Source: Xanthomarina arctica (GTDB lineage: Bacteria > Bacteroidota > Bacteroidia > Flavobacteriales > Flavobacteriaceae). From it: a stretch of 64,000 nt of DNA. The notes beneath the pieces were generated by a model that was given only the letters and a program-made list of their open reading frames with translations, was not told where the DNA came from and made no database searches. How positions within the stretch are numbered: the stretch's first letter is position 1; each line of letters opens with the position of its first letter. The DNA lies in the NCBI RefSeq assembly GCF_014638915.1, contig NZ_BMFQ01000003.1, positions 744,001 to 808,000 of the forward strand. Reading direction: 5' to 3'. Shown in pieces: positions 1 through 64,000 of this stretch. A program made the translations under genes and the position numbers.

Positions 1-903
1 TCTAGCATCAGCATAAAAATTACTCTCTCGCAACACTTCAACAAAAGTCCATACTGCTGGAATCATCACAATAATTGCCAAAACAGATGCAATTCTTGCT
101 ATACGCTTTCTCTTTTGAGAGTTCGCATATTTAAGCATAGGAAAACGCAAGGCCTTTAAAATGATAAAGGTTGCCAAGGCAATAAAAATAGTATTGATTA
201 CAAATAAGTACATGGCTCCAAAAAAGTAAGGCCAATTCCCTTTTGCCAAACCATAACCTGCAGTACATAAAGGAGGCATTAAAGCTGTAGCAATTGCCAC
301 ACCAAAAATAGCAGATGCTATGGTTCCTTTTTTTGTTTTAGCAATAATCAAGGCAGAACCACCAAAAAAGGCAATCAATACATCTCGAATATCTGGCTTT
401 ACTCTTCCTAAAAGTTCGGAAGTATCTTCGCTAAGTGGAAATAACCAGAAAAACAAAAAGGCTGTTAATAAACTCAACACAATCATGATTGCAAGGTTTA
501 TTAACGATTTTTTCATGGTGTCAATATCGTTAACTGCCACCGACATACCAACTCCTAAAATAGGGCCCATTAAGGGAGAAATTAACATGGCTCCAATAAC
601 AACAGCCGTAGAATTTGCATTTAACCCAATGGAAGCCACAAAGATAGAACAAACTAAAATCCAAGCTGTCGCGCCTTTAAAAGAGATGTCTCTTTTTATA
701 GCTTCAATGGTTTCGTCTCTATCTGTATCTTCTCTAAAATCTAGAAGTTCATTTAAAAAATTCTTAATATTATGAAATAAACCTTTCGCATCTTTCTTTA
801 CAGCTTCTTTTGAAGCTTTCACTGCTTCATCTTTTTTCGCATTCTCAGCGGCTTCATTTTTAGCTGTTTCTTCTTCAGAAAAATTGAACTTATTCTCTTC
901 CAT
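1..903 (-). CDS. DUF389 (TIGR00341-type) membrane protein, C-terminus cut by window edge
   Basis: The minus strand is open from an ATG at 903 to the window edge, giving 301 codons without a stop. After a charged, Ala/Lys/Glu-rich cytoplasmic N-terminus (about residues 1-55) come several hydrophobic segments. The first contains STAVVIGAMLISPLMGPILG, a signature of the DUF389 / TIGR00341 family of bacterial integral membrane proteins, whose biochemical role is not established. A second conserved patch near residues 190-215 reads ATALMPPLCTAGYGLAKGNW. The C-terminal end is missing because the window starts inside the gene. The family call is firm; the function is unknown. Confidence 0.85.
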   Translation of the reverse strand, partial: MEENKFNFSEEETAKNEAAENAKKDEAVKASKEAVKKDAKGLFHNIKNFLNELLDFREDTDRDETIEAIKRDISFKGATAWILVCSIFVASIGLNANSTAVVIGAMLISPLMGPILGVGMSVAVNDIDTMKKSLINLAIMIVLSLLTAFLFFWLFPLSEDTSELLGRVKPDIRDVLIAFFGGSALIIAKTKKGTIASAIFGVAIATALMPPLCTAGYGLAKGNWPYFFGAMYLFVINTIFIALATFIILKALRFPMLKYANSQKRKRIARIASVLAIIVMIPAVWTFVEVLRESNFYADAR

Positions 904-991
904 TTTTTGGTATTTAAAACTTGCGTCCAAGATATAAATAAATATCGTTGGTTATTTTTTTTGAATTATTTCTTAGTAAAATTTTTAATGC

Positions 992-2089
992 TTATCCCAA
1001 GTGATTTCCAAAAGTATCTTTTACTTTGTTCAGCACCGCTTTAATGTCTTGTTCTTTGGACTTAGGATAAATAAGTAACACGTCGTCTTTGTCGACAATA
1101 ATATAGTCTTTTAGCCCATCTACAACTACCACTTTATCTTTTTTAGTGCTTATCATATTACCAGAAGCATTTTCCAATATGGTCTTTGCATTTACTACGG
1201 CATTTTGGTTTGAATCTTTATCCAGTTTGTCGTATAAACTTCCCCAAGTCCCCAGATCATTCCAATCGAAAGTGGCAGGAATAACATAGACATTTTTAGA
1301 AGCTTCCATAATGGCATAATCAACTGAAATATTTTCGGCCAAACCATAATTTTCATTTATAAAATCGCTCTCACCTTCGGTATTATAAACGGGAATTCCC
1401 TTTTCAAAAAGTTGAAACAATTCCTGTTGATTCGTTTTAAAAGCGGCTACAACATGTTTTACATGCCACATAAAAATACCTGCATTCCATAAAAAATTAC
1501 CTTGTTCCATGAATTGTTTGGCCGTTGCATAATCTGGCTTCTCTCTAAACTGATTGACCTGTTTGATGTCTTTTTCAAAACTGGTATTATATTCAATATA
1601 CCCATAACCCGTATTTGGAAAAGTAGGTTTAATTCCCAGAGTCATTAAAGCATCGTTTTTTGAACAATAATCAAAAGCTTGTTGCACATTATCTGTAAAA
1701 GCCTGTTCGTCTTCAATCCAATGATCGCTTGGAGCAACAATCATAACAGCATCTGGGTTTTCTTTTTGAATTTTTAAAGACGCATATAAAATGCACGGTG
1801 CTGTGTTTCTCATGGCTGGTTCTAATACCACTTGGCGTTTGGTAACTTCGGGAAGTTGTTGAAAAACCAAATCGTTATAACGTTCATTGGTTAAAATGAA
1901 AATATTCTCCTTCGGAATTATATTAGAAAGTCTTTGAAATGTTTTTTGAATTAATGTATCTCCAGTTCCAAGCATGTCGTGAAACTGCTTAGGAAAATCT
2001 TGTGTACTTACTGGCCAAAATCTGGAGCCTACGCCTCCAGCCATTAATATGGCGTAATAATTTTTATTCATTGAAACTGTTTTTTTCAT
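992..2089 (-). CDS. Mannose-1-phosphate guanylyltransferase (GDP-mannose pyrophosphorylase)
   Basis: Converts mannose 1-phosphate and GTP to GDP-mannose, the donor for mannose and fucose in capsule, LPS and glycoprotein glycans, in the cytoplasm. The 365-aa protein carries the nucleotidyltransferase signature LMAGGVGSRFWP at residues 15-26, with PKQF just after it, the sugar-binding motif WNAGIFMW near residue 201 and FREKP before it. Length matches the short form (about 360 aa) without the C-terminal phosphomannose isomerase domain. Met7 (ATG at 2071, MNKNYYAILMAGG) is an alternative start and gives the more typical N-terminus. The next gene on this strand is the SprT-like gene upstream; there is no obvious operon partner. 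Confidence 0.93.
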   Translation of the reverse strand: MKKTVSMNKNYYAILMAGGVGSRFWPVSTQDFPKQFHDMLGTGDTLIQKTFQRLSNIIPKENIFILTNERYNDLVFQQLPEVTKRQVVLEPAMRNTAPCILYASLKIQKENPDAVMIVAPSDHWIEDEQAFTDNVQQAFDYCSKNDALMTLGIKPTFPNTGYGYIEYNTSFEKDIKQVNQFREKPDYATAKQFMEQGNFLWNAGIFMWHVKHVVAAFKTNQQELFQLFEKGIPVYNTEGESDFINENYGLAENISVDYAIMEASKNVYVIPATFDWNDLGTWGSLYDKLDKDSNQNAVVNAKTILENASGNMISTKKDKVVVVDGLKDYIIVDKDDVLLIYPKSKEQDIKAVLNKVKDTFGNHLG

Positions 2090-2124
2090 TCCTTTGATGA
2101 AGGAAATCTATTTTATTAAAATTT

Positions 2125-2185
2125 CTATTTATCGTTGCGAGATGTCACACGGAGCATAGTCGAAGCCGAAGTATAAACGTAACAA
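2125..2185. repeat. Intergenic short repeat with GAGCATAGTCGAAGCC core
   Basis: The gap between the SprT-like gene and the guanylyltransferase holds a relatively GC-rich stretch with TGTCACACGGAGCATAGTC followed by GAAGCC. The GTAGTCGAAGCC-like core recurs inside paaA (about 44537-44560) and, in related form, inside the GSCFA gene (about 49613-49640). It looks like a dispersed short repeat of Bacteroidetes genomes rather than a promoter. Confidence 0.45.
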
Positions 2186-2234
2186 TCTATTTCATCAAAC
2201 CCGTTAAAAGCTCCCCATTCATTATGGAATAAAA

Positions 2235-2834
2235 TCACTCATCCAACAACTCTACTTCCGCATTCGGATTGAAAAGATACAACTTTCCAGTTCCTATTTC
2301 AACACATTCAATCCGTTTTGTTCTGGTTTCTCCTTTTTTAAATATTTTTCCATTATATAACTTAAAGTTTACACCTATTGGCACCTCAAAAACATAGGTT
2401 TTATCATTTGGCTCGTCAAATTGCTTTAGAGCTAATGCTAATTTAGCATCCGAATCGCTACTGGCTTTTGGGTTTTTAAAATGTTGCGCAAGAAGAGGTA
2501 ATAATTCTTTTGGAAAAACTTCGGGATTTAAAAATGGCAACATCAAGCGCTGAAAAGTATATTTCCATTCCTTTCCGTGTGGTTTTATAAATCTACCAAA
2601 TTTATTATAAGCTTCAAAATGGGCTACTTCATGTATTAAGGTTATTAAAAATCGATAAGAATTTAAATTAGAATTAACCGTAATTTGATGTTTTCCATTA
2701 GGTAAAGACCTATAATCCCCATGTCTGGTTTTTCGCTCTTTTTTCACCTTAACCGATAAATGATCATGATTTAAAAGTTCAAGAACTTGACTTAAAACAT
2801 TTTCGTTTACAAACGGTTTTATGGTGTTTTGCAT
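2235..2834 (-). CDS. SprT-like zinc metalloprotease-fold protein
   Basis: A 199-aa protein with the zinc-binding motif HEVAH at residues 68-72 in the context LITLIHEVAHFEAYNKFG. A third ligand candidate is His86 in HGKEW. This arrangement is typical of the SprT / Spartan-like domain. Cellular members of the wider superfamily act on DNA-protein crosslinks, but the role of the short bacterial versions is not settled. The N-terminal 65 residues are helical and basic, and the C-terminal part (140-199) is beta-rich. It appears to be cytoplasmic, since no signal peptide is visible. The ATG at 2834 is supported by the absence of an earlier in-frame start close by. Confidence 0.8.
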   Translation of the reverse strand: MQNTIKPFVNENVLSQVLELLNHDHLSVKVKKERKTRHGDYRSLPNGKHQITVNSNLNSYRFLITLIHEVAHFEAYNKFGRFIKPHGKEWKYTFQRLMLPFLNPEVFPKELLPLLAQHFKNPKASSDSDAKLALALKQFDEPNDKTYVFEVPIGVNFKLYNGKIFKKGETRTKRIECVEIGTGKLYLFNPNAEVELLDE

Positions 2835-3018
2835 AGCACAAAAATAGTATTTTATTTATATAAAACCATTGGCTATTTCAGGGTTTTAGACATAAATTTT
2901 AGATGAAAAGAAATCCGAATATAGATGCTTGTTATTTATATATCAGATTTTTATCGCTATTTTCATCTTCCTATAAAACTTTTTTATTATTTTCACTCAG
3001 CAAAAATCAATTCATAAA

Positions 3019-4260
3019 ATGAAAAAAATAATCTATTTAGTCGCTCTAATCTTTACATTCACATCATGTTCTGATAATGATGATGAAGTGATTGTAGCAC
3101 AATGCGATCAACCACAAAATATAACTGTCAACAATATAACTTTTGATAGCGCCTCCATAATATGGGACAATGATGGCAACACCTCTTACACTTTAGAATA
3201 TGGTCTGTCTGGATTTTCAATAGGATCAGGAACATCGATAGATATTAACAGTAATTCGGCATCATTATCTAATTTGTCAGGTAATTCAATTTACGATGTT
3301 TATGTAAAAGCCAACTGTTCTGCATCTAACATGAGTCTATACACAGGACCAATAAGCTTTACAACTGCTGCTCCACTTGTGGTTCCCGAGTTTTTACCTA
3401 ATTTGTCTGACCTCAACTTATTCACAGAAAATTTAAACGATTTAACACCCAGTGATCGTGCTTTTATTTACGACTTAAATACCACACTTTTTACAGATTA
3501 TTCACACAAACAACGTGTTTTAGCCCTCCCAGAAGGAACAACAATGGAATATGTGGATGATGGTTTCCCTGTTTTTCCAAACAACACCGTTATTGCAAAA
3601 ACTTTTTATTACTTTAATAATGAGAGAGATGAGTCTGAAGGTCGACAATTAATTGAAACACGTATCATCATTAAGAAAAATGGAGTTTGGGAGTTAGGCA
3701 ACTACAAGTGGAATGCCAATCAAACAGACGCTGTTTTAGACAACACTACAAGTACTGTTCCTATAAGTTATGCAAACAATAATGGAGCGACGGTTAATGT
3801 AGATTATGTGATTCCTTCTGCCCAAGATTGCATAGAATGCCATAGTTCTAGCAATGTTATTTTACCTATTGGTCCAAAACTAAGAGCAATAAACGGAAAT
3901 AACCAATTAGAAGAGTGGATTGCAAACAATTACATCAGTAATTTAACAGACGCATCCCAAGTTTCGATTTTACCTAATTGGGAAGATGCTGTAAATTACA
4001 CTTTAGAAGAACGAGCAAGAGCTTACTTTGATATGAATTGCGCCCATTGCCATAGTGCTGGTGGCAGTTGTGGAGATCAGTCTTACTTAAGGTTTGATTA
4101 CGACACACCTTTTGCAGATACTTATATTCTGGAAGACAAACCCAACATAGATTTTAGAATGTCTATGTATTATGATGGGATAAGCATGCCACTAATTGGA
4201 ACAACGATGATGCATCCGGAAGGCTATGATTTAATTAGAGAGTATTTAAATACCTTATAG
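3019..4260 (+). CDS. Lipoprotein with fibronectin III domain and two CxxCH haem-binding motifs
   Basis: The 413-aa product begins with a lipoprotein signal (MKKIIYLVALIFTFTSCSDN, lipobox Cys17), so it is expected to be anchored in an outer or inner membrane leaflet. Residues about 28-118 form one fibronectin type III domain (CDQPQNITVNNITFDSASI...). The C-terminal two thirds contain CIECH at residues 271-275 and CAHCH at 341-345, the two covalent haem c attachment motifs of SO2930-type diheme cytochromes. Around them are small conserved patches (LYTDYS-like FTDYSHKQR, FPNNTVIAKTFYY). A redox function at the cell surface is inferred; substrate and partners are unknown. The next gene lies 70 nt downstream on the same strand. 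Confidence 0.78.
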   Translation: MKKIIYLVALIFTFTSCSDNDDEVIVAQCDQPQNITVNNITFDSASIIWDNDGNTSYTLEYGLSGFSIGSGTSIDINSNSASLSNLSGNSIYDVYVKANCSASNMSLYTGPISFTTAAPLVVPEFLPNLSDLNLFTENLNDLTPSDRAFIYDLNTTLFTDYSHKQRVLALPEGTTMEYVDDGFPVFPNNTVIAKTFYYFNNERDESEGRQLIETRIIIKKNGVWELGNYKWNANQTDAVLDNTTSTVPISYANNNGATVNVDYVIPSAQDCIECHSSSNVILPIGPKLRAINGNNQLEEWIANNYISNLTDASQVSILPNWEDAVNYTLEERARAYFDMNCAHCHSAGGSCGDQSYLRFDYDTPFADTYILEDKPNIDFRMSMYYDGISMPLIGTTMMHPEGYDLIREYLNTL

Positions 4261-4330
4261 ATTAATTGGTTATCATTAAACCTTTTTATCTTTAAAGAGT
4301 CTTAATAACATAATCCTAAAATAATATAAA

Positions 4331-4789
4331 ATGAAAAAATTAGCATTTATCGCTCTAGTATTTATGGTAAGTTTTACAAATGCACAAGAAAAGATGCAGA
4401 GTAAACAAAAAATGCAAGACTACACGCCAGAAGAAATGGCACAGATACAAACAAAACAACTTACTTTAGATTTAGATTTAAGCGACACCCAGCAAAAACA
4501 AGTGGAACAAATTCAGCTTGAAAATGCAAAAGAAAGACAGGTAATGCAAGAAAAAAGAGGCTCAGAAAATAAAGAAGTCGCTTCTAAAAATGAGCTTAGT
4601 AAGGAAGATAAACTTCAGATGAAAAATGACAGATTAGATCATCAAATAAAGATGAAGAAAGAAATGAAAAGCATTCTTACTCCAGAACAATATACCAAAT
4701 GGGAGAAAATGAATGAGGAAAAGAAAGAGAAGCATCAAAAAAACATGCAACACAAGAAAAAAGCAAGTTTGGGCGCGCAAAAACAATAA
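4331..4789 (+). CDS. Small secreted LTxxQ/Spy-like protein
   Basis: A 152-aa protein with a clear signal peptide (cleavage likely after FTNAQ, residue 19) and a very charged, Lys/Glu/Gln/Met-rich helical body. Two LTxxQ-type motifs are visible: LDLDLSDTQQKQ near residue 50 and ILTPEQYTKWEKM near residue 115. These resemble the repeats of periplasmic Spy/CpxP chaperone-like proteins, but sequence similarity is too low to assign a function. A smaller relative of the same style lies at 22755-23102. It is followed by a strong bidirectional terminator. Confidence 0.65.
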   Translation: MKKLAFIALVFMVSFTNAQEKMQSKQKMQDYTPEEMAQIQTKQLTLDLDLSDTQQKQVEQIQLENAKERQVMQEKRGSENKEVASKNELSKEDKLQMKNDRLDHQIKMKKEMKSILTPEQYTKWEKMNEEKKEKHQKNMQHKKKASLGAQKQ

Positions 4790-4810
4790 GTTCTGTTTTA
4801 ATCAATAAGA

Positions 4811-4848
4811 AAAAGCTACCCTATTTTAGTTAGGGTAGCTTTTTTTTT
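4811..4848. terminator. Bidirectional intrinsic terminator between LTxxQ gene and hemL
   Basis: A perfect 13-bp inverted repeat (AAAAGCTACCCTA, 4811-4823, and its complement at 4831-4843) surrounds a 7-nt loop, with a T run on the plus strand and an A run before it. It sits between two convergent genes and can serve both. Confidence 0.9.
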
Positions 4849-6133
4849 ATAGCGTACTGCAAACAGTGTCGCAAGCAGCAATAGTTTTATCTAAATCCTC
4901 ATAGCTTAAAGCATCTGTTATAAACCAAGTTTCAAAAGCACTTGGCGCAATATAAACTCCCCCTTTTAATAGCCCGTGAAAAAATCCTTTAAAGCGATCA
5001 TTATTTCCTTCGACTGCAGTTTCAAAATCAACCACATCTGTATCTGAAAAGTGAATGGAGATCATAGAACCAATTCTATTAATAGTATGCGGAATTTTAT
5101 GTTTATTTAAAATGGCTTCACAACCTTTATGTAAATACGCTGTCTTTTCAGCAAGGCGATCATAAATGTTTTTATCTGAATTTAATTCTGTTAGCATGGC
5201 CAATCCTGCCGCCATAGCTAAAGGGTTCCCGCTTAAAGTCCCTGCCTGATACACAGGACCAATTGGTGCTAAACAATCCATAATTTCTGAACGTCCTGCA
5301 AAAGCGCCTACAGGTAAGCCTCCGCCAATAACTTTTCCAAAGCAAACAAGATCTGCAACAACATCATATAATTCTTGTGCGCCACCTTTTGCTAATCTAA
5401 AACCTGTCATAACCTCATCGAAAATCAATAAGATGTTGTTAGCATCACATAAGCTTCTAAGCTTTTGTAAAAATTGTTCTTTTGGAGGAATGCACCCCAT
5501 ATTTCCAGCAACCGGTTCTAAAATAATACAAGCAATTTCACCTTTATTAGCTTCAATTAGTTGTTCCACATTATCAATATCATTATATCTTGCCAATAAC
5601 GTGTCTTGAGCAGTTCCTTTGGTAACACCAGGACTATTAGGACTTCCAAAAGTAATGGCTCCACTTCCAGCTTGAATTAAAAACGAATCGCTATGACCAT
5701 GATAACAACCTGCAAACTTTATTATTTTATCTTTCCCTGTATAACCTCTTGCCAAGCGCACAGCACTCATGCAAGCTTCAGTTCCTGAATTTACAAAACG
5801 AATCTTTTCTATATTTGGCACCATAGAAACAGCTAATTGCGCAATTTTTGTTTCAATTTCTGTAGGTGTTCCAAAAGAAGTTCCTAATTTGGTTTTTTCA
5901 ATAACGGCATCAACTACGGGTTTGTGCGCATGACCTAAAATCATAGGACCCCAAGAATTTATATAGTCAATGTATTGATTATCGTCTTCATCTATCAAAT
6001 AAGCTCCAAAGGCTTTTTTTATAAAAACAGGAGTTCCTCCAACAGCGTTAAACGCTCTAACTGGTGAATTTACACCTCCAGGAATCACTTTTTCTGCTTC
6101 TGCAAATAACGCATGACTTCTTTTATATTGCAT
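4847..6133 (-). CDS. hemL: Glutamate-1-semialdehyde 2,1-aminomutase
   Basis: Catalyses glutamate-1-semialdehyde to 5-aminolevulinate, the last step of the C5 route to tetrapyrroles, using PLP. The 428-aa length matches the family. Visible signatures are [20 protein letters not shown] at the N-terminus, [14 protein letters not shown] (117-130), the FDEVMTGFR aspartate motif (238-246) and the PLP lysine Lys267 in [16 protein letters not shown]. The start at 6133 (MQYKRS) fits homologues. The stop abuts the shared terminator. The glucosaminidase gene upstream ends 15 nt before it, so the two may be cotranscribed. Confidence 0.97.
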
Positions 6134-6147
6134 GAAATAAGTTCTTA

Positions 6148-6972
6148 TTAATTAGATTTAACTACTAGAATTCTACCTATAGTTAAATCGTTACTCGTTA
6201 AATTATTTAGTTTTTTTAGCTCCTCAACACTTGTTTGATACTTTCTTGACAAAGAATACAAGGTGTCTCCTTTTGCAATTTGGTGTGTATTTTCAGTTTT
6301 TTCAGGACTAGTAGCTCTAGTGGTTTTATTTTCAGAAACAACATCATCGTATTTATAAAGTTGGTAACGTTCTATCAAGCTTATTAATTTTTCTGGATAT
6401 TTTTTATCGGTTGCATAACCTGCTTGGCGTAACCCTTTGGCCCAAGATTCATAATCATGAATATTCAACTGAAAGAGATTTTGATAACGTGATCTATTGG
6501 TTAAAAACAAGGAATGATCTCTATATGAATATTTGGCATCATTATATTTTCTGAAACATTCTTGGGAAGCATCGTCGTCATGATAAATTTTCGCACCCGT
6601 CCACTCATGGCATTTAATTCCAAAATGATTATTTGCCTCGGCAGCCAAACGACCTTTTCCCGAACCAGACTCCAAAATACCCTGCGCTAAAGTGATGCTT
6701 GCAGGAATATGATATAAACGCATTTCTTCTTGTGCGATAGGAGCAAAAAGAAGAATGTATTCTTCAATTGAATTTGGAACTTTTACAACCGTTTCTTCTA
6801 CCACAATCACCTCTACAGTTTCTTCTTTTTTAGGCGTAGGTGTTGGTCTCGTATCTCTAACAACACGTTCCGTTTTCGCTTTACTTTTAGAGCGTTTTGA
6901 ACTTGTTTTCTTACTAGAACCACAACTAAAAACAATCATCCCTAAAACAAATAGCAATATAAATTTTCTCAT
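6148..6972 (-). CDS. Glucosaminidase-domain lipoprotein with C-terminal LysM
   Basis: A cell-wall hydrolase candidate that would cleave N-acetylglucosaminyl bonds in peptidoglycan. The 274-aa product has a lipoprotein signal ending at Cys17 ([11 protein letters not shown]), a Lys/Ser/Thr-rich spacer (about 18-65), a FlgJ/LytG-type glucosaminidase domain (about 70-215) with the catalytic Glu101 in [15 protein letters not shown] and conserved HFGIKCHEW, and one LysM peptidoglycan-binding module at 230-274 ([20 protein letters not shown]). It acts in the periplasm at the murein layer. A short GC-rich palindrome lies just upstream of its start. Confidence 0.9.
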
Positions 6973-6992
6973 ATTTATTTTCTTCGCACCAG

Positions 6993-7008
6993 CCTGTCGG
7001 CAGACAGG
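6993..7008. repeat. REP-like palindrome (CCTGTC/GACAGG)
   Basis: CCTGTCGGCAGACAGG forms a 6-bp GC stem with a 4-nt loop in the 50-nt gap between two minus-strand genes. It is far more GC-rich than its surroundings. The shape resembles the palindromes seen repeatedly between 27 and 45 kb. Confidence 0.6.
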
Positions 7009-7022
7009 AAAGCGGCAATCTA

Positions 7023-7913
7023 TTAATTAATTATTGGTAATTTCTTCCTTATTAATGTCTTATTCATTCCTTCAATTCCCTGTAACCCTCCTGTATGAAT
7101 AGCCAAAATTTTAGACCCTTTGGGGAAATAACCCTGTTTTATTAAATCGAATATCCCAAACATCATTTTTCCTGTGTAAATAGGATCCAATGGAATGGAA
7201 TACCTTTCATTAAACATGTTAATAAAACTTATTAATTCGGTATTTATTTTAGCATAACCCCCAAAATGATACTCTAGAATTAATTCCCAATTGGAATTAT
7301 TTGCAAATTTACTAATTTCTTCTTGTAAAAAATCACCTTTTAACGCAGGAAACCCAAGAATTTTCTGTTCTGGAAAACTGGAATTAATCAAGCCACTAAT
7401 AGTGCCTCCAGTTCCTACTGGACAACATATAAAATCAAAGGTTTTATCGGTTTCTGTTAGTATTTCTTCACAGCCTTTTACAGCAAAATTATTTGTCCCT
7501 CCTTCCGGGATGAGATAAAAATTGCCAAACAGATTTTTTAAGTTATTTATAAACGAGTCAGTTGTTTTTTCGCGATAAGCTTCTCTAGAAACAAATTGAA
7601 ATTCCATGCCTTGTTGTTTGGCAAACGATAAGGTTGGATTTTCTTGAATTTTATCAGCCAATTCTTCTCCTCTAATCACGCCAATGGTTTTAAAACCAAA
7701 TTCTTTTCCAGTAGCTGCTACAGCCTGAATATGATTAGAATAAGCACCACCAAAGGTTAACAATACTTTTTTATTTAACCGTTTAGCTTCAAGAATGTTA
7801 TACTTTAATTTTCGGTATTTATTCCCTGAGATACATGGATGATTTAAATAATCTGGCTTTATAAAAACCTGGTTATCAAGATCGATATTTAGTAGATTTT
7901 TTATTTCAAACAT
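7023..7913 (-). CDS. 1-aminocyclopropane-1-carboxylate deaminase / D-cysteine desulfhydrase family PLP enzyme
   Basis: A fold-type II PLP enzyme of 296 aa. The PLP lysine is expected at Lys32 in CISGNKYRKLKYNI, followed by the substrate loop GGAYSNHIQA near residue 55 and the glycine-rich phosphate loop PVGTGGTISGL near residue 165. Known family members either open the cyclopropane ring of ACC or release sulfide from D-cysteine. The sequence alone does not separate these, and in Flavobacteria the D-cysteine activity is at least as likely. Cytoplasmic, with no signal peptide. It lies upstream of the glucosaminidase gene on the same strand with a 50-nt gap. Confidence 0.85.
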   Translation of the reverse strand: MFEIKNLLNIDLDNQVFIKPDYLNHPCISGNKYRKLKYNILEAKRLNKKVLLTFGGAYSNHIQAVAATGKEFGFKTIGVIRGEELADKIQENPTLSFAKQQGMEFQFVSREAYREKTTDSFINNLKNLFGNFYLIPEGGTNNFAVKGCEEILTETDKTFDFICCPVGTGGTISGLINSSFPEQKILGFPALKGDFLQEEISKFANNSNWELILEYHFGGYAKINTELISFINMFNERYSIPLDPIYTGKMMFGIFDLIKQGYFPKGSKILAIHTGGLQGIEGMNKTLIRKKLPIIN

Positions 7914-8284
7914 TTAATTGGGAATAACTTTATAGTTGCAAAGATATGAATAAGAAACTGTAAGTCATTCCCTAATTAATTTGCCATTTTATCCAAATTG
8001 TACGCTTTTAAACTTGTTTTTATGCTTTTAACCGAAAATTTGAAACTATCATTTTACAACTTAAAAAAACGATTACATTTATGTTAACATATTGCTAATA
8101 AATTAATCATAATAGCAACAAAAACACAAACTTTATAGTTAATTTTATAAATAAATCGAACTAATAAATTAAAATAATTAAAAATATCATAATTTTTTAA
8201 TATTCTCCCAAAATATAAAGAAGCATTAGCAATGCTTTTACTAATAAATAACCATAAACAGGTTTTAAAACTGATTAATAGCGC
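7914..8284. other. AT-rich gene-free stretch upstream of the first giant adhesin
   Basis: About 370 bp of very AT-rich DNA between divergent genes. It must contain the promoters of both, but no single convincing TAnnTTTG box stands out. An open frame on the minus strand (8084-8305) has the composition of untranslated AT-rich DNA and overlaps the start of the large gene; it is not taken as real. Confidence 0.5.
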
Positions 8285-11200
8285 ATGATGAAAAAGTACT
8301 CTCACAATTCTCTCTACACATTTTGTTACCTAAGTTTTTTATTTTTTTTAATTTCTTTTAATGGGATTGGGCAGACGGTCACAATAGGAAATGGAACCAA
8401 TACTGGTAATAAATTACCTATAGTACCGTTTTTTGGATATTCATTATCTGAACAAATTATTCCCCAAACCGAAATCAACAATGCAGGATCCATTACAACG
8501 ATTAGGTTTTATAGCACTGGCCTTCCTATAGGAAACTCAAATGATTGGACAATCCATTTAGGCCATACCAATAAAACAACTTTTACAAATAATACTGATT
8601 GGATCTTATCTGGAGCAATGACACAAGTATTTTCAGGAACAGTCCCTGCTAATCCTTTGGCAGGATGGATGGAAATAACTTTAGACACTCCTTTTAATTA
8701 CAACAATATTGATAACTTAGTAGTAGCGGTAGACGAAAATGCAACTGGCTACAATGGTAATGGAAATGCTTTTAGAATTTTTACACCATCCACACCTTCC
8801 CCGACTACTAATTCAGGGATATACTACCAAAGTGATAGTACAAATCCTAATCCTACTTCTATTACCTTAGCAGGAGTTAGAACTTCTTATAGAAATCAAA
8901 TCCAGTTAGAATTTACCTCTACAACACCATGCTCAGGTACGCCAAATGGTGGAAACGTAACGGTGGCTCCTATATCTGGTAATCCAGGCTCTACTTATGG
9001 TGTAAATGCAACTGACTACACAGTAGGCACAGGTCTTACATATCAATGGCAACACAGTGATACGGGTGGTACTCCGTGGACAAATCAAGGAACCGCAAAT
9101 ACATCTTACACAGCACTTACAGGACTAACAGCTCCAGCTTTAGGAGTCGTTAGAACTTGGCGTTTGAGAGTCACTTGTACAGCTTCTGTTTCTAGCGGAA
9201 GTTCTTCCTTAGGAACATTTACATCTGCTATTACTTATTGTACGCCAACAAACACCTATTCAACTTCATACTATATTAGTGGTGTTACAACAACGGGTGG
9301 TGTTACAAACATTAGCAATACAGGAACAGGATTTTCTGGTTACACAGACTATTCTGCACTTTTTGTAAGTCAATATCCTGGATCGAACTTCTCTTTAACG
9401 GCAACACACCCCTCTAGCACTTATGGTTATAATGTATGGATAGATTGGAACAATGATGGTGATTTCAATGATGTCGGTGAGAATGTTATATCAACTGGAT
9501 ACCTGGCTACTCCTGCAACGTTGGGTGACGTAACAATTCCAGGAGGTCAGACTCCAGGCAATTACAGAATGCGCATTAGAAACGCATTTCTTAGCAATCC
9601 TGCTCCTGCCTGTGGTTCTTTTGATTATGGTGAAGCAGAAGATTATACAGTTACAGTACTAACTTTAGCTGTTTGTTCTGGTACACCAACTGGCGGAACT
9701 GTAACAGTAAACCCTACATCTGGAAATCCAGGTTCTACCTATGGTGTAACTGCCACAGGTTATACTATAGGTACAGGTCTAACATATCAATGGCAACACA
9801 GTGATACTGGTGGCGCTCCGTGGACAAACCAAGGCACAACAACGGCATCATACGTAGCGCTTACTGGATTGACAGCTCCAGCTCTAGGAATCGTTAGAAC
9901 ATGGCGTTTGATTGTCACTTGTACAGCTTCTGTTTCTAGCGGAAATTCTTCAACAGGAACGTTTACATCTGTAATTTCTTATTGTACACCAACAAACACA
10001 TATTCAACTTCATACTATATTAGTGGCGTTACAACAACGGGTGGTGTTGCAAACATTAATAATACAGGAACAGGTTTTTCTGGTTATACAGATTATTCAA
10101 CACTCTTTGTAAGTCAATATCCTGGATCTAACTTTACACTTACTGCAACTCATCCATCAAGCACATATGGCTATAATGTATGGGTAGATTGGAACGATGA
10201 TGGAGACTTTGATGATCCTGCTGAAAATGTAATATCTACTGGATACCTTGCTACTCCTGCTGCGTTAGGAACAGTAACAATTCCTGGAGGTCAGACTCCC
10301 GGAAATTACAGAATGCGTATTAGAAATGCATATCTTAGTAATCCTGCCCCTGCATGTGGAGAATTTGACTATGGTGAAGCAGAAGATTATACTATAACTA
10401 TTTTAACACCAACCTGCGTAGACGCCCCTTCAAACATAGTTTTTTTAGCTATAACAGAAACTTCATCCGTTTTAAGCTGGACAGCAGCTTCTCCAACACC
10501 AGCCAATGGATACTCTTACTATGTTTCAGAAAATCCAACAGCGCCTAATTTTAGCGCCCTTCCAATAGCTCCAGGCGGTTCTACTTCTGGAACTTCAGTT
10601 ACTTTAAGCCCTTTAACTTCAAACACCGCTTATTATGTATGGGTTAGATCTGAATGTGGGGGACTAAATGGTCAAGGTACTTGGATAGGACCTGAAAGTT
10701 TTACCACAGATCCTGAATTACCAGTTACAACTGGTTTAACGATATGCGTTGGTGATACTGGAACCATAAGTGCTACAGCACCCTGTACTGTCAACACAAT
10801 TATTGATAATACCATTGATGGAAATTTAGACGGAGCTACAGGCGGTATAGCCATTCAACCAGAAATTTTCATTACCAATCCAGATAATTGTGATTTTGAT
10901 GATGATGGGAATACAGCAAATTATACAACGATAAATTTTCAAGTTTCGATAAGTGGAACCTATACCTTCTCTTCAGATGCTCCAGATTTTGATATCATGG
11001 GTTATATTATAATAGATCCAAATGGACTATTCAATGCGGGAACTTGTGCAGGAGAAGGAACAAATTGGACATGGATAACTGGTGATGATGACAGTGGAGT
11101 TGGTGTAGAGGCTATCTTAACTGCTAACTTAACAGCAGGGATAACCTACACTCTTATAACAACTGCTTTTAGCTTTTCAAGCGTTTTAGAAACAGAATCT

Positions 11201-13471
11201 TATTCATGGAATATTACAGGCCCCGGAGTACTTAGCAGTGAATCTTCTGGCGAAATAGAATGGTATGACATAGCCACTGGAGGCACGTCAATAGGGACTG
11301 GAACTCCTTTTAATCCTATTGGCACAACTTTACTACCTGATACAAGTACGCCTGGAACCTATACGTTTTATGCCGCTTGTTCCGCAGTTCCTTCCTATAG
11401 AACTCCTGTAGAAGTTATTATTAATGATTTACCTACGGCATCTATATCAGGTGATGGTTCTATTTGCGCTGATCCTAATGTTGAAATAACTATAGCACTT
11501 ACCGGAACGCAACCTTGGAATGTAACTTACACTAATGGCACAACTCCTATAACTATTTCAGGAATTACTTCTTCTCCTCACATCTTTACTGTCTCTCCAA
11601 TTATAGCAACGACCTATACTCTAACTGCAGTCAATGACATGAATTGCAACGCGAATATTGCAGGATTAACAGGAACGGCAATAATTACTGCAGAAAAAAC
11701 CTGGACGGGAAACATAGATACTAATTGGTATAATGACAACAACTGGTATCCTGTAGGCAAACCAGATAATAATGACTGTGTTGTTATCCCAGACGTAAGC
11801 TCAGGAAGCAATAATTCTCCTGAAATAGACTTTATAGATTCTAGCACGATACCATTTCCTCCGGTACCTGGTTACACGAGAAAACTAACGATTAATTCAA
11901 GCAGTACCCTAGAAATTCTCGCAGGCAGCTATTTAGTTGTGACAGATGAAATAGATTTAAACGGAACTTTAAATATCCAAGATACAGGAAGTTTAATTCA
12001 AGTTACAGATGGCGCTGTTAACACCAATAACAATACTGGAAATGGAGTTATGAACATGCAAAGAACGGTGCCAGGCGTCAATAGTTACGATTATGTGTAT
12101 TGGAGTTCTCCAACAGATAACGATTTTAACGTAACAAATATTTCTTCAGCAACAGGAGAACTCATTTACGAGTGGAATCCCACCTTAAATGGAGTGACTC
12201 ATGGAGATTGGATTCCTGCCTCTGGAATTATGACAAGAGGAAAAGGCTATATCGTAAGAGGGCTTGTTTCTACTAATCCAGTCCCACCCAATACGGCACA
12301 TTTTACTGGTAAACCACAAAATGGCCTTATTGAAACTCCAATTACAAGAGGAACATATGTTGCAGGAGATTATGACGGACCTGGTAATACCCAAGCTACG
12401 GCATTGGATGACAATTGGAATTTAATTGGAAACCCATATCCTTCCGCTATTTCCTATAGTAGCTTTATAGCTGCAAACCCGTATATAGATGGAGCAATTT
12501 ATTTATGGACCCATCAAGCAGCTCCAAGCGCCATTGACAGCCCATTCTATTATGATTTTGTTTATAATTATGGCGATGATTATATTGACAACAATTACAC
12601 AGGATCAAATCCGCCAGGTTTTAATGGAGATATTGCAGCTGGACAGGCCTTTTTTGTTCTCATGTTAGACAGTCCTATTGCAGCTGTTTCAGAAAACATC
12701 GTTTTTAATAACACCATGCGTAATCAAACGTTAGACAATGGTCAGTTTTATAAATTAAATGAAGCCAACGAAAATTTCACGGAAATAGAACGCCATAGAA
12801 TTTGGTTAGATTTAATAACTCCAAATGAAATTGCGACTTCCATACTTGTTGGATATATAGAAGGCGCAACAAATAACAAGGATCGTTTATTTGATGGCCA
12901 TGAATTTGCTGGGTCATCAGTTAGTTTTTATTCTTTAATAGGTGAAGAAAAAATGGCTATTCAAGGAAAAGCCCTCCCATTTATAGAAACGGATTTGGTC
13001 TCTCTTGGGTTACTTATTCCCCAACCTGGAAACTACACCATAGCTATTAACACATTAGATGGTTTATTTGAAACAGGTGCTCAAGACATCTATTTAGAAG
13101 ACACCTTTACTGGAATCATTCACGATTTAAGAGTTAACCCTTATAGTTTTAATGCAGAAGTAGGCACTTTTAACGATCGTTTTGTGTTACGCTATACTAA
13201 TGATGTCTTAAGCAACGAAGAATTTAATATTATTAAAGATCTAAGCATTACTGCTCCCAAAAATGATTACATTAAAATAACGTCAACCAAAGATGTTATT
13301 AAAGACATAGTGGTATACGATTTATTAGGAAAAGTAATATTTGACACTAAAAACATTCTAAAATCTGAAGTTATTATTAATGACCTAAAAAATGCTTCTG
13401 GAACTTTTATTGTAAAAGTTACTTTAGCAAACGGACTTCAAAAAACACAAAAAGTAGTCCTCAAAAAATAA
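8285..13471 (+). CDS. Giant secreted T9SS-sorted protein with GEVED and FnIII modules
   Basis: A 1728-aa surface or secreted protein. A signal peptide spans about residues 1-29. An N-terminal jelly-roll-like region is followed by two nearly identical tandem units of 248 aa (residues 216-463 and 464-711). Each unit has an Ig-like half (GLTYQWQHSDTGG) and a GEVED domain (WIDWNNDGDFND ... GEAEDYTV). A fibronectin III domain follows at about 712-810, then Ig-like and right-handed-helix-like regions. The final 85 or so residues (KDIVVYDLLGKVIFDTK ... KTQKVVLKK) form a Por type A sorting domain, so export is by the type IX system. The function is probably adhesion or matrix; no catalytic site is recognised. 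Met2 is an equivalent start. Confidence 0.88.
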   Translation: MMKKYSHNSLYTFCYLSFLFFLISFNGIGQTVTIGNGTNTGNKLPIVPFFGYSLSEQIIPQTEINNAGSITTIRFYSTGLPIGNSNDWTIHLGHTNKTTFTNNTDWILSGAMTQVFSGTVPANPLAGWMEITLDTPFNYNNIDNLVVAVDENATGYNGNGNAFRIFTPSTPSPTTNSGIYYQSDSTNPNPTSITLAGVRTSYRNQIQLEFTSTTPCSGTPNGGNVTVAPISGNPGSTYGVNATDYTVGTGLTYQWQHSDTGGTPWTNQGTANTSYTALTGLTAPALGVVRTWRLRVTCTASVSSGSSSLGTFTSAITYCTPTNTYSTSYYISGVTTTGGVTNISNTGTGFSGYTDYSALFVSQYPGSNFSLTATHPSSTYGYNVWIDWNNDGDFNDVGENVISTGYLATPATLGDVTIPGGQTPGNYRMRIRNAFLSNPAPACGSFDYGEAEDYTVTVLTLAVCSGTPTGGTVTVNPTSGNPGSTYGVTATGYTIGTGLTYQWQHSDTGGAPWTNQGTTTASYVALTGLTAPALGIVRTWRLIVTCTASVSSGNSSTGTFTSVISYCTPTNTYSTSYYISGVTTTGGVANINNTGTGFSGYTDYSTLFVSQYPGSNFTLTATHPSSTYGYNVWVDWNDDGDFDDPAENVISTGYLATPAALGTVTIPGGQTPGNYRMRIRNAYLSNPAPACGEFDYGEAEDYTITILTPTCVDAPSNIVFLAITETSSVLSWTAASPTPANGYSYYVSENPTAPNFSALPIAPGGSTSGTSVTLSPLTSNTAYYVWVRSECGGLNGQGTWIGPESFTTDPELPVTTGLTICVGDTGTISATAPCTVNTIIDNTIDGNLDGATGGIAIQPEIFITNPDNCDFDDDGNTANYTTINFQVSISGTYTFSSDAPDFDIMGYIIIDPNGLFNAGTCAGEGTNWTWITGDDDSGVGVEAILTANLTAGITYTLITTAFSFSSVLETESYSWNITGPGVLSSESSGEIEWYDIATGGTSIGTGTPFNPIGTTLLPDTSTPGTYTFYAACSAVPSYRTPVEVIINDLPTASISGDGSICADPNVEITIALTGTQPWNVTYTNGTTPITISGITSSPHIFTVSPIIATTYTLTAVNDMNCNANIAGLTGTAIITAEKTWTGNIDTNWYNDNNWYPVGKPDNNDCVVIPDVSSGSNNSPEIDFIDSSTIPFPPVPGYTRKLTINSSSTLEILAGSYLVVTDEIDLNGTLNIQDTGSLIQVTDGAVNTNNNTGNGVMNMQRTVPGVNSYDYVYWSSPTDNDFNVTNISSATGELIYEWNPTLNGVTHGDWIPASGIMTRGKGYIVRGLVSTNPVPPNTAHFTGKPQNGLIETPITRGTYVAGDYDGPGNTQATALDDNWNLIGNPYPSAISYSSFIAANPYIDGAIYLWTHQAAPSAIDSPFYYDFVYNYGDDYIDNNYTGSNPPGFNGDIAAGQAFFVLMLDSPIAAVSENIVFNNTMRNQTLDNGQFYKLNEANENFTEIERHRIWLDLITPNEIATSILVGYIEGATNNKDRLFDGHEFAGSSVSFYSLIGEEKMAIQGKALPFIETDLVSLGLLIPQPGNYTIAINTLDGLFETGAQDIYLEDTFTGIIHDLRVNPYSFNAEVGTFNDRFVLRYTNDVLSNEEFNIIKDLSITAPKNDYIKITSTKDVIKDIVVYDLLGKVIFDTKNILKSEVIINDLKNASGTFIVKVTLANGLQKTQKVVLKK
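8930..10417 (+). repeat. Intragenic tandem duplication, two units of 744 bp
   Basis: Two consecutive 744-bp units (8930-9673 and 9674-10417) encode almost the same 248 residues, starting CSGTPxGGxVTV and ending at the GEVED motif. Long identical runs remain at DNA level, indicating a fairly recent duplication or ongoing conversion. Confidence 0.85.
12929..13465 (+). repeat. Long direct repeat, copy 1 (3' end of giant gene 1)
   Basis: From the codons for YSLIGEEKMAIQGKALPF to just before the stop this DNA is nearly identical, without gaps, to 18441-18977 (offset 5512 bp). Only scattered substitutions are visible. It encodes the C-terminal about 180 residues including the T9SS sorting domain. 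Confidence 0.9.
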
Positions 13472-13504
13472 TTATCTTTTTTATTACCCGATTAATAGCC
13501 AACC

Positions 13505-13541
13505 AAAAAGCCCTTGATTCTTTTTAATTCAAGGGTCTTTT
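13505..13541 (+). terminator. Intrinsic terminator after giant gene 1
   Basis: CCCTTGA (13511-13517) pairs with TCAAGGG (13529-13535) around an 11-nt loop. An A-rich strand precedes it and TCTTTTAATT follows. It lies 35 nt after the stop codon. Confidence 0.7.
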
Positions 13542-13650
13542 AATTAGCACCCTTTTTAAATGCAAAGCCCATTAATTTACCTTTTAGAAAATAGATTCAA
13601 ACATTATAATCCACATCCTTCCAAATCCCTTTATTCCTAAAATGGTAGCA

Positions 13651-13760
13651 TTTGGCGCGTTTTGGTATGATTTGGCACATATTGACACAATTTGACAACA
13701 AATTCCAATTTTCAAGGGGTTTTGTTCGAGACTTGTTCGAGACTTGTTCGAGAAACCCTT
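13651..13760. repeat. Short tandem repeats with 10- and 11-bp periods
   Basis: Five consecutive 10-nt units begin at 13651, 13661, 13671, 13681 and 13691 (TTTGGCGCGT, TTTGGTATGA, TTTGGCACAT, ATTGACACAA, TTTGACAACA). Then three 11-nt units start at 13722, 13733 and 13744 (TTGTTCGAGAC type), bracketed by AAGGG and CCCTT arms. The periods match one helical turn. Comparable blocks occur after giant gene 2. Confidence 0.75.
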
Positions 13761-13947
13761 CATACTATATTTTAAAAATTTAATTTTCACGAAGAGATCT
13801 CGAAGTCGTATAAAATAAAGCCACAAACGAATACCTCTAGAGAATAAAGAATATCGAATCGCTGTTCGTTTTCAGGATTAATTACAGACAAAATACTGCT
13901 TTTGTCGATAAAACGTACGATTTATTAGTTTAACTGCGTTTTTTATT

Positions 13948-13955
13948 TATATTTG
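13948..13955 (+). promoter_or_regulatory. Candidate -7 box of giant gene 2
   Basis: TATATTTG matches the Bacteroidetes -7 consensus TAnnTTTG and would give a leader of roughly 70 nt before the ATG at 14034. No clear TTTG -33 element is seen, so this is tentative. Confidence 0.35.
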
Positions 13956-14033
13956 CTTGTTATTTAATGATTTGTATCACAACAAAATACCTATTTATCA
14001 AAAAACATAAAAGCTAAATAGACCCCAACTATT

Positions 14034-17000
14034 ATGAAACAATCCTACATTCTCTTAGTATTAACACGCATGTTATGTGCAAAATTCAACGCTTTATTCT
14101 TATTATTTGCGCTCCTTTTTTCTTCAATAGGGTATGGACAAGATTTTAATGTACAACATATTCAAAATAATATTGCAAGAACTGGAGGAACCACGAGTTT
14201 TACTCCTGTATCTAGTACAAACAGCGCATTTGTTTTACCTAACAATAATAGAAAAACGCATGCTGGTCGAACAGATGAAACTGATACTAATTTAGATAGT
14301 GATGATTTATCTGGTGCTGTAAGATTAACTGCAAACAACACATTAACATACTTTAGAAATTCTGGTTCATTAAATACTAATATGAAATTTAGTTCTTCTA
14401 TTTGGGAGTATACTGGTACACCTGGCGGTAATAACCAGTTTATTGTTAGAGACAGGTTAATTGTAAATTTAAATGGTATTACAAATAATATTACACAAGC
14501 TGTTAGTGGAGTTACTAATGCTAATAAATGTATTCCTTTTATAACTGGAATCGTTACAAATGCATCTGATGATGATGCAGATTCTGGTACAGCAATAGCT
14601 TATTTAGAAAATGCAACAACTTTAAGAGTACAAAAAGGTTCTAACGCGAATAATGTATCCGTCTACATAACTCTAGTAGAATTTACAGGTAGCAATTGGA
14701 CCATTTTACATGGTGATTCAGGTCCAGTAAACGCAGACACAGGATCTGTTAACTTAAGAGCAAATTCTAATGGCACTGGTACACCAACAAGTGTTACCGA
14801 TTGGGCAAATTCTATGATTTTTACTCAACACAGAGGAAATATGGATGATAACGGTGTTGATGATGCTATTGCTGACAATTGGCCTTTGATGAGTCCTGGA
14901 AGCAATAACCAAACTGTAGATTGGACTTTTAATTCGGATCATGATGCAAAAAATAATGGAAACAGACATTTTGTGCATGTTGCAAATAACCCTGAAATTT
15001 CTGTAACTCGTTTTAATGGCAATAATGATAATGGTGCTGGAGAATCTACGTTTAATATTACTTCTTCTGGATTAACATCTATAAATCAAGCTTTAATAAT
15101 TGGGACTTCAACATCAAGTGGTAATGGTACTGCTTATGGTAGAGGATGGCGTAATTACCAAATAAATTCTCCTACTCAAGCTGCACATTGGTCACACAGA
15201 AGTGGTAACGCAATGAATCATGAAATACAAATTGTAAAATTGTATGAAGACTATTGCACACCTTCTTCAACGAGTACATCATATTACATAGATGATTTCA
15301 GTACAACTGGAGGTACAACAAACATTACTAATAATAATACTGGAACAGGAATTACTTCAAATGGGTATAGTGATTATACGGCTCAATCTGCATCTCAAAT
15401 TGCAGGTAGCGTATTAAATTTCTCAACAGATTTTAGTGATAGAGATACTACTTTTGGATTTAATATTTGGGTAGATTGGAATCAAAATGCAATCTTTGAA
15501 AATAGTGAAAGAGTTTATGCAAGTAACGCATATGTTACTGGTGCAACAGGTAATTTCACCATTCCTGGCGCTACCGCAGCTGGTAACTATACCATGAGAA
15601 TTAGAAACGACTTCTATATAACAAACCCTAACCCTTGTAGTTCAATTAACCGTGGTGAAGCTGAAGATTACACACTCCGAGTCGTACCACCAGGAACAGT
15701 TACTTACTGCGAACCTACATCCGAAGGACCAGAATATGTTTATATCGATGATATTCGTTTTATGGGAACTTTGAATGATGTAGATAATCTAAATAGCGGA
15801 TATTCTAATGGATATCAAGACTTCACGAATTTACCACATGCTGTTCAGGCACAAGGAGAGGGAATGAATATTTATTATAATAATGAAAGTTATTCTGGAG
15901 GTGCTCATGTGAAAGCATGGGTAGATTGGAACAAAAATGGTGATTTTAGTGATTCTGGTGAATTAGTCTACGACACTGGCACCGTTTCAACTAGTTCTGC
16001 CACTTTTGGTGTCATTATTCCTTTAGGGACTCCTATTGGGGATTATAGAATTCGTATAAGAAATAATGTAGTTTCTTCTTCTTCTTCTTATGATTTTGAC
16101 AGTTGTGAAGATTTTGATTACACTAATAGGAATTATTCTGATGGTGAAGCAGAAGATTATATTTTTACTGTAATTCCTGCGTGTAATGCTAATATTGTAA
16201 CAGTTATAGACGGTGACAATTGTGGGCCAGGAACCGTAGATTTGTCTATTACTGGAACTGCTGGAACTACTGGATTCAAATGGTATAGTTCTGAAACAGG
16301 AGGCACATTGCTCTATGATGATACTGCATCAACAGGAACTTGGACAACACCAAACATATCCACAACAACAACTTACTGGGTTACAGCTTACAATGGCACC
16401 TGTGAATCTTATTTTAGAACTCCTGTAATTGCAAATATAAACCCTACACCAACCGTCATATTCACACCTTCAAACCCTATATTTTGTGGTGAAGAAGCTA
16501 TACAAATAACTGCTGGAGGAGATGTTGAAGAAGTGGTATTAGTAAATGAAAATTTTGAAGATGGAGGCTTAGGTGTATTCACAAATAATAATGATAACCC
16601 AAATGGGAATCCCTATGATGGTATTACTGCTTGGCAAAATGAAACAAGCCCATACATCCCTAATAATACAGAAGTTTGGTCTCCAGCTATTTCATCTGGC
16701 TTGTCTGGTAATCATTTTGTCATGTCAACATCAGATGTGAATCCTCCTACTGGCAATGTTTATCAATACCTTCAACTTACTACTCCTGTTGATGCTAGCA
16801 ACATGACAAACCTGACACTAACATTTGATATGTATTATTCAAATTTTGGAGATCAAATTCGCATTCAAGCAAATGGAGGAACAGGTTGGAATACATTAAG
16901 TACGTATACAACAAGTGAAGGTATAGGCACACGTTTTGAGAATCAAAGTATCAACCTACCTACATCATATAATAGTTCATCATCATTAAGCATTAGAATT

Positions 17001-18980
17001 CAATTTCGAAGTGGTTGGGGAGATGGAATTGCAGTAGATAATATAAAGTTATTTGGAACGAGACCATTAACTACCTCCTTCAATTATGATACCTCAGCAG
17101 TAAATGCATACACAGATGCTGCAGCCACAATACCTTATACGTCTGGTAACCCAGCTACGACCATTTGGATAAAACCGACTGAAGCTCAGCTGAATTTATC
17201 AACATTTAATATCCCAGTTACATCTACACTATCCAATGGCTGTACCGCTAATGGAAGTGTAACTGTAACCAATAATACTAGGGTATTTACAGGTGCTACC
17301 ACAGATTGGAATAATCCAAGTCACTGGAAGCCTGCTGTTCTGCCAACATTAGATAATTGTGTAATTATAAATCCTACGAATCCTACTGTTATAAATAGTG
17401 GTTCAGTTGGGAGTGCTCTTAATGTCATTGTTAACCCCAATGGTAACTTAGAAGTTAATGGTACATTACTCATACAAGAAGATTTAGACGTAAAAACAAA
17501 CGGAAATTTTGTTGTTAACAACAATGCCAGTTTGATTCAAATAGACAACATTCAAAACACAGGTAAGGGAACTATAAAACGTAACAGTATAACTAATAGT
17601 AATGACTATGTATACTGGTCATCACCTGTAAGTAACTTTAACATCAGCAATGTCCCAGGGAATGCATCCTATTATTGGATACCAACTATAAACAGTAATG
17701 GAATTGGGCATTATGGAGACTGGGCAGCAGCTTCTGGATCTATGAATATTGGTCAAGGCTATATTAAACGATCTGGTACGAATGGCACAATCACCAGTAA
17801 CTTTACTAATCGCATTAATAATGGAGATATAACTGTCCCTATTACTAGAGGTAATTATACAGGCCCTAATTATTATGGGACCGGAAATTCCACGGAGGCA
17901 ACTAATTTAGACGATAATTGGAATTTAATTGGAAATCCATATCCGTCTGCTATTTTTGCGGATAGTTTCATTATTCAGAATGCGGGCCTTTTAGGTGAAT
18001 CACCTAGCATTACAGGCACTGTTTATTTATGGACGCACGCATCTGCACCAAGCACTTCAAATAATCCTTTTTATGGCGATTTTGTTTATAACTACAACCC
18101 TAACGACTATATAGCCTACAATCTTTCAGGACCTAATCCCGTGGGGTTTCAAGGGAATATTGCATCAGGTCAAGGCTTCTTCGTTCTAATGGATCATAGT
18201 GCCGCAACACCTTCAAATATCGTTTTTAATAATTCGATGAGAAGTGCATCATATGACAATAGCCAATTTTATAGAACAAACCAAGATCCTTCTCCAACTG
18301 AAAAACATAGAATTTGGCTAGATTTAATAGCTCCAAATAATATGGCAACCTCTATTTTAGTGGGATATATTGAAAATGCCACTGATGGACTAGACCTACT
18401 TTATGATGGTTACGACTTAAGTGAAACTAGCACACGATTCTATTCTTTAATAGGTGAAGAAAAAATGGCTATTCAAGGAAAAGCCCTCCCATTTATAGAA
18501 ACGGATTTGGTTCCTCTTGGGTTACTTATTCCCCAACCTGGAAACTACACCATAGCTATTAACACATTAGATGGTTTATTTGAAACAGGTGCTCAAGACA
18601 TCTATTTAGAAGACACCTTTACTGGAATCATTCACGATTTAAGAGTTAACCCTTATAGTTTTAATGCAGAAGTAGGCACTTTTAACAATCGTTTTGTGTT
18701 ACGCTATACTAATGATGTCTTAAGCAACGAAGAATTTAATACTATTAAAGATCTAAGCATTACTGCTCCAAAAAATGATTACATTAAAATAACTTCAGCA
18801 AAAGATGTTATAAAAGACATCGTGGTATACGATTTATTAGGAAAAGTAATATTTGATACTAAAAACATTCTAAAATCTGAAGTTATTATTAATGACTTAA
18901 AAAATGCTTCTGGAACTTTTATTGTAAAAGTTACTTTAGCAAACGGACTTCAAAAAACACAAAAGGTGATTCTAAAATAA
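14034..18980 (+). CDS. Giant secreted T9SS-sorted protein with two GEVED domains, paralogue of the preceding gene
   Basis: A 1648-aa protein with a signal peptide ending near GYGQ (residues 1-35). The N-terminal 400 residues are Asn/Thr/Gly-rich (NNTLTYFRNSG...). Two GEVED-type modules lie at about 405-560 and 558-715 (each with VDWNxN and GEAEDY). An Ig-like SPRY-free segment follows (to about 830). Then comes a MAM/jelly-roll-like domain (about 832-1012, NENFEDGGLGVF ... GWGDGIAVDNIKLFG). The last 400 residues are homologous to the neighbouring giant protein and end in the same Por sorting domain. Surface adhesion or matrix is inferred. No enzyme motif is visible. Confidence 0.87.
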   Translation: MKQSYILLVLTRMLCAKFNALFLLFALLFSSIGYGQDFNVQHIQNNIARTGGTTSFTPVSSTNSAFVLPNNNRKTHAGRTDETDTNLDSDDLSGAVRLTANNTLTYFRNSGSLNTNMKFSSSIWEYTGTPGGNNQFIVRDRLIVNLNGITNNITQAVSGVTNANKCIPFITGIVTNASDDDADSGTAIAYLENATTLRVQKGSNANNVSVYITLVEFTGSNWTILHGDSGPVNADTGSVNLRANSNGTGTPTSVTDWANSMIFTQHRGNMDDNGVDDAIADNWPLMSPGSNNQTVDWTFNSDHDAKNNGNRHFVHVANNPEISVTRFNGNNDNGAGESTFNITSSGLTSINQALIIGTSTSSGNGTAYGRGWRNYQINSPTQAAHWSHRSGNAMNHEIQIVKLYEDYCTPSSTSTSYYIDDFSTTGGTTNITNNNTGTGITSNGYSDYTAQSASQIAGSVLNFSTDFSDRDTTFGFNIWVDWNQNAIFENSERVYASNAYVTGATGNFTIPGATAAGNYTMRIRNDFYITNPNPCSSINRGEAEDYTLRVVPPGTVTYCEPTSEGPEYVYIDDIRFMGTLNDVDNLNSGYSNGYQDFTNLPHAVQAQGEGMNIYYNNESYSGGAHVKAWVDWNKNGDFSDSGELVYDTGTVSTSSATFGVIIPLGTPIGDYRIRIRNNVVSSSSSYDFDSCEDFDYTNRNYSDGEAEDYIFTVIPACNANIVTVIDGDNCGPGTVDLSITGTAGTTGFKWYSSETGGTLLYDDTASTGTWTTPNISTTTTYWVTAYNGTCESYFRTPVIANINPTPTVIFTPSNPIFCGEEAIQITAGGDVEEVVLVNENFEDGGLGVFTNNNDNPNGNPYDGITAWQNETSPYIPNNTEVWSPAISSGLSGNHFVMSTSDVNPPTGNVYQYLQLTTPVDASNMTNLTLTFDMYYSNFGDQIRIQANGGTGWNTLSTYTTSEGIGTRFENQSINLPTSYNSSSSLSIRIQFRSGWGDGIAVDNIKLFGTRPLTTSFNYDTSAVNAYTDAAATIPYTSGNPATTIWIKPTEAQLNLSTFNIPVTSTLSNGCTANGSVTVTNNTRVFTGATTDWNNPSHWKPAVLPTLDNCVIINPTNPTVINSGSVGSALNVIVNPNGNLEVNGTLLIQEDLDVKTNGNFVVNNNASLIQIDNIQNTGKGTIKRNSITNSNDYVYWSSPVSNFNISNVPGNASYYWIPTINSNGIGHYGDWAAASGSMNIGQGYIKRSGTNGTITSNFTNRINNGDITVPITRGNYTGPNYYGTGNSTEATNLDDNWNLIGNPYPSAIFADSFIIQNAGLLGESPSITGTVYLWTHASAPSTSNNPFYGDFVYNYNPNDYIAYNLSGPNPVGFQGNIASGQGFFVLMDHSAATPSNIVFNNSMRSASYDNSQFYRTNQDPSPTEKHRIWLDLIAPNNMATSILVGYIENATDGLDLLYDGYDLSETSTRFYSLIGEEKMAIQGKALPFIETDLVPLGLLIPQPGNYTIAINTLDGLFETGAQDIYLEDTFTGIIHDLRVNPYSFNAEVGTFNNRFVLRYTNDVLSNEEFNTIKDLSITAPKNDYIKITSAKDVIKDIVVYDLLGKVIFDTKNILKSEVIINDLKNASGTFIVKVTLANGLQKTQKVILK
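18441..18977 (+). repeat. Long direct repeat, copy 2 (3' end of giant gene 2)
   Basis: Near-identical partner of 12929-13465. It includes the region encoding the T9SS sorting domain. The copies diverge abruptly upstream of this boundary, although the proteins remain homologous there. Confidence 0.9.
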
Positions 18981-18983
18981 TAA

Positions 18984-19307
18984 TTAGAAATAATTTGTAA
19001 AACCCCAAAAAGACCTTGACTTTAAATAGTTAAGGTCTTTTTCATTGGCATAAGCTTCACGCTCAAAAGAAATGTTTCTATAAGCCAAATACCAAGATTT
19101 GTATTGAACCAACCTTATTAAAAACTCTAAAACATAAAGCACAAAAAAAGGTAAAACCAATAACTCTATTTGTTGTCTTAAATGAATTCGTTCGTGGTTA
19201 ATTAATGCTGTATCTTTTTTTAGATGTGGATGTTTTAAAAAGATACATGGAAAAATGGCAATTCCTGTATAACCTTTCGGAATGATGTATTTAAAAATTA
19301 AAATCAT
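18984..19307 (-). CDS. Small membrane protein with HExxH motif
   Basis: A 107-aa protein whose family I cannot name. It contains HERIH (about residues 38-42, in NHERIHLRQQIELL) followed by a strongly hydrophobic segment (LLVLPFFVLYVLEFLI) and a downstream FEREAYANE patch. This layout resembles a minimal M48/M56-like zinc peptidase core, with the second Glu-rich helix as a possible third ligand, but the protein is too short for a complete protease. Its last codons overlap the terminator of the convergent giant gene. Conserved-looking sequence and good codon usage suggest a real gene. Confidence 0.65.
   Translation of the reverse strand: MILIFKYIIPKGYTGIAIFPCIFLKHPHLKKDTALINHERIHLRQQIELLVLPFFVLYVLEFLIRLVQYKSWYLAYRNISFEREAYANEKDLNYLKSRSFWGFTNYF
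19007..19042 (+). terminator. Terminator of giant gene 2, inside the end of the convergent gene
   Basis: AAAAAGACCTT (19007-19017) and AAGGTCTTTTT (19032-19042) form an 11-bp stem with a 14-nt loop 26 nt after the giant gene's stop. The same bases encode residues of the convergent minus-strand gene near its C-terminus. Confidence 0.75.
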
Positions 19308-19425
19308 AAATATAAACTTTCAAAAATCAAACCAAAATTACAACTTAAATATGTTCTTTTTAATAACAATAGCTAAAGCAGTGGTATCTGTATAGTTATT
19401 CTAAAACGGATTACAAATGTGGCTC

Positions 19426-19491
19426 ATGTATAGCTCATGTACGGCTCATGTATGACTAATGTATGAAGAGTGTATGACTAATGTATGAAAA
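19426..19491. repeat. 11-bp tandem repeat block (ATGTAnnnCTC type)
   Basis: The tetramer ATGT (or GTGT) recurs at 19426, 19437, 19448, 19459, 19470 and 19481, exactly every 11 bp. Unit examples are GGCTCATGTAT and GACTAATGTAT. Confidence 0.8.
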
Positions 19492-19535
19492 ATAAATCCT
19501 ACAATTCATTCTTAAAATGTTTAAGACGGGTCATT

Positions 19536-19616
19536 CCTATAGCTTCCCTATGGCTTCCCTATGGTTTCCCTATGGTTTCCCTATGGTTTCCCTATGGATA
19601 CTCTATGATTACTTAT
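19536..19616. repeat. 11-bp tandem repeat block (CCCTATGGTTT)
   Basis: CCTAT starts at 19536, 19547, 19558, 19569, 19580 and 19591, with a degenerate TCTAT at 19602. The period is a strict 11 bp over seven units. Confidence 0.85.
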
Positions 19617-19662
19617 GAGAATGGAAAGTTAAAAAAGGAGTTTTTAACAAGAATCATGATTG

Positions 19663-19753
19663 TTAATCAACAATGGTTAATCGAGATTCGCTAATGGTTA
19701 ATCATCAAGCCTTAATCCATATTCATTAATCATCATTCGTAAATCATAAATCA
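19663..19753. repeat. 7-bp degenerate tandem repeat block (TTAATCA)
   Basis: Heptamers related to TTAATCA/CTAATGG follow each other in phase from 19663. TTAATC occurs at 19663, 19677, 19698, 19712 and 19726, and TAAATC at 19740 and 19747; all spacings are multiples of seven. The block ends just before the promoter-like region of the small gene. Confidence 0.75.
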
Positions 19754-19772
19754 TTTCTACTATCTTTACAAC

Positions 19773-19925
19773 ATGAAAAAAAATATTCCCTTAGAGGAAG
19801 GAGATTATTACCTAACACCAGAAGGATATCGCTGTTTTACAGCACAATACCTTCTAAAAAGAGGCTATTGTTGCGAAAGCGGCTGCAGACACTGTCCTTA
19901 TGGGTTTAATGATAAAAGGCATTAG
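19773..19925 (+). CDS. DUF5522-type small cysteine-rich protein
   Basis: A 50-codon gene. The product is strongly acidic and aromatic near the N-terminus (EEGDYYLTPEGYRCFTAQYL) and carries a cysteine cluster GYCCESGCRHCPYG at residues 31-44. This matches the DUF5522 family of about 50-aa Bacteroidetes proteins, thought to bind a metal because of the conserved CC-x3-C-x2-C pattern. Role unknown. It is followed after 160 nt by urocanate hydratase, with which it may be cotranscribed. Confidence 0.8.
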   Translation: MKKNIPLEEGDYYLTPEGYRCFTAQYLLKRGYCCESGCRHCPYGFNDKRH

Positions 19926-20032
19926 GGAATGGCCATGAAGTGAGCTGCAAGAAATAGATGGTAGTAAATGGATTAAAAAACGGTCTGCTCAAATAAGAAA
20001 TATGCACACAACAGTAAACAGATAACTGCTTG

Positions 20033-20061
20033 CCCGACCGTAGCTTTTTAGCGAAGACGGG
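20033..20061. repeat. GC-rich hairpin upstream of urocanate hydratase
   Basis: CCCGaCCGTAGCT pairs imperfectly with AGCgaaGaCGGG (CCCG/CGGG outside, GCT/AGC inside). It lies 27 nt before the ATG. It may be a dispersed repeat or affect translation of the downstream gene. Confidence 0.5.
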
Positions 20062-20087
20062 AAAACAAAACACCAAACATTAAACAA

Positions 20088-22082
20088 ATGACATTTCAAG
20101 AACAAATACTAGAAGGCATTCCAGAAAACCTACCACAAAAAAAATCATACGACCCAAGCGTGAATCATGCGCCAAAACGAAAAGATATTTTATCGGTTGA
20201 AGAAAAAAAACTAGCTCTTAAAAATGCCCTTCGTTATTTTGATAAAAAACATCACGAAACCTTACTTCCAGAATTTAAAAACGAGTTAGAAACTTACGGA
20301 AGAATCTATATGTATCGTTATCGTCCAGATTACGCAATTTACGCAAGACCAATAGACGACTATCCTGCAAATTCCAAACAAGGGGCCGCTATCATGCTCA
20401 TGATTCAAAATAACCTAGATCATGCTGTTGCACAACATCCTCACGAATTAATTACTTATGGTGGCAATGGAGCCGTATTTTCCAATTGGGCGCAATACCG
20501 ATTGACCATGAAGTATTTATGCGAGATGAACGAAGAGCAAACCTTAGTCATGTATTCTGGTCATCCCATGGGATTATTCCCAAGTCACAAAGAAGCTCCA
20601 AGAGTGGTTGTTACAAATGGAATGATGATTCCTAATTATTCTAAACCTGACGATTGGGAGAAATTCAATGCCCTTGGCGTTACACAGTATGGCCAAATGA
20701 CGGCTGGAAGCTTTATGTATATTGGACCTCAAGGTATTGTTCATGGAACAACCATTACCGTTTTAAACGGTTTTAGAAAAATAAAAAAAGAGCCAAAAGG
20801 TAACTTGTTTGTAACTTCTGGTTTGGGAGGCATGAGTGGCGCACAACCAAAAGCCGGAAATATTGCGGGTTGCATTACGGTTTGTGCTGAGGTGAACCCG
20901 AAAATAACCCAAGTACGATTAGACCAAGGTTGGATAGACGAAAAAATAACTGATTTAAACATATTAGTTGATAGAGTTACAGAAGCAAAAACCAATAAAG
21001 AAACGGTTTCTCTAGCTTATTTAGGCAACATTGTAGACGTTTGGGAGAAATTTGATGAAGCAAATATCACTATCGATTTAGGAAGCGACCAGACCTCACT
21101 TCATAATCCATGGGCTGGAGGATATTATCCTGTAGGTATATCTTTTGAAGAGGCCAACGATATGATGGCAAACAATCCAGAATTATTTAAAGAAAAAGTG
21201 CAAGAGACCTTACGTCGTCATGCTCGTGCAATTAATAAACACACGGCAAAAGGTACTTATTTTTTCGATTATGGAAATGCATTTCTATTAGAAGCCTCAA
21301 GAGCTGGTGCAGATGTTATGTCTGAAAATCCAACCATAGGGCGTGAATTTAAATATCCTAGTTATGTTCAAGATATTATGGGACCTATGTGTTTCGATTA
21401 TGGTTTTGGACCTTTTCGCTGGGTTTGTGCTTCAGGGAAACCCGAAGACTTAGCAAAAACAGATGCTATTGCTTGTAAGGTTCTAGAAGAAATTAAAAAG
21501 AATTCTCCAGAAGAAATCCAACAACAAATGACGGATAATATTCAATGGATAAAAGGAGCTCAGGAAAACAAATTGGTAGTTGGTTCGCAAGCTAGAATTC
21601 TTTATGCAGATGCTGAAGGACGTATGAAAATTGCTCAAGCGTTTAATGATGCTATTGCAAAAGGAGACATCGGTTATATCGTTTTAGGAAGAGATCATCA
21701 TGATGTTTCCGGAACCGATTCACCCTACAGAGAAACAAGCAACATCTATGATGGATCAAGCTTTACAGCAGATATGGCCATTCATAATGTTATTGGAGAT
21801 AGCTTTAGAGGAGCGACGTGGGTGAGCATCCATAATGGTGGTGGCGTAGGCTGGGGAGAGGTTATAAACGGAGGTTTTGGTATGGTTCTTGATGGTAGTA
21901 ATGATGCAGAAAGACGCTTAAAATCCATGCTTTTCTGGGATGTCAATAATGGTATTTCCAGAAGAAGTTGGGCAAGAAACAAAGAAGCTATTTTTGCCAT
22001 TAAAAGAGCTATGGAAGTTGAACCTAATTTAAAAGTCACACTTCCTAACTTAGTTGATGAAAAGTTACTTAACTCGTTATAA
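20088..22082 (+). CDS. hutU: Urocanate hydratase
   Basis: Converts urocanate to 4-imidazolone-5-propionate in histidine degradation, using tightly bound NAD+. The 664-aa protein is the long form common in Bacteroidetes (the Proteobacterial enzyme is about 557 aa). It has ELITYGGNGAVFSNWAQYRL, MYSGHPMGLFP, the glycine-rich VTSGLGGMSGAQPKAG NAD loop, and FDYGFGPFRWVCASG with the expected catalytic-loop cysteine. The ATG at 20088 starts MTFQEQILEGIP, as in relatives. The other hut genes (hutH, hutI, hutG) are not nearby, so the pathway is dispersed. The stop lies 17 nt before the next gene's preferred start. Confidence 0.96.
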   Translation: MTFQEQILEGIPENLPQKKSYDPSVNHAPKRKDILSVEEKKLALKNALRYFDKKHHETLLPEFKNELETYGRIYMYRYRPDYAIYARPIDDYPANSKQGAAIMLMIQNNLDHAVAQHPHELITYGGNGAVFSNWAQYRLTMKYLCEMNEEQTLVMYSGHPMGLFPSHKEAPRVVVTNGMMIPNYSKPDDWEKFNALGVTQYGQMTAGSFMYIGPQGIVHGTTITVLNGFRKIKKEPKGNLFVTSGLGGMSGAQPKAGNIAGCITVCAEVNPKITQVRLDQGWIDEKITDLNILVDRVTEAKTNKETVSLAYLGNIVDVWEKFDEANITIDLGSDQTSLHNPWAGGYYPVGISFEEANDMMANNPELFKEKVQETLRRHARAINKHTAKGTYFFDYGNAFLLEASRAGADVMSENPTIGREFKYPSYVQDIMGPMCFDYGFGPFRWVCASGKPEDLAKTDAIACKVLEEIKKNSPEEIQQQMTDNIQWIKGAQENKLVVGSQARILYADAEGRMKIAQAFNDAIAKGDIGYIVLGRDHHDVSGTDSPYRETSNIYDGSSFTADMAIHNVIGDSFRGATWVSIHNGGGVGWGEVINGGFGMVLDGSNDAERRLKSMLFWDVNNGISRRSWARNKEAIFAIKRAMEVEPNLKVTLPNLVDEKLLNSL

Positions 22083-22098
22083 CTTAAAAATTCACGCT

Positions 22099-22695
22099 AT
22101 GAAAAAATTATTACCGAGTCGAAAGCACTTTCGTTTTACAAGTCTTTCGAACAAGAATTTGTATCCAGTTTTAGGCATTTTACTTATTGCTGTTATGCTT
22201 TCATCCTGCACATCTGTAAAAGTAGCTTCAGATTATGATAAAGGAGCAGATTTTGCAACATACAAAACGTTTGCCTTTTATAAACCTGGTATTGATAAAG
22301 CTGAAATTAATGATATTGACAAACGAAGAATCCTCCGTGCTATAGAAAGTGAATTATTAGCCAAAGGCTTTACTAAATCTGAAACACCTGATTTATTGGT
22401 GAGTATGTTTACTAAATCTCGTGAACAAGTAAATGTATATAATAATAATGGTTTTGGACCATATGGCTATGGTTGGGGCTGGAGTCCATATTATTACGGT
22501 AACTATAATACGGTAACCACCTCTACTGAAGGAGTTTTATACATCGACTTAATTGATGCCAATAAAAAAGAACTTGTTTGGCAAGGCGTTGGTACAGGCT
22601 ATTTAAGTCAGAATAACACTAAGAAAGAAGAACGCATTCAAGAATTTGTAACTTCTATTTTCGAGCTATATCCACCCGGATCTGAAAAGAAATAG
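22099..22695 (+). CDS. DUF4136 lipoprotein
   Basis: The product is a lipoprotein of the DUF4136 family. The family pattern is YDKGADFATYKTFAFYKPG near residue 45 and a C-terminal helix ending in a short hydrophobic motif (EFVTSIFELYPPG). With the ATG at 22099 (MKKLLPSRKH) the lipobox Cys is residue 37 (LIAVMLSSC). An earlier in-frame ATG at 22054 would overlap hutU by 29 nt and give an implausible N-terminus, so it is not used. A Gly/Tyr-rich loop (GFGPYGYGWGWSPYYYG) lies mid-protein. Function unknown; envelope localised. A strong terminator follows. Confidence 0.85.
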   Translation: MKKLLPSRKHFRFTSLSNKNLYPVLGILLIAVMLSSCTSVKVASDYDKGADFATYKTFAFYKPGIDKAEINDIDKRRILRAIESELLAKGFTKSETPDLLVSMFTKSREQVNVYNNNGFGPYGYGWGWSPYYYGNYNTVTTSTEGVLYIDLIDANKKELVWQGVGTGYLSQNNTKKEERIQEFVTSIFELYPPGSEKK

Positions 22696-22700
22696 AAACC

Positions 22701-22738
22701 AAAAAAAGGGACTCAATTTAATTGAGTCCCTTTTTTTT
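22701..22738. terminator. Bidirectional intrinsic terminator
   Basis: A perfect 17-bp stem (22701-22717 and 22721-22737; core GGGACTCAAT/ATTGAGTCCC) with a 3-nt loop and long A and T tracts. It lies between the DUF4136 gene and the convergent small secreted protein gene. Confidence 0.92.
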
Positions 22739-22754
22739 TAAAACAATGTTACAA

Positions 22755-23102
22755 TTACTTTTTAACTAACGATTCTTCGTAAGTTTTATATTGAGATGGT
22801 GTTAAAATCTGCTTATAACTATCTTCAATTCGTTTATCTACAGTTTTAATACCTTCTTGTCTAAATTTGTCAGAAGTATCTTTTTTCACCAATTCGCTCA
22901 TGTTTTGTTCTGCATCAACTAACACTTTAAAAACAGCACTTTGTTGTTCACCTGTTAAATTTACAAGCTCGTGCAATTGGTAAGTCTTTTGTTTGGCAAT
23001 AGCTTCAGGACTTTGTTGTCTTTCAGTTGTTTGAGCATTAGAGGATTGCATCCCAATAAAAAATAAAGCTACAAAGCTTAATAACGATACGTATTTTTTC
23101 AT
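22755..23102 (-). CDS. Small secreted LTxxQ-like protein
   Basis: A 115-aa protein with a signal peptide (MKKYVSLLSFVALFFIGMQSSNAQ) and a helical body with two motif copies: NLTGEQQSAVFKVLVDAE (about 50-67) and ILTPSQYKTYEESLVKK at the end. Similar in plan to the 152-aa protein at 4331-4789. Periplasmic location is expected. It could be a Spy-like chaperone or stress protein, but no direct evidence is visible. Confidence 0.65.
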   Translation of the reverse strand: MKKYVSLLSFVALFFIGMQSSNAQTTERQQSPEAIAKQKTYQLHELVNLTGEQQSAVFKVLVDAEQNMSELVKKDTSDKFRQEGIKTVDKRIEDSYKQILTPSQYKTYEESLVKK

Positions 23103-23302
23103 GATTCTTTTTAGTTAATATTATTTATAAAAAAATAAATATACAAAAATTATCAATATACCGTCAATTCCTTGGCAACATCTATAAATAAAATAAGACT
23201 TTTTATCAACTACCAAAGGTTAGAAATAACAGAGAGTTTTTAAGTATTCAATAAAATTATAAAACTAAATCAAAAAAAGCTTTAATTATCAGAATATTAC
23301 AC

Positions 23303-23310
23303 TACCTTTG
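23303..23310 (+). promoter_or_regulatory. Candidate -7 box of the cold-shock gene
   Basis: TACCTTTG fits TAnnTTTG and lies 25 nt before the ATG, giving a very short leader. The upstream -33 element is weak (TTTA). Confidence 0.5.
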
Positions 23311-23335
23311 TCGCTTAATTAAATAAATTATTATT

Positions 23336-23527
23336 ATGAGTACTGGTACAGTAAAATTTTTTAATGACTCTAAAGGTTTTGGATTCATAACAGAAGAAGG
23401 AAACAATAAAGAGCATTTTGTTCATATCTCTGGCTTAATCGACGAAGTAAGAGAAGGTGACCAAGTTGAATTCGATTTAACAGAAGGTAAAAAAGGATTA
23501 AACGCGATTAACGTAAAAGTTATCTAA
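23336..23527 (+). CDS. Cold-shock domain protein (CspA family)
   Basis: A 63-aa single cold-shock domain that binds single-stranded RNA and DNA and melts mRNA structure. It contains the RNP1 motif SKGFGFITEE (about 13-22) and the RNP2 motif HFVHIS (about 29-34), and ends ...NAINVKVI. Length and start agree with the family. It is monocistronic, between a short promoter region and an intrinsic terminator. Unlike E. coli cspA it has no long 5' leader if the promoter called here is right. Confidence 0.95.
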   Translation: MSTGTVKFFNDSKGFGFITEEGNNKEHFVHISGLIDEVREGDQVEFDLTEGKKGLNAINVKVI

Positions 23528-23550
23528 ATATATACTTTTAAAACTTTTTC

Positions 23551-23584
23551 AAAAAGCCTATCATTACGATAGGCTTTTTTATTT
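23551..23584 (+). terminator. Intrinsic terminator of the cold-shock gene
   Basis: AAAAAGCCTATC (23551-23562) and GATAGGCTTTTT (23568-23579) form a 12-bp stem around ATTAC, followed by T residues. Confidence 0.9.
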
Positions 23585-23637
23585 TACTATATTTTAATTA
23601 ACGGAAATTTTCATTCCATTAGAAACTAGGCGCATGA

Positions 23638-23886
23638 TTACATTTCGTTTTCTTTAACTTTTATTTTGGTATCGCCGTCGTCACCTTCCTTAATTTTCAC
23701 CTTTTTATCATCAGTTTCCATTTTGATTTTGGTGTCATTAGCACGATCTTTAACTTCTATATCGGCTCCTTTTGATTGCATATCATCAATTAATTCTTCC
23801 GATTGAGTTTTTTTCTCCTCTCTACATGATGTAAATGAGGTGGCCATAAGTAAGGCCATGAATGACATAAAAATTACTTTTTTCAT
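23638..23886 (-). CDS. Small Lys/Asp-rich lipoprotein
   Basis: An 82-aa protein with a lipoprotein signal (MKKVIFMSFMALLMATSFTSC, Cys21) and a mature part made almost entirely of alternating Lys, Asp and Glu, with a repeated pattern DxKIKxxxDDKKVKIKEGD. Similar short acidic lipoproteins are common in Flavobacteria and have no known role. The signal peptide and lipobox are convincing, so it is taken as a real gene. Monocistronic. Confidence 0.65.
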   Translation of the reverse strand: MKKVIFMSFMALLMATSFTSCREEKKTQSEELIDDMQSKGADIEVKDRANDTKIKMETDDKKVKIKEGDDGDTKIKVKENEM

Positions 23887-24226
23887 AATATTTGATTTTT
23901 GTGTTTATCAAAAATAAACATCATCCCTTCCACAATTTAACTCGAATCAATAATTTAATAACTCATTTATAACCTTCTATCTTCCCGACGGAATACTTTC
24001 TCCGTTCTTATTTAACCTTAAATTTAAAAGTTCTATAATTATGTTCAAACTACATCATTGTCCTTTTTAACCATTAAAAACTTCTAACACTTTTCTTATC
24101 TGAAGTTACTTTTAGCTCTATTTTACCGAATCTTATTTAACCTTCGCTCTTATAAATTCCCTTTCCAATTTTTTTAATCTAACATTTAATCAATTAAATT
24201 ATTAGATTTGTTTACAAATTTGAAAA
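23887..24226. other. 340-bp gap upstream of the 174-aa gene
   Basis: AT-rich DNA with several copies of TCTTATTTAACC-like words (near 24007 and 24131), but no gene. TAGATTTG at 24203-24210 matches the TAnnTTTG -7 box and would leave only about 10 nt of leader before the ATG at 24227. Confidence 0.45.
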
Positions 24227-24751
24227 ATGAAACTATTTTTAAAATACCTTGGTGAGTATTTAAGGTCATATCCTCAAGTTAAGTTTTCAAAAAATGATGC
24301 AATCCAAATAAGAGATTCCGCTATGGGACATTTGGGTTTTACTAACATTAATCAACTAAGAGATCGATACGAAGGTCAATCCTTTTTTGATAAAACCATG
24401 AAGAATATTGGTGGTTTGATGGCTGTCCAGAAATATTTAAACAAGGAACTTATAGATGTAGACAAAGCCAATCTTACAGATTTCCATCCTTACATCAAGT
24501 TAAACGATACTAAAATTGATGTTCATGTTTTTGATTTTGGCACCTTGCCATCACTAAAAGTAGATGATATAAACGATACTGTGTTTTTTATTATTCAAAA
24601 AGACAACCTAACCTTTTTACTTTGTGGCTTTGCTTCTGTTGAAGTAATAAAACAAAACCTCATAGAAACTTGCATTGTTAGATCGAGTACCGACTATTAT
24701 ATGGATTTTACTGGCTTTAAATTTTTAAAGCATATTGATATGTTGAAATAA
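24227..24751 (+). CDS. Unknown 174-aa protein convergent with a DNA methyltransferase
   Basis: I do not recognise the family. The protein is soluble, with a basic helical N-terminal half (LKYLGEYLRSYPQVKFSKNDA...) and a C-terminal half of alternating beta strands (TKIDVHVFDFGTLPSLKV ... TVFFIIQKDNLTFLLCGFAS). Asp, Glu and Lys residues within the strands (KIDVHVFDF, IIQKDN) are compatible with, but do not prove, a PD-(D/E)xK nuclease core. Its stop is 17 nt from that of the convergent C5 methyltransferase, so a restriction endonuclease or companion protein is the working guess. The neighbours carry no other restriction gene. Confidence 0.6.
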   Translation: MKLFLKYLGEYLRSYPQVKFSKNDAIQIRDSAMGHLGFTNINQLRDRYEGQSFFDKTMKNIGGLMAVQKYLNKELIDVDKANLTDFHPYIKLNDTKIDVHVFDFGTLPSLKVDDINDTVFFIIQKDNLTFLLCGFASVEVIKQNLIETCIVRSSTDYYMDFTGFKFLKHIDMLK

Positions 24752-24768
24752 GTAACATTGAATAAACT

Positions 24769-26007
24769 TTATAAGACCTTAATAATTTCCTTACTAATAC
24801 GCTCAATTAAAGTAGTAGTTACCGAGTTTCCTGCCTGAGTATATAATCTACCATTGGCCATTTCTGGTAAAAGATAATTTTCTGGATACCCCTGAAACAA
24901 GAAACATTCTCTAGGAGTTAATTTTCTAATGCCATAATCGTCTTTTATAATAGGCACATTATGTCCGCCAGTACCCATATTAGCAGTTAAGGTTGGGCAA
25001 ACATTGCTCTTATTCTCCCTAACATAAACTCTTCGCCATTGATAAACTGTATCTCTAGAAGTTACCGTTTTTTCTAATTCCGGATAATAGGCATGTTCTT
25101 TTTTATAATAAAGTTTATCATCCTGTTTTCCTTTTTCTAATATATCGTGAATGGTTTTTATTAATTCAATTTTACTTGGGAACTGAAAATTCTCATAGTT
25201 TTCAACTTGTTTAGGATCGAATGCTACAATAAAAATTCGCTCTCTATTTTGAGGAATATTTGCATGCGTCATGGAGTTTAAAACCTTAGTAAACGTTTTA
25301 TAACCAAGCTTATCTTCAAGAACAGAAATGATTGTTTTGAAGGTATTCCCCTTATCATGTGTCACTAAATTCTTAACGTTTTCTAAAAAAACGACTTTGG
25401 GTCTATGGGTTGTGACTATTTGTTCAATATCAAAAAATAAAGTTCCCCTGGTGTCTGCAAAACCTTTTCGGTTTCCAGCAATTGAAAAAGCCTGACATGG
25501 AAAGCCGGCGCAAAGCACATCAAAATCGCTAGGAATAAATCCTTTAACCTTTTCATTGGTAATATCTCCAAAAGGAATTTCACCAAAATTAGTTCTATAT
25601 GTTTTTTGAGCATTTGTATCCCATTCACTAGTAAAAACACATTTTCCTCCCATGTTTTGCATGGCTAATCTAAAACCACCAATTCCGGCAAATAAATCTA
25701 TAAATTTAAATTTAGAAGCTTTAGAAGTGGGGAAAGGGACATTTTCAACTTCAGAAAGTAATTGTTTTAAAGCTGTTTCTTGCTCAAGAGACACATTGTC
25801 TACTTGTTCTTTATAGCTAATAAAATTGTGGATGGCTTTTAAGGCTTCCTTTTTATAATGTTTAGAAACACTGTTCTGATTGTTATGAAGATAATGAGTA
25901 ATCAACGCCTTGTCATGAGGTTGTATACACCCTTCTCGATGTTTCCTACCATCAAATTCTTCGATACTTATATGCTGACTTGTCTTTATCAAATGGGCTG
26001 TTTTCAA
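24769..26007 (-). CDS. DNA (cytosine-5-)-methyltransferase
   Basis: Transfers a methyl group from S-adenosylmethionine to C5 of cytosine in a specific DNA site. The 412-aa frame shows the ordered motifs of the family: I FIDLFAGIGGFRLA (102-115), IV GFPCQAFS with catalytic Cys171, VI FLENVKNL (208-214), VIII QNRERIFIVAF, a target recognition region ending in NVCPTLTANMGTGGHNVP, IX RKLTPRECFLFQGYP and X QAGNSVT. About 100 residues precede motif I. There is no ATG before motif I: the frame opens after a stop with TTG at 26007, so a TTG start is inferred. The target sequence cannot be read off. Confidence 0.93.
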   Translation of the reverse strand: MKTAHLIKTSQHISIEEFDGRKHREGCIQPHDKALITHYLHNNQNSVSKHYKKEALKAIHNFISYKEQVDNVSLEQETALKQLLSEVENVPFPTSKASKFKFIDLFAGIGGFRLAMQNMGGKCVFTSEWDTNAQKTYRTNFGEIPFGDITNEKVKGFIPSDFDVLCAGFPCQAFSIAGNRKGFADTRGTLFFDIEQIVTTHRPKVVFLENVKNLVTHDKGNTFKTIISVLEDKLGYKTFTKVLNSMTHANIPQNRERIFIVAFDPKQVENYENFQFPSKIELIKTIHDILEKGKQDDKLYYKKEHAYYPELEKTVTSRDTVYQWRRVYVRENKSNVCPTLTANMGTGGHNVPIIKDDYGIRKLTPRECFLFQGYPENYLLPEMANGRLYTQAGNSVTTTLIERISKEIIKVL

Positions 26008-26069
26008 AAATAAAACTACTTGTTACAATTTATTTGGTTGCAAAGTATGAGTAAAAAAGGAATTATAAT

Positions 26070-28187
26070 TTAATAATCCAATATCATTTTAATCTTAGCC
26101 TTCACTTTTTCTGTTGAAGGAATCATCGCCTGTTCTAAAGTGGCATTTAATGGTATTGCTGGTAAGTTTTCACTACCAATAGTCATTACTGGCGCGTCTA
26201 AAAACCTGAAACATTCTTCCTGAATTTTTCCAGATAAAGCTCTGGCAAAACTATTATTGCTCGGTTCTTCTGTAACTACTAAACATTTTCCAGTTTTCTT
26301 AACCGACTTCATGATGGTTTCTTCATCCAGAGGAAATAAGGTACGTAAATCAATAACTTCAATTTGATCTGTCATTCCTAATTCTGCCGATGCATTCATG
26401 GCCCAATGAACTCCCATTCCATAAGAAACAATTGTCAGGGTTTCAACATCTTCTTGCTTCCAAATTTCTTGTAATACCCAAGCTTTTCCAAAAGGCAAGA
26501 CATAATCTTCAGCCGGTTCTACCGAAGTAGCTCCTTGAGTTCCTGGCACTTTAGACCAATACAAGCCTTTATGTTCTAAAATAATTACAGGATTAGGATC
26601 GTAATATGCGGCTTTCATCAAACCTTTTAAATCGGCACCATTACTTGGATATGCTATTTTTATTCCTCGGATGTTAGTAATCACACTTTCTACGGAAGAC
26701 GAGTGATAAGGTCCTCCACTGCCATAAGCGCCAATTGGTACACGAAGAATCATGCTAACGGGCCATTTTCCATTACTTAAATAGCAACTTCTGCTAACCT
26801 CGGTAAATAGTTGATTCAATCCAGGCCAAATATAATCGGCAAACTGAACCTCAACAATAGGTTTTAATCCCACAGCACTCATTCCAACGGTTGAACCTAC
26901 AATAAAGGCTTCTTGGATTGGCGTGTTAAAGACTCTATCGTCTCCAAATTTCTGTGCTAAGGTTGCCGCTTCACGAAACACACCTCCAAGTCTTCCTCCA
27001 ACATCTTGTCCATATAACAAACACTCTTTATGTTTTGCCATAAGTTCTTCAATAGCAAACAAGGCGCAATCTACCATCACTACCTTTTCAGCTCCTTTTG
27101 GAGAACGCTCTCCTTTTTCCTCCGTAATTGGGGTAGGAACAAAATCGTTTGTAAATAAATCTTCAGGATTTGGATCTTCAGCTTTTAGTGCCTTTTCGAA
27201 GTCAGCCTGTACTTTCTCCTTTGCGTTACTTTCTAAAGTTTCAATGTCTTCTTGAGAAAAACCGTTGTCTAATAATTGTTGTTTTATAACTGGATATGGA
27301 TCTCTAGAACGTGCTTCTTCCAAATCGTCACGATACCATTCCATTCGTACACCAGATGTATGATGATTTAATAAAGGAACTTTGGCATGAACCAAAAATG
27401 GACGACGTTCTTTTCTAATGGTTTCAATTACTTTTTCAATGGCTTGATAACTTTCAATAAAATTAGCTCCATCAATAGAAATAGCCTCTAATCCTTTAAA
27501 ACCTTGAGCATATTCAAAGGCATTTTGGGCTCTGGTTTCTTCAGCATTTGCTGAAATATCCCAACCATTATCTTGCACTAAATATAAAATAGGCATTTGT
27601 TTTAATGCTGCCATTTGGAATGCCTCTGCTATTTCACCTTCGGTAACTGATGCGTCTCCTAGGGAACAAACAACAATTGGCGCATTCCCGCGAAGGCGGG
27701 AATCTTCTGAATGAACAGAAGCATCGTAATCTGGGTGAAAAACATCCTTTGTTTTGTTTTCATCCGCAAAGAGATTACCGCTTTCGCGATAATTAAATCC
27801 CATAGCAACTCCTGTTGCCGGAATGGCTTGCATTCCGGTTGCAGAAGACTGATGTGGGATTTTAGGTTTATCTGCATCCTTTAAACTAGGATGGCAATAA
27901 TAGGTTCTTCCGGCAGAAAAAGGATCGTCTTTTTTTGCTAATAGTTGCAACATTAAATCGTAAGGCTCTAAACCAAAAGAAAGCAACATGGCATCGTCTC
28001 TATAATATGGAAAGGCATAATCTTGAGGCAATAACTGCATTCCTAAGGCTATTTGAATGGCTTCATGCCCTCTAGAAGTGGCATGTACATATTTGGATAC
28101 TTGCTTAAAATTAGCTTCGTATAATTCTGCCATTGCTTTGGCAGTAACTAAATTTGAAAATCCTTTTTTTAAAATATCTTTTTTCAT
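26070..28187 (-). CDS. Branched-chain 2-oxoacid dehydrogenase E1, alpha and beta subunits fused
   Basis: The thiamine-diphosphate E1 of a 2-oxoacid (2-oxoisovalerate-type) dehydrogenase, decarboxylating the oxoacid and acylating the E2 lipoyl group. The 705-aa protein is a fusion. The alpha part (about 1-340) has GHEAIQIALG, YYRDDAMLL and the ThDP motif GDASVTEGEIAEAF...NGWDIS. The beta part (about 365-705) has LYGQDVGGRLGGVF, TPIQEAFIVGS, RVPIGAYGSGGPYHSSS and VVTEEPSNNSFARAL. The ATG overlaps the ilvE stop by one base (TAATG), indicating translational coupling. Residues about 159-168 (SEDSRLRGN) are encoded by an in-frame REP-like palindrome just before the ThDP motif. Confidence 0.93.
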   Translation of the reverse strand: MKKDILKKGFSNLVTAKAMAELYEANFKQVSKYVHATSRGHEAIQIALGMQLLPQDYAFPYYRDDAMLLSFGLEPYDLMLQLLAKKDDPFSAGRTYYCHPSLKDADKPKIPHQSSATGMQAIPATGVAMGFNYRESGNLFADENKTKDVFHPDYDASVHSEDSRLRGNAPIVVCSLGDASVTEGEIAEAFQMAALKQMPILYLVQDNGWDISANAEETRAQNAFEYAQGFKGLEAISIDGANFIESYQAIEKVIETIRKERRPFLVHAKVPLLNHHTSGVRMEWYRDDLEEARSRDPYPVIKQQLLDNGFSQEDIETLESNAKEKVQADFEKALKAEDPNPEDLFTNDFVPTPITEEKGERSPKGAEKVVMVDCALFAIEELMAKHKECLLYGQDVGGRLGGVFREAATLAQKFGDDRVFNTPIQEAFIVGSTVGMSAVGLKPIVEVQFADYIWPGLNQLFTEVSRSCYLSNGKWPVSMILRVPIGAYGSGGPYHSSSVESVITNIRGIKIAYPSNGADLKGLMKAAYYDPNPVIILEHKGLYWSKVPGTQGATSVEPAEDYVLPFGKAWVLQEIWKQEDVETLTIVSYGMGVHWAMNASAELGMTDQIEVIDLRTLFPLDEETIMKSVKKTGKCLVVTEEPSNNSFARALSGKIQEECFRFLDAPVMTIGSENLPAIPLNATLEQAMIPSTEKVKAKIKMILDY
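27684..27703. repeat. REP-like palindrome inside the E1 coding sequence
   Basis: ATTCCCGCGAAGGCGGGAAT is a near-perfect inverted repeat (7-8 bp arms) read in frame as part of SEDSRLRGNAP. Its shape and ends match the intergenic palindromes at 29265, 29417, 42015 and 44773. Confidence 0.85.
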
Positions 28188-29254
28188 TAGGCACGTTCGT
28201 TTTCAACTTTAACCATCCAATTGAAGGGATCTTCAATTTTCCCAGTTTTAATTTCGTTTAGGGTGTTATTGATATCCAGACCAACGGGGCTTTCATTGGA
28301 AACATGAATCACATCGCCATCAAACCCAATTTCCTGAATATAGGCAATACCTACTGCTGTTCCAGTTCCAAAGGCTTCTTCTAAAGTTCCGTTGTTTGAT
28401 GCTTCTTTAACCTCGTCAATACTAATTGAACGTTCAATAACCTCAAAACCTTTGTGTTTTAAAAGTTCTATAACACTATTTCTAGTAATACCATCTAAAA
28501 TGGCTCCGTCTCTTTTAGGTGTAATTATTTTTCCAGCTATCTTAAAAAAGATATTCATGGTTCCAACTTCCTGAATGTATTTATGTTCTACAGCATCGAG
28601 CCACAATACTTGATCGTAACCGCTTGCTTTTGCTAGTTCTGTAGGACGAATGGCTGCCGCATAATTTCCTGCGGCTTTTGCTTCACCGGTTCCACCAGCG
28701 ACTGCTCTAATGTATTTTCTTTCTGCCCATAATTTTATGCGCTTACTAAAGAAAGGTCCTGCTGGGGAAGCTATAATGATGAATTTATAATGAGTCGCTG
28801 CTCGCATCCCGATAAAAGGTTCGTCGGCATACATAAAGGGACGTAAATATAATGCACTTCCATCTTGAGGCGGAATCCAACTTTTTTCTAATGCTACCAA
28901 TTGTTTTAATCCTTCCACAAATAAAGTTTCAGGAAAATCTGGCATTCCCATTCTATCTGCACTAAAATTTAGACGCTCCGCATTTTTTGTAGGTCTAAAC
29001 AACCTTGGGTTTCCCTCTGAATCCAAAGTTGCTTTCATGCCTTCAAAAATAGCTTGTCCGTAATGTAAAGCCATTGCTGCCGGATGTGTAGGAATGGTTG
29101 CCAAAGGTTCTATTCTAGGATTTACCCATTGTCCATTTTCAAAATCGCATATAAACATGTGATCTGTAAAAGTGGTTCCTAATGGAATGTTGTTGAAGTC
29201 TAAAGCATCAACTCTGGATTTATCGACTTTGGATATTTTTATTTCGTATTTCAT
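28187..29254 (-). CDS. ilvE: Branched-chain amino acid aminotransferase
   Basis: Interconverts leucine, isoleucine and valine with their 2-oxoacids using PLP (fold type IV). The 355-aa length fits the longer type II form. Visible patches: ALHYGQAIFEGMKA (about 82-95), RLNFSADRMGMP, the conserved ALYLRPFMYADEPFIG, the PLP-region KAAGNYAAAIRPTELAK with the expected lysine, EVGTMNIFF, and the phosphate loop TGTAVGI. The next gene, fused E1, starts within its stop codon, linking transamination to oxidative decarboxylation of the products. The region upstream has two inverted REP-like palindromes that separate it from the E2 gene. Confidence 0.96.
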   Translation of the reverse strand: MKYEIKISKVDKSRVDALDFNNIPLGTTFTDHMFICDFENGQWVNPRIEPLATIPTHPAAMALHYGQAIFEGMKATLDSEGNPRLFRPTKNAERLNFSADRMGMPDFPETLFVEGLKQLVALEKSWIPPQDGSALYLRPFMYADEPFIGMRAATHYKFIIIASPAGPFFSKRIKLWAERKYIRAVAGGTGEAKAAGNYAAAIRPTELAKASGYDQVLWLDAVEHKYIQEVGTMNIFFKIAGKIITPKRDGAILDGITRNSVIELLKHKGFEVIERSISIDEVKEASNNGTLEEAFGTGTAVGIAYIQEIGFDGDVIHVSNESPVGLDINNTLNEIKTGKIEDPFNWMVKVENERA

Positions 29255-29264
29255 AATTTTTCAC

Positions 29265-29284
29265 ATTCCTGCGGAAGCAGGAAT
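29265..29284. repeat. REP-like palindrome upstream of ilvE
   Basis: ATTCCTGCGGAAGCAGGAAT, 11 nt before the ilvE start. It is the exact reverse complement of the element at 29417-29436, so the two form an inverted pair around a 132-bp spacer. Confidence 0.85.
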
Positions 29285-29416
29285 CTATTTTATTTTATAA
29301 CTATTTTTCGTGAATTCCCAATTGAATCTTGAATGGCAACACATATCTAATTTTCTTTTAATACACATCTACCTAGGTTGGTGTTTAAACTATGTTTAGA
29401 CTCTTTTTATTATGAG

Positions 29417-29436
29417 ATTCCTGCTTCCGCAGGAAT
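29417..29436. repeat. REP-like palindrome downstream of the E2 gene
   Basis: ATTCCTGCTTCCGCAGGAAT, ending 3 nt before the E2 stop codon region at 29440. Inverted partner of 29265-29284. Could also act as an mRNA hairpin protecting the E2 3' end. Confidence 0.85.
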
Positions 29437-29439
29437 TAG

Positions 29440-30777
29440 TTATATTTTTCTATTGATATCAAATTGTTCAAAATAATCTGCTACGCGACGCACAAAACTT
29501 CCACCTAAAAAACCATCAACCACTCTATGGTCAAAGGATAAGGATAGATACATCATACTTCGAATGGCTATTTCATCGCCTTTTTCAGTTTCAATAACTT
29601 CTGGGCGTTTTTTAATAATTCCTAAAGCTAGAATAGCTACTTCTGGCTGATTGATAATTGGAGTTCCCATGACACTTCCAAAGGTTCCTACGTTGGAAAT
29701 GGTGAACGTACTTCCTTTAATATCTTCTCCTCCTAACTTATTTTCTCTAGCTTTTACGGCGAGAGCATTCACATTATTAGCTATTTCTTCCAAACTTTTA
29801 GTATCTGCATTTTTAACTACAGGCACAATTAAATTCCCACTTGGCAAGGCGGTTGCCATGCCGATATTGATATCTTCTTTTACAATAATATTCGTCCCAT
29901 CTACCGAAGCGTTTATATTTGGAAAGTCTTTAACTGCTTTTGCCACAGCTTCCACAAATAGTGGTGTGAATGTTAAACGCTCTCCGTGCTTTTCTTGAAA
30001 GGCTACTTTATTGGCATTTCTCCACTGAACCATATTTGTCATATCTGCTTCAACATAAGCGGTAACGTGGGGTGATGTGTGCTTAGAATACACCATGCGG
30101 TCTGCAATCATCTGGCGCATTCTGTCCATCTCAATGATTTTCCCTTTGCCCTTATCAAATTGTAATTGCGGAATACGATAGGCTGTTGGATCTTTCTCGG
30201 CTACTGGTTGCGCGAATTTAAAAGGCCTACCTTCTTCTATATAATTAAAAATATCGCTTTTTCTTAATCTGCCCTCCATTCCTGTTGCAGGAATTCTAGC
30301 CAATTCTTCAAAACTGATATGCTGTTCTTTGGCTATTTTTATGATTAATGGGGAAAAGAAGGTGTTTGAATTTGTTGTTAAAAATGAAGTTGAACGAGAT
30401 TCCTCGACTGCTCTCGGAATGACAATTCGCTTCTTTTTTAGTTCATTTTGGATTTTATGAGATTCTTCTCTATCGCTCTGAATGACATTCTCCTTTTTTG
30501 AAGATTTTGCCTCTTCTGAAACTTCAAGAATAGCCATGACTGCTCCAACAGGAACAACATCTTTTGCATGAAACAAGGTTTTTACTAAGATTCCAGAAGC
30601 TGGAGCAGGAACTTCATTATCTACTTTATCGGTAGCAACTTCAAGGATGATATCGCCTTCTTCGAAGCTATCTCCTTCAGCAATTAACCAATTGATTATG
30701 GTACCTTCTGTAATACTTTCGCCCATTTTAGGCATCTTCAGCTCCCACGAAAGTGGAAATCTCTTATCTTCACTCAT
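29440..30777 (-). CDS. Dihydrolipoamide acyltransferase (E2) of the branched-chain 2-oxoacid dehydrogenase complex
   Basis: Carries the swinging lipoyl arm and transfers the acyl group to CoA. The 445-aa protein has one lipoyl domain (about 10-88, EVATDKVDNEVPAP with the lipoyl lysine), a peripheral subunit-binding domain (about 145-185, SPLIIKIAKEQHIS...GRLRKSDIF) and a catalytic domain (about 205-445) with SFDHRVVDGFLGG. Repeat DNA is read in frame at two places: residues about 6-12 (RFPLSWE) and the linker at about 96-130 (NVIQSDREESHK, IVIPRAVEESRS). The linker is a natural place to tolerate insertions. Upstream of ilvE and E1 on the same strand; no E3 gene nearby. Confidence 0.94.
   Translation of the reverse strand: MSEDKRFPLSWELKMPKMGESITEGTIINWLIAEGDSFEEGDIILEVATDKVDNEVPAPASGILVKTLFHAKDVVPVGAVMAILEVSEEAKSSKKENVIQSDREESHKIQNELKKKRIVIPRAVEESRSTSFLTTNSNTFFSPLIIKIAKEQHISFEELARIPATGMEGRLRKSDIFNYIEEGRPFKFAQPVAEKDPTAYRIPQLQFDKGKGKIIEMDRMRQMIADRMVYSKHTSPHVTAYVEADMTNMVQWRNANKVAFQEKHGERLTFTPLFVEAVAKAVKDFPNINASVDGTNIIVKEDINIGMATALPSGNLIVPVVKNADTKSLEEIANNVNALAVKARENKLGGEDIKGSTFTISNVGTFGSVMGTPIINQPEVAILALGIIKKRPEVIETEKGDEIAIRSMMYLSLSFDHRVVDGFLGGSFVRRVADYFEQFDINRKI
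30389..30490. repeat. Two copies of a dispersed GAGATTCnTC...GAATGACA repeat in the E2 linker
   Basis: On the plus strand, ACGAGATTCCTCGACTGCTC then TCGGAATGACA (from 30393), and GAGATTCTTCTCTATCGCTC then TGAATGACA (from 30460). The same sequence occurs in paaH (39607) and in the paaG-paaD gap (about 41430). Both copies are read in frame. Confidence 0.8.
30743..30759. repeat. REP-like palindrome at the start of the E2 gene
   Basis: TCCCACGAAAGTGGAAA is encoded as RFPLSWE close to the initiator Met. It is the same palindrome type that flanks the GIY-YIG gene (32725 and 33088). Confidence 0.75.
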
Positions 30778-30813
30778 TTCTTAATTTATTAACTAAATTT
30801 AGATCTTTATTTA

Positions 30814-30844
30814 AACCTACAAGGTTTTAGAAACCTTGCAGATT
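30814..30844. repeat. AACCTACAAGG...CCTTGCAG hairpin repeat, copy 1
   Basis: An inverted repeat with arms CTACAAGGTTT / AAACCTTGCAG in the gap between paaY and the E2 gene. Other copies are at 35736-35767 and 40531-40561. Confidence 0.85.
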
Positions 30845-30854
30845 GACATTCTTA

Positions 30855-31448
30855 TTATTTCATGAAATCACGAAGTGTTTTATAAACATCTTCCTGGATT
30901 TTCATATTATCTGGAACTTCTCTCAGAGGTTCTACTTCTTTTAAACTTTCATGACAATCGGCTGGTAATTGTTGATATAATTGCGTTCCTTTCGTTTTCC
31001 ATGCAATCATCTCATCACTTACTTCTTTAATGACTTTTGCTGGATTACCGACTACCAAACTGCGTTTCGGAATTTTGGTTTCAGCTTTAACAAATGCCAT
31101 GGCTCCAACAATACTTTCGTCCCCAATTTCGGCATCGTCCATGATGACTGAATTCATTCCTATCAAACAATTTCTGCCCAGATTAGCACCATGAATAATG
31201 GCTCCATGACCTACATGAGCACTTTCTTTTAATGTAATAGATTTTCCAGGAAACATATGAACGGTACAGTTTTCTTGTACGTTGACGCCATCTTCCAAAA
31301 TAATTTGTCCCCAATCTCCTCGAATAGCCGCCCCTGGACCTATGTAACAATTTTTGCCAATAATGACGTTTCCTGTTACAGCAGCGAGAGGATGCACGAA
31401 ACTACTTTCGTGAACGACTGGTGTGTATCCTTTAAAACTGTAAATCAT
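30855..31448 (-). CDS. paaY: PaaY-like hexapeptide-repeat (gamma-carbonic anhydrase fold) protein
   Basis: A left-handed beta-helix protein of 197 aa. Hexapeptide repeats run from about 15 to 145 (VTGNVIIGKNCYIGPGAAIRG...), with the gamma-class metal-site histidines in NCTVHMF and AHVGHGAIIHG. PaaY of phenylacetate clusters is a thioesterase that hydrolyses dead-end CoA esters and relieves CoA sequestration. The assignment here rests on the fold plus position at the downstream end of the paa genes; a generic transferase/carbonic-anhydrase role is the alternative. Start at 31448 (MIYSFKGYTPVVHE) fits relatives. Confidence 0.82.
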   Translation of the reverse strand: MIYSFKGYTPVVHESSFVHPLAAVTGNVIIGKNCYIGPGAAIRGDWGQIILEDGVNVQENCTVHMFPGKSITLKESAHVGHGAIIHGANLGRNCLIGMNSVIMDDAEIGDESIVGAMAFVKAETKIPKRSLVVGNPAKVIKEVSDEMIAWKTKGTQLYQQLPADCHESLKEVEPLREVPDNMKIQEDVYKTLRDFMK

Positions 31449-31467
31449 AGAAAATAGTTTTTAGATC

Positions 31468-31482
31468 GTAGTAGGTAGAGGG
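31468..31482. repeat. Left inverted arm of four-helix-bundle element 1
   Basis: GTAGTAGGTAGAGGG matches the reverse complement of the right arm (31934-31956) at about 11 of 15 positions. The arms enclose the 124-aa gene and almost nothing else. Confidence 0.5.
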
Positions 31483-31523
31483 TGAACTCCGTCTATTTTT
31501 ATCAATTGCTTCATTAATTCAAG

Positions 31524-31898
31524 TTATTTGTTTTTATTTTTTAAGTGTTTCATTAAAGCTGACAACATTTTATTAATTTCAACAAGTAGAGCTCGATTAT
31601 TTTCGCTCTGATCAAAAGTTATATAGTGTCGTAAATGCGCTTTTGTTGTTGCCGCTACACATTCACGAGAACTATCTTTGGCAATCCTCAAATAGTTCAA
31701 AAAACTAGCATCAGAACTACCAGAACCTTCAGCTATATTAAATGCAATGGAATCTGCTGCACGAGCAAATTGAGCTGACAACCTATAATCTTCAATTTTA
31801 GGAAAATCTTTAAGTTGTATATGAACCAACTCGCCATATTCTATAGCTTTTTGATACACTATCAACTCTTCAAAATTAAAATGATACTTACTTTTCAT
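31524..31898 (-). CDS. Four-helix-bundle protein (S23 / 23S-rRNA-intervening-sequence family), copy 1
   Basis: A 124-aa protein of the TIGR02436-type family first found in intervening sequences of 23S rRNA. Diagnostic pattern: FEELIVYQKAIEYG, LSAQFARAADSIAFNIAEGS (about 41-60), FLNYLRIAKDSSRECVA, and a C-terminal KMLSALMKHLK helix. It has no enzyme motif. The family forms homopentameric helix bundles and is related to the Avd accessory protein of diversity-generating retroelements. Here it sits between paaY and the enoyl-CoA hydratase, with degenerate inverted arms on both sides. No link to phenylacetate metabolism is expected; it looks like a passenger. Confidence 0.88.
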   Translation of the reverse strand: MKSKYHFNFEELIVYQKAIEYGELVHIQLKDFPKIEDYRLSAQFARAADSIAFNIAEGSGSSDASFLNYLRIAKDSSRECVAATTKAHLRHYITFDQSENNRALLVEINKMLSALMKHLKNKNK

Positions 31899-31933
31899 TT
31901 GAAATTTAAATTTAAACTTTCCAATAAATCTTT

Positions 31934-31956
31934 ACTACCGACTACCAACTAACTCC
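31934..31956. repeat. Right inverted arm of four-helix-bundle element 1
   Basis: A CTACCGACTACCAAC-type low-complexity stretch, inverted relative to 31468-31482, directly before the enoyl-CoA hydratase stop (31960). Confidence 0.5.
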
Positions 31957-31959
31957 TAA

Positions 31960-32715
31960 TCACTTAAACCCTTTTAGTTTTTCTTTGGTAAACTCTGAAA
32001 GCACCAATCGGCCACTTATTGCCGCTCTTTCTGCTAATAAATTATCCCAGTCTTCAGTCCCTTCCCAGAAAATGGTTTTCATTTCCTTCATAGCCTCAAG
32101 ATTGTATGTACATAAATTCTCAGCAAATTCTTTTACGGCTTCATCTAAAGCGTCCGTTGTTTCAAAAACTTGCGTAAACAAGCCTTTTTGTTTTGCCCAT
32201 TCTGCAGAATAAAAAGTATCTGCATCTATGGCAATTTGCGACATTCCTGATAAACCAATTTTACGAACTATAGCTGGACCAACTACAAAAGGTCCAATCC
32301 CAACATTTAATTCGCTTAATTTTATAGATGCAAATTTAGTAGCCATACAATAATCTGTAGAGGCAGCTAAACCTACTCCTCCACCAACTGTTTTACCTTG
32401 AATACGACCAATTATAAATTTTGGACATTTACGCATGGCATTGATAACATTGGCAAAACCTGAAAAGAAAATCTTTCCAGTAGCTTCGTCGTTGATATTT
32501 ATAAGTTCTTTAAAACTGGCACCAGCACAAAATGTTCTGTCATTTCCACTTTTTAAAACAAGTACTTTTATTTTATAATTATTTCCTACATCGGTAATTG
32601 TATTAGCCAGTTTTGCTAACAAATCTCCAGGTAAGGAATTATGAGCAGGATGAAAAAACTCAATATATCCTACTTCATTCTTTATATTTAATTTAACGTA
32701 AGGTTCGGTCATCAC
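31960..32715 (-). CDS. Enoyl-CoA hydratase/isomerase family protein (PaaF candidate)
   Basis: A 251-aa crotonase-fold protein. Oxyanion-hole regions are CAGASFKEL (about 62-70) and GRIQGKTVGGGVGLAAS (about 102-118); the usual second catalytic Glu region is replaced by LNVGIGPFVVGP. In the paa route two crotonases are needed, PaaG (ring epoxide isomerase) and PaaF (2,3-dehydroadipyl-CoA hydratase). The other crotonase of this cluster (40574-41359) matches PaaG closely, so this one is the PaaF candidate by elimination. It is divergent from typical PaaF, and methylglutaconyl-CoA-hydratase-like activity is an alternative. The start may be Met1 or Met2. Confidence 0.75.
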   Translation of the reverse strand: MMTEPYVKLNIKNEVGYIEFFHPAHNSLPGDLLAKLANTITDVGNNYKIKVLVLKSGNDRTFCAGASFKELININDEATGKIFFSGFANVINAMRKCPKFIIGRIQGKTVGGGVGLAASTDYCMATKFASIKLSELNVGIGPFVVGPAIVRKIGLSGMSQIAIDADTFYSAEWAKQKGLFTQVFETTDALDEAVKEFAENLCTYNLEAMKEMKTIFWEGTEDWDNLLAERAAISGRLVLSEFTKEKLKGFK

Positions 32716-32724
32716 ATTTATGTG

Positions 32725-32742
32725 TTCCCACGAAAGTGGGAA
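32725..32742. repeat. REP-like palindrome, left bracket of the GIY-YIG gene
   Basis: TTCCCACGAAAGTGGGAA, an inverted repeat with 7-bp arms. Including flanks it is the reverse complement of the right bracket (33088-33107) at about 19 of 20 positions. Confidence 0.85.
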
Positions 32743-32789
32743 TCTTTTTTTGGTTATTCACTTTAGTGAATATTCGTTAATCTCTAATT

Positions 32790-33095
32790 TTATAATTCTT
32801 CATACAAATCCTTCCAATCAGGATTTTGCTTTTCTATTAATTCTATTTTCCAATCTCTATTCCATTTCTTTATCTGCTTCTCCTTTAATTTAGCTTCGTC
32901 TCCCATTTCATAATATTCAAAATAAACCAACTTGTCTAAATTATACCTTGCTGAAAAAGTACTTGGATGAGCTTTCTTTTTATGTTGATAAATTCTTTTC
33001 TTTAATTGTCCAGTTTTACCAACATAAATTACACCTCTGGGTTTATTAGTTATTATGTAGACACAATGCTTCATTTTAATATTTGAGATTCCCAC
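32790..33095 (-). CDS. Small GIY-YIG nuclease family protein
   Basis: A 101-aa single-domain protein. The GIY-YIG core shows as CVYIITNKPRGVIYVGKTG (about 12-30; the motif here is VYI...IYVG), followed by LKKRIYQHKK with the conserved Arg, and a helix with LVYFEYYEMGDEAKLKEKQI that contains the expected catalytic Glu. Such UPF0213/UvrC-N-like mini-nucleases are common and patchy in Bacteroidetes. They are related to the catalytic domain of homing endonucleases, but the physiological role is unknown. The gene lies inside the paa operon between paaZ and a crotonase gene. It is bracketed by inverted REP-like palindromes; the right one overlaps its first codons. Start MGISNIKMKH at 33095 or Met8 (33074). 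Confidence 0.9.
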   Translation of the reverse strand: MGISNIKMKHCVYIITNKPRGVIYVGKTGQLKKRIYQHKKKAHPSTFSARYNLDKLVYFEYYEMGDEAKLKEKQIKKWNRDWKIELIEKQNPDWKDLYEEL

Positions 33096-33107
33096 TTTCG
33101 TGGAAAT
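33088..33107. repeat. REP-like palindrome, right bracket of the GIY-YIG gene
   Basis: ATTCCCACTTTCGTGGAAAT. It is the inverted counterpart of 32725-32742 and runs directly into the 46-bp palindrome. If Met8 is the real start, the palindrome lies fully in the leader. Confidence 0.85.
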
Positions 33108-33151
33108 TTCGAGCAGTTCAATTTGCTATAGCAAATTGAACTGCTCGAAAT
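33106..33151. repeat. Perfect 46-bp palindrome at the end of paaZ
   Basis: The left half (33106-33128) ends TTCAATTTGCTA and the right half (33129-33151) is its exact reverse complement, with no loop. The right half encodes the last residues of PaaZ (FEQFNLL), and the stop codon sits at the centre. It could act as a terminator or processing hairpin. Confidence 0.95.
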
Positions 33152-35624
33152 GATGATTCAGATGCTTTCTTTCCAATAAATAAGACTCATATTTATTCAA
33201 TTCTCCAAAAACCATGTTCTTCATTATTGCATCTGGATGCTCTTTGAAAAATAATTTATAAGCTTCTCTAGCTTCTATTAATTTTTCTTTTGAAGTCTCA
33301 AAATCTGGATGCACTAAATCTTCCAACTCTTTCTTTTTATATGTTGGAAAAGATGTTCCCATTGGAAATTTATCATAACTATATAAAGAGTTATGTACTT
33401 TTTCTAATATTTTTTCTGGGGTTGCTATATCAAAATCCTGAATTTCTCCAGAACAAATCCTATAGGTATGTTCTAAATGTTCCAGTAGATGTTGAGGCGT
33501 TAAAATTCCCCATTTTGGTTTGGTATCCTTGTTTAATTTCGAAAGACATTCAGTAATTTTATCTTCTGTCATCTCAACAAACGTTTCTTGTTTCTTTTGA
33601 ACCATCGTTAGAATGGTTGCAACCGCCACTAATTCATCTTCTGAATCAAAAACCTCAACAAACCATTTTACAATACCACTTGGATGCTCTGTTGAGACAA
33701 CATCTCTATCTACTTTTTGCTTACATGTTAATCGTACATAAACGGTATCGTTATGATATAAAGGTCTTAGGAACCTGCATTCTTCTAACCCGTAATTTGC
33801 TGAAACCGGACCTTTATTCGGATAAACAAATAATCCAGCTGCTGCTGAAATAATGAAATACCCATGGGCTGTCCTTTGTTCGAAAATACTTCCGTCTAAA
33901 GAGGTAATATCTGTATGAGCATAAAAATGATCCCAAGTAAGATTGGCAAAATTTATAATGTCTGTATCTGTAAACGTACGTTTATGTGTTTTTAAAGACA
34001 TCCCTGGTTGAATGTCTTCCCAATGATATTTAAATGGATGCTCTGGAGCTTCCTTATAGGCTGCATTTGGCTGATAAATACCTGTAATTTCTGTTAAGGT
34101 AGTTGGTGAACCTTGAATGGCAGTACGTTGCAAATAATGTTTAATACCACGCATTCCTCCCATTTCTTCTCCTCCACCAGCTCGACCTGGACCTCCATGT
34201 ACCAAGCTAGGTAATGGCGAACCGTGACCAGTACTTTCTTTAGCCATATCGCGATTGATAACCAAAATTCGTCCATGATGAGTGGCCGCATTGATAACAT
34301 ATTCTTTGGCAATTTTATCATCGTTGGTTGCAATAGAAGAGACCAAAGATCCTTTTCCCATTTGGGCTAAAGTAATCGCTTCATCTAAATTTTTATAAGG
34401 CATGATGGTACTTACTGGACCGAAAGCTTCGGTTTCGTGAACGGCTAAATTTATAAACGGATTGTCTTCTCTAAGTAAAATAGGACTTAAAAAGGCACCT
34501 TTTTTAGCATCGGCTCCAATAGTTTCAATTTTATCTAAATCGCCATATACAATACTAGCTGTTTTAGCTAATTCTTGAACCCGATCTCTAACTTCGGTAA
34601 CCTGATCTTTACTTACTAAAGCCCCCATTCTAACTTCTTTAAGTCGTGGGTCTCCAATAGTGATTTTATCCAAAGCTTTGCCTAAAGCTATTTGAACATC
34701 TTCAACACGATTCTGAGGTACAATAATTCTACGAATCGCGGTACATTTCTGACCACATTTTACGGTCATTTCATTTCTGACTTCTTTGATAAATAAATCA
34801 AATTCTGGAGTTCCAGGAAGAGCATCTTCACCTAAAACGGATGCGTTTAACGAATCGGCTTCCATATTAAAAGGAACAGATTCCTCAATGATGCGTTTAT
34901 GAGATTTTAATAATCTTCCGGTTGTAGCGGAACCCGTAAAGGTCACAACATCCTGAGATTCTACAGTATCTAAAATAGTTCTTGCCGAACCTGTAATTAA
35001 TTGCAAAGCACCTTCTGGTAAAATACCAGAAGCGATTATTTCACGCACAACCGCTTCTGTTAAAAACGACGTATTTGTTGCTGGTTTTACAATCGCTGGA
35101 ACACCTGCCATCCAATTGGATGCACATTTTTCCAACATTCCCCAAACTGGGAAATTAAAAGCATTGATATGAATTGCTACGCCTCGTTTAGGCACCATGA
35201 TATGATGAGCCATAAAGCGTCCGCCACGAGATAAATCGATTGCCTCACCTTCAACATGATAGGATTGGTTAGGAAATAATTTTCTTAAAGATGCATTGGC
35301 AAAAAGATTACCAAAACCTCCTTCAATATCTATCCAACTATCAATTTTAGTAGCTCCGGTTCTATAACTTAATTCGTAAAAAGCATCTTTTCTTTTTGTA
35401 AGATATAAGGCGAGACTTTTCAACATGTTACCACGTTCTTGGAAAGTCATTTTTCTTAAAACTTCACCTCCTTTAGTTCGTCCGTATTGTAGAATTTCGG
35501 CAAAATCCAAACCTTCAGTATCTGAAAGTGCTACAATTTCTCCGGTAATAGCATCGAACATAGGAACGCCTTCGCCTTTACCTTCCAACCATTGTCCTGT
35601 GACGTAATTTTGTATTTTTTTCAT
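33126..35624 (-). CDS. paaZ: Phenylacetate ring-opening enzyme PaaZ (aldehyde dehydrogenase + MaoC hydratase) with extra C-terminal domain
   Basis: Hydrolyses the oxepin-CoA ring and oxidises the resulting aldehyde to 3-oxo-5,6-dehydrosuberyl-CoA. The aldehyde dehydrogenase part (about 1-515) has the catalytic Glu255 (NMEADSLNA) and Cys294 (CGQKCTAIRRI). The MaoC-type hydratase part (about 530-670) has YHWEDIQPGMSL and WDHFYAHTD. E. coli PaaZ ends near 681, but this protein continues to 832 aa with an extra domain (GILTPQHLLEHLEHTYRI, HPDAIMKN). That domain resembles the DUF1569/DinB helix bundle with candidate metal-binding histidines. The last codons are part of a 46-bp palindrome. Start MKKIQNYVTGQW fits homologues. 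Confidence 0.95.
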   Translation of the reverse strand: MKKIQNYVTGQWLEGKGEGVPMFDAITGEIVALSDTEGLDFAEILQYGRTKGGEVLRKMTFQERGNMLKSLALYLTKRKDAFYELSYRTGATKIDSWIDIEGGFGNLFANASLRKLFPNQSYHVEGEAIDLSRGGRFMAHHIMVPKRGVAIHINAFNFPVWGMLEKCASNWMAGVPAIVKPATNTSFLTEAVVREIIASGILPEGALQLITGSARTILDTVESQDVVTFTGSATTGRLLKSHKRIIEESVPFNMEADSLNASVLGEDALPGTPEFDLFIKEVRNEMTVKCGQKCTAIRRIIVPQNRVEDVQIALGKALDKITIGDPRLKEVRMGALVSKDQVTEVRDRVQELAKTASIVYGDLDKIETIGADAKKGAFLSPILLREDNPFINLAVHETEAFGPVSTIMPYKNLDEAITLAQMGKGSLVSSIATNDDKIAKEYVINAATHHGRILVINRDMAKESTGHGSPLPSLVHGGPGRAGGGEEMGGMRGIKHYLQRTAIQGSPTTLTEITGIYQPNAAYKEAPEHPFKYHWEDIQPGMSLKTHKRTFTDTDIINFANLTWDHFYAHTDITSLDGSIFEQRTAHGYFIISAAAGLFVYPNKGPVSANYGLEECRFLRPLYHNDTVYVRLTCKQKVDRDVVSTEHPSGIVKWFVEVFDSEDELVAVATILTMVQKKQETFVEMTEDKITECLSKLNKDTKPKWGILTPQHLLEHLEHTYRICSGEIQDFDIATPEKILEKVHNSLYSYDKFPMGTSFPTYKKKELEDLVHPDFETSKEKLIEAREAYKLFFKEHPDAIMKNMVFGELNKYESYLLERKHLNHHFEQFNLL

Positions 35625-35642
35625 CGATAAATTTATTTATCG

Positions 35643-35660
35643 TTTCCGTAAAAACGGAAA
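35643..35660. repeat. Short palindrome upstream of paaZ
   Basis: TTTCCGTAAAAACGGAAA, 18 nt before the paaZ ATG, followed by TCTAA as in the other REP-like elements (which end AATCT). Possibly an AT-rich variant of that family. Confidence 0.6.
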
Positions 35661-35735
35661 TCTAATTTATGTTTTCGAGACAAATCTGATAACAATGGGA
35701 ATCCCTCGAAGTAACGTTTTAATTAATTTTATTCA

Positions 35736-35767
35736 TACCTACAAGGTTTTTAAAACCTTGCAGGATT
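35736..35767. repeat. AACCTACAAGG...CCTTGCAGG hairpin repeat, copy 2
   Basis: Arms TACCTACAAGG / CCTTGCAGGATT. The repeat contains the stop codon and the last eight or so codons (SCKVLKTL) of the VOC protein gene. Confidence 0.85.
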
Positions 35768-36149
35768 TATAATCTTCTATTTGTTTTGCAAAACTCTCTT
35801 CGTCTTTATAAGCAATTAAATTCCCTTCAGGGTCTTTAAATTTTGCTACTTTCCCCCAAGCATGTTCTTGATAATCTACTTTTATGTTTTGGTTTTTCAG
35901 TTTTTCAGAAATCGCTTTCACATCAGCTACATGAATTCGTAAACAGCTGTGATTTTTTATTTCTGAATGATTTTCTAAATAATCAGTTCTATCTTCCTTT
36001 TCAACCATGAGATATGTTCCGTGAAAATCAAAACAGGTTAAATCTTCCTTCTGAAACAGAATAGAAAGGTTTAAAGTTTCAGCATAAAAAAGAACACATT
36101 CATGATATGCTTTGACGTATAAAATTAAACCTGTTCTTTTTACTTTCAT
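35739..36149 (-). CDS. VOC (glyoxalase/bleomycin-resistance fold) family protein
   Basis: A 136-aa single VOC module: RTGLILYVKAYHECVLFYAETLNL at the N-terminus, CLRIHVADVKAISEKL mid-protein and AKFKDPEGNLIAYKDEESF near the end, the usual beta-alpha-beta-beta-beta layout. A metal site is suggested by the conserved late Glu in DPEGNLIAY. Substrate unknown; it lies between paaZ and the thiolase gene, but VOC proteins are not a standard part of the pathway. Its last eight residues (SCKVLKTL) are translated from a dispersed hairpin repeat, so the native C-terminus was probably near QIEDY. Confidence 0.8.
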   Translation of the reverse strand: MKVKRTGLILYVKAYHECVLFYAETLNLSILFQKEDLTCFDFHGTYLMVEKEDRTDYLENHSEIKNHSCLRIHVADVKAISEKLKNQNIKVDYQEHAWGKVAKFKDPEGNLIAYKDEESFAKQIEDYKSCKVLKTL

Positions 36150-36151
36150 AT

Positions 36152-36174
36152 GAATGCCTGCGCAGGCAGGTATC
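36152..36174. repeat. REP-like palindrome upstream of the VOC gene
   Basis: GCCTGCGCAGGC core with AATG and GGTATCT flanks, 3 nt before the ATG. It forms an inverted pair with 36249-36268. Confidence 0.8.
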
Positions 36175-36248
36175 TTATTGTTGGTTAATCCTTATTCTCT
36201 ATTATAAAAAATAGACTTACCAATATAGTTCGTCCCTTTTATTATGAG

Positions 36249-36268
36249 ATTCCTGCCTTCGAAGGAAT
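36249..36268. repeat. REP-like palindrome at the end of the thiolase gene
   Basis: ATTCCTGCCTTCGAAGGAAT, whose last base is the first base of the thiolase stop codon complement. Inverted with respect to 36152-36174. Confidence 0.8.
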
Positions 36269-37473
36269 TATACTCTTTCAATTATGGCAGCATAACCTTG
36301 CCCAACACCAATACACATGGTAATCAAAGCATAACGTTTATTTTGCTCTTGCAACTCTAAAGCCGCCGAGTGAGCTAATCTTGCTCCAGTAACTCCAAGA
36401 GGATGCCCGATGGCAATAGAACCTCCATTCGGATTTATTCTTGGATCGTTATCTGCCAAACCCCACGCTCTAGTACAAGCCAAGGCTTGTGCGGCAAAAG
36501 CTTCGTTTAATTCAATAATATCCATATCTGCCATTGTCAAACCAGCTTTTTTCAAGGCTTTGTTTGAAGCTTCTACTGGACCTATTCCCATAATTCTAGG
36601 TTCAACACCTACTACGGCAGAACTTACGATTCTTGCCAAGGGTTTTAAATTATATTTTTTAACAGCATCTTCTGAAGCGATGATTGTAGCTGCTGCGCCA
36701 TCATTCAATCCAGATGAATTTCCAGCGGTAACACTTCCTCCTTCGGCTTTAAAAGCACCTCTTAATTTTCCTAATACTTCTAATGAGGTGTTTGGTTTTA
36801 CAAACTCATCTTTAGAGAATTTTATTGGATCTTTCTTTCGTTGAGGAATTTCTACTGTAACAATTTCTTTTGCCAAACGACCATTTTCTTGTGCTTTAGT
36901 AGCTTTCATTTGACTCCAAAAAGCAAACTTATCCTGATCTTCTCGAGAGATATTATATTTTTCAACGAGATTTTCAGCTGTATTTCCCATCCCATCAGTT
37001 CCGTACATTTTTTGCATTCTTGGATTGATAAAACGCCATCCAAAACTTGAATCGTACATTTTGGCATCTGTTCCGAAGCCAGTCGATGGCTTTGCAATTA
37101 CGTATGGCCCACGGGTCATATTTTCAACGCCACCAGCAATGAATATATCGCCATCTCCAGCTTTAATAGCTCTATTTGCCTGAACAATTGCAGACAATCC
37201 TGAACTACAGAGTCTGTTTACGGTTTCTCCCGGAACGGTTACAGGTAAACCTGCCAAAAGTAATGCCATTCTTGCAACATTCCGATTATCTTCTCCGGCT
37301 TGATTAGCGCAACCTATAATAACATCGTCGTATGCTTCTTTAGGAATATTTGGGTTTCGCTTTACTATTTCTTCAATTACCAGAGCCGCTAAATCGTCTG
37401 TTCTTACAGCAGATAACGTACCTTGATAACTTCCTATTGGTGTTCTAATACCATCTATAATATATGCTTCCAT
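36268..37473 (-). CDS. paaJ: 3-oxoadipyl-CoA / 3-oxo-5,6-dehydrosuberyl-CoA thiolase
   Basis: Cleaves the C8 and C6 oxoacyl-CoA intermediates of phenylacetate degradation with CoA, releasing acetyl-CoA and finally succinyl-CoA. The 401-aa protein has the acyl-accepting Cys89 in NRLCSSGLSAIVQA, the His in AIGHPLGVTGAR (about 350-361) and the second cysteine in MCIGVGQG (about 386-393). Length and start (MEAYIIDGIRTPIG) fit the PaaJ/PcaF group. General acetyl-CoA acetyltransferases look similar, but the operon context supports the pathway role. A TTGAAATTGAA-rich stretch lies directly upstream. Confidence 0.92.
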   Translation of the reverse strand: MEAYIIDGIRTPIGSYQGTLSAVRTDDLAALVIEEIVKRNPNIPKEAYDDVIIGCANQAGEDNRNVARMALLLAGLPVTVPGETVNRLCSSGLSAIVQANRAIKAGDGDIFIAGGVENMTRGPYVIAKPSTGFGTDAKMYDSSFGWRFINPRMQKMYGTDGMGNTAENLVEKYNISREDQDKFAFWSQMKATKAQENGRLAKEIVTVEIPQRKKDPIKFSKDEFVKPNTSLEVLGKLRGAFKAEGGSVTAGNSSGLNDGAAATIIASEDAVKKYNLKPLARIVSSAVVGVEPRIMGIGPVEASNKALKKAGLTMADMDIIELNEAFAAQALACTRAWGLADNDPRINPNGGSIAIGHPLGVTGARLAHSAALELQEQNKRYALITMCIGVGQGYAAIIERV

Positions 37474-37475
37474 GT

Positions 37476-37518
37476 TTAAAATTGAAATTGAAATTGAAGT
37501 CGTAAATTGAAACTTCTT
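37476..37518. repeat. Orphan AAATTGAAATTGAAATTGAAG stretch
   Basis: A low-complexity TTGAAA array in the leader of the thiolase gene, the same motif that forms the inverted arms of four-helix-bundle element 3 (42812 and 43214) and the hairpin at 43557. No gene is associated here. Confidence 0.6.
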
Positions 37519-37612
37519 TTCAAATTAATGTTTTTATTTATACTTCGAATACGAAGTTTTTTGTTTCTAATTTTATCCTTTTAAGATTTTTAAAATCATA
37601 TAAAAAAAAGAA

Positions 37613-38473
37613 TTAATTCAGAAGTGCCGAAAATGTATCTCCTTGTCTCATATCGCCTGTTTTATAACCTTTCATGAACCACTCCATACGTTGTTCGGAA
37701 GTTCCATGTGTAAAAGAATCAGGTTGCACATCTCCTTGCACTCTTCTTTGAATAGCATCGTCTCCAACTGCATTTGCAGCGCTTAAAGCTTCTTCAATAT
37801 CTCCTACTTCTAAATAATCTTGATTATGATGCGCCCAAACTCCTGCATAAAAATCTGCTTGTAGTTCTTGAGCAACGGAGAGTTTATTCCCTTCCACTTT
37901 ATTAGTTTGTTGTTGCAATTGTCTTACTTTTTGCGATGTTCCCATTAATGTTTGTATGTGATGACCAATCTCGTGAGCAGTAACGTAGGCAATAGCAAAA
38001 TCGCCTCCTTGAGCTCCGAAACGTGTTTTTAATTCATCGAAAAAAGTCAAATCCATATATAATTTTTGGTCTGCAGGACAATAAAAAGGCCCTGAAGCTG
38101 CAGTTGCATTTCCACACCCACTACTTACTGCATCCGAAAATAAAACCATGGTAGGCTCCTTATAATTCCCTAAACCATTCTCCATAAAAACCTGGTTCCA
38201 AACATCTTCAGTATCTGCTAAAACCGTGGCAACAAAACTTCCAACTTCTTTTTCTTGAGCAGTAAGATCTCTTTGTTCTACTTGTTGTGAAGATTGACCT
38301 TGATTTATCTGTTCGATTATTGGCGCAATTTGCTGTCCTGTTTCGCCTCCAAAAAGTTGTAATAAAATTACAATTACGGCTATAACTCCACCTCCAGCTG
38401 CTAGTTTGCCTTTTGATCCCATTCCTCTGCGATCGTCCATATTGCTACTTTGTCTTCGACCTTGCCATTTCAT
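37613..38473 (-). CDS. YpfJ-type neutral zinc metallopeptidase family protein
   Basis: A 286-aa membrane-anchored protein of the PF04228 family. The N-terminus is Arg/Gly-rich, followed by one hydrophobic segment (GGGVIAVIVILLQLFGG, about 26-42). The zinc motif HEIGHH lies in AYVTAHEIGHHIQTLMG, and CPADQKLYMDLTFFDEL is typical of the family. QELQADFYAGVWAHH supplies the downstream third ligand region. Substrate unknown. It is embedded in the paa cluster between paaI and the thiolase, but has no known pathway role and is probably a passenger. Confidence 0.9.
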   Translation of the reverse strand: MKWQGRRQSSNMDDRRGMGSKGKLAAGGGVIAVIVILLQLFGGETGQQIAPIIEQINQGQSSQQVEQRDLTAQEKEVGSFVATVLADTEDVWNQVFMENGLGNYKEPTMVLFSDAVSSGCGNATAASGPFYCPADQKLYMDLTFFDELKTRFGAQGGDFAIAYVTAHEIGHHIQTLMGTSQKVRQLQQQTNKVEGNKLSVAQELQADFYAGVWAHHNQDYLEVGDIEEALSAANAVGDDAIQRRVQGDVQPDSFTHGTSEQRMEWFMKGYKTGDMRQGDTFSALLN

Positions 38474-38512
38474 AACATTAAATTTTTTATTAAATTATAT
38501 GGAAACCTCTAT

Positions 38513-38929
38513 TTATAACTCCCAATCTTTACTTGTTCTGTATACAACGCCTTTAAAAAGCGCAACAAGTTCTTCTCCTCTTTTAACTTCAATGATATTA
38601 AAGCCTAATTTATTTTTTACATTTTCGATAACTGATTCTGCAACAATATAATCTCCTTCATTTAAAGCTTCCATATGATTGATACTCGTTTCTATAGAAA
38701 CGGCATATTTTCCATGCGTGTTGGCGGCAAATCCGAATGCCGTATCTGCTAACGAATAACTAATACCTCCATGAGCTTTGTTCATACTGTTTAGCATGTC
38801 TTTTCTAATGGTCATACCAACTTTGCAACGCCCGATTTCGCTTTCGATAATCTCGATACCAAGCCATTGGCTGTAGGCATCTTGGGATAGCATCTTTACA
38901 GGTATGAGGTGTGAGGCAATAGGTTTCAT
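38513..38929 (-). CDS. paaI: Hotdog-fold thioesterase PaaI
   Basis: Hydrolyses hydroxyphenylacetyl-CoA and related dead-end esters to free CoA. The 138-aa hotdog protein has MNKAHGGISYSLADTAFGFAAN (about 49-70), with the HGG turn and catalytic Asp, and ENVKNKLGFNIIEVKRGEELVALFKGVVYR at the C-terminus. Residues about 4-10 (IASHLIP) are encoded by the left arm of four-helix-bundle element 2. Met13 (38893, MLSQDAYSQWLG) may therefore be the ancestral start. Position next to paaH supports the assignment. Confidence 0.88.
   Translation of the reverse strand: MKPIASHLIPVKMLSQDAYSQWLGIEIIESEIGRCKVGMTIRKDMLNSMNKAHGGISYSLADTAFGFAANTHGKYAVSIETSINHMEALNEGDYIVAESVIENVKNKLGFNIIEVKRGEELVALFKGVVYRTSKDWEL
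38901..38918. repeat. Left inverted arm of four-helix-bundle element 2
   Basis: GGTATGAGGTGTGAGGCA matches the reverse complement of 39323-39340 (GGAATGAGGTTTGAGGTA) at 15 of 18 positions. It lies within the paaI N-terminal codons. Confidence 0.75.
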
Positions 38930-38942
38930 CCGTTATTTAAAA

Positions 38943-39323
38943 TTAATTATTTATTCTTTTAAAAATTATAGCACGTAAAGTTGTTATCATTTTTGATAAT
39001 TCAGTAATTAATCTTCTGTTTTCTTCGTCTTCTTCAATCGTTATATAATTTCTTATCCAAGCTTTTGAACTACAAGCAATACATTCATGAGTACTAAACC
39101 AAGCATTACCTAGATAATTATGAAACTGTTTATCGGAACCACTTGAACCTTCTGCAATATTTAATGCAATAGAATCTGCTGCCCTTTTAAATTGTGATGT
39201 CAACTCAAACCTTTCATCCTTTGGGAATTTTTTTGACTGCATATTAACAACTTCTCCGAATTCCATAGCCATCGAATAAATCGTTAATTCCTCAAATTTA
39301 AAATGATACTTTGACTTCCTCAT
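38943..39323 (-). CDS. Four-helix-bundle protein (S23 / IVS family), copy 2
   Basis: A 126-aa relative of the protein at 31524-31898: KSKYHFKFEELTIYSMAMEFG, LTSQFKRAADSIALNIAEGS, FHNYLGNAWFSTHECIACSS. The two share roughly half their residues. Its ATG overlaps the paaH stop (ATGA) and its stop is 13 nt before the paaI start, so the operon is kept tight. Both ends are marked by inverted GAGGTxTGAGG arms. No catalytic motif; probably an IVS-type passenger that multimerises and may bind RNA. Confidence 0.88.
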   Translation of the reverse strand: MRKSKYHFKFEELTIYSMAMEFGEVVNMQSKKFPKDERFELTSQFKRAADSIALNIAEGSSGSDKQFHNYLGNAWFSTHECIACSSKAWIRNYITIEEDEENRRLITELSKMITTLRAIIFKRINN

Positions 39324-40507
39324 ACCTCAAACCTCATTCCTTTTTTATTCATTTTACGTAATAACGGACTACAACGATATCTATCTTCGTGATACTCATT
39401 ATATAAATCATCCATTTTCTTAACACACCAATCGATACCTTTTTCGTCTGCCCAAGCTAATAATCCTTTTGGATAATTAACACCTTTAGTCATGGCATTG
39501 TCGATATCTTCAGCGGATGCGATATTTAAGAACAGAGCATCTGCAGCTTCATTGATTAGCATCACTAGTATTCTCTCGTATATTTGTTGTGCTAATTCTT
39601 TCTTTTGAGATTCTTCGCTATCGCTCTGAATGACAGCATCGCTCTGAATGACACGTCCATTTTCATCATAATTATAATAACCTTTCCCAGATTTTCTTCC
39701 TAAATATCCAGCTTCCGAAAATCGTTTTTGTGTGAATGCTGGCTTATATCTTGGATCGAAATAAAATGCTGTAAATACGGTTTCAGTTACAGTATAATTT
39801 ACATCGTTCCCAATAAAATCCATTAGTTCGAAGGGTCCCATTCTAAAACCTCCAAGGGTTTTTAAGCTCCAATCTATAGTTGCAAAATCTGCTAGTCCTT
39901 CTTCATAAATACGTAATGCTTCGCCATAAAAAGGTCTTGCCACTCTGTTAACAATAAAACCGGGTGTATCCTTTGCCACAGCGACTACTTTTTTCCAATC
40001 TGAAATAATTTGAATCGATTTGTCAAGTACTTCTTTTGAAGTTTGAATGGCAGGAATAACCTCAACCAACTTCATTAAAGGTGCTGGATTGAAAAAATGA
40101 ATTCCAACACAGCGTTCTGGTTTTTGTAATGAGGCTGCAATGGAAGCTATAGATAAACTAGACGTATTAGATGCAATAATGCAATCTGATGACACATAAG
40201 TTTCTAATTCTGAAAATACTTTTTTCTTAATCTCCAGATTTTCGATAATCGCTTCAATGGTCAGATTAGAATCTGAAAGCTCTTTTATAGTATTAACATA
40301 TGAAATATTGCTTTGAATTCGTGATTTTTCAGAGTTATCAATTCGTCCTTTTTCAACTAATCTCGCCAATATCTTTTCTAAAGCTACTTTTGCTTTATCT
40401 AAAGCTGCTAAATTGGTATCGAATAATTTTACTTTACAACCAGAAGTCGCTGCAACTTGCGCGATACCGCTTCCCATGGTTCCACAACCGATAATTCCTA
40501 TATTCAT
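39320..40507 (-). CDS. paaH: 3-hydroxyacyl-CoA dehydrogenase PaaH
   Basis: Oxidises 3-hydroxyadipyl-CoA with NAD+ in the beta-oxidation part of the pathway. The 395-aa protein has the Rossmann start IGIIGCGTMGSGIAQVAA, the catalytic His in GIHFFNPAPLMKLVEVI, DTPGFIVNRVARPFYGEALR and a second C-terminal domain (NYPKGLLAWADEKGIDW). Between the two C-terminal repeats, residues about 286-300 (VIQSDAVIQSDSEES) come from an in-frame dispersed repeat. The last residues (GMRFEV and stop) lie in an arm of four-helix-bundle element 2. The ATG at 40507 gives the canonical N-terminus. Confidence 0.93.
   Translation of the reverse strand: MNIGIIGCGTMGSGIAQVAATSGCKVKLFDTNLAALDKAKVALEKILARLVEKGRIDNSEKSRIQSNISYVNTIKELSDSNLTIEAIIENLEIKKKVFSELETYVSSDCIIASNTSSLSIASIAASLQKPERCVGIHFFNPAPLMKLVEVIPAIQTSKEVLDKSIQIISDWKKVVAVAKDTPGFIVNRVARPFYGEALRIYEEGLADFATIDWSLKTLGGFRMGPFELMDFIGNDVNYTVTETVFTAFYFDPRYKPAFTQKRFSEAGYLGRKSGKGYYNYDENGRVIQSDAVIQSDSEESQKKELAQQIYERILVMLINEAADALFLNIASAEDIDNAMTKGVNYPKGLLAWADEKGIDWCVKKMDDLYNEYHEDRYRCSPLLRKMNKKGMRFEV
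39323..39340. repeat. Right inverted arm of four-helix-bundle element 2
   Basis: TACCTCAAACCTCATTCC, encoding the last residues of PaaH. Partner of 38901-38918; the pair spans 440 bp. Confidence 0.75.
39607..39653. repeat. In-frame GAGATTCTTCGC...GAATGACA repeat inside paaH
   Basis: GAGATTCTTCGCTATCGCTC then TGAATGACA, followed by a second partial copy ATCGCTCTGAATGACA. Same family as 30389-30490. Confidence 0.85.
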
Positions 40508-40530
40508 AAATTCCGTGTTTCTTTTATTTA

Positions 40531-40561
40531 AACCTACAAGGTTTTAAAAACCTTGCAGGTT
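40531..40561. repeat. AACCTACAAGG...CCTTGCAGGTT hairpin repeat, copy 3
   Basis: Near-perfect inverted repeat: AACCTACAAGG pairs with CCTTGCAGGTT, with AT between. Lies in the 66-nt gap between paaG and paaH. Confidence 0.85.
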
Positions 40562-40573
40562 ATGAATCGTTAA

Positions 40574-41359
40574 TTATCTTCCTTTGAAATTTGGTTTTCG
40601 TTTTTCAATAAATGCTGCAACTCCTTCGGCATAATCCTCACTTTGAGCGGCTTCTATTTGTAATTTAGATTCTAATGCAAGTTGAGATTCTAAATCATTC
40701 GTCATGGACTGATTAAATAATTCTTTAATTAGGCCAAGCGCTTTAGTTGGCATATTGGCTAATTTTAAAGCAAGATTATTAACATCTTCTTCAAAATTTT
40801 CTAGTGGAATCATTTTGTAAATCATTCCCATTTTTTCGGCTTCTTCAGCTGAAATTTTATCACCCAACATAGCTAATGCTAAGGCCTTTTGAAAACCAAT
40901 CAATCTCGGTAAAAAGAAGGTTCCAGCACTATCCGGCACCAAACCTATTAAACTAAAGGCTTGAATAAAACTCACTTTTTCATGGGCAACAACAATATCG
41001 CATGCTAGAGCAATGTTTGCCCCTGCTCCTGCCGCAACACCATTTACAGCTCCAATAATTGGTTTTTTTATGGCACGCAATCTGGTTATGATTGGATTGT
41101 AATGTTCTTCTAATATTTTTTTGAATCCTGGATTTAATTCTGGATCTGTAACTTCTTTTAAGTCTTGACCGGCACAAAATGCTTTTCCATTTCCAGTTAG
41201 TACGATGGCTCTAACATCCTCATTTTTCTCACAAGCATCTAAAGTATCATGAAGTAAAAATGCCATTTCCCGATTAAAACTATTAAACACTTCTGGTCTG
41301 TTTAGAGTTATATAGGCTACTTTATTCTCAATTTTTAATAGAATTGAATTATTACTCAT
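40574..41359 (-). CDS. paaG: 1,2-epoxyphenylacetyl-CoA isomerase PaaG
   Basis: Isomerises ring-1,2-epoxyphenylacetyl-CoA to the oxepin and later shifts a double bond in the open chain. The 261-aa crotonase has ITLNRPEVFNSFNREM, the oxyanion residues in GKAFCAGQDLKEV (about 58-70), GAVNGVAAGAGANIALACDI (about 103-122) and SLIGLVPDSAGTFFLPRLIG with the catalytic acid. It ends AFIEKRKPNFKGR, matching the E. coli PaaG ending. It follows paaD and precedes paaH on the same strand, separated from paaD by repeat DNA. Confidence 0.93.
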   Translation of the reverse strand: MSNNSILLKIENKVAYITLNRPEVFNSFNREMAFLLHDTLDACEKNEDVRAIVLTGNGKAFCAGQDLKEVTDPELNPGFKKILEEHYNPIITRLRAIKKPIIGAVNGVAAGAGANIALACDIVVAHEKVSFIQAFSLIGLVPDSAGTFFLPRLIGFQKALALAMLGDKISAEEAEKMGMIYKMIPLENFEEDVNNLALKLANMPTKALGLIKELFNQSMTNDLESQLALESKLQIEAAQSEDYAEGVAAFIEKRKPNFKGR

Positions 41360-41375
41360 ATCTTATTTTATCTTA

Positions 41376-41458
41376 ATTTATTAATTGTCATTCAGAAGTA
41401 AGAACGTATCAACCTTTTCAGCCGATTCTTCACTTCGTTTTGAATGACATCTAGAATG
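41376..41458. repeat. Dispersed repeats between paaG and paaD
   Basis: TTGTCATTCAGAAGTAAGAA, CGATTCTTCACTTCG with TTTTGAATGACA, and a further AGAATGACATC copy lie in this 100-bp gap. They belong to the GATTCnTCnnn...GAATGACA family seen in the E2 linker and paaH. Confidence 0.75.
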
Positions 41459-41462
41459 ACAT

Positions 41463-41963
41463 CTACTTCAAGCACTTAAAATAATCAAAAGGTTCTTGGC
41501 AATCATCACACTGAAATTGTGCTTTACATGCTGTTGAACCAAACTGACTAACTAATCTGGTGTTTGTCGATCCACATTGTGGGCATTTTACAAGGCGTTT
41601 TCCGTGAAGCAACACGTCTATATCTGCTTCAGCATTTAAAGGAGCCGCAATCCCGTAATCTTCCAAAGCTTTTCTGCCTCTTGGAGTAATCCAATCTGTA
41701 GTCCACGCAGGTGATAAAATTAATTCGACCTCACTATCATATCCCGCTTCTTTTAAAGCGGCTTTAATATCGTCTCCAATAACATCCATAGCCGGACAAC
41801 CACTGTATGTTGGAGTAATTTGAACTTTTACTATGTTGTTTTCAATAACAGCCGTACGCACAACTCCCATATCCATAATAGATAAAACTGGGATTTCAGG
41901 ATCTGAAACTTGTTCCAAAATTGGAATTAATTCATTAGCTATATGTTGTTTTTCTGTAACCAT
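41463..41963 (-). CDS. paaD: Phenylacetyl-CoA epoxidase subunit PaaD (Fe-S/DUF59 maturation-type protein)
   Basis: PaaD is a SufT-like accessory protein needed for the epoxidase, probably for metal-centre maturation. The product from 41963 is 166 aa: a DUF59-type domain (about 1-100, LEQVSDPEIPVLSIMDMGVV...PTYSGCPAMDVIGDDI) and a C-terminal zinc ribbon (CPQCGSTNTRLVSQFGSTACKAQFQCDDC). The frame extends to an earlier ATG at 41990, but those nine residues (MLSLSKHLK) are translation of a common dispersed repeat, so the start MVTEKQHIANEL is preferred. Confidence 0.92.
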   Translation of the reverse strand: MVTEKQHIANELIPILEQVSDPEIPVLSIMDMGVVRTAVIENNIVKVQITPTYSGCPAMDVIGDDIKAALKEAGYDSEVELILSPAWTTDWITPRGRKALEDYGIAAPLNAEADIDVLLHGKRLVKCPQCGSTNTRLVSQFGSTACKAQFQCDDCQEPFDYFKCLK

Positions 41964-41967
41964 TTTG

Positions 41968-41994
41968 AGATGCTTCGACAAGCTTAGCATGACA
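41968..41994. repeat. Dispersed repeat GAGATGCTTCGACAAGCTTA
   Basis: GAGATGCTTCGACAAGCTTA followed by GCATGACA, immediately upstream of the paaD start. A read-through gives MLSLSKHL, which mimics a protein N-terminus. Confidence 0.75.
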
Positions 41995-42014
41995 TATTGT
42001 TTATTATTTATTAG

Positions 42015-42034
42015 ATTCCTGCGTGCGCAGGAAT
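42015..42034. repeat. REP-like palindrome between paaC and paaD
   Basis: ATTCCTGCGTGCGCAGGAAT, a palindrome with 8-bp arms, ends 5 nt before the paaC stop. Confidence 0.85.
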
Positions 42035-42038
42035 TTAG

Positions 42039-42794
42039 TTACCATTCCATATTAGGATAGGCACGTTGCATATATTGTAACTCGGCCAACAAAAAACCCA
42101 TATGTTCTGTATGAATACCTTGTTTTCCTCCTTTTTGAAAATATTTTGATTCAGGCACTTTTAGAGTAGCTTCCTCTAAAATATCGCTTACTTTTTGGTA
42201 ATACGCGCTTTTAAGTTTCGTAATATCAACTCCAATTCCTTCAGTTACCATCGCTTTATCAGCATCTGTTTGATGAAATAATTCGTCTGTGTAAGTCCAT
42301 AAATCATCAATGGCTGTTTGCATTTTTAGATGACTTTCTTCTGTTCCATCTCCTAGTCTTTTAATCCAATCGGAAGAAAAACGTTGATGATAACTTACTT
42401 CTTTTATAGATTTTATAGCGATTGCAGACAAAGTAAAATCGGTGCTTTTTTGCAATTCATTTAAAAACATGAAATGATAAACATCGAACAAAAACTGACG
42501 TCCCATGCAATAAGCAAAATCGGTATTAGGCTGTTCAACTAACAAAACATTTAAATAGTCACGTTCTTTACGAAGCATGGCAATATCATCTTCTGATCTG
42601 CCATCTCCAGCAATTTTCGCGGCATATTGATAATAACTTCTAACTTGCCCTAATAAATCAAGTGATAAGTTGGTGCAAGCTATATCTGTTTCTAGGCTTG
42701 GTCCATGTCCACAAAGTTCTCCTAGACGTTGACCTAGGATAAGGGAGTTATCTGCTATTCCTAGAATGTATTTGTATAAATTATCGTTTTTCAT
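42039..42794 (-). CDS. paaC: Phenylacetyl-CoA epoxidase subunit PaaC
   Basis: Structural, non-catalytic subunit that pairs with PaaA in the multicomponent epoxidase. The 251-aa helical ferritin-like protein shows LADNSLILGQRLGELCGHGPSLETDIACTNLSLDLLGQ-type pattern in short form (GQRLGELCGHGP, ALTNLSLDLLG-like), NVLLVEQPNTDFAYCMGRQ, KEVSYHQRFSSDWIKRLGDGTEES and a terminal GKQGIHTEHMGFLLAELQYMQ. Length matches E. coli PaaC (248 aa). A four-helix-bundle element sits between it and paaB. Confidence 0.95.
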   Translation of the reverse strand: MKNDNLYKYILGIADNSLILGQRLGELCGHGPSLETDIACTNLSLDLLGQVRSYYQYAAKIAGDGRSEDDIAMLRKERDYLNVLLVEQPNTDFAYCMGRQFLFDVYHFMFLNELQKSTDFTLSAIAIKSIKEVSYHQRFSSDWIKRLGDGTEESHLKMQTAIDDLWTYTDELFHQTDADKAMVTEGIGVDITKLKSAYYQKVSDILEEATLKVPESKYFQKGGKQGIHTEHMGFLLAELQYMQRAYPNMEW

Positions 42795-42811
42795 AAAATG
42801 AACTTAAAATT

Positions 42812-42835
42812 GAATTTGAACTTGAAATCGAAATT
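42812..42835. repeat. Left inverted arm of four-helix-bundle element 3
   Basis: A GAATTTGAACTTGAAATCG-type array matching the reverse complement of 43214-43241 at about 19 of 24 positions. Lies between the paaC start and the four-helix-bundle gene stop. Confidence 0.7.
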
Positions 42836-42861
42836 AACACTCGTTTTGAAATTCTCTATTC

Positions 42862-43212
42862 TTACTTAATATTTTTTATTCGTGTTACCATTATTCTTAT
42901 TAGTTGATCATTTTCGTCTTTTAACTTTGAAAGATTATCCTCTGAAAATAAATTAGCTTTAGATTGAATATTCAAGTTCCTTTGACTTTCTCTCAATTCC
43001 TTTAATGAAATTCGCAACTTATTAATTTTGTCTTTATCTGTACCAGCACCCAACGCTTCTCCATAGTTTAATGCAGAAGAGCAAGATGATCTTATTAATT
43101 GTTTTGCTAAATACTCTCCCGCATAAGAAAGTGGCTTATTGTTATATAACACAATTACTGAAGCGGCAAAATCTTCTAAACGTTCTGATAAATCAAATTT
43201 ATTCTCATTCAT
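42862..43212 (-). CDS. Four-helix-bundle protein (S23 / IVS family), copy 3, divergent subgroup
   Basis: A 116-aa member of the second subgroup of this family: FDLSERLEDFAASVIVLYN, LAKQLIRSSCSSALNYGEAL (about 37-56) and LRISLKELRESQRNL. It has the same helical layout as the copies at 31524 and 38943, but the central motif is QLIRSSxSxxxNxxEA rather than QxxRAADSIxxNIAEG. It is inserted between paaC and paaB and flanked by inverted TTGAAATTGAA arms. Different arms and a different subgroup from the other two copies point to independent arrivals. Confidence 0.88.
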   Translation of the reverse strand: MNENKFDLSERLEDFAASVIVLYNNKPLSYAGEYLAKQLIRSSCSSALNYGEALGAGTDKDKINKLRISLKELRESQRNLNIQSKANLFSEDNLSKLKDENDQLIRIMVTRIKNIK

Positions 43213-43213
43213 G

Positions 43214-43241
43214 TTTCAATTTCAACTTCAGTTTCAATTTC
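43214..43241. repeat. Right inverted arm of four-helix-bundle element 3
   Basis: TTTCAATTTCAACTTCAGTT followed by TCAATTTC, 2 nt before the gene's ATG. Partner of 42812-42835; the pair spans 430 bp. Confidence 0.7.
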
Positions 43242-43245
43242 TCTG

Positions 43246-43533
43246 TTACATATATTTTACTTCATCAGGCAATTCGTAAAAGGTTGGATGACGATACACT
43301 TTATCTTGAGCAGGCTCAAACATTTCGCCATTGTGTTCTGGATTTGATGCTGTAATATTTTTAGATTCTACAACCCAAATGCTAACACCTTCATTTCTTC
43401 TAGTATATACATCTCGAGCATTTTCAAGTGCCATTTCGGCATCTGCCGCATGAAGACTTCCAAAATGACGATGTTCTAATCCGTTTTTACTTCTTACGAA
43501 GACCTCCCAAAGTGGCCAGTTTTTTGTTGCCAT
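43246..43533 (-). CDS. paaB: Phenylacetyl-CoA epoxidase subunit PaaB
   Basis: Small bridging subunit of the epoxidase complex. The product from the ATG at 43533 is 95 aa and starts KNWPLWEVFVRSKNGLEHRHFGSLHAADAEMA, with SIWVVESKNI and the C-terminal YRHPTFYELPDEVKYM, all typical of PaaB. An upstream ATG at 43599 would add 22 residues (MNLKLKSKKVQL...) that come from an AT-rich hairpin repeat and have no counterpart in the family, so it is not used. Confidence 0.94.
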   Translation of the reverse strand: MATKNWPLWEVFVRSKNGLEHRHFGSLHAADAEMALENARDVYTRRNEGVSIWVVESKNITASNPEHNGEMFEPAQDKVYRHPTFYELPDEVKYM

Positions 43534-43556
43534 AATTTTCTTATTAAATTGAAATC

Positions 43557-43597
43557 GAACTTGAAGTTGAACCTTTTTCGATTTCAACTTCAAGTTC
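43557..43597. repeat. Perfect 15-bp inverted repeat between paaA and paaB
   Basis: GAACTTGAAGTTGAA (43557-43571) and its exact complement (43583-43597) with an 11-nt loop. The motif matches the arms of four-helix-bundle element 3; here the two arms meet without a gene. Confidence 0.88.
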
Positions 43598-43605
43598 AAG
43601 TTCTT

Positions 43606-44583
43606 TTATACTGCTTGTTTTTCTTTTCTTTCTTGTTGCTTTTCTGCATGAGCCATTGCCGCATCACGAACCCATTCGCCACGTTCCCAAGCACCAACTC
43701 GCGCTTTCATACGCTCTTTATTACATGGACCATGACCTTTAACGACTTGCCAAAATTCTTCCCAGTCGATTTCTCCAAAATCGTAACTTCCCCTTTCTTC
43801 ATTCCATTTTAAATCCGGATCTGGAATAGTCAATCCTATTAACTCTGCTTGTGGCACGGTTTGATCTATAAATTGCTGACGTAAATCATCATTAGATTTT
43901 CGTTTTAATTTCCATTTCATAGATTGTTCTGTATGAATAGATTCTGCATCTGTTGGTCCAAGCATCATTAAGCTTGGCCACCACCAACGGTTTAAAGCGT
44001 CTTGCGCCATCTCCTTTTGTTCTGGGGTTCCATTGGTTAACTTAATCATGATTTCATAACCTTGACGTTGATGAAAACTTTCCTCTTTACAAACACGAAC
44101 CATAGCTCTTGCATAAGGTCCATAAGAAGTGTTACATAACGGCACTTGATTAATAATTGCTGCACCATCAACCAACCAACCTACAGCTCCCATGTCTGCC
44201 CAAGTAACTGTTGGATAGTTAAAAATACTGGAATATTTTGCTTTTCCAGAATGCAATTGTTCGTACAATTCGTCTCTAGAAATCCCTAAGGTTTCGCAAG
44301 CAGAATATAAATACAAACCATGTCCTGCTTCGTCTTGAACTTTTGCCAACAACGCAACTTTACGTCTTAAAGAAGGTGCTCTGGTAATCCAGTTTCCTTC
44401 AGGAAGCATTCCTACAATTTCGGAATGTGCATGTTGAGACATTTGCCTAATATGAGTTTTTCGGTATTTCTCTGGCATCCAGTCTTTAGCTTCAATTTTT
44501 TCGTCACGTACAATACGTGCTTCAAATTGTTCTTCTAGGCTTCGACTACGCTCGGCCTCCAAATTTATTTGTTCTTCACTCAT
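43606..44583 (-). CDS. paaA: Phenylacetyl-CoA epoxidase catalytic subunit PaaA
   Basis: The di-iron subunit that epoxidises the aromatic ring of phenylacetyl-CoA with O2. The 325-aa ferritin-like protein has the iron-ligand motifs: Glu near [36 protein letters not shown] (ExxH), and [14 protein letters not shown] (ExxH) after a long helix. The C-terminus contains [18 protein letters not shown]. Residues about 8-17 ([10 protein letters not shown]) are encoded by a dispersed GTAGTCGAAGCC repeat. It is read second in the operon after paaE. Confidence 0.96.
44537..44560. repeat. Dispersed repeat inside the paaA N-terminal codons
   Basis: GGCTTCGACTACGCTCGGCC, the complement of GGCCGAGCGTAGTCGAAGCC, a word also recognisable at about 2147 and 49618. 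Confidence 0.65.
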
Positions 44584-44652
44584 AATTTATAAGCTTTTAG
44601 CTTTTGACTTATCGCCATTAGCAAGTGACATTTATTTTATTTAATTCAATCT

Positions 44653-44729
44653 GCGTTAAGGATTGAGGCTCTGTTGGAGCTCCTTGCAAAGAGCGACTGC
44701 CGAAAGCCTGACCCTTTTTAGGGTAACGC
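44653..44729. repeat. Structured 77-nt intergenic repeat between paaE and paaA
   Basis: The ends GCGTTA (44653-44658) and TAACGC (44724-44729) are complementary, and an inner GGCT/AGCC pair and further GC-rich segments (GGAGCTCC, GCCTGACCC) can fold between them. It is much more GC-rich than the flanks. From memory such GCGTTA...GGGTAACGC blocks recur in Flavobacteria genomes. Confidence 0.65.
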
Positions 44730-44772
44730 TATAATCATTAATTCAAATTATGAATATTTTATAATTCATAAG

Positions 44773-44792
44773 ATTCCTGCCTTCGCAGGAAT
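44773..44792. repeat. REP-like palindrome after paaE
   Basis: ATTCCTGCCTTCGCAGGAAT, one base after which the paaE stop begins. Confidence 0.85.
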
Positions 44793-44793
44793 G

Positions 44794-45867
44794 TTAAACA
44801 TCAAAATTAACAACTACCTTTTCGCTAGTTGGTACGGCTTGACAACTTAATACATAGTTTTGCGCTACTTCTTTTTCTTCTAGCGCATAATTTACTTTCA
44901 TTTTTACAGATCCTTCTACTACCTGACATTTACATGTACTGCAAACGCCTCCTTTGCAAGCAAAAGGCAAATCGGCTCCAGCAGCAAGTGCTCCATCAAG
45001 GATGTTATCGAAATCGTCGTCCATTATAAAATGAAATTCCTTTCCTCCATCAATTATGGTTACTTGTGTGCCATCTGCTTTTTCTTCTAAAATTTCAGCA
45101 ATATGTTTATTTTCTTCTTCGGAACTTCCAGAGAAAAACAATTCGTAATGTATTTTATCTTTAGATAAACCGGCTTTCTGCAATTCATCACGAATTAGGA
45201 AAATCATGTCTTGAGGTCCACAAATAAATGCATGGTCCGTGTCTGGAATATCTATGAAGGTTTTTGTTAAAATTCCTAATTTTTCTTCGTCGAAACGACC
45301 ATTTAAGAATGGAATATCTCGTTGTTCTTTTGTTAAAAAATAAAACACCTGAAACCTTTCAAAAAATTGATTTTTCAGCTGTTCGATCTCTTCTTTAAAG
45401 ATAATTGATTTTACTGTGCGATTCAAATAAAACAGTTTGAAAGTACTGTTTGGCTCTTGAAGCAAATGGGTTTTTATAATAGATAAAGTTGGCGTTATAC
45501 CACTTCCTGCAGCAAAAGCAATATAATTTTTTGAAGATTCTGGCTCACAATCCACAAAAAATTCTCCGTGAGGAGCCATGACTTGAAGTTCATCTCCCTT
45601 TTTTAATTCGTTAAAGGCATAATTAGAAAAAACTCCTTGACGAATGGTTTTTACAGCTACTTTCCATTGATTATCCAACGGACTTGAACATAAAGAATAA
45701 CTTCTTCGGATGTCTTGACCATTAATTTCTTTGCGCAGCGTAAGATGTTGCCCTTGTTTAAACTGAAATTGAGCCTTCAGATTATCAGGCACATCGAAAG
45801 ATATTACTACAGTGTCTTTAGTTTCTTTATATATATCTGCAACCTTTAATTTAAAAAAATCTGCCAT
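44794..45867 (-). CDS. paaE: Phenylacetyl-CoA epoxidase reductase PaaE
   Basis: Passes electrons from NAD(P)H to PaaA. The 357-aa protein has an N-terminal FAD-binding domain (DIRRSYSLCSSP, about 50-61), a NAD(P)-binding domain (YIAFAAGSGITPTLSIIKT; FICGPQDMIFLIRDEL), and a C-terminal plant-type 2Fe-2S ferredoxin domain with CKGGVCSTCKC (about 306-316) and the fourth cysteine in YVLSCQAVP. Length matches PaaE (about 356 aa). It is the first structural gene after the TetR gene, with an operator-like palindrome 19 nt before its ATG. Confidence 0.95.
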   Translation of the reverse strand: MADFFKLKVADIYKETKDTVVISFDVPDNLKAQFQFKQGQHLTLRKEINGQDIRRSYSLCSSPLDNQWKVAVKTIRQGVFSNYAFNELKKGDELQVMAPHGEFFVDCEPESSKNYIAFAAGSGITPTLSIIKTHLLQEPNSTFKLFYLNRTVKSIIFKEEIEQLKNQFFERFQVFYFLTKEQRDIPFLNGRFDEEKLGILTKTFIDIPDTDHAFICGPQDMIFLIRDELQKAGLSKDKIHYELFFSGSSEEENKHIAEILEEKADGTQVTIIDGGKEFHFIMDDDFDNILDGALAAGADLPFACKGGVCSTCKCQVVEGSVKMKVNYALEEKEVAQNYVLSCQAVPTSEKVVVNFDV

Positions 45868-45885
45868 GAATTGTTTTAATATAAT

Positions 45886-45905
45886 TAACTAACACTTGTT
45901 AGTTA
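45886..45905. promoter_or_regulatory. Operator palindrome upstream of paaE
   Basis: TAACTAACACTTGTTAGTTA: two 9-bp arms around CT. It lies between the paaE ATG and a minus-strand TAAATTTG (-7 type) box at 45912-45919, so a bound repressor would cover the start of transcription. It shares the TAACnCTTGTTA core with 46538-46553, which fits binding by the adjacent TetR protein. Confidence 0.75.
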
Positions 45906-45911
45906 GGATTA

Positions 45912-45919
45912 CAAATTTA
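45912..45919 (-). promoter_or_regulatory. Candidate -7 box of the paaE operon promoter
   Basis: On the minus strand TAAATTTG fits TAnnTTTG. Transcription would begin near 45904, inside the operator. No clear -33 element is visible. Confidence 0.5.
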
Positions 45920-45935
45920 CAAAATAAATTCTTAA

Positions 45936-46505
45936 CTATTTGTTAATTCCGTTTATGAGAACCTTACTTAGCTCTGAACTTATCTTTTGTAATTCCAAAT
46001 CTTCTTTGGAAGGTATCCACATATATAAGGAACGCAAGGTGGACAGCATGGAAAAGAGCATTACTTCCATATTGTTATTAGCTATCTCTTTATTTAAAAT
46101 TCCAGACTTTAGAATACTTCTAAAGTCGTTTTCATAATTAACACGTAACTCTAAATAGTAATCAAGTTGCTCTTCCAAATGCATCCAATCACTATTTAAG
46201 GATGCCATTCCATCTGGATTTCTGCTTGTTATGTTTACATGAAGAGCAACAATATTTTCTAACTTATTGAGTGTATTGGTTTCAGATTGTTTAATTAAAA
46301 ACATTTCCTCAGTAAATTCCTCTGCTAAAGAAATAATAATGTCCTTAAGAATTTCTTGTTTGGAACTTATGTGATTATATAAACTTGCCGCCTTCATTCC
46401 CATGGCAGTTGCAATGTCTCTCATGGTTACAGCACTATATCCTTTTTCCTTAAAAAGTTTAGCCGCCGTTGTTATAATTTCTTCCTTACGTGTAATTTCT
46501 TTCAT
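45936..46505 (-). CDS. TetR-family transcriptional regulator of the paa cluster
   Basis: A 189-aa TetR protein. The N-terminal helix-turn-helix is clear: AAKLFKEKGYSAVTMRDIATAMGMKAASLYNHISSKQEIL (seen as YSAVTMRDIATAMGMKAASL, about 19-38). The remaining helices form the ligand domain, expected to bind a pathway CoA ester such as phenylacetyl-CoA, as PaaR-type regulators do. It is encoded directly before paaE on the same strand. Related palindromes lie upstream of paaE and upstream of its own gene, suggesting repression of both. Confidence 0.88.
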   Translation of the reverse strand: MKEITRKEEIITTAAKLFKEKGYSAVTMRDIATAMGMKAASLYNHISSKQEILKDIIISLAEEFTEEMFLIKQSETNTLNKLENIVALHVNITSRNPDGMASLNSDWMHLEEQLDYYLELRVNYENDFRSILKSGILNKEIANNNMEVMLFSMLSTLRSLYMWIPSKEDLELQKISSELSKVLINGINK

Positions 46506-46537
46506 AATATTGGATGAAGATACTCAAAAAATCAAGG

Positions 46538-46553
46538 TGTAACTCTTGTTACA
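46538..46553. promoter_or_regulatory. Operator-like palindrome upstream of the TetR gene
   Basis: TGTAACTCTTGTTACA (6-bp arms) in the 92-bp gap between the TetR gene and the divergent rhodanese gene. Eleven of twelve core bases equal the paaE operator (TAACACTTGTTA versus TAACTCTTGTTA). Autoregulation is inferred. Confidence 0.6.
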
Positions 46554-46597
46554 TTCAATTTCAAAAAAAACCAGGTACTTTGTAAAAAAATAAAATT

Positions 46598-46903
46598 ATG
46601 GGATTATTAGATTTTCTAACAGGTAATAAAGGTGATAAAATAAAAGATTTTCAATCTAGAAAAGCTATTATAATAGATGTAAGATCGAAAGAGGAATTTG
46701 CTCAAGGAGCTATTGCTGGGGCCAAAAACATTCCTTTACAAATATTAAACAGTAAAATTAACGAAATTAAGAAGCTTAACAAACCCGTAATTGCCTGTTG
46801 TGCTAGTGGAATGCGTTCTGCAAGTGCTACATCTTTACTAAATAAAAATGGCATAGAGACTATAAATGGTGGAGGTTGGAATAGTTTGAGCAAAAAACTA
46901 TAA
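46598..46903 (+). CDS. Single-domain rhodanese-like protein, copy 1
   Basis: A 101-aa sulfurtransferase-fold protein without a signal peptide. It shows IIIDVRSKEEFAQGAIAGAKNIPL and the active loop CCASGMRSA with the persulfide cysteine expected at Cys68. It ends NGGGWNSLSKKL. Rhodaneses shuttle sulfane sulfur from thiosulfate or persulfides. A second, similar gene follows 134 bp later on the same strand with the same length and ending, indicating tandem duplication. Divergent from the TetR gene and possibly sharing its operator region. Confidence 0.92.
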   Translation: MGLLDFLTGNKGDKIKDFQSRKAIIIDVRSKEEFAQGAIAGAKNIPLQILNSKINEIKKLNKPVIACCASGMRSASATSLLNKNGIETINGGGWNSLSKKL

Positions 46904-47037
46904 GTCTCTCCTAGTTACAGCCCTATATGTTTCCCTTAAAAGCTTGGTTACTGTTTTTGTAATTTCTGCTATATGTGATTCTTATTTCAACTGAAGTTTC
47001 TATTTAATTGTTGTAAATTTATATCAAAAGAAAAACT

Positions 47038-47343
47038 ATGGGATTTTTAGATTTTATTTTTGGCGCAAAAAAAAGACAGGTACAGGAATATTTAGATAGA
47101 GGCGCAGTCATTTTGGATGTAAGATCTCAACGCGAATGGGATAATGGGCATATTGAAAACGCAAAACATATTCCATTAGATGATTTACAAAATCATGTTA
47201 GTGAATTAAAACAAATGAATAAATCGTTTATAGTTTGTTGTGAAAGTGGCGTTAGAAGCTCTGAAGCAGCCGAATATTTAAGTCTCCACAATATAGATGC
47301 GACTAATGGTGGAGGTTGGATAAATTTGAAAAAAAAATTATAG
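47038..47343 (+). CDS. Single-domain rhodanese-like protein, copy 2
   Basis: Also 101 aa, paralogue of the preceding gene: GFLDFIFGAKKRQVQEYLD, VILDVRSQREWDNGHIENAKHIPL and the active loop CCESGVRSSEA with Cys68. The substituted loop residues (Glu for Ala) suggest a different substrate or partner from copy 1. Its last bases overlap by 6 nt the end of the convergent DUF4230 gene. No terminator separates the two. Confidence 0.92.
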   Translation: MGFLDFIFGAKKRQVQEYLDRGAVILDVRSQREWDNGHIENAKHIPLDDLQNHVSELKQMNKSFIVCCESGVRSSEAAEYLSLHNIDATNGGGWINLKKKL

Positions 47344-47952
47344 TTTTAAACCTTGAAATTCTTGGATGTTGTTAATAGGAGTTTGATTGTATTGCAAGGT
47401 CCAACCTAAAGAATTTGTGAGAATATAGAATTTAGATAATTCGCTAATTAATCTATTTTTAGCATTGGTTTTTATTTCTGAAGCTTCTACTTTTTTCATC
47501 AATGCTTCTTTGACCGTTTCCTTAATATTATTATAGTCACTTGCTTCAAACGGATTTAAGAAATCGGCTTGCACATCGTAATATTCAAAATCCGGACTTA
47601 TTTTTATTTCTTCTTCGGGAATGTATAAAATGATAAGTGTTTTTGATTCTTCATCTAGTTCAAATTCTATTTTACTTAAATCGTATGCAATGAAAACATC
47701 GGCATTAACAACAACTAATGCTTTTTTCTCTGAGGTAATATAGTCTCCTAAAATCTCTTTAGAATTCTTATAATTAAAAACTTCACTAAAATGACCTTCG
47801 GTAACAATTAGCTTTCCTACATTCTTAATTTGCTCTTGAATTAAGGCAGAACTTTCTTTAAGAATCGTTTCATCTTCTTGCTTATCTCCACAATATTTGA
47901 AGGTAAAAAGTACAATTAAAGTTATAATAACACCGAATAAGATTTTTCTCAT
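47338..47952 (-). CDS. DUF4230 family membrane-anchored protein
   Basis: A 204-aa protein with a single N-terminal hydrophobic anchor (ILFGVIITLIVLFTFKYCG; the Cys at 21 could also be lipidated). The DUF4230 body carries KLIVTEGHFSEVFNY, KKALVVVNADVFIAYDLSKI and LIILYIPEEEIKISPDFEYYDV. The family is widespread in Bacteroidetes and Firmicutes and has no known biochemical role. The gene is convergent with the rhodanese gene. Confidence 0.85.
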   Translation of the reverse strand: MRKILFGVIITLIVLFTFKYCGDKQEDETILKESSALIQEQIKNVGKLIVTEGHFSEVFNYKNSKEILGDYITSEKKALVVVNADVFIAYDLSKIEFELDEESKTLIILYIPEEEIKISPDFEYYDVQADFLNPFEASDYNNIKETVKEALMKKVEASEIKTNAKNRLISELSKFYILTNSLGWTLQYNQTPINNIQEFQGLKL

Positions 47953-48032
47953 ATTTCTAATTTAGAAAAAACATTAGCTTTCTTAATTTAATTAAGCAAA
48001 CTAATGTCTTTTAAAAGTATGTTTATAATCAA

Positions 48033-48767
48033 TTATTCATATATGAATTCTATTGTTGCAAATTCTTCGGAACCTAATGCACCAGAAAATACGGTGGCAG
48101 AAATTGGATAATTATCTGAACTGTAACTATATTCCACAGTCCTAATTACATTTGGTTGATTAGCATTTACGGTTTGAGTTAAAGTTGTTAGGTTGTTTGT
48201 TGTTACAGGGTATCCAAGAAATCCTAAAACTTCCTTATGATCAACATTAGTAAAAGGATTATTCTTATTATCATAATAGTAAGTATTAGTCTTATTAGTA
48301 TCAACCGCCGAAACAATGTTCCCATCTAGAAATGTATAGATGTATTCTAATTCATTGTTTATATTATATGTTACGGTATCATCATCATTATAAGTAATTG
48401 TAGTTATCATTCCTTCAGAACTACTTCCTACAAAATTTTTGGTTACATTTATTAATCTGTTATTCGAATCATATGTCAAGTTTGATGTAGTCACTAGTTC
48501 GTCATTAATATATTCATTTATATCAGTTAAAAATTCTCCTGTATATAAGTAATCCTCGTGCAAACCATGATCACCTGTGAACTTTATAAGTTTATTTCCA
48601 TCATAGATGTAATTGGATGTTACAACTTCACCATCGCTAGGTGTAGATATTTGTGTTTTCAATTTCAGGGAATTCTCAATAGGTATAGGAGACGGTGAAT
48701 CGTCATCACTTGAGCAGGAAGTTAAAAGGAAAGGGAATACAAATAAGGCAAAAATTATTTTTTTCAT
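48033..48767 (-). CDS. Lipoprotein with YD-like strand repeats
   Basis: A 244-aa lipoprotein (signal MKKIIFALFVFPFLLTSCSS, Cys18) followed by an acidic SDDDSPSP linker. The mature part is a series of short tyrosine-rich beta units (NYIYDGNKLIKFTGD, LTYDSNNRLINVTKN, YYYDNKNNPFTN, EYSYSSDNYPISATV), resembling RHS/YD-type or DUF4595-like lipoproteins of Bacteroidetes. It is probably an outer-membrane or surface lipoprotein. Function unknown. Confidence 0.75.
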   Translation of the reverse strand: MKKIIFALFVFPFLLTSCSSDDDSPSPIPIENSLKLKTQISTPSDGEVVTSNYIYDGNKLIKFTGDHGLHEDYLYTGEFLTDINEYINDELVTTSNLTYDSNNRLINVTKNFVGSSSEGMITTITYNDDDTVTYNINNELEYIYTFLDGNIVSAVDTNKTNTYYYDNKNNPFTNVDHKEVLGFLGYPVTTNNLTTLTQTVNANQPNVIRTVEYSYSSDNYPISATVFSGALGSEEFATIEFIYE

Positions 48768-49329
48768 AATATCTGTTTTTTTTTATAAAAATCACTAGTG
48801 AATTTAATACAAAATACTCAATTAAAAAAATCAAAACTCATTTCCGTACTTCATTAACTCAAGTTAGAATAAACGATAAGCTTTTTATATGATGATTTAT
48901 TTGACAAAATTTTGAATCAAATTAATTACAAAAAACCCAGGAACAATTAAAAATTATAATTTTCACACTCTAAAGAAGATGAAAATATTAAGTGTAAGTT
49001 CTAACGGAATGAGATTTTTTTTTGATAAAATTTTAGGCAGTGTGGAAATGAAATTCTTATTTAATCATTGGGTTATTAAGTTTTAATACAACAAATATTT
49101 TTAATTATTTAAGCATAAAAAAAACATCAAACTCAATCCCTCAAAAGATAGATATTGTTTGATGCTTATGAATATAATTGATTAATAGCATATTAAAAGT
49201 ACAATTTAAAGGTTTATCTAAATTAAATATTCGATAAACAGATATTAAAAAAAGATTAAGCGTCATATCCGTACCTTATTAACTACATATCGATCCTCCG
49301 TCTAGACATTCCTCTTCTTATAATAAAGT
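48768..49329. other. 562-bp gene-free AT-rich stretch
   Basis: No frame with signal peptide, domain or plausible composition is present on either strand. A weak hairpin (CATCAAAC 49125-49132 and GTTTGATG 49157-49164, loop of 24 nt) is the only structured segment seen. The stretch lies downstream of the GSCFA gene and upstream of the lipoprotein gene, so it must hold the latter's promoter. Confidence 0.5.
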
Positions 49330-50292
49330 TTAAAAAGAAAGGTGTGACACACGAGATTGTAGCTTTTTTTGTCTTTCAGATAACTTTTGAAGAAACAATT
49401 TATGAGCTTCAGAATCTGGATTAAATGGCTTATGCTGAAGTCCTTTTTGAATGGCATCTACTTCTTCCATTATTTTTGAAGCTTCTTCTGAAATCCAAAC
49501 TTCTTTAAAGGCCTCCCATATGTAATTAATAGCTGTTTGACTTGGATGTATCAAGTCTTCGGCATAAAAACGGTAATCGCGAAGCTCGTCCATCATAATT
49601 TCGTAAGACGGGAAGTATCCTTCGGCTACGCTCAAGAACCTATTACTATTTAAAACTTGATGAATAGCTGCAATTAAATGTGCCTTACTTAGAGTGTTTT
49701 CTACAAAGCCATCTTTTAAATGCCTAACAGGCGAAACCGTAAATATGATTGACACTTGAGGGTTGACACTTTTAATTAAACTAAATATTGCTTCTAGAGA
49801 TTGGGAAATCTCATCAACGGAAAGCAGTTCTTTTAAAAACTTTTTTTGCGGTACTTTATGACAATTCGCCACAATAGTATCTGTTTCGATAGCTCTGTAA
49901 ACCCAAGCTGTTCCTAATGTAATTATTAAATGTGTTGATTCTTGAAGATGTTTCTTTGTGAGTTTGATTTGCTTGTTCAAACTATCTAACAAATCTTCTT
50001 TGGAGGGCGAACTTAACTTTGAATGGGCTTCAAAACAATGCCATTGTTCATTTTGAAAAAAAACATCTTCTTCTGAATATTCTTTTTCGTTAATAGCATT
50101 TGTAATTAAGTTTTCAATTGCTAATGGCTGAAATAAAATTCCAAAAGGATTTTGAAGAGACTGAAATTTAAAATAATCCAATTTTTGTCCCATGTTTTCT
50201 ACAAAACATGACCCAATTAAAAGCAATTTCGAATGATAATCTATTTGATTATGCTGTTGTTTTATTAATGGGATTTTTGTTTGGAGGTTCAT
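49330..50292 (-). CDS. GSCFA-domain protein (SGNH-like)
   Basis: A 320-aa protein of the GSCFA family. The namesake motif is LLIGSCFVENMGQKLDYFKF near residue 25, with the nucleophile Ser28 expected. THLIITLGTAWVYR (about 122-135), FTVSPVRHLKDGFVEN, the block FPSYEIMMDELRDYRFYAEDLIHPS (seen as EIMMDELRDYRFY) and the final His support an SGNH-hydrolase-like fold. Residues about 217-226 (LSVAEG) may derive from a dispersed repeat. Pairing with alaS upstream is common in Bacteroidetes. Substrate unknown. Confidence 0.9.
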   Translation of the reverse strand: MNLQTKIPLIKQQHNQIDYHSKLLLIGSCFVENMGQKLDYFKFQSLQNPFGILFQPLAIENLITNAINEKEYSEEDVFFQNEQWHCFEAHSKLSSPSKEDLLDSLNKQIKLTKKHLQESTHLIITLGTAWVYRAIETDTIVANCHKVPQKKFLKELLSVDEISQSLEAIFSLIKSVNPQVSIIFTVSPVRHLKDGFVENTLSKAHLIAAIHQVLNSNRFLSVAEGYFPSYEIMMDELRDYRFYAEDLIHPSQTAINYIWEAFKEVWISEEASKIMEEVDAIQKGLQHKPFNPDSEAHKLFLQKLSERQKKLQSRVSHLSF

Positions 50293-50311
50293 TTAGACAC
50301 TTATTTAATTA

Positions 50312-50410
50312 TTACACAGAGATTCACAGAGTTAAAAAGATTCACAGAGAGATTTGGATTAAAAAAAACTCTGAGAATCTCTGAGAATTTACTCTGTGTA
50401 ACTCTGTGAA
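50312..50410. repeat. Large inverted repeat between alaS and the GSCFA gene
   Basis: TTACACAGAGATTCACAGAG (50312-50331) and the complement of TTCACAGAGTTACACAGAG near 50388-50409 can pair almost completely, and inner CAGAGA/TCTCTG words pair too. The ACACAGAG/TTCACAGAG words make up nearly the whole gap. Confidence 0.8.
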
Positions 50411-50426
50411 AAAACTTAGTTATATA

Positions 50427-53036
50427 TTAATCTAAATATGCTTTAGCAGCTTCCAAAGCTTCTTCAAGACCTTCTGGTTTCTTTCCTCCTGCAGTTGCAA
50501 AGAAAGGTTGTCCGCCTCCACCTCCTTGGATGTGTTTTCCTAATTCTCTTACTATTTTTCCAGCATCTAGTCCTTTTTCAGCAACTAATTCTTTAGATAT
50601 ATAACAAGACAATAAGGCTTTTCCGTCGTTTTCTGCTCCAAATAACAAGAATAAATTTTTATATTGGCTTCCAAGTTCAAAGCAAACATCTTTAATTCCA
50701 GCAGCATCTAAATCTAATTTTTTAGCTAAAAACTGAATCCCATTTATTTCGGTTAATTCGTTTTTAAGATCGCCTTTTACATTTTTAGCTTTCTCTTTAA
50801 GTAACCCTTCAATTTGTTTTCTAAGATCTAAGTTTTCGTCTTGTAAATTCTGAAGTGCTTTAACAGGTTCGTTGTTATTTAATAAGGATTTCATTTCTGT
50901 ATACGTCTTATTTACATCTACGAAATAATCTTTTAAAGCATCGTTAGTAATCGCTTCAATACGACGAATTCCTGCCGCCACAGCTCCTTCTGATACAATT
51001 TTAAAAAACCAGATATCACCTGTGTTTTTAACATGTGTTCCTCCACATAATTCTATGGATTGACCAAAACGAACCATACGAACGGTATCGCCATATTTTT
51101 CACCAAAAAGTGCCATAGCTCCTTCTTCTATAGCTTCTTCCATAGGCATGTTTCTTTTCTCTTGAAGCGGTAATTTTCCTGCGATTCTAGCATTCACAAA
51201 ATTTTCAACGTCGCTTAATTCTTCTGTAGTCATTTTTGCAAAATGAGAAAAATCAAAACGCAAATATTTGGAATGTACTGCAGAGCCTTTTTGCTCGACA
51301 TGCATTCCTAAAACTTCTCTTAAAGCTTGATGCAACAAATGTGTTGCAGTATGATTACACTCTGTTCTATATCTTTGTTTTGAATCTACGGTAGCTTTAA
51401 AAGTTTCCTCTAAATTTTTTGGCAGATTTTTCGCAAAGTGAATAATAACATTATTTTCCTTCTTCGTATCCAAAATATAAACCACATCTCCATGTGCATC
51501 TTCCAAATACCCTTTATCTCCAACTTGTCCTCCACCTTCCGGATAAAAAGGTGTTAAATTGAAAACCAATTGATACATTTCACCATCTTTCTTAGAAATC
51601 ACTTTTCTGTATCGTGTTAATTTCACGTTTGTTTCAAGAAGGTCGTAACCAACAAATTCTTGAACAGCATCTTCTTTTAAAATGGTCCAATCTTCGGTAC
51701 TCATTTCACTAGCTGCACGAGAACGGTCTTTCTGTTTTTTCATTTCTACGTGAAAACCTGCTTCATCTAACCGAAGGCCTTTTTCGCGAAGAATTAAAGC
51801 GGTTAAATCTATTGGAAACCCAAACGTATCGTACAATTCGAAAGCTTTCTCCCCAGAAATAATTTCAGAATTCTCTTCTTCAACTATTCTATTAAGTAAG
51901 ACTAATCCTTGATCCAAGGTTCTTAAAAAAGAATGTTCCTCTTCTCTAATTACATTTTCAATAAGTTGCTTTTGAGATTTAAGTTCTGGAAATGCATCTC
52001 CCATTTTTTCACTTAAAACATCTACTAATCTATAAATAAAAGGTTCTTTTTGATCTAAAAACGTAAAACTATAACGAATAGCACGACGCAAAATTCGTCT
52101 AATTACATAACCTGCTCCTGTATTACTAGGCAATTGGCCATCTGCTATAGAAAATGCAACTGCACGCACGTGATCTGAAATAACACGAATAGCGACATCT
52201 ACTTTTTCATCTTTTCCATAAGGCTTATCTGCAATAGTTTCAATTTCTCTAATGATTGGTGTAAACACATCCGTATCATAATTAGACTGAACACCTTGCA
52301 TAACCATGCACAAACGTTCAAACCCCATGCCTGTATCAATATGCTTATTTGGCAAAGCTTCAAGAGAACCATTTGCTTTACGATTGTATTGCATGAATAC
52401 GAGGTTCCAAATCTCCACCACTTGTGGATGATCCATATTCACTAAAGATTTTCCATCAACTTTCGCTTTCTCTTCTGCTGAACGAATATCTACATGAATC
52501 TCACTACAAGGACCACAAGGACCTTGATCTCCCATTTCCCAAAAGTTATCTTTCTTATTTCCCATTAGAATACGATCTTCAGAAATATACTGTTTCCATA
52601 AATCGTAAGCTTCTTGATCCATAGGGATTCCATCACCTTCATCACCTTCAAAAACGGTAACATAAAGGATGTCTTTATCAATTTTATAAACTTCGGTTAA
52701 CAATTCCCAAGCCCAAGCTATCGCTTCCTTTTTAAAATAATCGCCAAAACTCCAGTTTCCTAGCATTTCGAAAAGCGTGTGATGATAAGTATCATAACCA
52801 ACTTCTTCTAAATCGTTATGTTTTCCAGATACACGCAAACATTTTTGGGAATCTGAAATACGATTATTTTTTGGTACAGCATTTCCTAAGAAATATTCTT
52901 TAAAAGGTGCCATTCCTGAATTGACAAACATAAGCGTTGGATCGTCCTTCAACACCATTGGAGCAGATGGTACAATACTGTGTTTTTTATCTTTAAAAAA
53001 ACTTAAAAATTTTGCGCGTACTTCTTGAGACTTCAT
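50427..53036 (-). CDS. alaS: Alanyl-tRNA synthetase
   Basis: Charges tRNA-Ala. The 869-aa class II enzyme has motif 1/2 regions in [53 protein letters not shown], the [16 protein letters not shown] motif (GxGxxxRR), the editing-domain zinc ligands in [16 protein letters not shown] and [10 protein letters not shown], and the C-Ala domain ending [19 protein letters not shown]. Length and start match the family. Divergent from the M23 peptidase gene. Confidence 0.98.
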
Positions 53037-53192
53037 CTATTTATTTTGAAAGCTTGATTTCTGTTAAATTTTCTATAAAACGAGACATTTTTTACAATTT
53101 CTCTACAAATCTATTTTAAATTTCGGATTGAGAGACCCTACTTTCTTATTTTATCATTTAGTTTTCACTAAATTTACATTAAAAATATTTTG

Positions 53193-53200
53193 TAGGTTTG
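53193..53200 (+). promoter_or_regulatory. Candidate -7 box of the M23-MerR operon
   Basis: TAGGTTTG fits TAnnTTTG and lies 69 nt before the M23 gene's ATG. No strong -33 TTTG partner is visible. Confidence 0.45.
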
Positions 53201-53268
53201 TTCGTTTTGGATATTAATTGATAAATTGTTATAAATTAATTCCATGCAAAAATAGCATAAATTAGATA

Positions 53269-54240
53269 ATGAGTAAGGTAAAATATCATTATGATCCTGA
53301 TACGCTTTCTTATAGAAGAATAGAGCGAAAAAAAAGTAGAACGGTAAAATACATGATGCTATTTTTACTGGCCTCTGCTATTTTCGCCTTTATATTTATT
53401 TTTATATCTAGTCAATTCATTGAATCTCCAAGAGAAAAAGGTTTAAAACACGAATTACAGAATGCCGAATTACAGCTTGAGTTATTAAACAGAAAGATGG
53501 ACGAGACAGAGACTGTTTTAGCCAGCATTGCTGAAAGAGACAACAATATTTATCGTTTGTATTTTGAAGCAAATCCAATACCAGATGAACAAAGAAAAGC
53601 TGGTTTTGGAGGTATTAATCGCTATAAAGATTTAGAAGGATTCGATAATTCGAAATTAATTATAGAAAGTCATAAACGTATTGATCAACTGCAAAAACAA
53701 ATTGTGGTACAATCAAAATCTCTAGATGAAATCACCAAATTAGCGGAACAAAAGGAAAAACTTTTGGAAGCTATTCCTGCCATACAACCTGTTACAAATG
53801 AAGATTTAACAAGAATGGCTTCTGGTTATGGGATTAGAACCGATCCTTTTACCAAAGCAAGAAAAATGCACTGGGGCATGGATTTTACAGCACCTCGTGG
53901 CACACCTATTTATGCTTCTGGGGATGGCGTTGTAGTAAGGGCAGACAATGCATCTTCTGGTTATGGAAACCATGTACGAATAGATCATGGATATGGATAC
54001 GTTAGTCTTTACGGACATATGTATAAATACAATGTAAAGAAGAATCAGAAAGTAAAACGTGGTGATATCATTGGATTTGTTGGAAGCACAGGACGATCTG
54101 AAGCGCCACATTTACACTATGAAATTTTTAAAGATGGCGAACGTATCAATCCGTTAAATTTCTATTACGGAAGTTTATCTGCTGAAGAATTTAATAAATT
54201 ATTGGAACACGCTTCCTTAGAAAATCAATCTTTAGACTAA
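53269..54240 (+). CDS. M23-family metallopeptidase (murein endopeptidase type)
   Basis: A 323-aa membrane-anchored periplasmic peptidase. One membrane segment lies at about 26-46 (MMLFLLASAIFAFIFIFIS), a coiled coil follows (60-100, LQNAELQLELLNRKMDETE), and the LytM/M23 domain is at about 185-300. The zinc site is HWGMDFTAPRGTPIYA (HxxxD) and APHLHYEIFKDG (HxH). This is the Flavobacterial version of proteins that trim peptide crosslinks or activate amidases. Its stop overlaps the ATG of the next gene by one base (TAATG). Confidence 0.95.
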   Translation: MSKVKYHYDPDTLSYRRIERKKSRTVKYMMLFLLASAIFAFIFIFISSQFIESPREKGLKHELQNAELQLELLNRKMDETETVLASIAERDNNIYRLYFEANPIPDEQRKAGFGGINRYKDLEGFDNSKLIIESHKRIDQLQKQIVVQSKSLDEITKLAEQKEKLLEAIPAIQPVTNEDLTRMASGYGIRTDPFTKARKMHWGMDFTAPRGTPIYASGDGVVVRADNASSGYGNHVRIDHGYGYVSLYGHMYKYNVKKNQKVKRGDIIGFVGSTGRSEAPHLHYEIFKDGERINPLNFYYGSLSAEEFNKLLEHASLENQSLD

Positions 54241-54569
54241 TGCATATAGATTTACCTGAAAAACGATATTACGGTATTGGCGAAGTAGCTAATGCTTTTG
54301 GCGTGAATACCTCTTTAATTCGTTTTTGGGAAAAAGAATTTGATGTCTTAAAACCTAAGAAAAACGCAAAAGGCAATAGGAAGTTTACGCCTGAAGACAT
54401 TAAAAATCTAAAATTTATATTTCATCTAGTAAAAGAAAGAGGTTTTACTCTTGAAGGTGCAAAAACACATCTAAAAGAAGAGAAAAAGAAACCCCTTGAA
54501 GTTTTCGAAATTATTACTAAATTAGAAAATATCAAGTCGCAACTAAATAAAATTAAAGAGCAATTGTAA
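54240..54569 (+). CDS. MerR-family transcriptional regulator
   Basis: A 109-aa protein consisting of a MerR winged helix (KRYYGIGEVANAFGVNTSLI, about 8-27, then RFWEKEF and NRKFTPEDI) and a short C-terminal helix likely for dimerisation. It has no ligand domain or metal cysteines. Position between the M23 peptidase and LemA genes is conserved in Flavobacteria, but the regulated targets are unknown. Translationally coupled to the peptidase gene. Confidence 0.92.
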   Translation: MHIDLPEKRYYGIGEVANAFGVNTSLIRFWEKEFDVLKPKKNAKGNRKFTPEDIKNLKFIFHLVKERGFTLEGAKTHLKEEKKKPLEVFEIITKLENIKSQLNKIKEQL

Positions 54570-54627
54570 CATCTTTATAACTTTTACAACTAATATAAAA
54601 AAACACTAACACTTAAAATTAAATATT

Positions 54628-55227
54628 ATGAAAAAATGGTTAATTCCTGTACTTATTATAGCAGTCATTGCTTTTGGCGTTTACAGATGGGCTGTAGGAT
54701 TTAATAATACGGCGGTTGTACTTAATGAAAACGTAAGTGAAGCTTGGGGAAATGTCCAAACTTCTTATCAACGTAGAAACGATTTAATTGGCAATCTTGT
54801 AAATACCGTTAAAGGAGCTGCCGATTTTGAAAAAAGCACTCTTGAAGCTGTTATTAAAGCTAGAAGTGAAGCTACAAAAACAACAATTGATCCTTCAAAT
54901 ATTACACCAGAGCAATTACAAGAATTCAATCAAGCTCAAGGAGGATTAAGCAGTGCGTTATCCAGACTTTTGGTTACCGTTGAAAGATACCCGGAACTAA
55001 AATCCAATCAGAATTTCTTAAAACTTCAGGATGAACTAACTAGCACAGAAAACACCATTCAAACTGCTAGAACACGTTATAATGAAGCTATCAAACCTTA
55101 TAACACTCATGTTAAAACATTCCCTAATTCTGTATTAGCAGGTATTTTTAATTTTGAAGGAAAACCATATTTCGATGCTGAAGCTGGAGCTGAAAAACCA
55201 GTAGAAGTTGAATTTGATTTTAAATAA
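54628..55227 (+). CDS. LemA family protein
   Basis: A 199-aa LemA protein: one N-terminal membrane segment (MKKWLIPVLIIAVIAFGVYRW), then a helical bundle with NVSEAWGNVQTSYQRRNDLIGNLVN and VERYPELKSNQNFLKLQDEL, ending NFEGKPYFDAEAGAEKPVEVEF. LemA proteins sit in the cytoplasmic membrane and are often paired with TPM-domain proteins, as here. Molecular role unresolved. Spacing of 6 nt to the next gene suggests coupled expression. Confidence 0.96.
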   Translation: MKKWLIPVLIIAVIAFGVYRWAVGFNNTAVVLNENVSEAWGNVQTSYQRRNDLIGNLVNTVKGAADFEKSTLEAVIKARSEATKTTIDPSNITPEQLQEFNQAQGGLSSALSRLLVTVERYPELKSNQNFLKLQDELTSTENTIQTARTRYNEAIKPYNTHVKTFPNSVLAGIFNFEGKPYFDAEAGAEKPVEVEFDFK

Positions 55228-55233
55228 AAAGAT

Positions 55234-55671
55234 ATGTCTAAAATAGAAGATTTTTTAACTGCTCAAGAAGAACAAGATATTATTAATGCCATTCGCGTGG
55301 CTGAAAAAAATACATCTGGGGAAATCAGGGTGCATCTTGAAAAATCTTCTAAAACGGACGTATTTGATCGCGCCATGGAAGTCTTCCATTATTTAAAAAT
55401 GGACAATACAAAAGAACAAAATGGGGTATTAATTTATGTTGCTGTAGAAGATAAAACGTTTGTTATATATGGCGACAAAGGCATTAATGACATAGTTGGT
55501 AAAGATTTCTGGGATGACACGAAAGATGCTATTCAATCGCAATTTAAATCTGGAAATTTTAAACAAGGCCTTGTAAATGGTATTTTAAAAGCAGGAAATG
55601 CTTTAGAAAAACACTTTCCTTGGCAACATAACGACACCAACGAATTAAGTAACGAGATATCAAAAGGATAA
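55234..55671 (+). CDS. TPM-domain protein, short form
   Basis: A 145-aa protein made almost only of the TPM domain (LTAQEEQDIINAIRVAEKNT, SGEIRVHLE, NGVLIYVAVEDKTFVIYGDKGI, DFWDDTKDAIQSQFKSGNF). It lacks a signal peptide and anchor, unlike the following gene. TPM domains in plants have been linked to photosystem II repair and acid phosphatase activity; in bacteria the role is unclear. Middle gene of the LemA-TPM-TPM group. Confidence 0.9.
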   Translation: MSKIEDFLTAQEEQDIINAIRVAEKNTSGEIRVHLEKSSKTDVFDRAMEVFHYLKMDNTKEQNGVLIYVAVEDKTFVIYGDKGINDIVGKDFWDDTKDAIQSQFKSGNFKQGLVNGILKAGNALEKHFPWQHNDTNELSNEISKG

Positions 55672-55677
55672 AATAGC

Positions 55678-56514
55678 ATGCAGTATTCAGTTAGTAGTTT
55701 ACAGTTTTTTCGTAACCTCTCTAGAAAATTTTATTTTTTAGTCTTATGTATTTCATTATTTTCATTTGAAAATATTTCTGCACAGTTTGATATTCCTAAA
55801 ATACCTGAAGAACAAACTAGTGTTTACGACTATGCATCATTACTATCTGCTTCAGAAAAAAGTAGTTTAGAACAAAAACTCATTAAATATTCTGATACGA
55901 CCTCAACACAAATTGTGGTTGCTATAATTCCAACAGCCAAAGGTGAAAACATTGGACTTTTATCTGCCAAATGGGCTCAAGAATGGGGTATTGGACAAGC
56001 AAAAGAAGACAATGGCGTGTTTGTTTTATTAGCCAGAGACGATAGACAGATTTGGATTTCGCCAGGTTATGGCGTCGAGCATAAATTAACTGCTGGTATT
56101 GTTGGTGAACTTACAAGAAACGTGATAATTCCTGAATTTAAAAAAGGAGATTATTATGAAGGTTTAAACAAAGGAACAGATGCTATTTTTCAAGTATTAA
56201 TGGGAGAATATCAAGGTTCCAGACAATCTACAGAGGATCCTGGATTTCCTGCAGGCTTAATTTTCTTCTTATTTATCATTTTTATTTTTATTTTAATTTC
56301 CATTTCTAAAAATCGAAAAGGAGGCTCTGGAGGCTCTGGAAACAACAAATCTGGAGGCTTTAGTATTCTTGATGCTATTATTCTAAGTAATATGGGTAGA
56401 GGTGGCTTTGGCGGTTCTTCTGGTGGTTTTGGTGGTTCTTCTGGTGGCGGTGGCTTTGGAGGCGGTTTTGGCGGCGGAGGTTTCTCTGGTGGTGGAGCTG
56501 GTGGAAGTTGGTAA
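55678..56514 (+). CDS. TPM-domain protein with signal peptide, membrane anchor and Gly-rich tail
   Basis: A 278-aa protein. Signal peptide about 1-36 (ending ISAQ), TPM domain about 45-180 (VYDYASLLSASEKSSLEQKL, TQIVVAIIPTAKGENIGLLSAKWAQEWGIGQ in parts, GYGVEHKLTAGIVGELTRN), one transmembrane helix about 192-210 (LIFFLFIIFIFILISIS), then a tail of Gly/Ser/Phe repeats (GGFGGSSGGFGGSSGGGGF) ending GGSW. The Gly-rich tail is a common feature of this family and probably faces the cytoplasm. Last gene of the operon. The start could also be a later Met. Confidence 0.9.
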   Translation: MQYSVSSLQFFRNLSRKFYFLVLCISLFSFENISAQFDIPKIPEEQTSVYDYASLLSASEKSSLEQKLIKYSDTTSTQIVVAIIPTAKGENIGLLSAKWAQEWGIGQAKEDNGVFVLLARDDRQIWISPGYGVEHKLTAGIVGELTRNVIIPEFKKGDYYEGLNKGTDAIFQVLMGEYQGSRQSTEDPGFPAGLIFFLFIIFIFILISISKNRKGGSGGSGNNKSGGFSILDAIILSNMGRGGFGGSSGGFGGSSGGGGFGGGFGGGGFSGGGAGGSW

Positions 56515-56683
56515 TACAGCACTAAAGTTTCGTGATATTTTATCAGATCATCCAACGTGAGAGAACTAAAAATCACCATATAAAGATTCCAAATAAAACT
56601 AAAATAAACTCTAAATAACATTCGTTTAAGAATTACAATCTGAGTTATTCAATTAATAATTTTATACCAGGTTTTCTAACAAA

Positions 56684-56714
56684 AAAAAGGTTCCACTTGA
56701 TGTAGAACCTTTTT
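56684..56714. terminator. Bidirectional terminator between the TPM operon and der
   Basis: AAAAAGGTTC (56684-56693) and GAACCTTTTT (56705-56714) form a 10-bp stem with an 11-nt loop and A/T tracts on both sides. Confidence 0.85.
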
Positions 56715-56733
56715 TATTTATAATAAGATATAA

Positions 56734-58041
56734 TTACTTTTTACGCATGTACACACTCACGGGAACACCGTTAAAATCGAATTGATCACGTAATTTATTT
56801 TCTAGAAAACGTTTATATGGATCTCTAACATATTGAGGTAAATTACAGAAAAAAGCAAACTGCGGTTGCGGTGTTGGCAACTGCATGATATACTTAATTT
56901 TTACATATTTCCCTTTATAAGCTGGTGGTGGATTGTGTTCTATAATTGGTAATAAAACCTCGTTCAACACGCTTGTTTTAATCTTCTTAGTTCTATTTTT
57001 ATAAACCTCAACGGCTGTTTCAATAGCTTTAAAAATACGTTGCTTAGTTAATACAGAAATAAAGACAATTGGCACATCTGTAAAAGGTTCCATTTCTCTT
57101 CTGATAACACGTTCATATTCTTTTATAGAATTGTTCCCTTTATCTTCAACAAGATCCCATTTATTTACAAGAATCACGATTCCTTTTCTGTTACGTTGCG
57201 CTAGCCAAAAGATATTTTGTACTTGCCCATCAAAACCACGAGTAGCATCCATAACTATCAAACACACATCGCAATGCTCGATTGCACGTACACTTCTCAT
57301 AACAGAATAGAACTCTAAGTCGTCTTTAACTTTGGCTTTTCGTCTAATTCCAGCGGTATCCACTAAATTAAACTCAAAACCAAAACGGTTAAATTTGGTA
57401 TCTATAGAATCTCTAGTTGTTCCAGCAATATCTGTAACTATATATCTATCTTCCCCAATAAGGGCATTGATAAAAGAGGATTTTCCAGCATTTGGTCTTC
57501 CAACAACTGCAAATCTTGGTAGCTCATCTTCTTCAACTTCCTCCTTTAAAGGAAAAGTTTCAACAATGGCATCTAATAAATCTCCTGTCCCACTTCCATT
57601 AATACTTGCAATGGTAAAGTACTCGCCTAAACCTAAAGAATAAAATTCTACGGCATCTTGAGCTCTTTTAGCATTATCAACTTTATTAACTACTAAAAAA
57701 ACTGGTTTTTTAATTTTTCGAAGCAAAGTCGCTACATCTTCATCCATTCCTGTCACACCAGATTCCACATCTACCATGAAAATAATAGCATCGGCCTCAT
57801 CAATAGCTAATTCAACTTGCTTATCAATTTCAGCTTCAAAAATATCGTCGCTTCCTTTTACATATCCCCCTGTGTCGATTAAAGAAAATTCTTTTCCATT
57901 CCAATCGCTTTTACCGTAATGTCTATCTCTGGTTACCCCACTTGCAGCATCAACAATCGCTTCTCTTCGTTGTATTAAACGATTAAAAAAAGTCGATTTC
58001 CCAACATTTGGCCTTCCTACTATAGCAACTATGTTACTCAT
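56734..58041 (-). CDS. der: Ribosome-associated GTPase Der (EngA)
   Basis: Double-GTPase needed for 50S ribosome assembly. The 435-aa protein has two G domains: G1 [12 protein letters not shown] (about 8-19) with DTGG and NKVD, and a second G1 [12 protein letters not shown] (about 181-192) with DTAGIRRK and NKWD. A C-terminal KH-like domain ends [18 protein letters not shown]. Start and length match the family. A second assembly GTPase gene (era) lies 0.8 kb away on the same strand with an unrelated plus-strand gene between. Confidence 0.98.
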
Positions 58042-58261
58042 TTTAAATAATTTTGATGCAAATATAATGATATGCTAAGTATTAAATTGTATTTTGTTTG
58101 CTTCAAAAAAATAAATATGTGAATGAGATATAATTTGCAACATTTATTAAACGATTTAATTGACTTTATAGTTATACCTTCTGAATTCAAAAACTTCGTA
58201 AAACGTTGAGTGTATTTATAGGCTTACCAACTTAGAAACATTGATTAATTTAAAAATTTAT

Positions 58262-58765
58262 ATGTCCAACTCCTCAACACTCAATGAAGTGGTTCTAAGA
58301 CCACGTTTTAAATTTGAAAGACCCCAAAATAATGAAGATTTATTGAGCTTATTTGATAAAGCTAAAAAAGACCAAAACCACTTTATAGTGTCGCGAATTG
58401 ACAATCACGTGTTTATTAAATTACCAAAACACAAACAGCATTTTTGGTCTCCACAATTACATTTAGAAATTGAAGAAATAGACTCTAACAACAGTTTATT
58501 ACGTGGGTTATTTGGACCAAACCCAACTGTTTGGACCATGTTTATGTTTTTTCATTTTATTGTTGGTGGCCTTTTTCTTGGATTTGGCGTTTGGGGATAC
58601 ACCAATTGGGCTTTAAAAACAAGTTATGCTGTACAATTAAGTGTCATGTTTCTTATGATTCTTATTTGGGTTGCTTTGTATGTTATTGGCCAGATGGGAA
58701 AAAAGACAGGCAAAGACGGCATGCATTTATTACATGGGTTTATGAAAGACACCTTAAGAGATTAG
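58262..58765 (+). CDS. Small membrane protein, two transmembrane helices
   Basis: I do not recognise a named family. The product starting at the ATG 58262 (MSNSSTLNEVVLRP) is 167 aa. A soluble N-terminal part (about 1-90) reads RFKFERPQNNEDLLSLF and KHKQHFWSPQLHLEIEE. Two membrane helices follow (about 98-120, FMFFHFIVGGLFLGFGVWG, and 130-152, LSVMFLMILIWVALYVIGQ), then a basic tail. The frame extends upstream to a TTG at 58241, but the ATG is preferred. Similar proteins occur in Flavobacteria next to era. Function unknown. Confidence 0.75.
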   Translation: MSNSSTLNEVVLRPRFKFERPQNNEDLLSLFDKAKKDQNHFIVSRIDNHVFIKLPKHKQHFWSPQLHLEIEEIDSNNSLLRGLFGPNPTVWTMFMFFHFIVGGLFLGFGVWGYTNWALKTSYAVQLSVMFLMILIWVALYVIGQMGKKTGKDGMHLLHGFMKDTLRD

Positions 58766-58805
58766 ATTTAAGGTATAAATCAATATTCCGAATTTCAATG
58801 TTCAG

Positions 58806-58840
58806 TTCCAAAACACTTCACACCTAATACCTCACACCTT
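58806..58840. repeat. Orphan CACACCTAATACCTCACACC repeat
   Basis: CACACCTAATACCTCACACC resembles the arms of four-helix-bundle element 2 (GGTATGAGGTGTGAGG in the other orientation), but there is no such gene here. It lies between the membrane protein gene and era. Confidence 0.6.
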
Positions 58841-58846
58841 TTTATA

Positions 58847-59725
58847 CTAATTGTAACCAAAACGTTTTAACTGCTTTTGGTCGTTTCTCCAGTTTTTATT
58901 GACTTTTACATAAAGTTCTAAATGGACTTGTTTACCAAAGAATTTCTCTAAATCTTTTCTAGCTTCAACACCAACACGTTTTAGTGCAGAACCTTTATGT
59001 CCAATAATAATTCCTTTTTGGGTTTCGCGTTCTACCATAATTACCGAACGCATTCTAATAATTTCTTCTTCCTCAAAAAATTCTTCGGTATCAATTTCTA
59101 CAGAATAAGGGATTTCCTTTTTGTAGTGTATTAATATTTTCTCTCGGATCGTTTCGTTTACAAAAAACCGTTCTGGTTTATCTGTTAATTGATCTTTAGG
59201 GTAAAATGGAGGTGAGTCTGGAAGTAACTCAATAATTCTATTAAAAACTTCTTTTACTTGAAACCCTTCTAAAGCCGAAATAGCATATATTTCTGCATTT
59301 GGCACTTTTGCAGCCCAACTTTGCACTTGCTCTTCAAGCTGGTCTTGATCGGATTTATCAATTTTATTTAGGAGTAATAAAACCGGAATTTTAGAACTGG
59401 TTATCTTATTAAAAAAAGCTTCGTCTTTTAATTCCTTCTCGCCAATTTCAACCATGTATATTAGCACATCAGCATCATCGAAAGCCGATTTAACAAAACC
59501 CATCATCGATTCTTGCAACTGATAAGCTGGTTTAATAATCCCAGGTGTATCAGATAATATCATCTGAAAATCTTCACCATTAACTATTCCCAAGATTCTA
59601 TGTCTGGTTGTCTGTGCTTTGGAGGTGATAATTGATAGCTTTTCACCAACAAAAGCGTTCATTAATGTCGATTTTCCAACGTTTGGATTTCCTATAATAT
59701 TTACAAAACCTGCTTTATGCATCAT
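58847..59725 (-). CDS. era: GTPase Era
   Basis: Binds 16S rRNA and GTP during 30S maturation. The 292-aa protein shows G1 GNPNVGKSTLMN (about 12-23), the switch sequence QTTRHRILG, DTPGI and NKID, and a C-terminal KH domain with RFFVNETIREKILIHYKKEIPYSVE-type sequence and GHKGSALKRVGVEARKDLEKFF. Met2 (MHKAGFVNIIG) is an equivalent start. It is separated from der by the 167-aa membrane protein gene on the other strand. Confidence 0.97.
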   Translation of the reverse strand: MMHKAGFVNIIGNPNVGKSTLMNAFVGEKLSIITSKAQTTRHRILGIVNGEDFQMILSDTPGIIKPAYQLQESMMGFVKSAFDDADVLIYMVEIGEKELKDEAFFNKITSSKIPVLLLLNKIDKSDQDQLEEQVQSWAAKVPNAEIYAISALEGFQVKEVFNRIIELLPDSPPFYPKDQLTDKPERFFVNETIREKILIHYKKEIPYSVEIDTEEFFEEEEIIRMRSVIMVERETQKGIIIGHKGSALKRVGVEARKDLEKFFGKQVHLELYVKVNKNWRNDQKQLKRFGYN

Positions 59726-59930
59726 GATAATTTAATATGGCAAAGATAGTTTTAAAAATTTTAAACATTCTATTATCTAAGCAAGTAATCTATATTGAAG
59801 CATCGAAGCCTTCTTTTTGCATTAATTAGCTCTTTTAAGTTTCGCAACTTTTTAATTAATTAAGTTTATTGTTTATTTTTTTTAATACTTTAGTCCTAGA
59901 ATTCAAAACCTTAATTTAAGCGCTATTTAA

Positions 59931-60617
59931 GTGACGAACAAATCAATTTTATTACTTTTTTTTGTTGCATGCATTGGCTTTATGCCTACTTTAACTTTTG
60001 CACAAGACACTAAATTAGACTCTACAGATTACGGTAATCAAACTCCTTTTAGAAAAGGTAGATGGCTAACAGGACTTTCTGGGGCTATTGGCTCTGGGTC
60101 TTTTGAAAACACAAAAACCGATAATAAATCCATAAGCAATTGGTACCGATTTGAAATTGCCACAGGAACATTTCTAATAGACCGCTTAAACTTAGGCTTA
60201 TCGGTCAACATGGAACGTAGCAATGAGGAAAATGAAAATGAAGAAAACACCTCCGAAACATTTTTTGTAGGCCCTAAAGGAACTTACTATTTGTCTCCCA
60301 GCAGTATTGGCTCCGTGTTTTTTAGTTTATCTCCAGGTTACGCGCTATATAGAGAAACCCTGGGAGGTCTGGAAGATGAAATTTACGTTGAAAATATAAA
60401 TAAGGGCGGTGGATTTGGTTTTCTTTCTACGTTTGGTTTTTCTTATGTGATTCAAGATCGAATTGTTTTTGATTTAGGTCTTAATTACAATGTGTATTGG
60501 CTAAATTTAAATCAAGGAACTAGCGTTAATCAAAATTCAAACAATGTGACTTACGAACTAAGTAACATTTCTTTTTCTTTTGGTTTTAAAATATTAATAG
60601 ACTCGAAACCTCTATAA
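59931..60617 (+). CDS. Outer-membrane beta-barrel-like protein
   Basis: A 228-aa secreted protein with a signal peptide (residues 1-25, ending TFAQ) starting at GTG 59931; no in-frame ATG lies before the signal sequence. The body alternates aromatic/hydrophobic and polar residues typical of an 8-strand outer-membrane barrel (GRWLTGLSGAIGSGSFE, WYRFEIATGTFLIDRLNLGL, FFVGPKGTYYL, IVFDLGLNYNVYWL) and ends FSFGFKIL. The stop overlaps the next gene's ATG (TAATG), so the two are coexpressed. Function unknown. Confidence 0.8.
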   Translation: MTNKSILLLFFVACIGFMPTLTFAQDTKLDSTDYGNQTPFRKGRWLTGLSGAIGSGSFENTKTDNKSISNWYRFEIATGTFLIDRLNLGLSVNMERSNEENENEENTSETFFVGPKGTYYLSPSSIGSVFFSLSPGYALYRETLGGLEDEIYVENINKGGGFGFLSTFGFSYVIQDRIVFDLGLNYNVYWLNLNQGTSVNQNSNNVTYELSNISFSFGFKILIDSKPL

Positions 60618-61729
60618 TGAAAAAACTAATTCTCCTCATATTAATTAGTCTCTTTCTAATACCTGACAGTTATAGTCAGACCAAGGAAGACGTTATAAAA
60701 TCTGATACTCTTAATAAGGGTAAGAAATTTCAGTTTGTGGCTATTCCCATTATTTTTTATACCCCAGAAACAAGTTTTGGATTTGGTGCTGGCGCGCAAA
60801 TATTTTTATTAAAAGAGAAAAATATATATAACGACCGCGTCTCAAATATTTTTGTAGACTTTATTATGACATCTAATAAGCAATTTATTGTTGATGTGAT
60901 TCCTCAAATTTATTTTGGTCAAGGTAATTATTTTCTTGACATGAGTTTTAAGTGGAAGATTTTTCCGAATAACTTTTGGGGAATTGGTAATACCACTCCA
61001 AACAGCAATGAGGAATCTTATGATATGACCTCTTACATTACAAAAGTAAGTTTTCTAAAAAGGTTGCCTCCCGATTTAAATTTTGGCTTCGAATACATTT
61101 ATGAAAATCACGATGTTACAAAGGTTCAAGAAGGTGGTCTTTTAGCTTCCGGAGAAATTCCTGGTAGCGATGGTGCCATAATAAGTGGTTTTGGTGCCAT
61201 TTTTAATTTAGATTCTAGAAATAATGTGGGATCACCTACTGCGGGACATTTACTTAAAATAAATGCCCAATTTTCAAGTGAACTTTTTGGAGCCACTCAG
61301 AATTATAACAAGTTTATTGCCGATTTACGCACCTACCAGAAAATAAGCAAACATAGTATTGTTGCCCTTCAACTTTATTACGAAGGAAATTATGGCACGG
61401 CTCCGTTTCAAGGGTTGGCTTGGTATGGTGGAGGCAATAGAGCACGGGGCTATTACCAAGGTCGTTTTATAGATAACAGTCTATATCTCTTTCAGGCAGA
61501 ATATAGATATCGCTTTAAACCAAGATGGGCATTAGCTGGGTTTGGTCTTTTTGGAAAAGTAGCAAGCGATTTTAAAGAACTCGCTAATTTTAACGAACTA
61601 AAACCTAGTGCCGGCGGAGGTTTAAGATATAAGATTTTAAAGACTCAGGATACTTGGGTAAGACTCGATGCGGCTATTGGGATTGATGGCAGTAGTGGTA
61701 TTTATTTTGGTGTGAATGAAGCATTTTAG
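60617..61729 (+). CDS. BamA/Omp85-superfamily outer-membrane barrel protein
   Basis: A 370-aa protein with a signal peptide (about 1-20, ending DSYS) and no POTRA domains. The body is the 16-strand Omp85-type barrel: the conserved loop motif appears as NRARGYYQGRFID (about 275-287, the VRGY/F signature), preceded by TAPFQGLAWYGGG. The chain ends in phenylalanine (YFGVNEAF), as barrel signals do. It may be a short surface-antigen relative involved in lipid or protein insertion; substrate unknown. Coupled to the upstream barrel gene. Confidence 0.85.
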   Translation: MKKLILLILISLFLIPDSYSQTKEDVIKSDTLNKGKKFQFVAIPIIFYTPETSFGFGAGAQIFLLKEKNIYNDRVSNIFVDFIMTSNKQFIVDVIPQIYFGQGNYFLDMSFKWKIFPNNFWGIGNTTPNSNEESYDMTSYITKVSFLKRLPPDLNFGFEYIYENHDVTKVQEGGLLASGEIPGSDGAIISGFGAIFNLDSRNNVGSPTAGHLLKINAQFSSELFGATQNYNKFIADLRTYQKISKHSIVALQLYYEGNYGTAPFQGLAWYGGGNRARGYYQGRFIDNSLYLFQAEYRYRFKPRWALAGFGLFGKVASDFKELANFNELKPSAGGGLRYKILKTQDTWVRLDAAIGIDGSSGIYFGVNEAF

Positions 61730-61869
61730 AAAAGTATTTATTTTTTTGTTTAACTTTAAGTAAAGCTCAATACTAAATTTGAGAATATGAGAACCCGAAA
61801 ATTTAGCGATTTGAAAGTCTATTAGTCATATTCTAAAACGTTAGCCATTTAAACGCTTTCAAAATTTAT

Positions 61870-62985
61870 ATGAAAAGAACCTTAGTTAAGTTTAGAAATA
61901 GTGCCTTTCGAAATTATATTAGAAAGCACGGAAAGTATGCTCCCCTTATTTTTTTTATAGGAGGGTTTATTTTCGATACATTAACACTTGGTCGCATTGA
62001 TCGCTTGTATGATTTAATTGTCTTGTGCTTACACATGAGCCTATTGACTATCACACTTTTTCTCTATAATTTAGCTGATGACGGGAAGTGGAAAAATACC
62101 TTTCTTGAGCGCTATCAGACATATTTCCCTTTAGCCATTCAGTTTTTCTTTGGTGGACTCTCAAGTGCATTTGTTATTTATTTCTCAAGAAGTGTTTCTT
62201 TATCAAGAACCTTTTCATTCTTTATCATCCTACTTGCATTACTTTTCGCAAACGAGTTTCTTAAAAAAAGAATCTCAAATAAATACTTACAATTTAGTGT
62301 CTATTTCTTTATAAGCTTCACATTTTTCACTTTCATAATCCCAGTATTCATTAAATTAATGAATACGAATGTTTTTATTATTTCAGGATTAATTAGTTTA
62401 ATTTTTACGCTTATATTAATAACTATCATTTATAATTTAAGTCCAAGTACGCGTGCTGAAATTCGTATTGGAAAACTTTTGGGTTTGGTATTTTCAATAT
62501 ACGCAATCATTAATTTATTTTATTTTTTCAAACTCATTCCGCCTGTCCCACTTGCTTTAGAGAATGGCATCGTTGCTCACAATATTAAAGTGGAAAACAA
62601 TAATTATATTATCACGTATGAAAGGGATGAATGGTATGTGTTTTGGAGAAAGCATAGATTAAAATACCTTTACGAACCAGGTGAAAATGTTTATGTTTTT
62701 GCATCCATATTTGCTCCTACCGACATAGAGAAATCAATTTTTCATCGTTGGGAATGGTACAACGATGAAACAGAAGAATGGGAAATTGTAGAGGATATAG
62801 GCTATGAAATTTCGGGTGGCAGAAATGGAGGTTTTCGTGGCCATACATTCAAAAGTAATGTAAAGGAAGGTTTATGGAAGGTAGAAGTGATAACTGAAGA
62901 AGAATTAGTAATAGGTGTCATTGACTTTGAAATTATTGTCAACAATTCCCTTAATCCTGTTAGGGTAATTGACAAAAAATTCTGA
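61870..62985 (+). CDS. Multi-spanning membrane protein with DUF2914 domain
   Basis: A 371-aa protein. The N-terminal 230 residues carry about six hydrophobic helices (YAPLIFFIGGFIFDTLTLG, LHMSLLTITLFLYNLADDG, FPLAIQFFFGGLSSAFVIYF and others). The C-terminal part (about 235-365) is a DUF2914-like beta domain with FHRWEWYNDETEEWEIVED, YEISGGRNGGFRGHTFKSN and GLWKVEVITEEELVIGVIDF. DUF2914 occurs in envelope proteins of unknown role. A Trp-rich loop (DEWYVFWRKHRLKYLYEPG) is notable. Probably in the cytoplasmic membrane with the beta domain in the periplasm. Confidence 0.85.
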   Translation: MKRTLVKFRNSAFRNYIRKHGKYAPLIFFIGGFIFDTLTLGRIDRLYDLIVLCLHMSLLTITLFLYNLADDGKWKNTFLERYQTYFPLAIQFFFGGLSSAFVIYFSRSVSLSRTFSFFIILLALLFANEFLKKRISNKYLQFSVYFFISFTFFTFIIPVFIKLMNTNVFIISGLISLIFTLILITIIYNLSPSTRAEIRIGKLLGLVFSIYAIINLFYFFKLIPPVPLALENGIVAHNIKVENNNYIITYERDEWYVFWRKHRLKYLYEPGENVYVFASIFAPTDIEKSIFHRWEWYNDETEEWEIVEDIGYEISGGRNGGFRGHTFKSNVKEGLWKVEVITEEELVIGVIDFEIIVNNSLNPVRVIDKKF

Positions 62986-63142
62986 CATAAAAAAGGCTAC
63001 CTCAAAAGGAACACCTACTTATTAATTAAGCCTTAAAATTGAAATTGAAAGATAGGCATTGATCAGTTTTATATAATTCTGATTAATTAGCTTAGAAAAT
63101 AATATTAAATTTGAATATATAAAAAATTATAATCTAATAAAA

Positions 63143-64000
63143 ATGAAAAAGTTAGCACTAAGTCTATTAGCATTTTTGGCTATTTTAGCCCACGTTTTTT
63201 CGCAAGAAATTCTTTGGCCAAAAGAGTTATCCCAAGGAGACTCCACATTATCCGCTTACCAACCACAAGTTGAAAGTTGGGACAATCATGAGATTTTAGA
63301 TTTTAGAATGGCATTTAAACTTTCACCTTCTGGTGGAAAAGATATTGTTGGTGTCGTTTATTTAAATGCAGCAACCGATGTCAATACAATAACTCACGAA
63401 GTTTTAATAAAAGACATGCAATTTATTAAGGCAGATTTCCCTTCAATGAGCGCAGATTCTGTTCAAATAATGTCTAAAGTGGTACGTGAATTTATGACCC
63501 CTGATAAAACCTTAAACATTTCTTTAGAACAAATTGTTGCGAGCACCCCTAAAACAGCGCCAAAGAAAACTGTTGATGTAAATAATACACCTCCAGTTAT
63601 TTTATACAGTTATAAGCCTACGGTTTTACTTCAATTAGACGGAGAAGCTGTAAAATCGCCTGTAACCTCATCTAATAAAACATTAGAGTATGTTATAAAT
63701 TCTAATTTTCCTTTATTTTTTGATTCTACAAGTTCCTCATATTTTGTTTATGATGGTTTAGAATGGCAAAAAAGCTCCGCTGTTAATGGCCCGTGGACAT
63801 TCACTAATAACTTACCAAACTCTTTAGACACACTTTCAAACAATTCAAACTGGTCACATCTAAAAGATGCCCTTCCTCCTGTTTCTAAAGCGAATAAAAA
63901 AATACCTCAAATTTTTTACTCAGATAAAACGGCTGTCCTTATTTTATTTGAAGGCACTCCGGTTTATTCAGAAATTCAGGAAACCACTTTAAAATATGCT
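63143..64000 (+). CDS. Secreted protein with internal repeats, 3' end cut by window edge
   Basis: An open frame of 286 codons from the ATG at 63143 to the window edge. A signal peptide is present (MKKLALSLLAFLAILAHVFSQ). The mature part shows two related units: PPVILYSYKPTVLLQLDGEA then LEYVINSNFPLFFDSTSSSY (from about residue 150), and KIPQIFYSDKTAVLILFEGT then PVYSEIQETTLKYA (from about residue 253). Between them is FVYDGLEWQKSSAVNGPWTF. I do not recognise the family with certainty. Secretion or surface location is inferred. Confidence 0.8.
   Translation, partial: MKKLALSLLAFLAILAHVFSQEILWPKELSQGDSTLSAYQPQVESWDNHEILDFRMAFKLSPSGGKDIVGVVYLNAATDVNTITHEVLIKDMQFIKADFPSMSADSVQIMSKVVREFMTPDKTLNISLEQIVASTPKTAPKKTVDVNNTPPVILYSYKPTVLLQLDGEAVKSPVTSSNKTLEYVINSNFPLFFDSTSSSYFVYDGLEWQKSSAVNGPWTFTNNLPNSLDTLSNNSNWSHLKDALPPVSKANKKIPQIFYSDKTAVLILFEGTPVYSEIQETTLKYA

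What the first reader, a model, noticed from the sequence alone, without database searches (positions are those of the whole stretch)
27684..27703. REP-like palindrome read in frame inside the E1 dehydrogenase
ATTCCCGCGAAGGCGGGAAT encodes part of SEDSRLRGNAP, 10 or so residues before the thiamine-diphosphate motif. The palindrome has the same ends as the intergenic copies. In-frame palindromic insertions are known from Rickettsia (RPE elements); a comparable behaviour in Flavobacteria would be notable.
Basis: partly seen in the sequence, partly recalled or inferred. Interest (0 to 1): 0.6.

Follow-up and report, generated by a model that had tools for sequence, protein, structure and literature searches.

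The report
Palindromic repeats inside an enzyme loop
In marine flavobacteria, one loop of a central metabolic enzyme has repeatedly taken up short DNA palindromes of several different families that are translated as part of the protein, so non-coding repeats have become protein sequence again and again at the same spot.

Summary
The palindrome is real, in frame and not chance. It is half of an inverted pair, REP1 27774-27793 (NYRESGN) and REP2 27684-27703 (DSRLRGN), 23 codons apart, in the helix-to-strand turn just before the ThDP motif of an E1 alpha-beta fusion. It is not unique to this lineage. Among about 189 distinct E1 orthologues the turn is 17-62 residues long and carries translated copies of at least three unrelated hairpin families that are dispersed in the same genomes (a fourth less surely, others by likeness). 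Repeat types need 74 changes on one E1 tree. Pair alleles are scattered over genera; their palindromes are conserved at synonymous sites (codon identity 0.95 in REP1, 0.49 in the backbone). E2 and a 3-hydroxyacyl-CoA dehydrogenase nearby also carry in-frame repeats. The surrounding cluster looks like a repeat hotspot: 25 of 164 listed copies lie within 15 kb of E1, 1.5 expected, though part of that set was chosen for its E1. In-frame intragenic REPs are published (Rickettsia RPEs; PMC3733652). Recurrent uptake of unrelated families in one enzyme turn appears to be a new variant of that known kind.

The parts
26070..28187 (-). E1 component, alpha-beta fusion (E1_dh + Transket_pyr + Transketolase_C), 705 aa
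   Evidence: ORF; Pfam; nearest solved chains by sequence are Thermus 2-oxo acid dehydrogenase 1um9
27672..27800 (-). variable turn of E1, residues 130-172 (GFNYRESGNL...DSRLRGNAPIV), between the helix with GVAM and the strand VCSLGDA; Thermus 1um9_A has one residue where this protein has residues 132-164
27774..27793 (-). REP1, ATTATCGCGAAAGCGGTAAT in the sense strand, read as NYRESGN(L); 7 Watson-Crick pairs and 1 T-G pair of 8
   Evidence: the form ATTACCGC..GCGGTAAT without mismatch was found in 5 of 20 genomes, in each at E1
27684..27703 (-). REP2 (the palindrome of the finding), ATTCCCGCCTTCGCGGGAAT in the sense strand, read as DSRLRGN; 8 of 8 pairs; inverted relative to REP1, CT tails facing inward
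29440..30777 (-). E2 acyltransferase, 445 aa (Biotin_lipoyl, E3_binding, 2-oxoacid_dh) with repeat-like stretches at three places
30459..30486 (-). 28-nt repeat GTCATTCAGAGCGATAGAGAAGAATCTC in frame in the E2 linker (VIQSDREES), 1 mismatch from the copy at 39607
30396..30423 (-). GTCATTCCGAGAGCAGTCGAGGAATCTC in frame in the E2 linker (VIPRAVEES); the only match in the own genome to the pattern at up to 3 mismatches, so assigned to a family by likeness only
30743..30765 (-). decayed palindrome at the E2 N-terminus (RFPLSWE)
   Evidence: similar N-termini in L064, L096, L099, L121, L139 among 59 E2 compared
39607..39634 (-). 28-nt repeat GTCATTCAGAGCGATAGCGAAGAATCTC in frame in a 3-hydroxyacyl-CoA dehydrogenase-like ORF 39320-40507 (AVIQSDSEESQ)
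   Evidence: the protein name is recalled from its sequence
29265..29284 (+). intergenic palindrome ATTCCTGCGGAAGCAGGAAT between the E2 ORF and the next ORF, first arm of an inverted pair
29417..29436 (+). intergenic palindrome ATTCCTGCTTCCGCAGGAAT, second arm of the pair
32724..33107 (.). two diverged palindromes outside ORFs (32724-32743, 33088-33107)
36154..36268 (.). two diverged palindromes outside ORFs (36154-36173, 36249-36268)
42015..42034 (.). palindrome ATTCCTGCGTGCGCAGGAAT outside ORFs
44773..44792 (.). palindrome ATTCCTGCCTTCGCAGGAAT outside ORFs

Best explanation
The palindrome is one half of a REPIN-like inverted pair of a dispersed REP-like family, which has become a translated extra loop of E1. 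(1) The E1-E2 region and the genes beside it are a hotspot for several unrelated short hairpin repeats (shown statistically, with a selection caveat; cause unknown). (2) Copies that land inside genes survive only where they keep the frame, bring no stop and fall in a tolerant place: the helix-to-strand turn of E1, the linker or N-terminus of E2, a stretch of the 3-hydroxyacyl-CoA dehydrogenase (inferred). (3) At the E1 turn this has happened several times with different families (shown by unlike families and contexts); some alleles, such as the REP1-spacer-REP2 allele of the window, seem also to have spread between genera by short recombination (inferred from spacer text seen only in E1, on unrelated backbones). 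(4) Once present, the palindromes keep their codons longer than the backbone does, so some constraint on the hairpin, or recent spread, must be added (shown as conservation; cause open). The inserted residues themselves probably do little for catalysis (inferred).
For: Loop lengths of 17-62 aa, while mean majority identity is 0.89 in the rest of E1 and 0.52 in the loop. Loop repeats are dispersed in the same genomes: CACCCTGAGCGNAGTCGAAGGGT has 6 matches without mismatch in G312 and 2 in G414, one of each in E1. The 27-nt form of family B has 5-11 matches at up to 3 mismatches in G000, G002, G004, G005 and G413; loop copies are one base longer. Loop types need 74 changes on the loop-less E1 tree of 189 rows; well-supported branches force at least 9 for the pair type, 6 for C, 6 for E, 5 for B. 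One family sits in differing contexts: VTLSAVEGS after GFWYKEAEG in L218 and L229, after GMQYLEKQ in L125. Hotspot: 25 of 164 copies outside E1 lie within 15 kb of E1, 1.46 expected. REP1 synonymous codon identity 0.95 against 0.49. Spacer nucleotide identity 0.69-0.90 against 0.28-0.48 at backbone third positions in the pairs printed. Spacer end plus REP2: 4 of 397 genomes, three in E1, one 3-mismatch match elsewhere.
Against: No insertion event with its empty parent was caught; for the 14 loops examined the nearest short-loop relative is 87-95% identical and the loops cannot be aligned through. The mover is unknown: the one IS200-like protein found in the own genome (L046) scores at the cut-off and has no ATTCC..GGAAT hairpin in the 3.2 kb fetched. 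Thirty of 190 loops, all over 22 aa, show no repeat that I recognise, and classes were set by patterns that I wrote after seeing the loops. Part of the hotspot set was chosen because E1 already held the family; family A in six genomes of the window's genus gives 6 of 66 with about 0.55 expected, but three of the six are the window's own. Over whole loops the synonymous excess of the pair type is modest (0.61 against 0.47). In one search REP1 of L153 (p = 0.10) and L193 (0.08) and four decayed loops do not pass. The structure model was poor (mean pLDDT 45.6), so the place of the turn rests on a sequence alignment.
Confidence: 0.76

Rival explanations
1. The hairpin is selected: REP1 and REP2 act in the mRNA (or DNA) of this operon, for example by slowing ribosomes or protecting the transcript, and the amino acids are a by-product.
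For: Synonymous conservation concentrated in the palindromes. REP1 has Tyr (TAC) where canonical copies would give Ser, and the partner base in the Gly codon is T, which keeps the pair; variant stems in L015 (GTCTCCGC..GCGGAGAT) and in L130/L134 (CCTGC..GCAGG) also pair. RNA folding z-scores -2.7 to -4.4 for four long loops, -0.8 for one short loop.
Against: 80 of 190 orthologues have loops of at most 22 aa; some long loops have decayed palindromes (L188, L190, L191, L219, partly L193). In L066 the best fold does not keep the REP2 hairpin.
Confidence: 0.25
2. A single ancient insertion of the pair in the ancestor of these E1 genes, inherited vertically and lost or overwritten many times; no repeated insertion and no exchange.
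For: Pair-type loops also occur in lineages near the base of the tree (L015, L136, L153, L121, L159); shared spacer ends. Counts of changes cannot tell gain from loss.
Against: Outgroup loops and short crown loops resemble each other (GIQYQEKEGL, GMQYKELQGL), so loss would have to restore them; other repeat families at the same site need their own insertions; spacer identity exceeds backbone third-position identity in the pairs printed.
Confidence: 0.15
3. A hypervariable loop that looks palindromic by chance.
For: The loop varies freely in length and sequence; only 12 of 83 loops of 25 aa or more pass p < 0.02 in the first recoding test.
Against: Like copies elsewhere in the genome; patterns read backwards gave 0, and hits in 2 of 20 genomes and 2 of 397; recoding p = 0.0002 for REP2.
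Confidence: 0.02

Closest known systems
Intragenic GTAG/CGTC REPs (PMC3733652; section on genome distribution and passages read), including Rickettsia RPE-4/RPE-6 and Neisseria dRS3, which that paper files as CGTC repeats
   Same: Short stem-loops, single or as dimers, entirely inside ORFs and read in frame; REPs at about the same site in recB of two Xanthomonas species; no dedicated transposase for the CGTC kind; CGTC repeats reported from Bacteroidetes
   Different: No CGTC head and no CCA tail here; several unrelated families at one turn of one enzyme across genera; the enzyme is metabolic, whereas the paper stresses DNA synthesis and repair genes, and the word 'dehydrogenase' is not in its main text
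REPINs (Bertels and Rainey 2011, PMC3116915; search listing and start of abstract only)
   Same: Two REPs in inverted orientation with a spacer (definition recalled)
   Different: Low copy number, no linked RAYT found; the pair in E1 is locus-specific and coding; spacer 18-43 codons in the alleles
Rickettsia palindromic elements, RPE-1 (as cited in PMC3733652; otherwise recalled)
   Same: Palindromic elements retained in frame in proteins
   Different: Another phylum and free-living hosts; several families at one site. Sequences were not compared

Membership tests
CGTC-tagged REP (CGTC-1) | short palindromic stem with 4-nt loop and AT-rich stem ends | tested here: met
   8-bp arms, 4-nt loop, ATT/AAT ends
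CGTC-tagged REP (CGTC-1) | unpaired CGTC at one end | tested here: not met
   0 of 20 copies examined (of 23 in the genome) have CGTC there
CGTC-tagged REP (CGTC-1) | tail fitting CCA at the other end | tested here: not met
   0 of 20 CCA; 18 of 20 CT, 9 of 20 CTC (copies were turned to the end that fits CTC better)
REPIN | two inverted REPs with a spacer | tested here: met
   REP1/REP2 in E1, and 29265/29417
REPIN | mobilised by a cognate RAYT | tested here: inconclusive
   one weak Y1_Tnp protein, L046, 23.7 bits against a cut-off of 23, no ATTCC..GGAAT hairpin in the 3.2 kb fetched
REPIN | high copy number in the genome | tested here: not met
   23 strict copies in 3.9 Mb; diverged copies not counted
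Rickettsia palindromic element | in-frame insertion in protein genes with the protein kept | tested here: met
   intact 705-aa ORF with all three domains over their cut-offs; expression not tested
Rickettsia palindromic element | sequence homology to an RPE family | not tested
   no RPE sequence was compared

The most novel reading that the evidence does not exclude
Some palindromic repeats of these bacteria have a coding lineage of their own. The 28-nt form of family B (VIQSDSEES) is mostly in genes and the 27-nt form in intergenic DNA (13 of 16 against 0 of 17 in ORFs), and the E1 pair is passed between genera as a loop cassette. Protein turns and linkers would then be a habitat in which such repeats persist and spread, kept as hairpins by selection on the nucleic acid.
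Probability: 0.22. Interest if true: 0.82.

Novelty: new variant of a known kind. Interest (0 to 1): 0.64.

Why it matters
It offers a natural, replicated experiment on how non-coding repeats become protein sequence: one defined turn, many genera, several repeat families, and neighbouring proteins showing the same. It makes two open questions testable: what moves REP-like repeats that have no dedicated transposase, and whether in-frame copies are merely tolerated or kept for their hairpin.

Tried and rejected
Chance palindrome: rejected. Lineage-specific insertion: rejected. A mobile unit with the spacer as part of it: the motif of spacer end plus REP2, at up to 3 mismatches, was found in 4 of 397 genomes, three times in E1 and once elsewhere with 3 mismatches. 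General constraint of the region as cause of the synonymous conservation: short loops show little (0.56 against 0.52, and 0.46 against 0.43). Whole loops of other types show 0.61 against 0.54 (B), 0.71 against 0.50 (C) and 0.62 against 0.57 (E), and the pair type 0.61 against 0.47 (all). Wobble pairs as a sign of RNA-level selection: looked at in the table and judged undecidable, since C-to-T changes at third positions favour them. For the second palindrome of L015 my script used a wrong register and gave 1 pair, p = 1; the hairpin itself is seen. AlphaFold of E1 with 31 close sequences gave mean pLDDT 45.6 and was not used. My pattern for the second E2 repeat found no other copy in the genome.

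Rows dropped. In one search: G001 (no hits), G006 (2 hits), genomes without hits, and G434 (5 hits of type D, because I could not tell which of its contigs holds E1); the truncated place list was not used. L105 was not held and not searched. L180 duplicates L121 and was dropped before the tree. L023 and four other outgroup rows were left out of the alignment for the model.

Full report
Observation. The 20-base palindrome is at 27684-27703 as stated and lies in the 705-aa ORF 26070-28187 on the minus strand. Pfam shows E1_dh, Transket_pyr and Transketolase_C in one chain. In the direction of transcription the ORF is preceded by a branched-chain aminotransferase-like ORF (28187-29254; name recalled from sequence) and by an E2 (29440-30777). 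The own genome, 3.9 Mb in 20 contigs, holds 23 strict copies of the palindrome type. I checked all 23, 18 as fetched loci and 5 in the window: two lie in an ORF of 100 aa or more, this one and L042, where the reading NSRESGNL lies near the end of a 226-aa ORF. The seven congeners searched hold 0-17 copies.

Second palindrome. REP1 at 27774-27793 reads NYRESGN and is the inverted partner of REP2 (DSRLRGN). In RNA folding both hairpins are in the best structure of the window loop, z = -2.9. Canonical REP copies read in this frame would give Ser where Tyr133 is invariant in 31 aligned orthologues (L015, not among them, has Leu). REP1 of most pair-type alleles has TAC there (TAT in the window and L061), and the Gly codon opposite has the matching T. 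The exact form ATTACCGC..GCGGTAAT occurs without mismatch in 5 of 20 genomes searched, in each at E1; with one mismatch there are matches inside and outside E1, and the backward control gave matches in 2 of the 20 (places compared by me with the E1 coordinates).

Orthologues. I compared 212 E1 loops; 190 remained after removal of near-identical entries, 189 after one more duplicate. Classes, out of 190: 80 loops of at most 22 aa; 17 plus 1 decayed of the pair type (one of the 17 is the duplicate); 2 pair loops with the T/A stem (L130, L134); 17 of type B (VIQSDSEES); 8 of type C (VTLSAVEGS); 4 plus 9 decayed of type D (SSRAESRDL); 11 of type E (SSAVE); 6 of type F (SFPSGR); 2 of type G (PPLGARG); 1 of type H; 2 of type I; 30 unclassified. 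Families A, B and C are dispersed in genomes that bear them in E1, with two provisos: dispersed A copies are mostly of the T/A stem, and the dispersed B copies found are of a 27-nt form, one base shorter than the loop copies. For type D the evidence is thinner: 2 to 5 matches in four of five genomes that bear it, all those outside E1 at 2 mismatches, none in the fifth. Types E, F and G rest on likeness in the fetched loci alone.

Tree. On the E1 tree without the loop (189 rows, LG+G4, quick search) the classes need 74 changes, against a shuffled mean of 102; well-supported branches force at least 9 for the pair type, 6 for C, 6 for E, 5 for B. An earlier tree of 122 rows gave 52 changes. Close pairs differ wholly in the loop: L141 (pair) and L138 (short) are 95% identical elsewhere, L062 (pair) and L079 (type E) 95%, L183 (pair) and L189 94%. 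Changes of state do not tell gain from loss, and both trees carry warnings about long branches. Repeated gain is supported where unlike families or unlike contexts occur.

Conservation inside the pair allele. In eight pair-type E1 genes the codons of identical residues agree in 0.95 of comparisons in REP1 with its next codon (NYRESGNL) and 0.76 in the block VHSEDSRLRGN, against 0.49 in the backbone; the best backbone windows of 8 and 11 columns reach 0.82 and 0.73. So REP1 lies above every backbone window and the REP2 block slightly above. Pairing: REP1 keeps 7 or 8 of 8 Watson-Crick pairs in 12 of the 13 rows from L001 to L015 (L193 has 6 and 2 G-T pairs); L219, L188 and L190 have 3. REP2 keeps 7 or 8 in 8 of the 12 rows with the DS motif; L066, L141 and L153 have 6, L193 has 5. 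In the spacer pairs printed nucleotide identity is 0.69-0.90 with gaps ignored, while backbone third positions of identical residues agree in 0.28-0.48. This fits loops that are younger than their backbones, hence exchange, but constraint on the loop is not excluded. Gapped alignment inflates identity: for distant spacers (L121 against L001) the score is no better than for shuffled codons.

Neighbours. The E2 of the window has two repeats in its linker and a decayed palindrome at its N-terminus. Similar stretches occur in the linkers of other E2 proteins, 79 compared, and at the N-termini of L064, L096, L099, L121 and L139, among 59 compared. The ORF 39320-40507 contains a perfect 28-nt copy. 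In 81 sources, L061-L140 plus window, 0.97 Mb, the 28-nt form at up to 4 mismatches lies in ORFs in 13 of 16 cases (9 E2, 3 E1, 1 dehydrogenase) and the 27-nt form in 0 of 17 (Fisher p = 1e-6). These sources are centred on E1 and many of the 13 may share descent, so that p is too small. In a sample of 400 kb of the own genome outside the window one family-A copy lies in an ORF (L254, 263 aa), while the window's 64 kb holds five such copies found by the same scan, plus the E2 N-terminus that it missed; the backward control of that scan gave 1 match in all.

Hotspot. Using the listed places for 16 genomes, 25 of 164 copies outside E1 lie within 15 kb of E1; 1.46 are expected for a uniform spread. 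Nine copies lie inside E1 in that set. Many of these genomes were searched because their E1 holds the family. For family A in six genomes of the window's genus, 6 of 66 are near, about 0.55 expected; three of these six are in the window's own genome, where the finding was made, so that the other five genomes give 3 of 44 with about 0.38 expected. The copies are not independent within a genus. The genes beside E1 look like a phenylacetate-degradation cluster (ORFs; names recalled from sequence). Why repeats gather there is unknown.

Structure. The alignment to Thermus E1 alpha (1um9_A) runs from residue 6 to 131 and again from 165 to 349, with one Thermus residue between. The extra residues therefore sit in the turn between a helix and the strand that leads to the ThDP motif (secondary structure of the Thermus chain recalled). 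The AlphaFold model was too poor to use.

Literature. PMC3733652 was read in its section on genome distribution and in passages. It reports intragenic REPs in many species, CGTC REPs in Bacteroidetes, REPs at about the same site in recB of two Xanthomonas species, and no dedicated transposase for CGTC REPs; its main text has no 'dehydrogenase' and no 'flavobacteri'. Its supplementary list of intragenic REPs was not seen. Full-text searches listed no paper that by title or start of abstract treats in-frame repeats in Flavobacteriia or in E1; several of these lists were cut. The library is partial, so this is no proof that none exists.

Verdict. A true feature, more general and more interesting than proposed: recurrent uptake of unrelated palindromic repeats at one enzyme turn and in its neighbours. 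I file it as a new variant of intragenic REPs. It is not a member of the CGTC family as defined, since the head and tail tests failed.

Noticed in passing
window 39320-40507 (-): A 3-hydroxyacyl-CoA dehydrogenase-like ORF holds a perfect 28-nt repeat in frame (AVIQSDSEESQ), preceded by a second VIQSD.
   Followed up: partly
window 31524-31898, 38943-39323, 42862-43212 (-): Three small four-helix-bundle (S23-like, name recalled) ORFs lie between genes of the same repeat-rich cluster; they may be inserts too.
   Followed up: no
window 30806-30844, 35728-35766, 40523-40561: A further 39-nt family with an inverted repeat (CCTACAAGGTTTTAGAAACCTTGCAG) has three copies in the cluster.
   Followed up: no
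L042 882-1562: A 226-aa ORF of the own genome ends in NSRESGNLHTVKNKNYNQPL, a C/G-type palindrome read in the REP1 frame.
   Followed up: partly
L064 2188, L066 2816, L096 3229: Three carbonic-anhydrase-like ORFs (name recalled) have LRKQES.. stretches made from the T/A-type palindrome.
   Followed up: no
L046: Weak IS200-like (Y1_Tnp) protein, the only one found in the own genome; no palindrome of this kind in the fetched flanks.
   Followed up: partly
G005 C55 76146-76989: Nine palindromes in a row, seven steps of 106-115 bases and a last one of 46.
   Followed up: no
window 12926-13225 and 18438-18737: 300-nt direct repeat, 99% identical.
   Followed up: no
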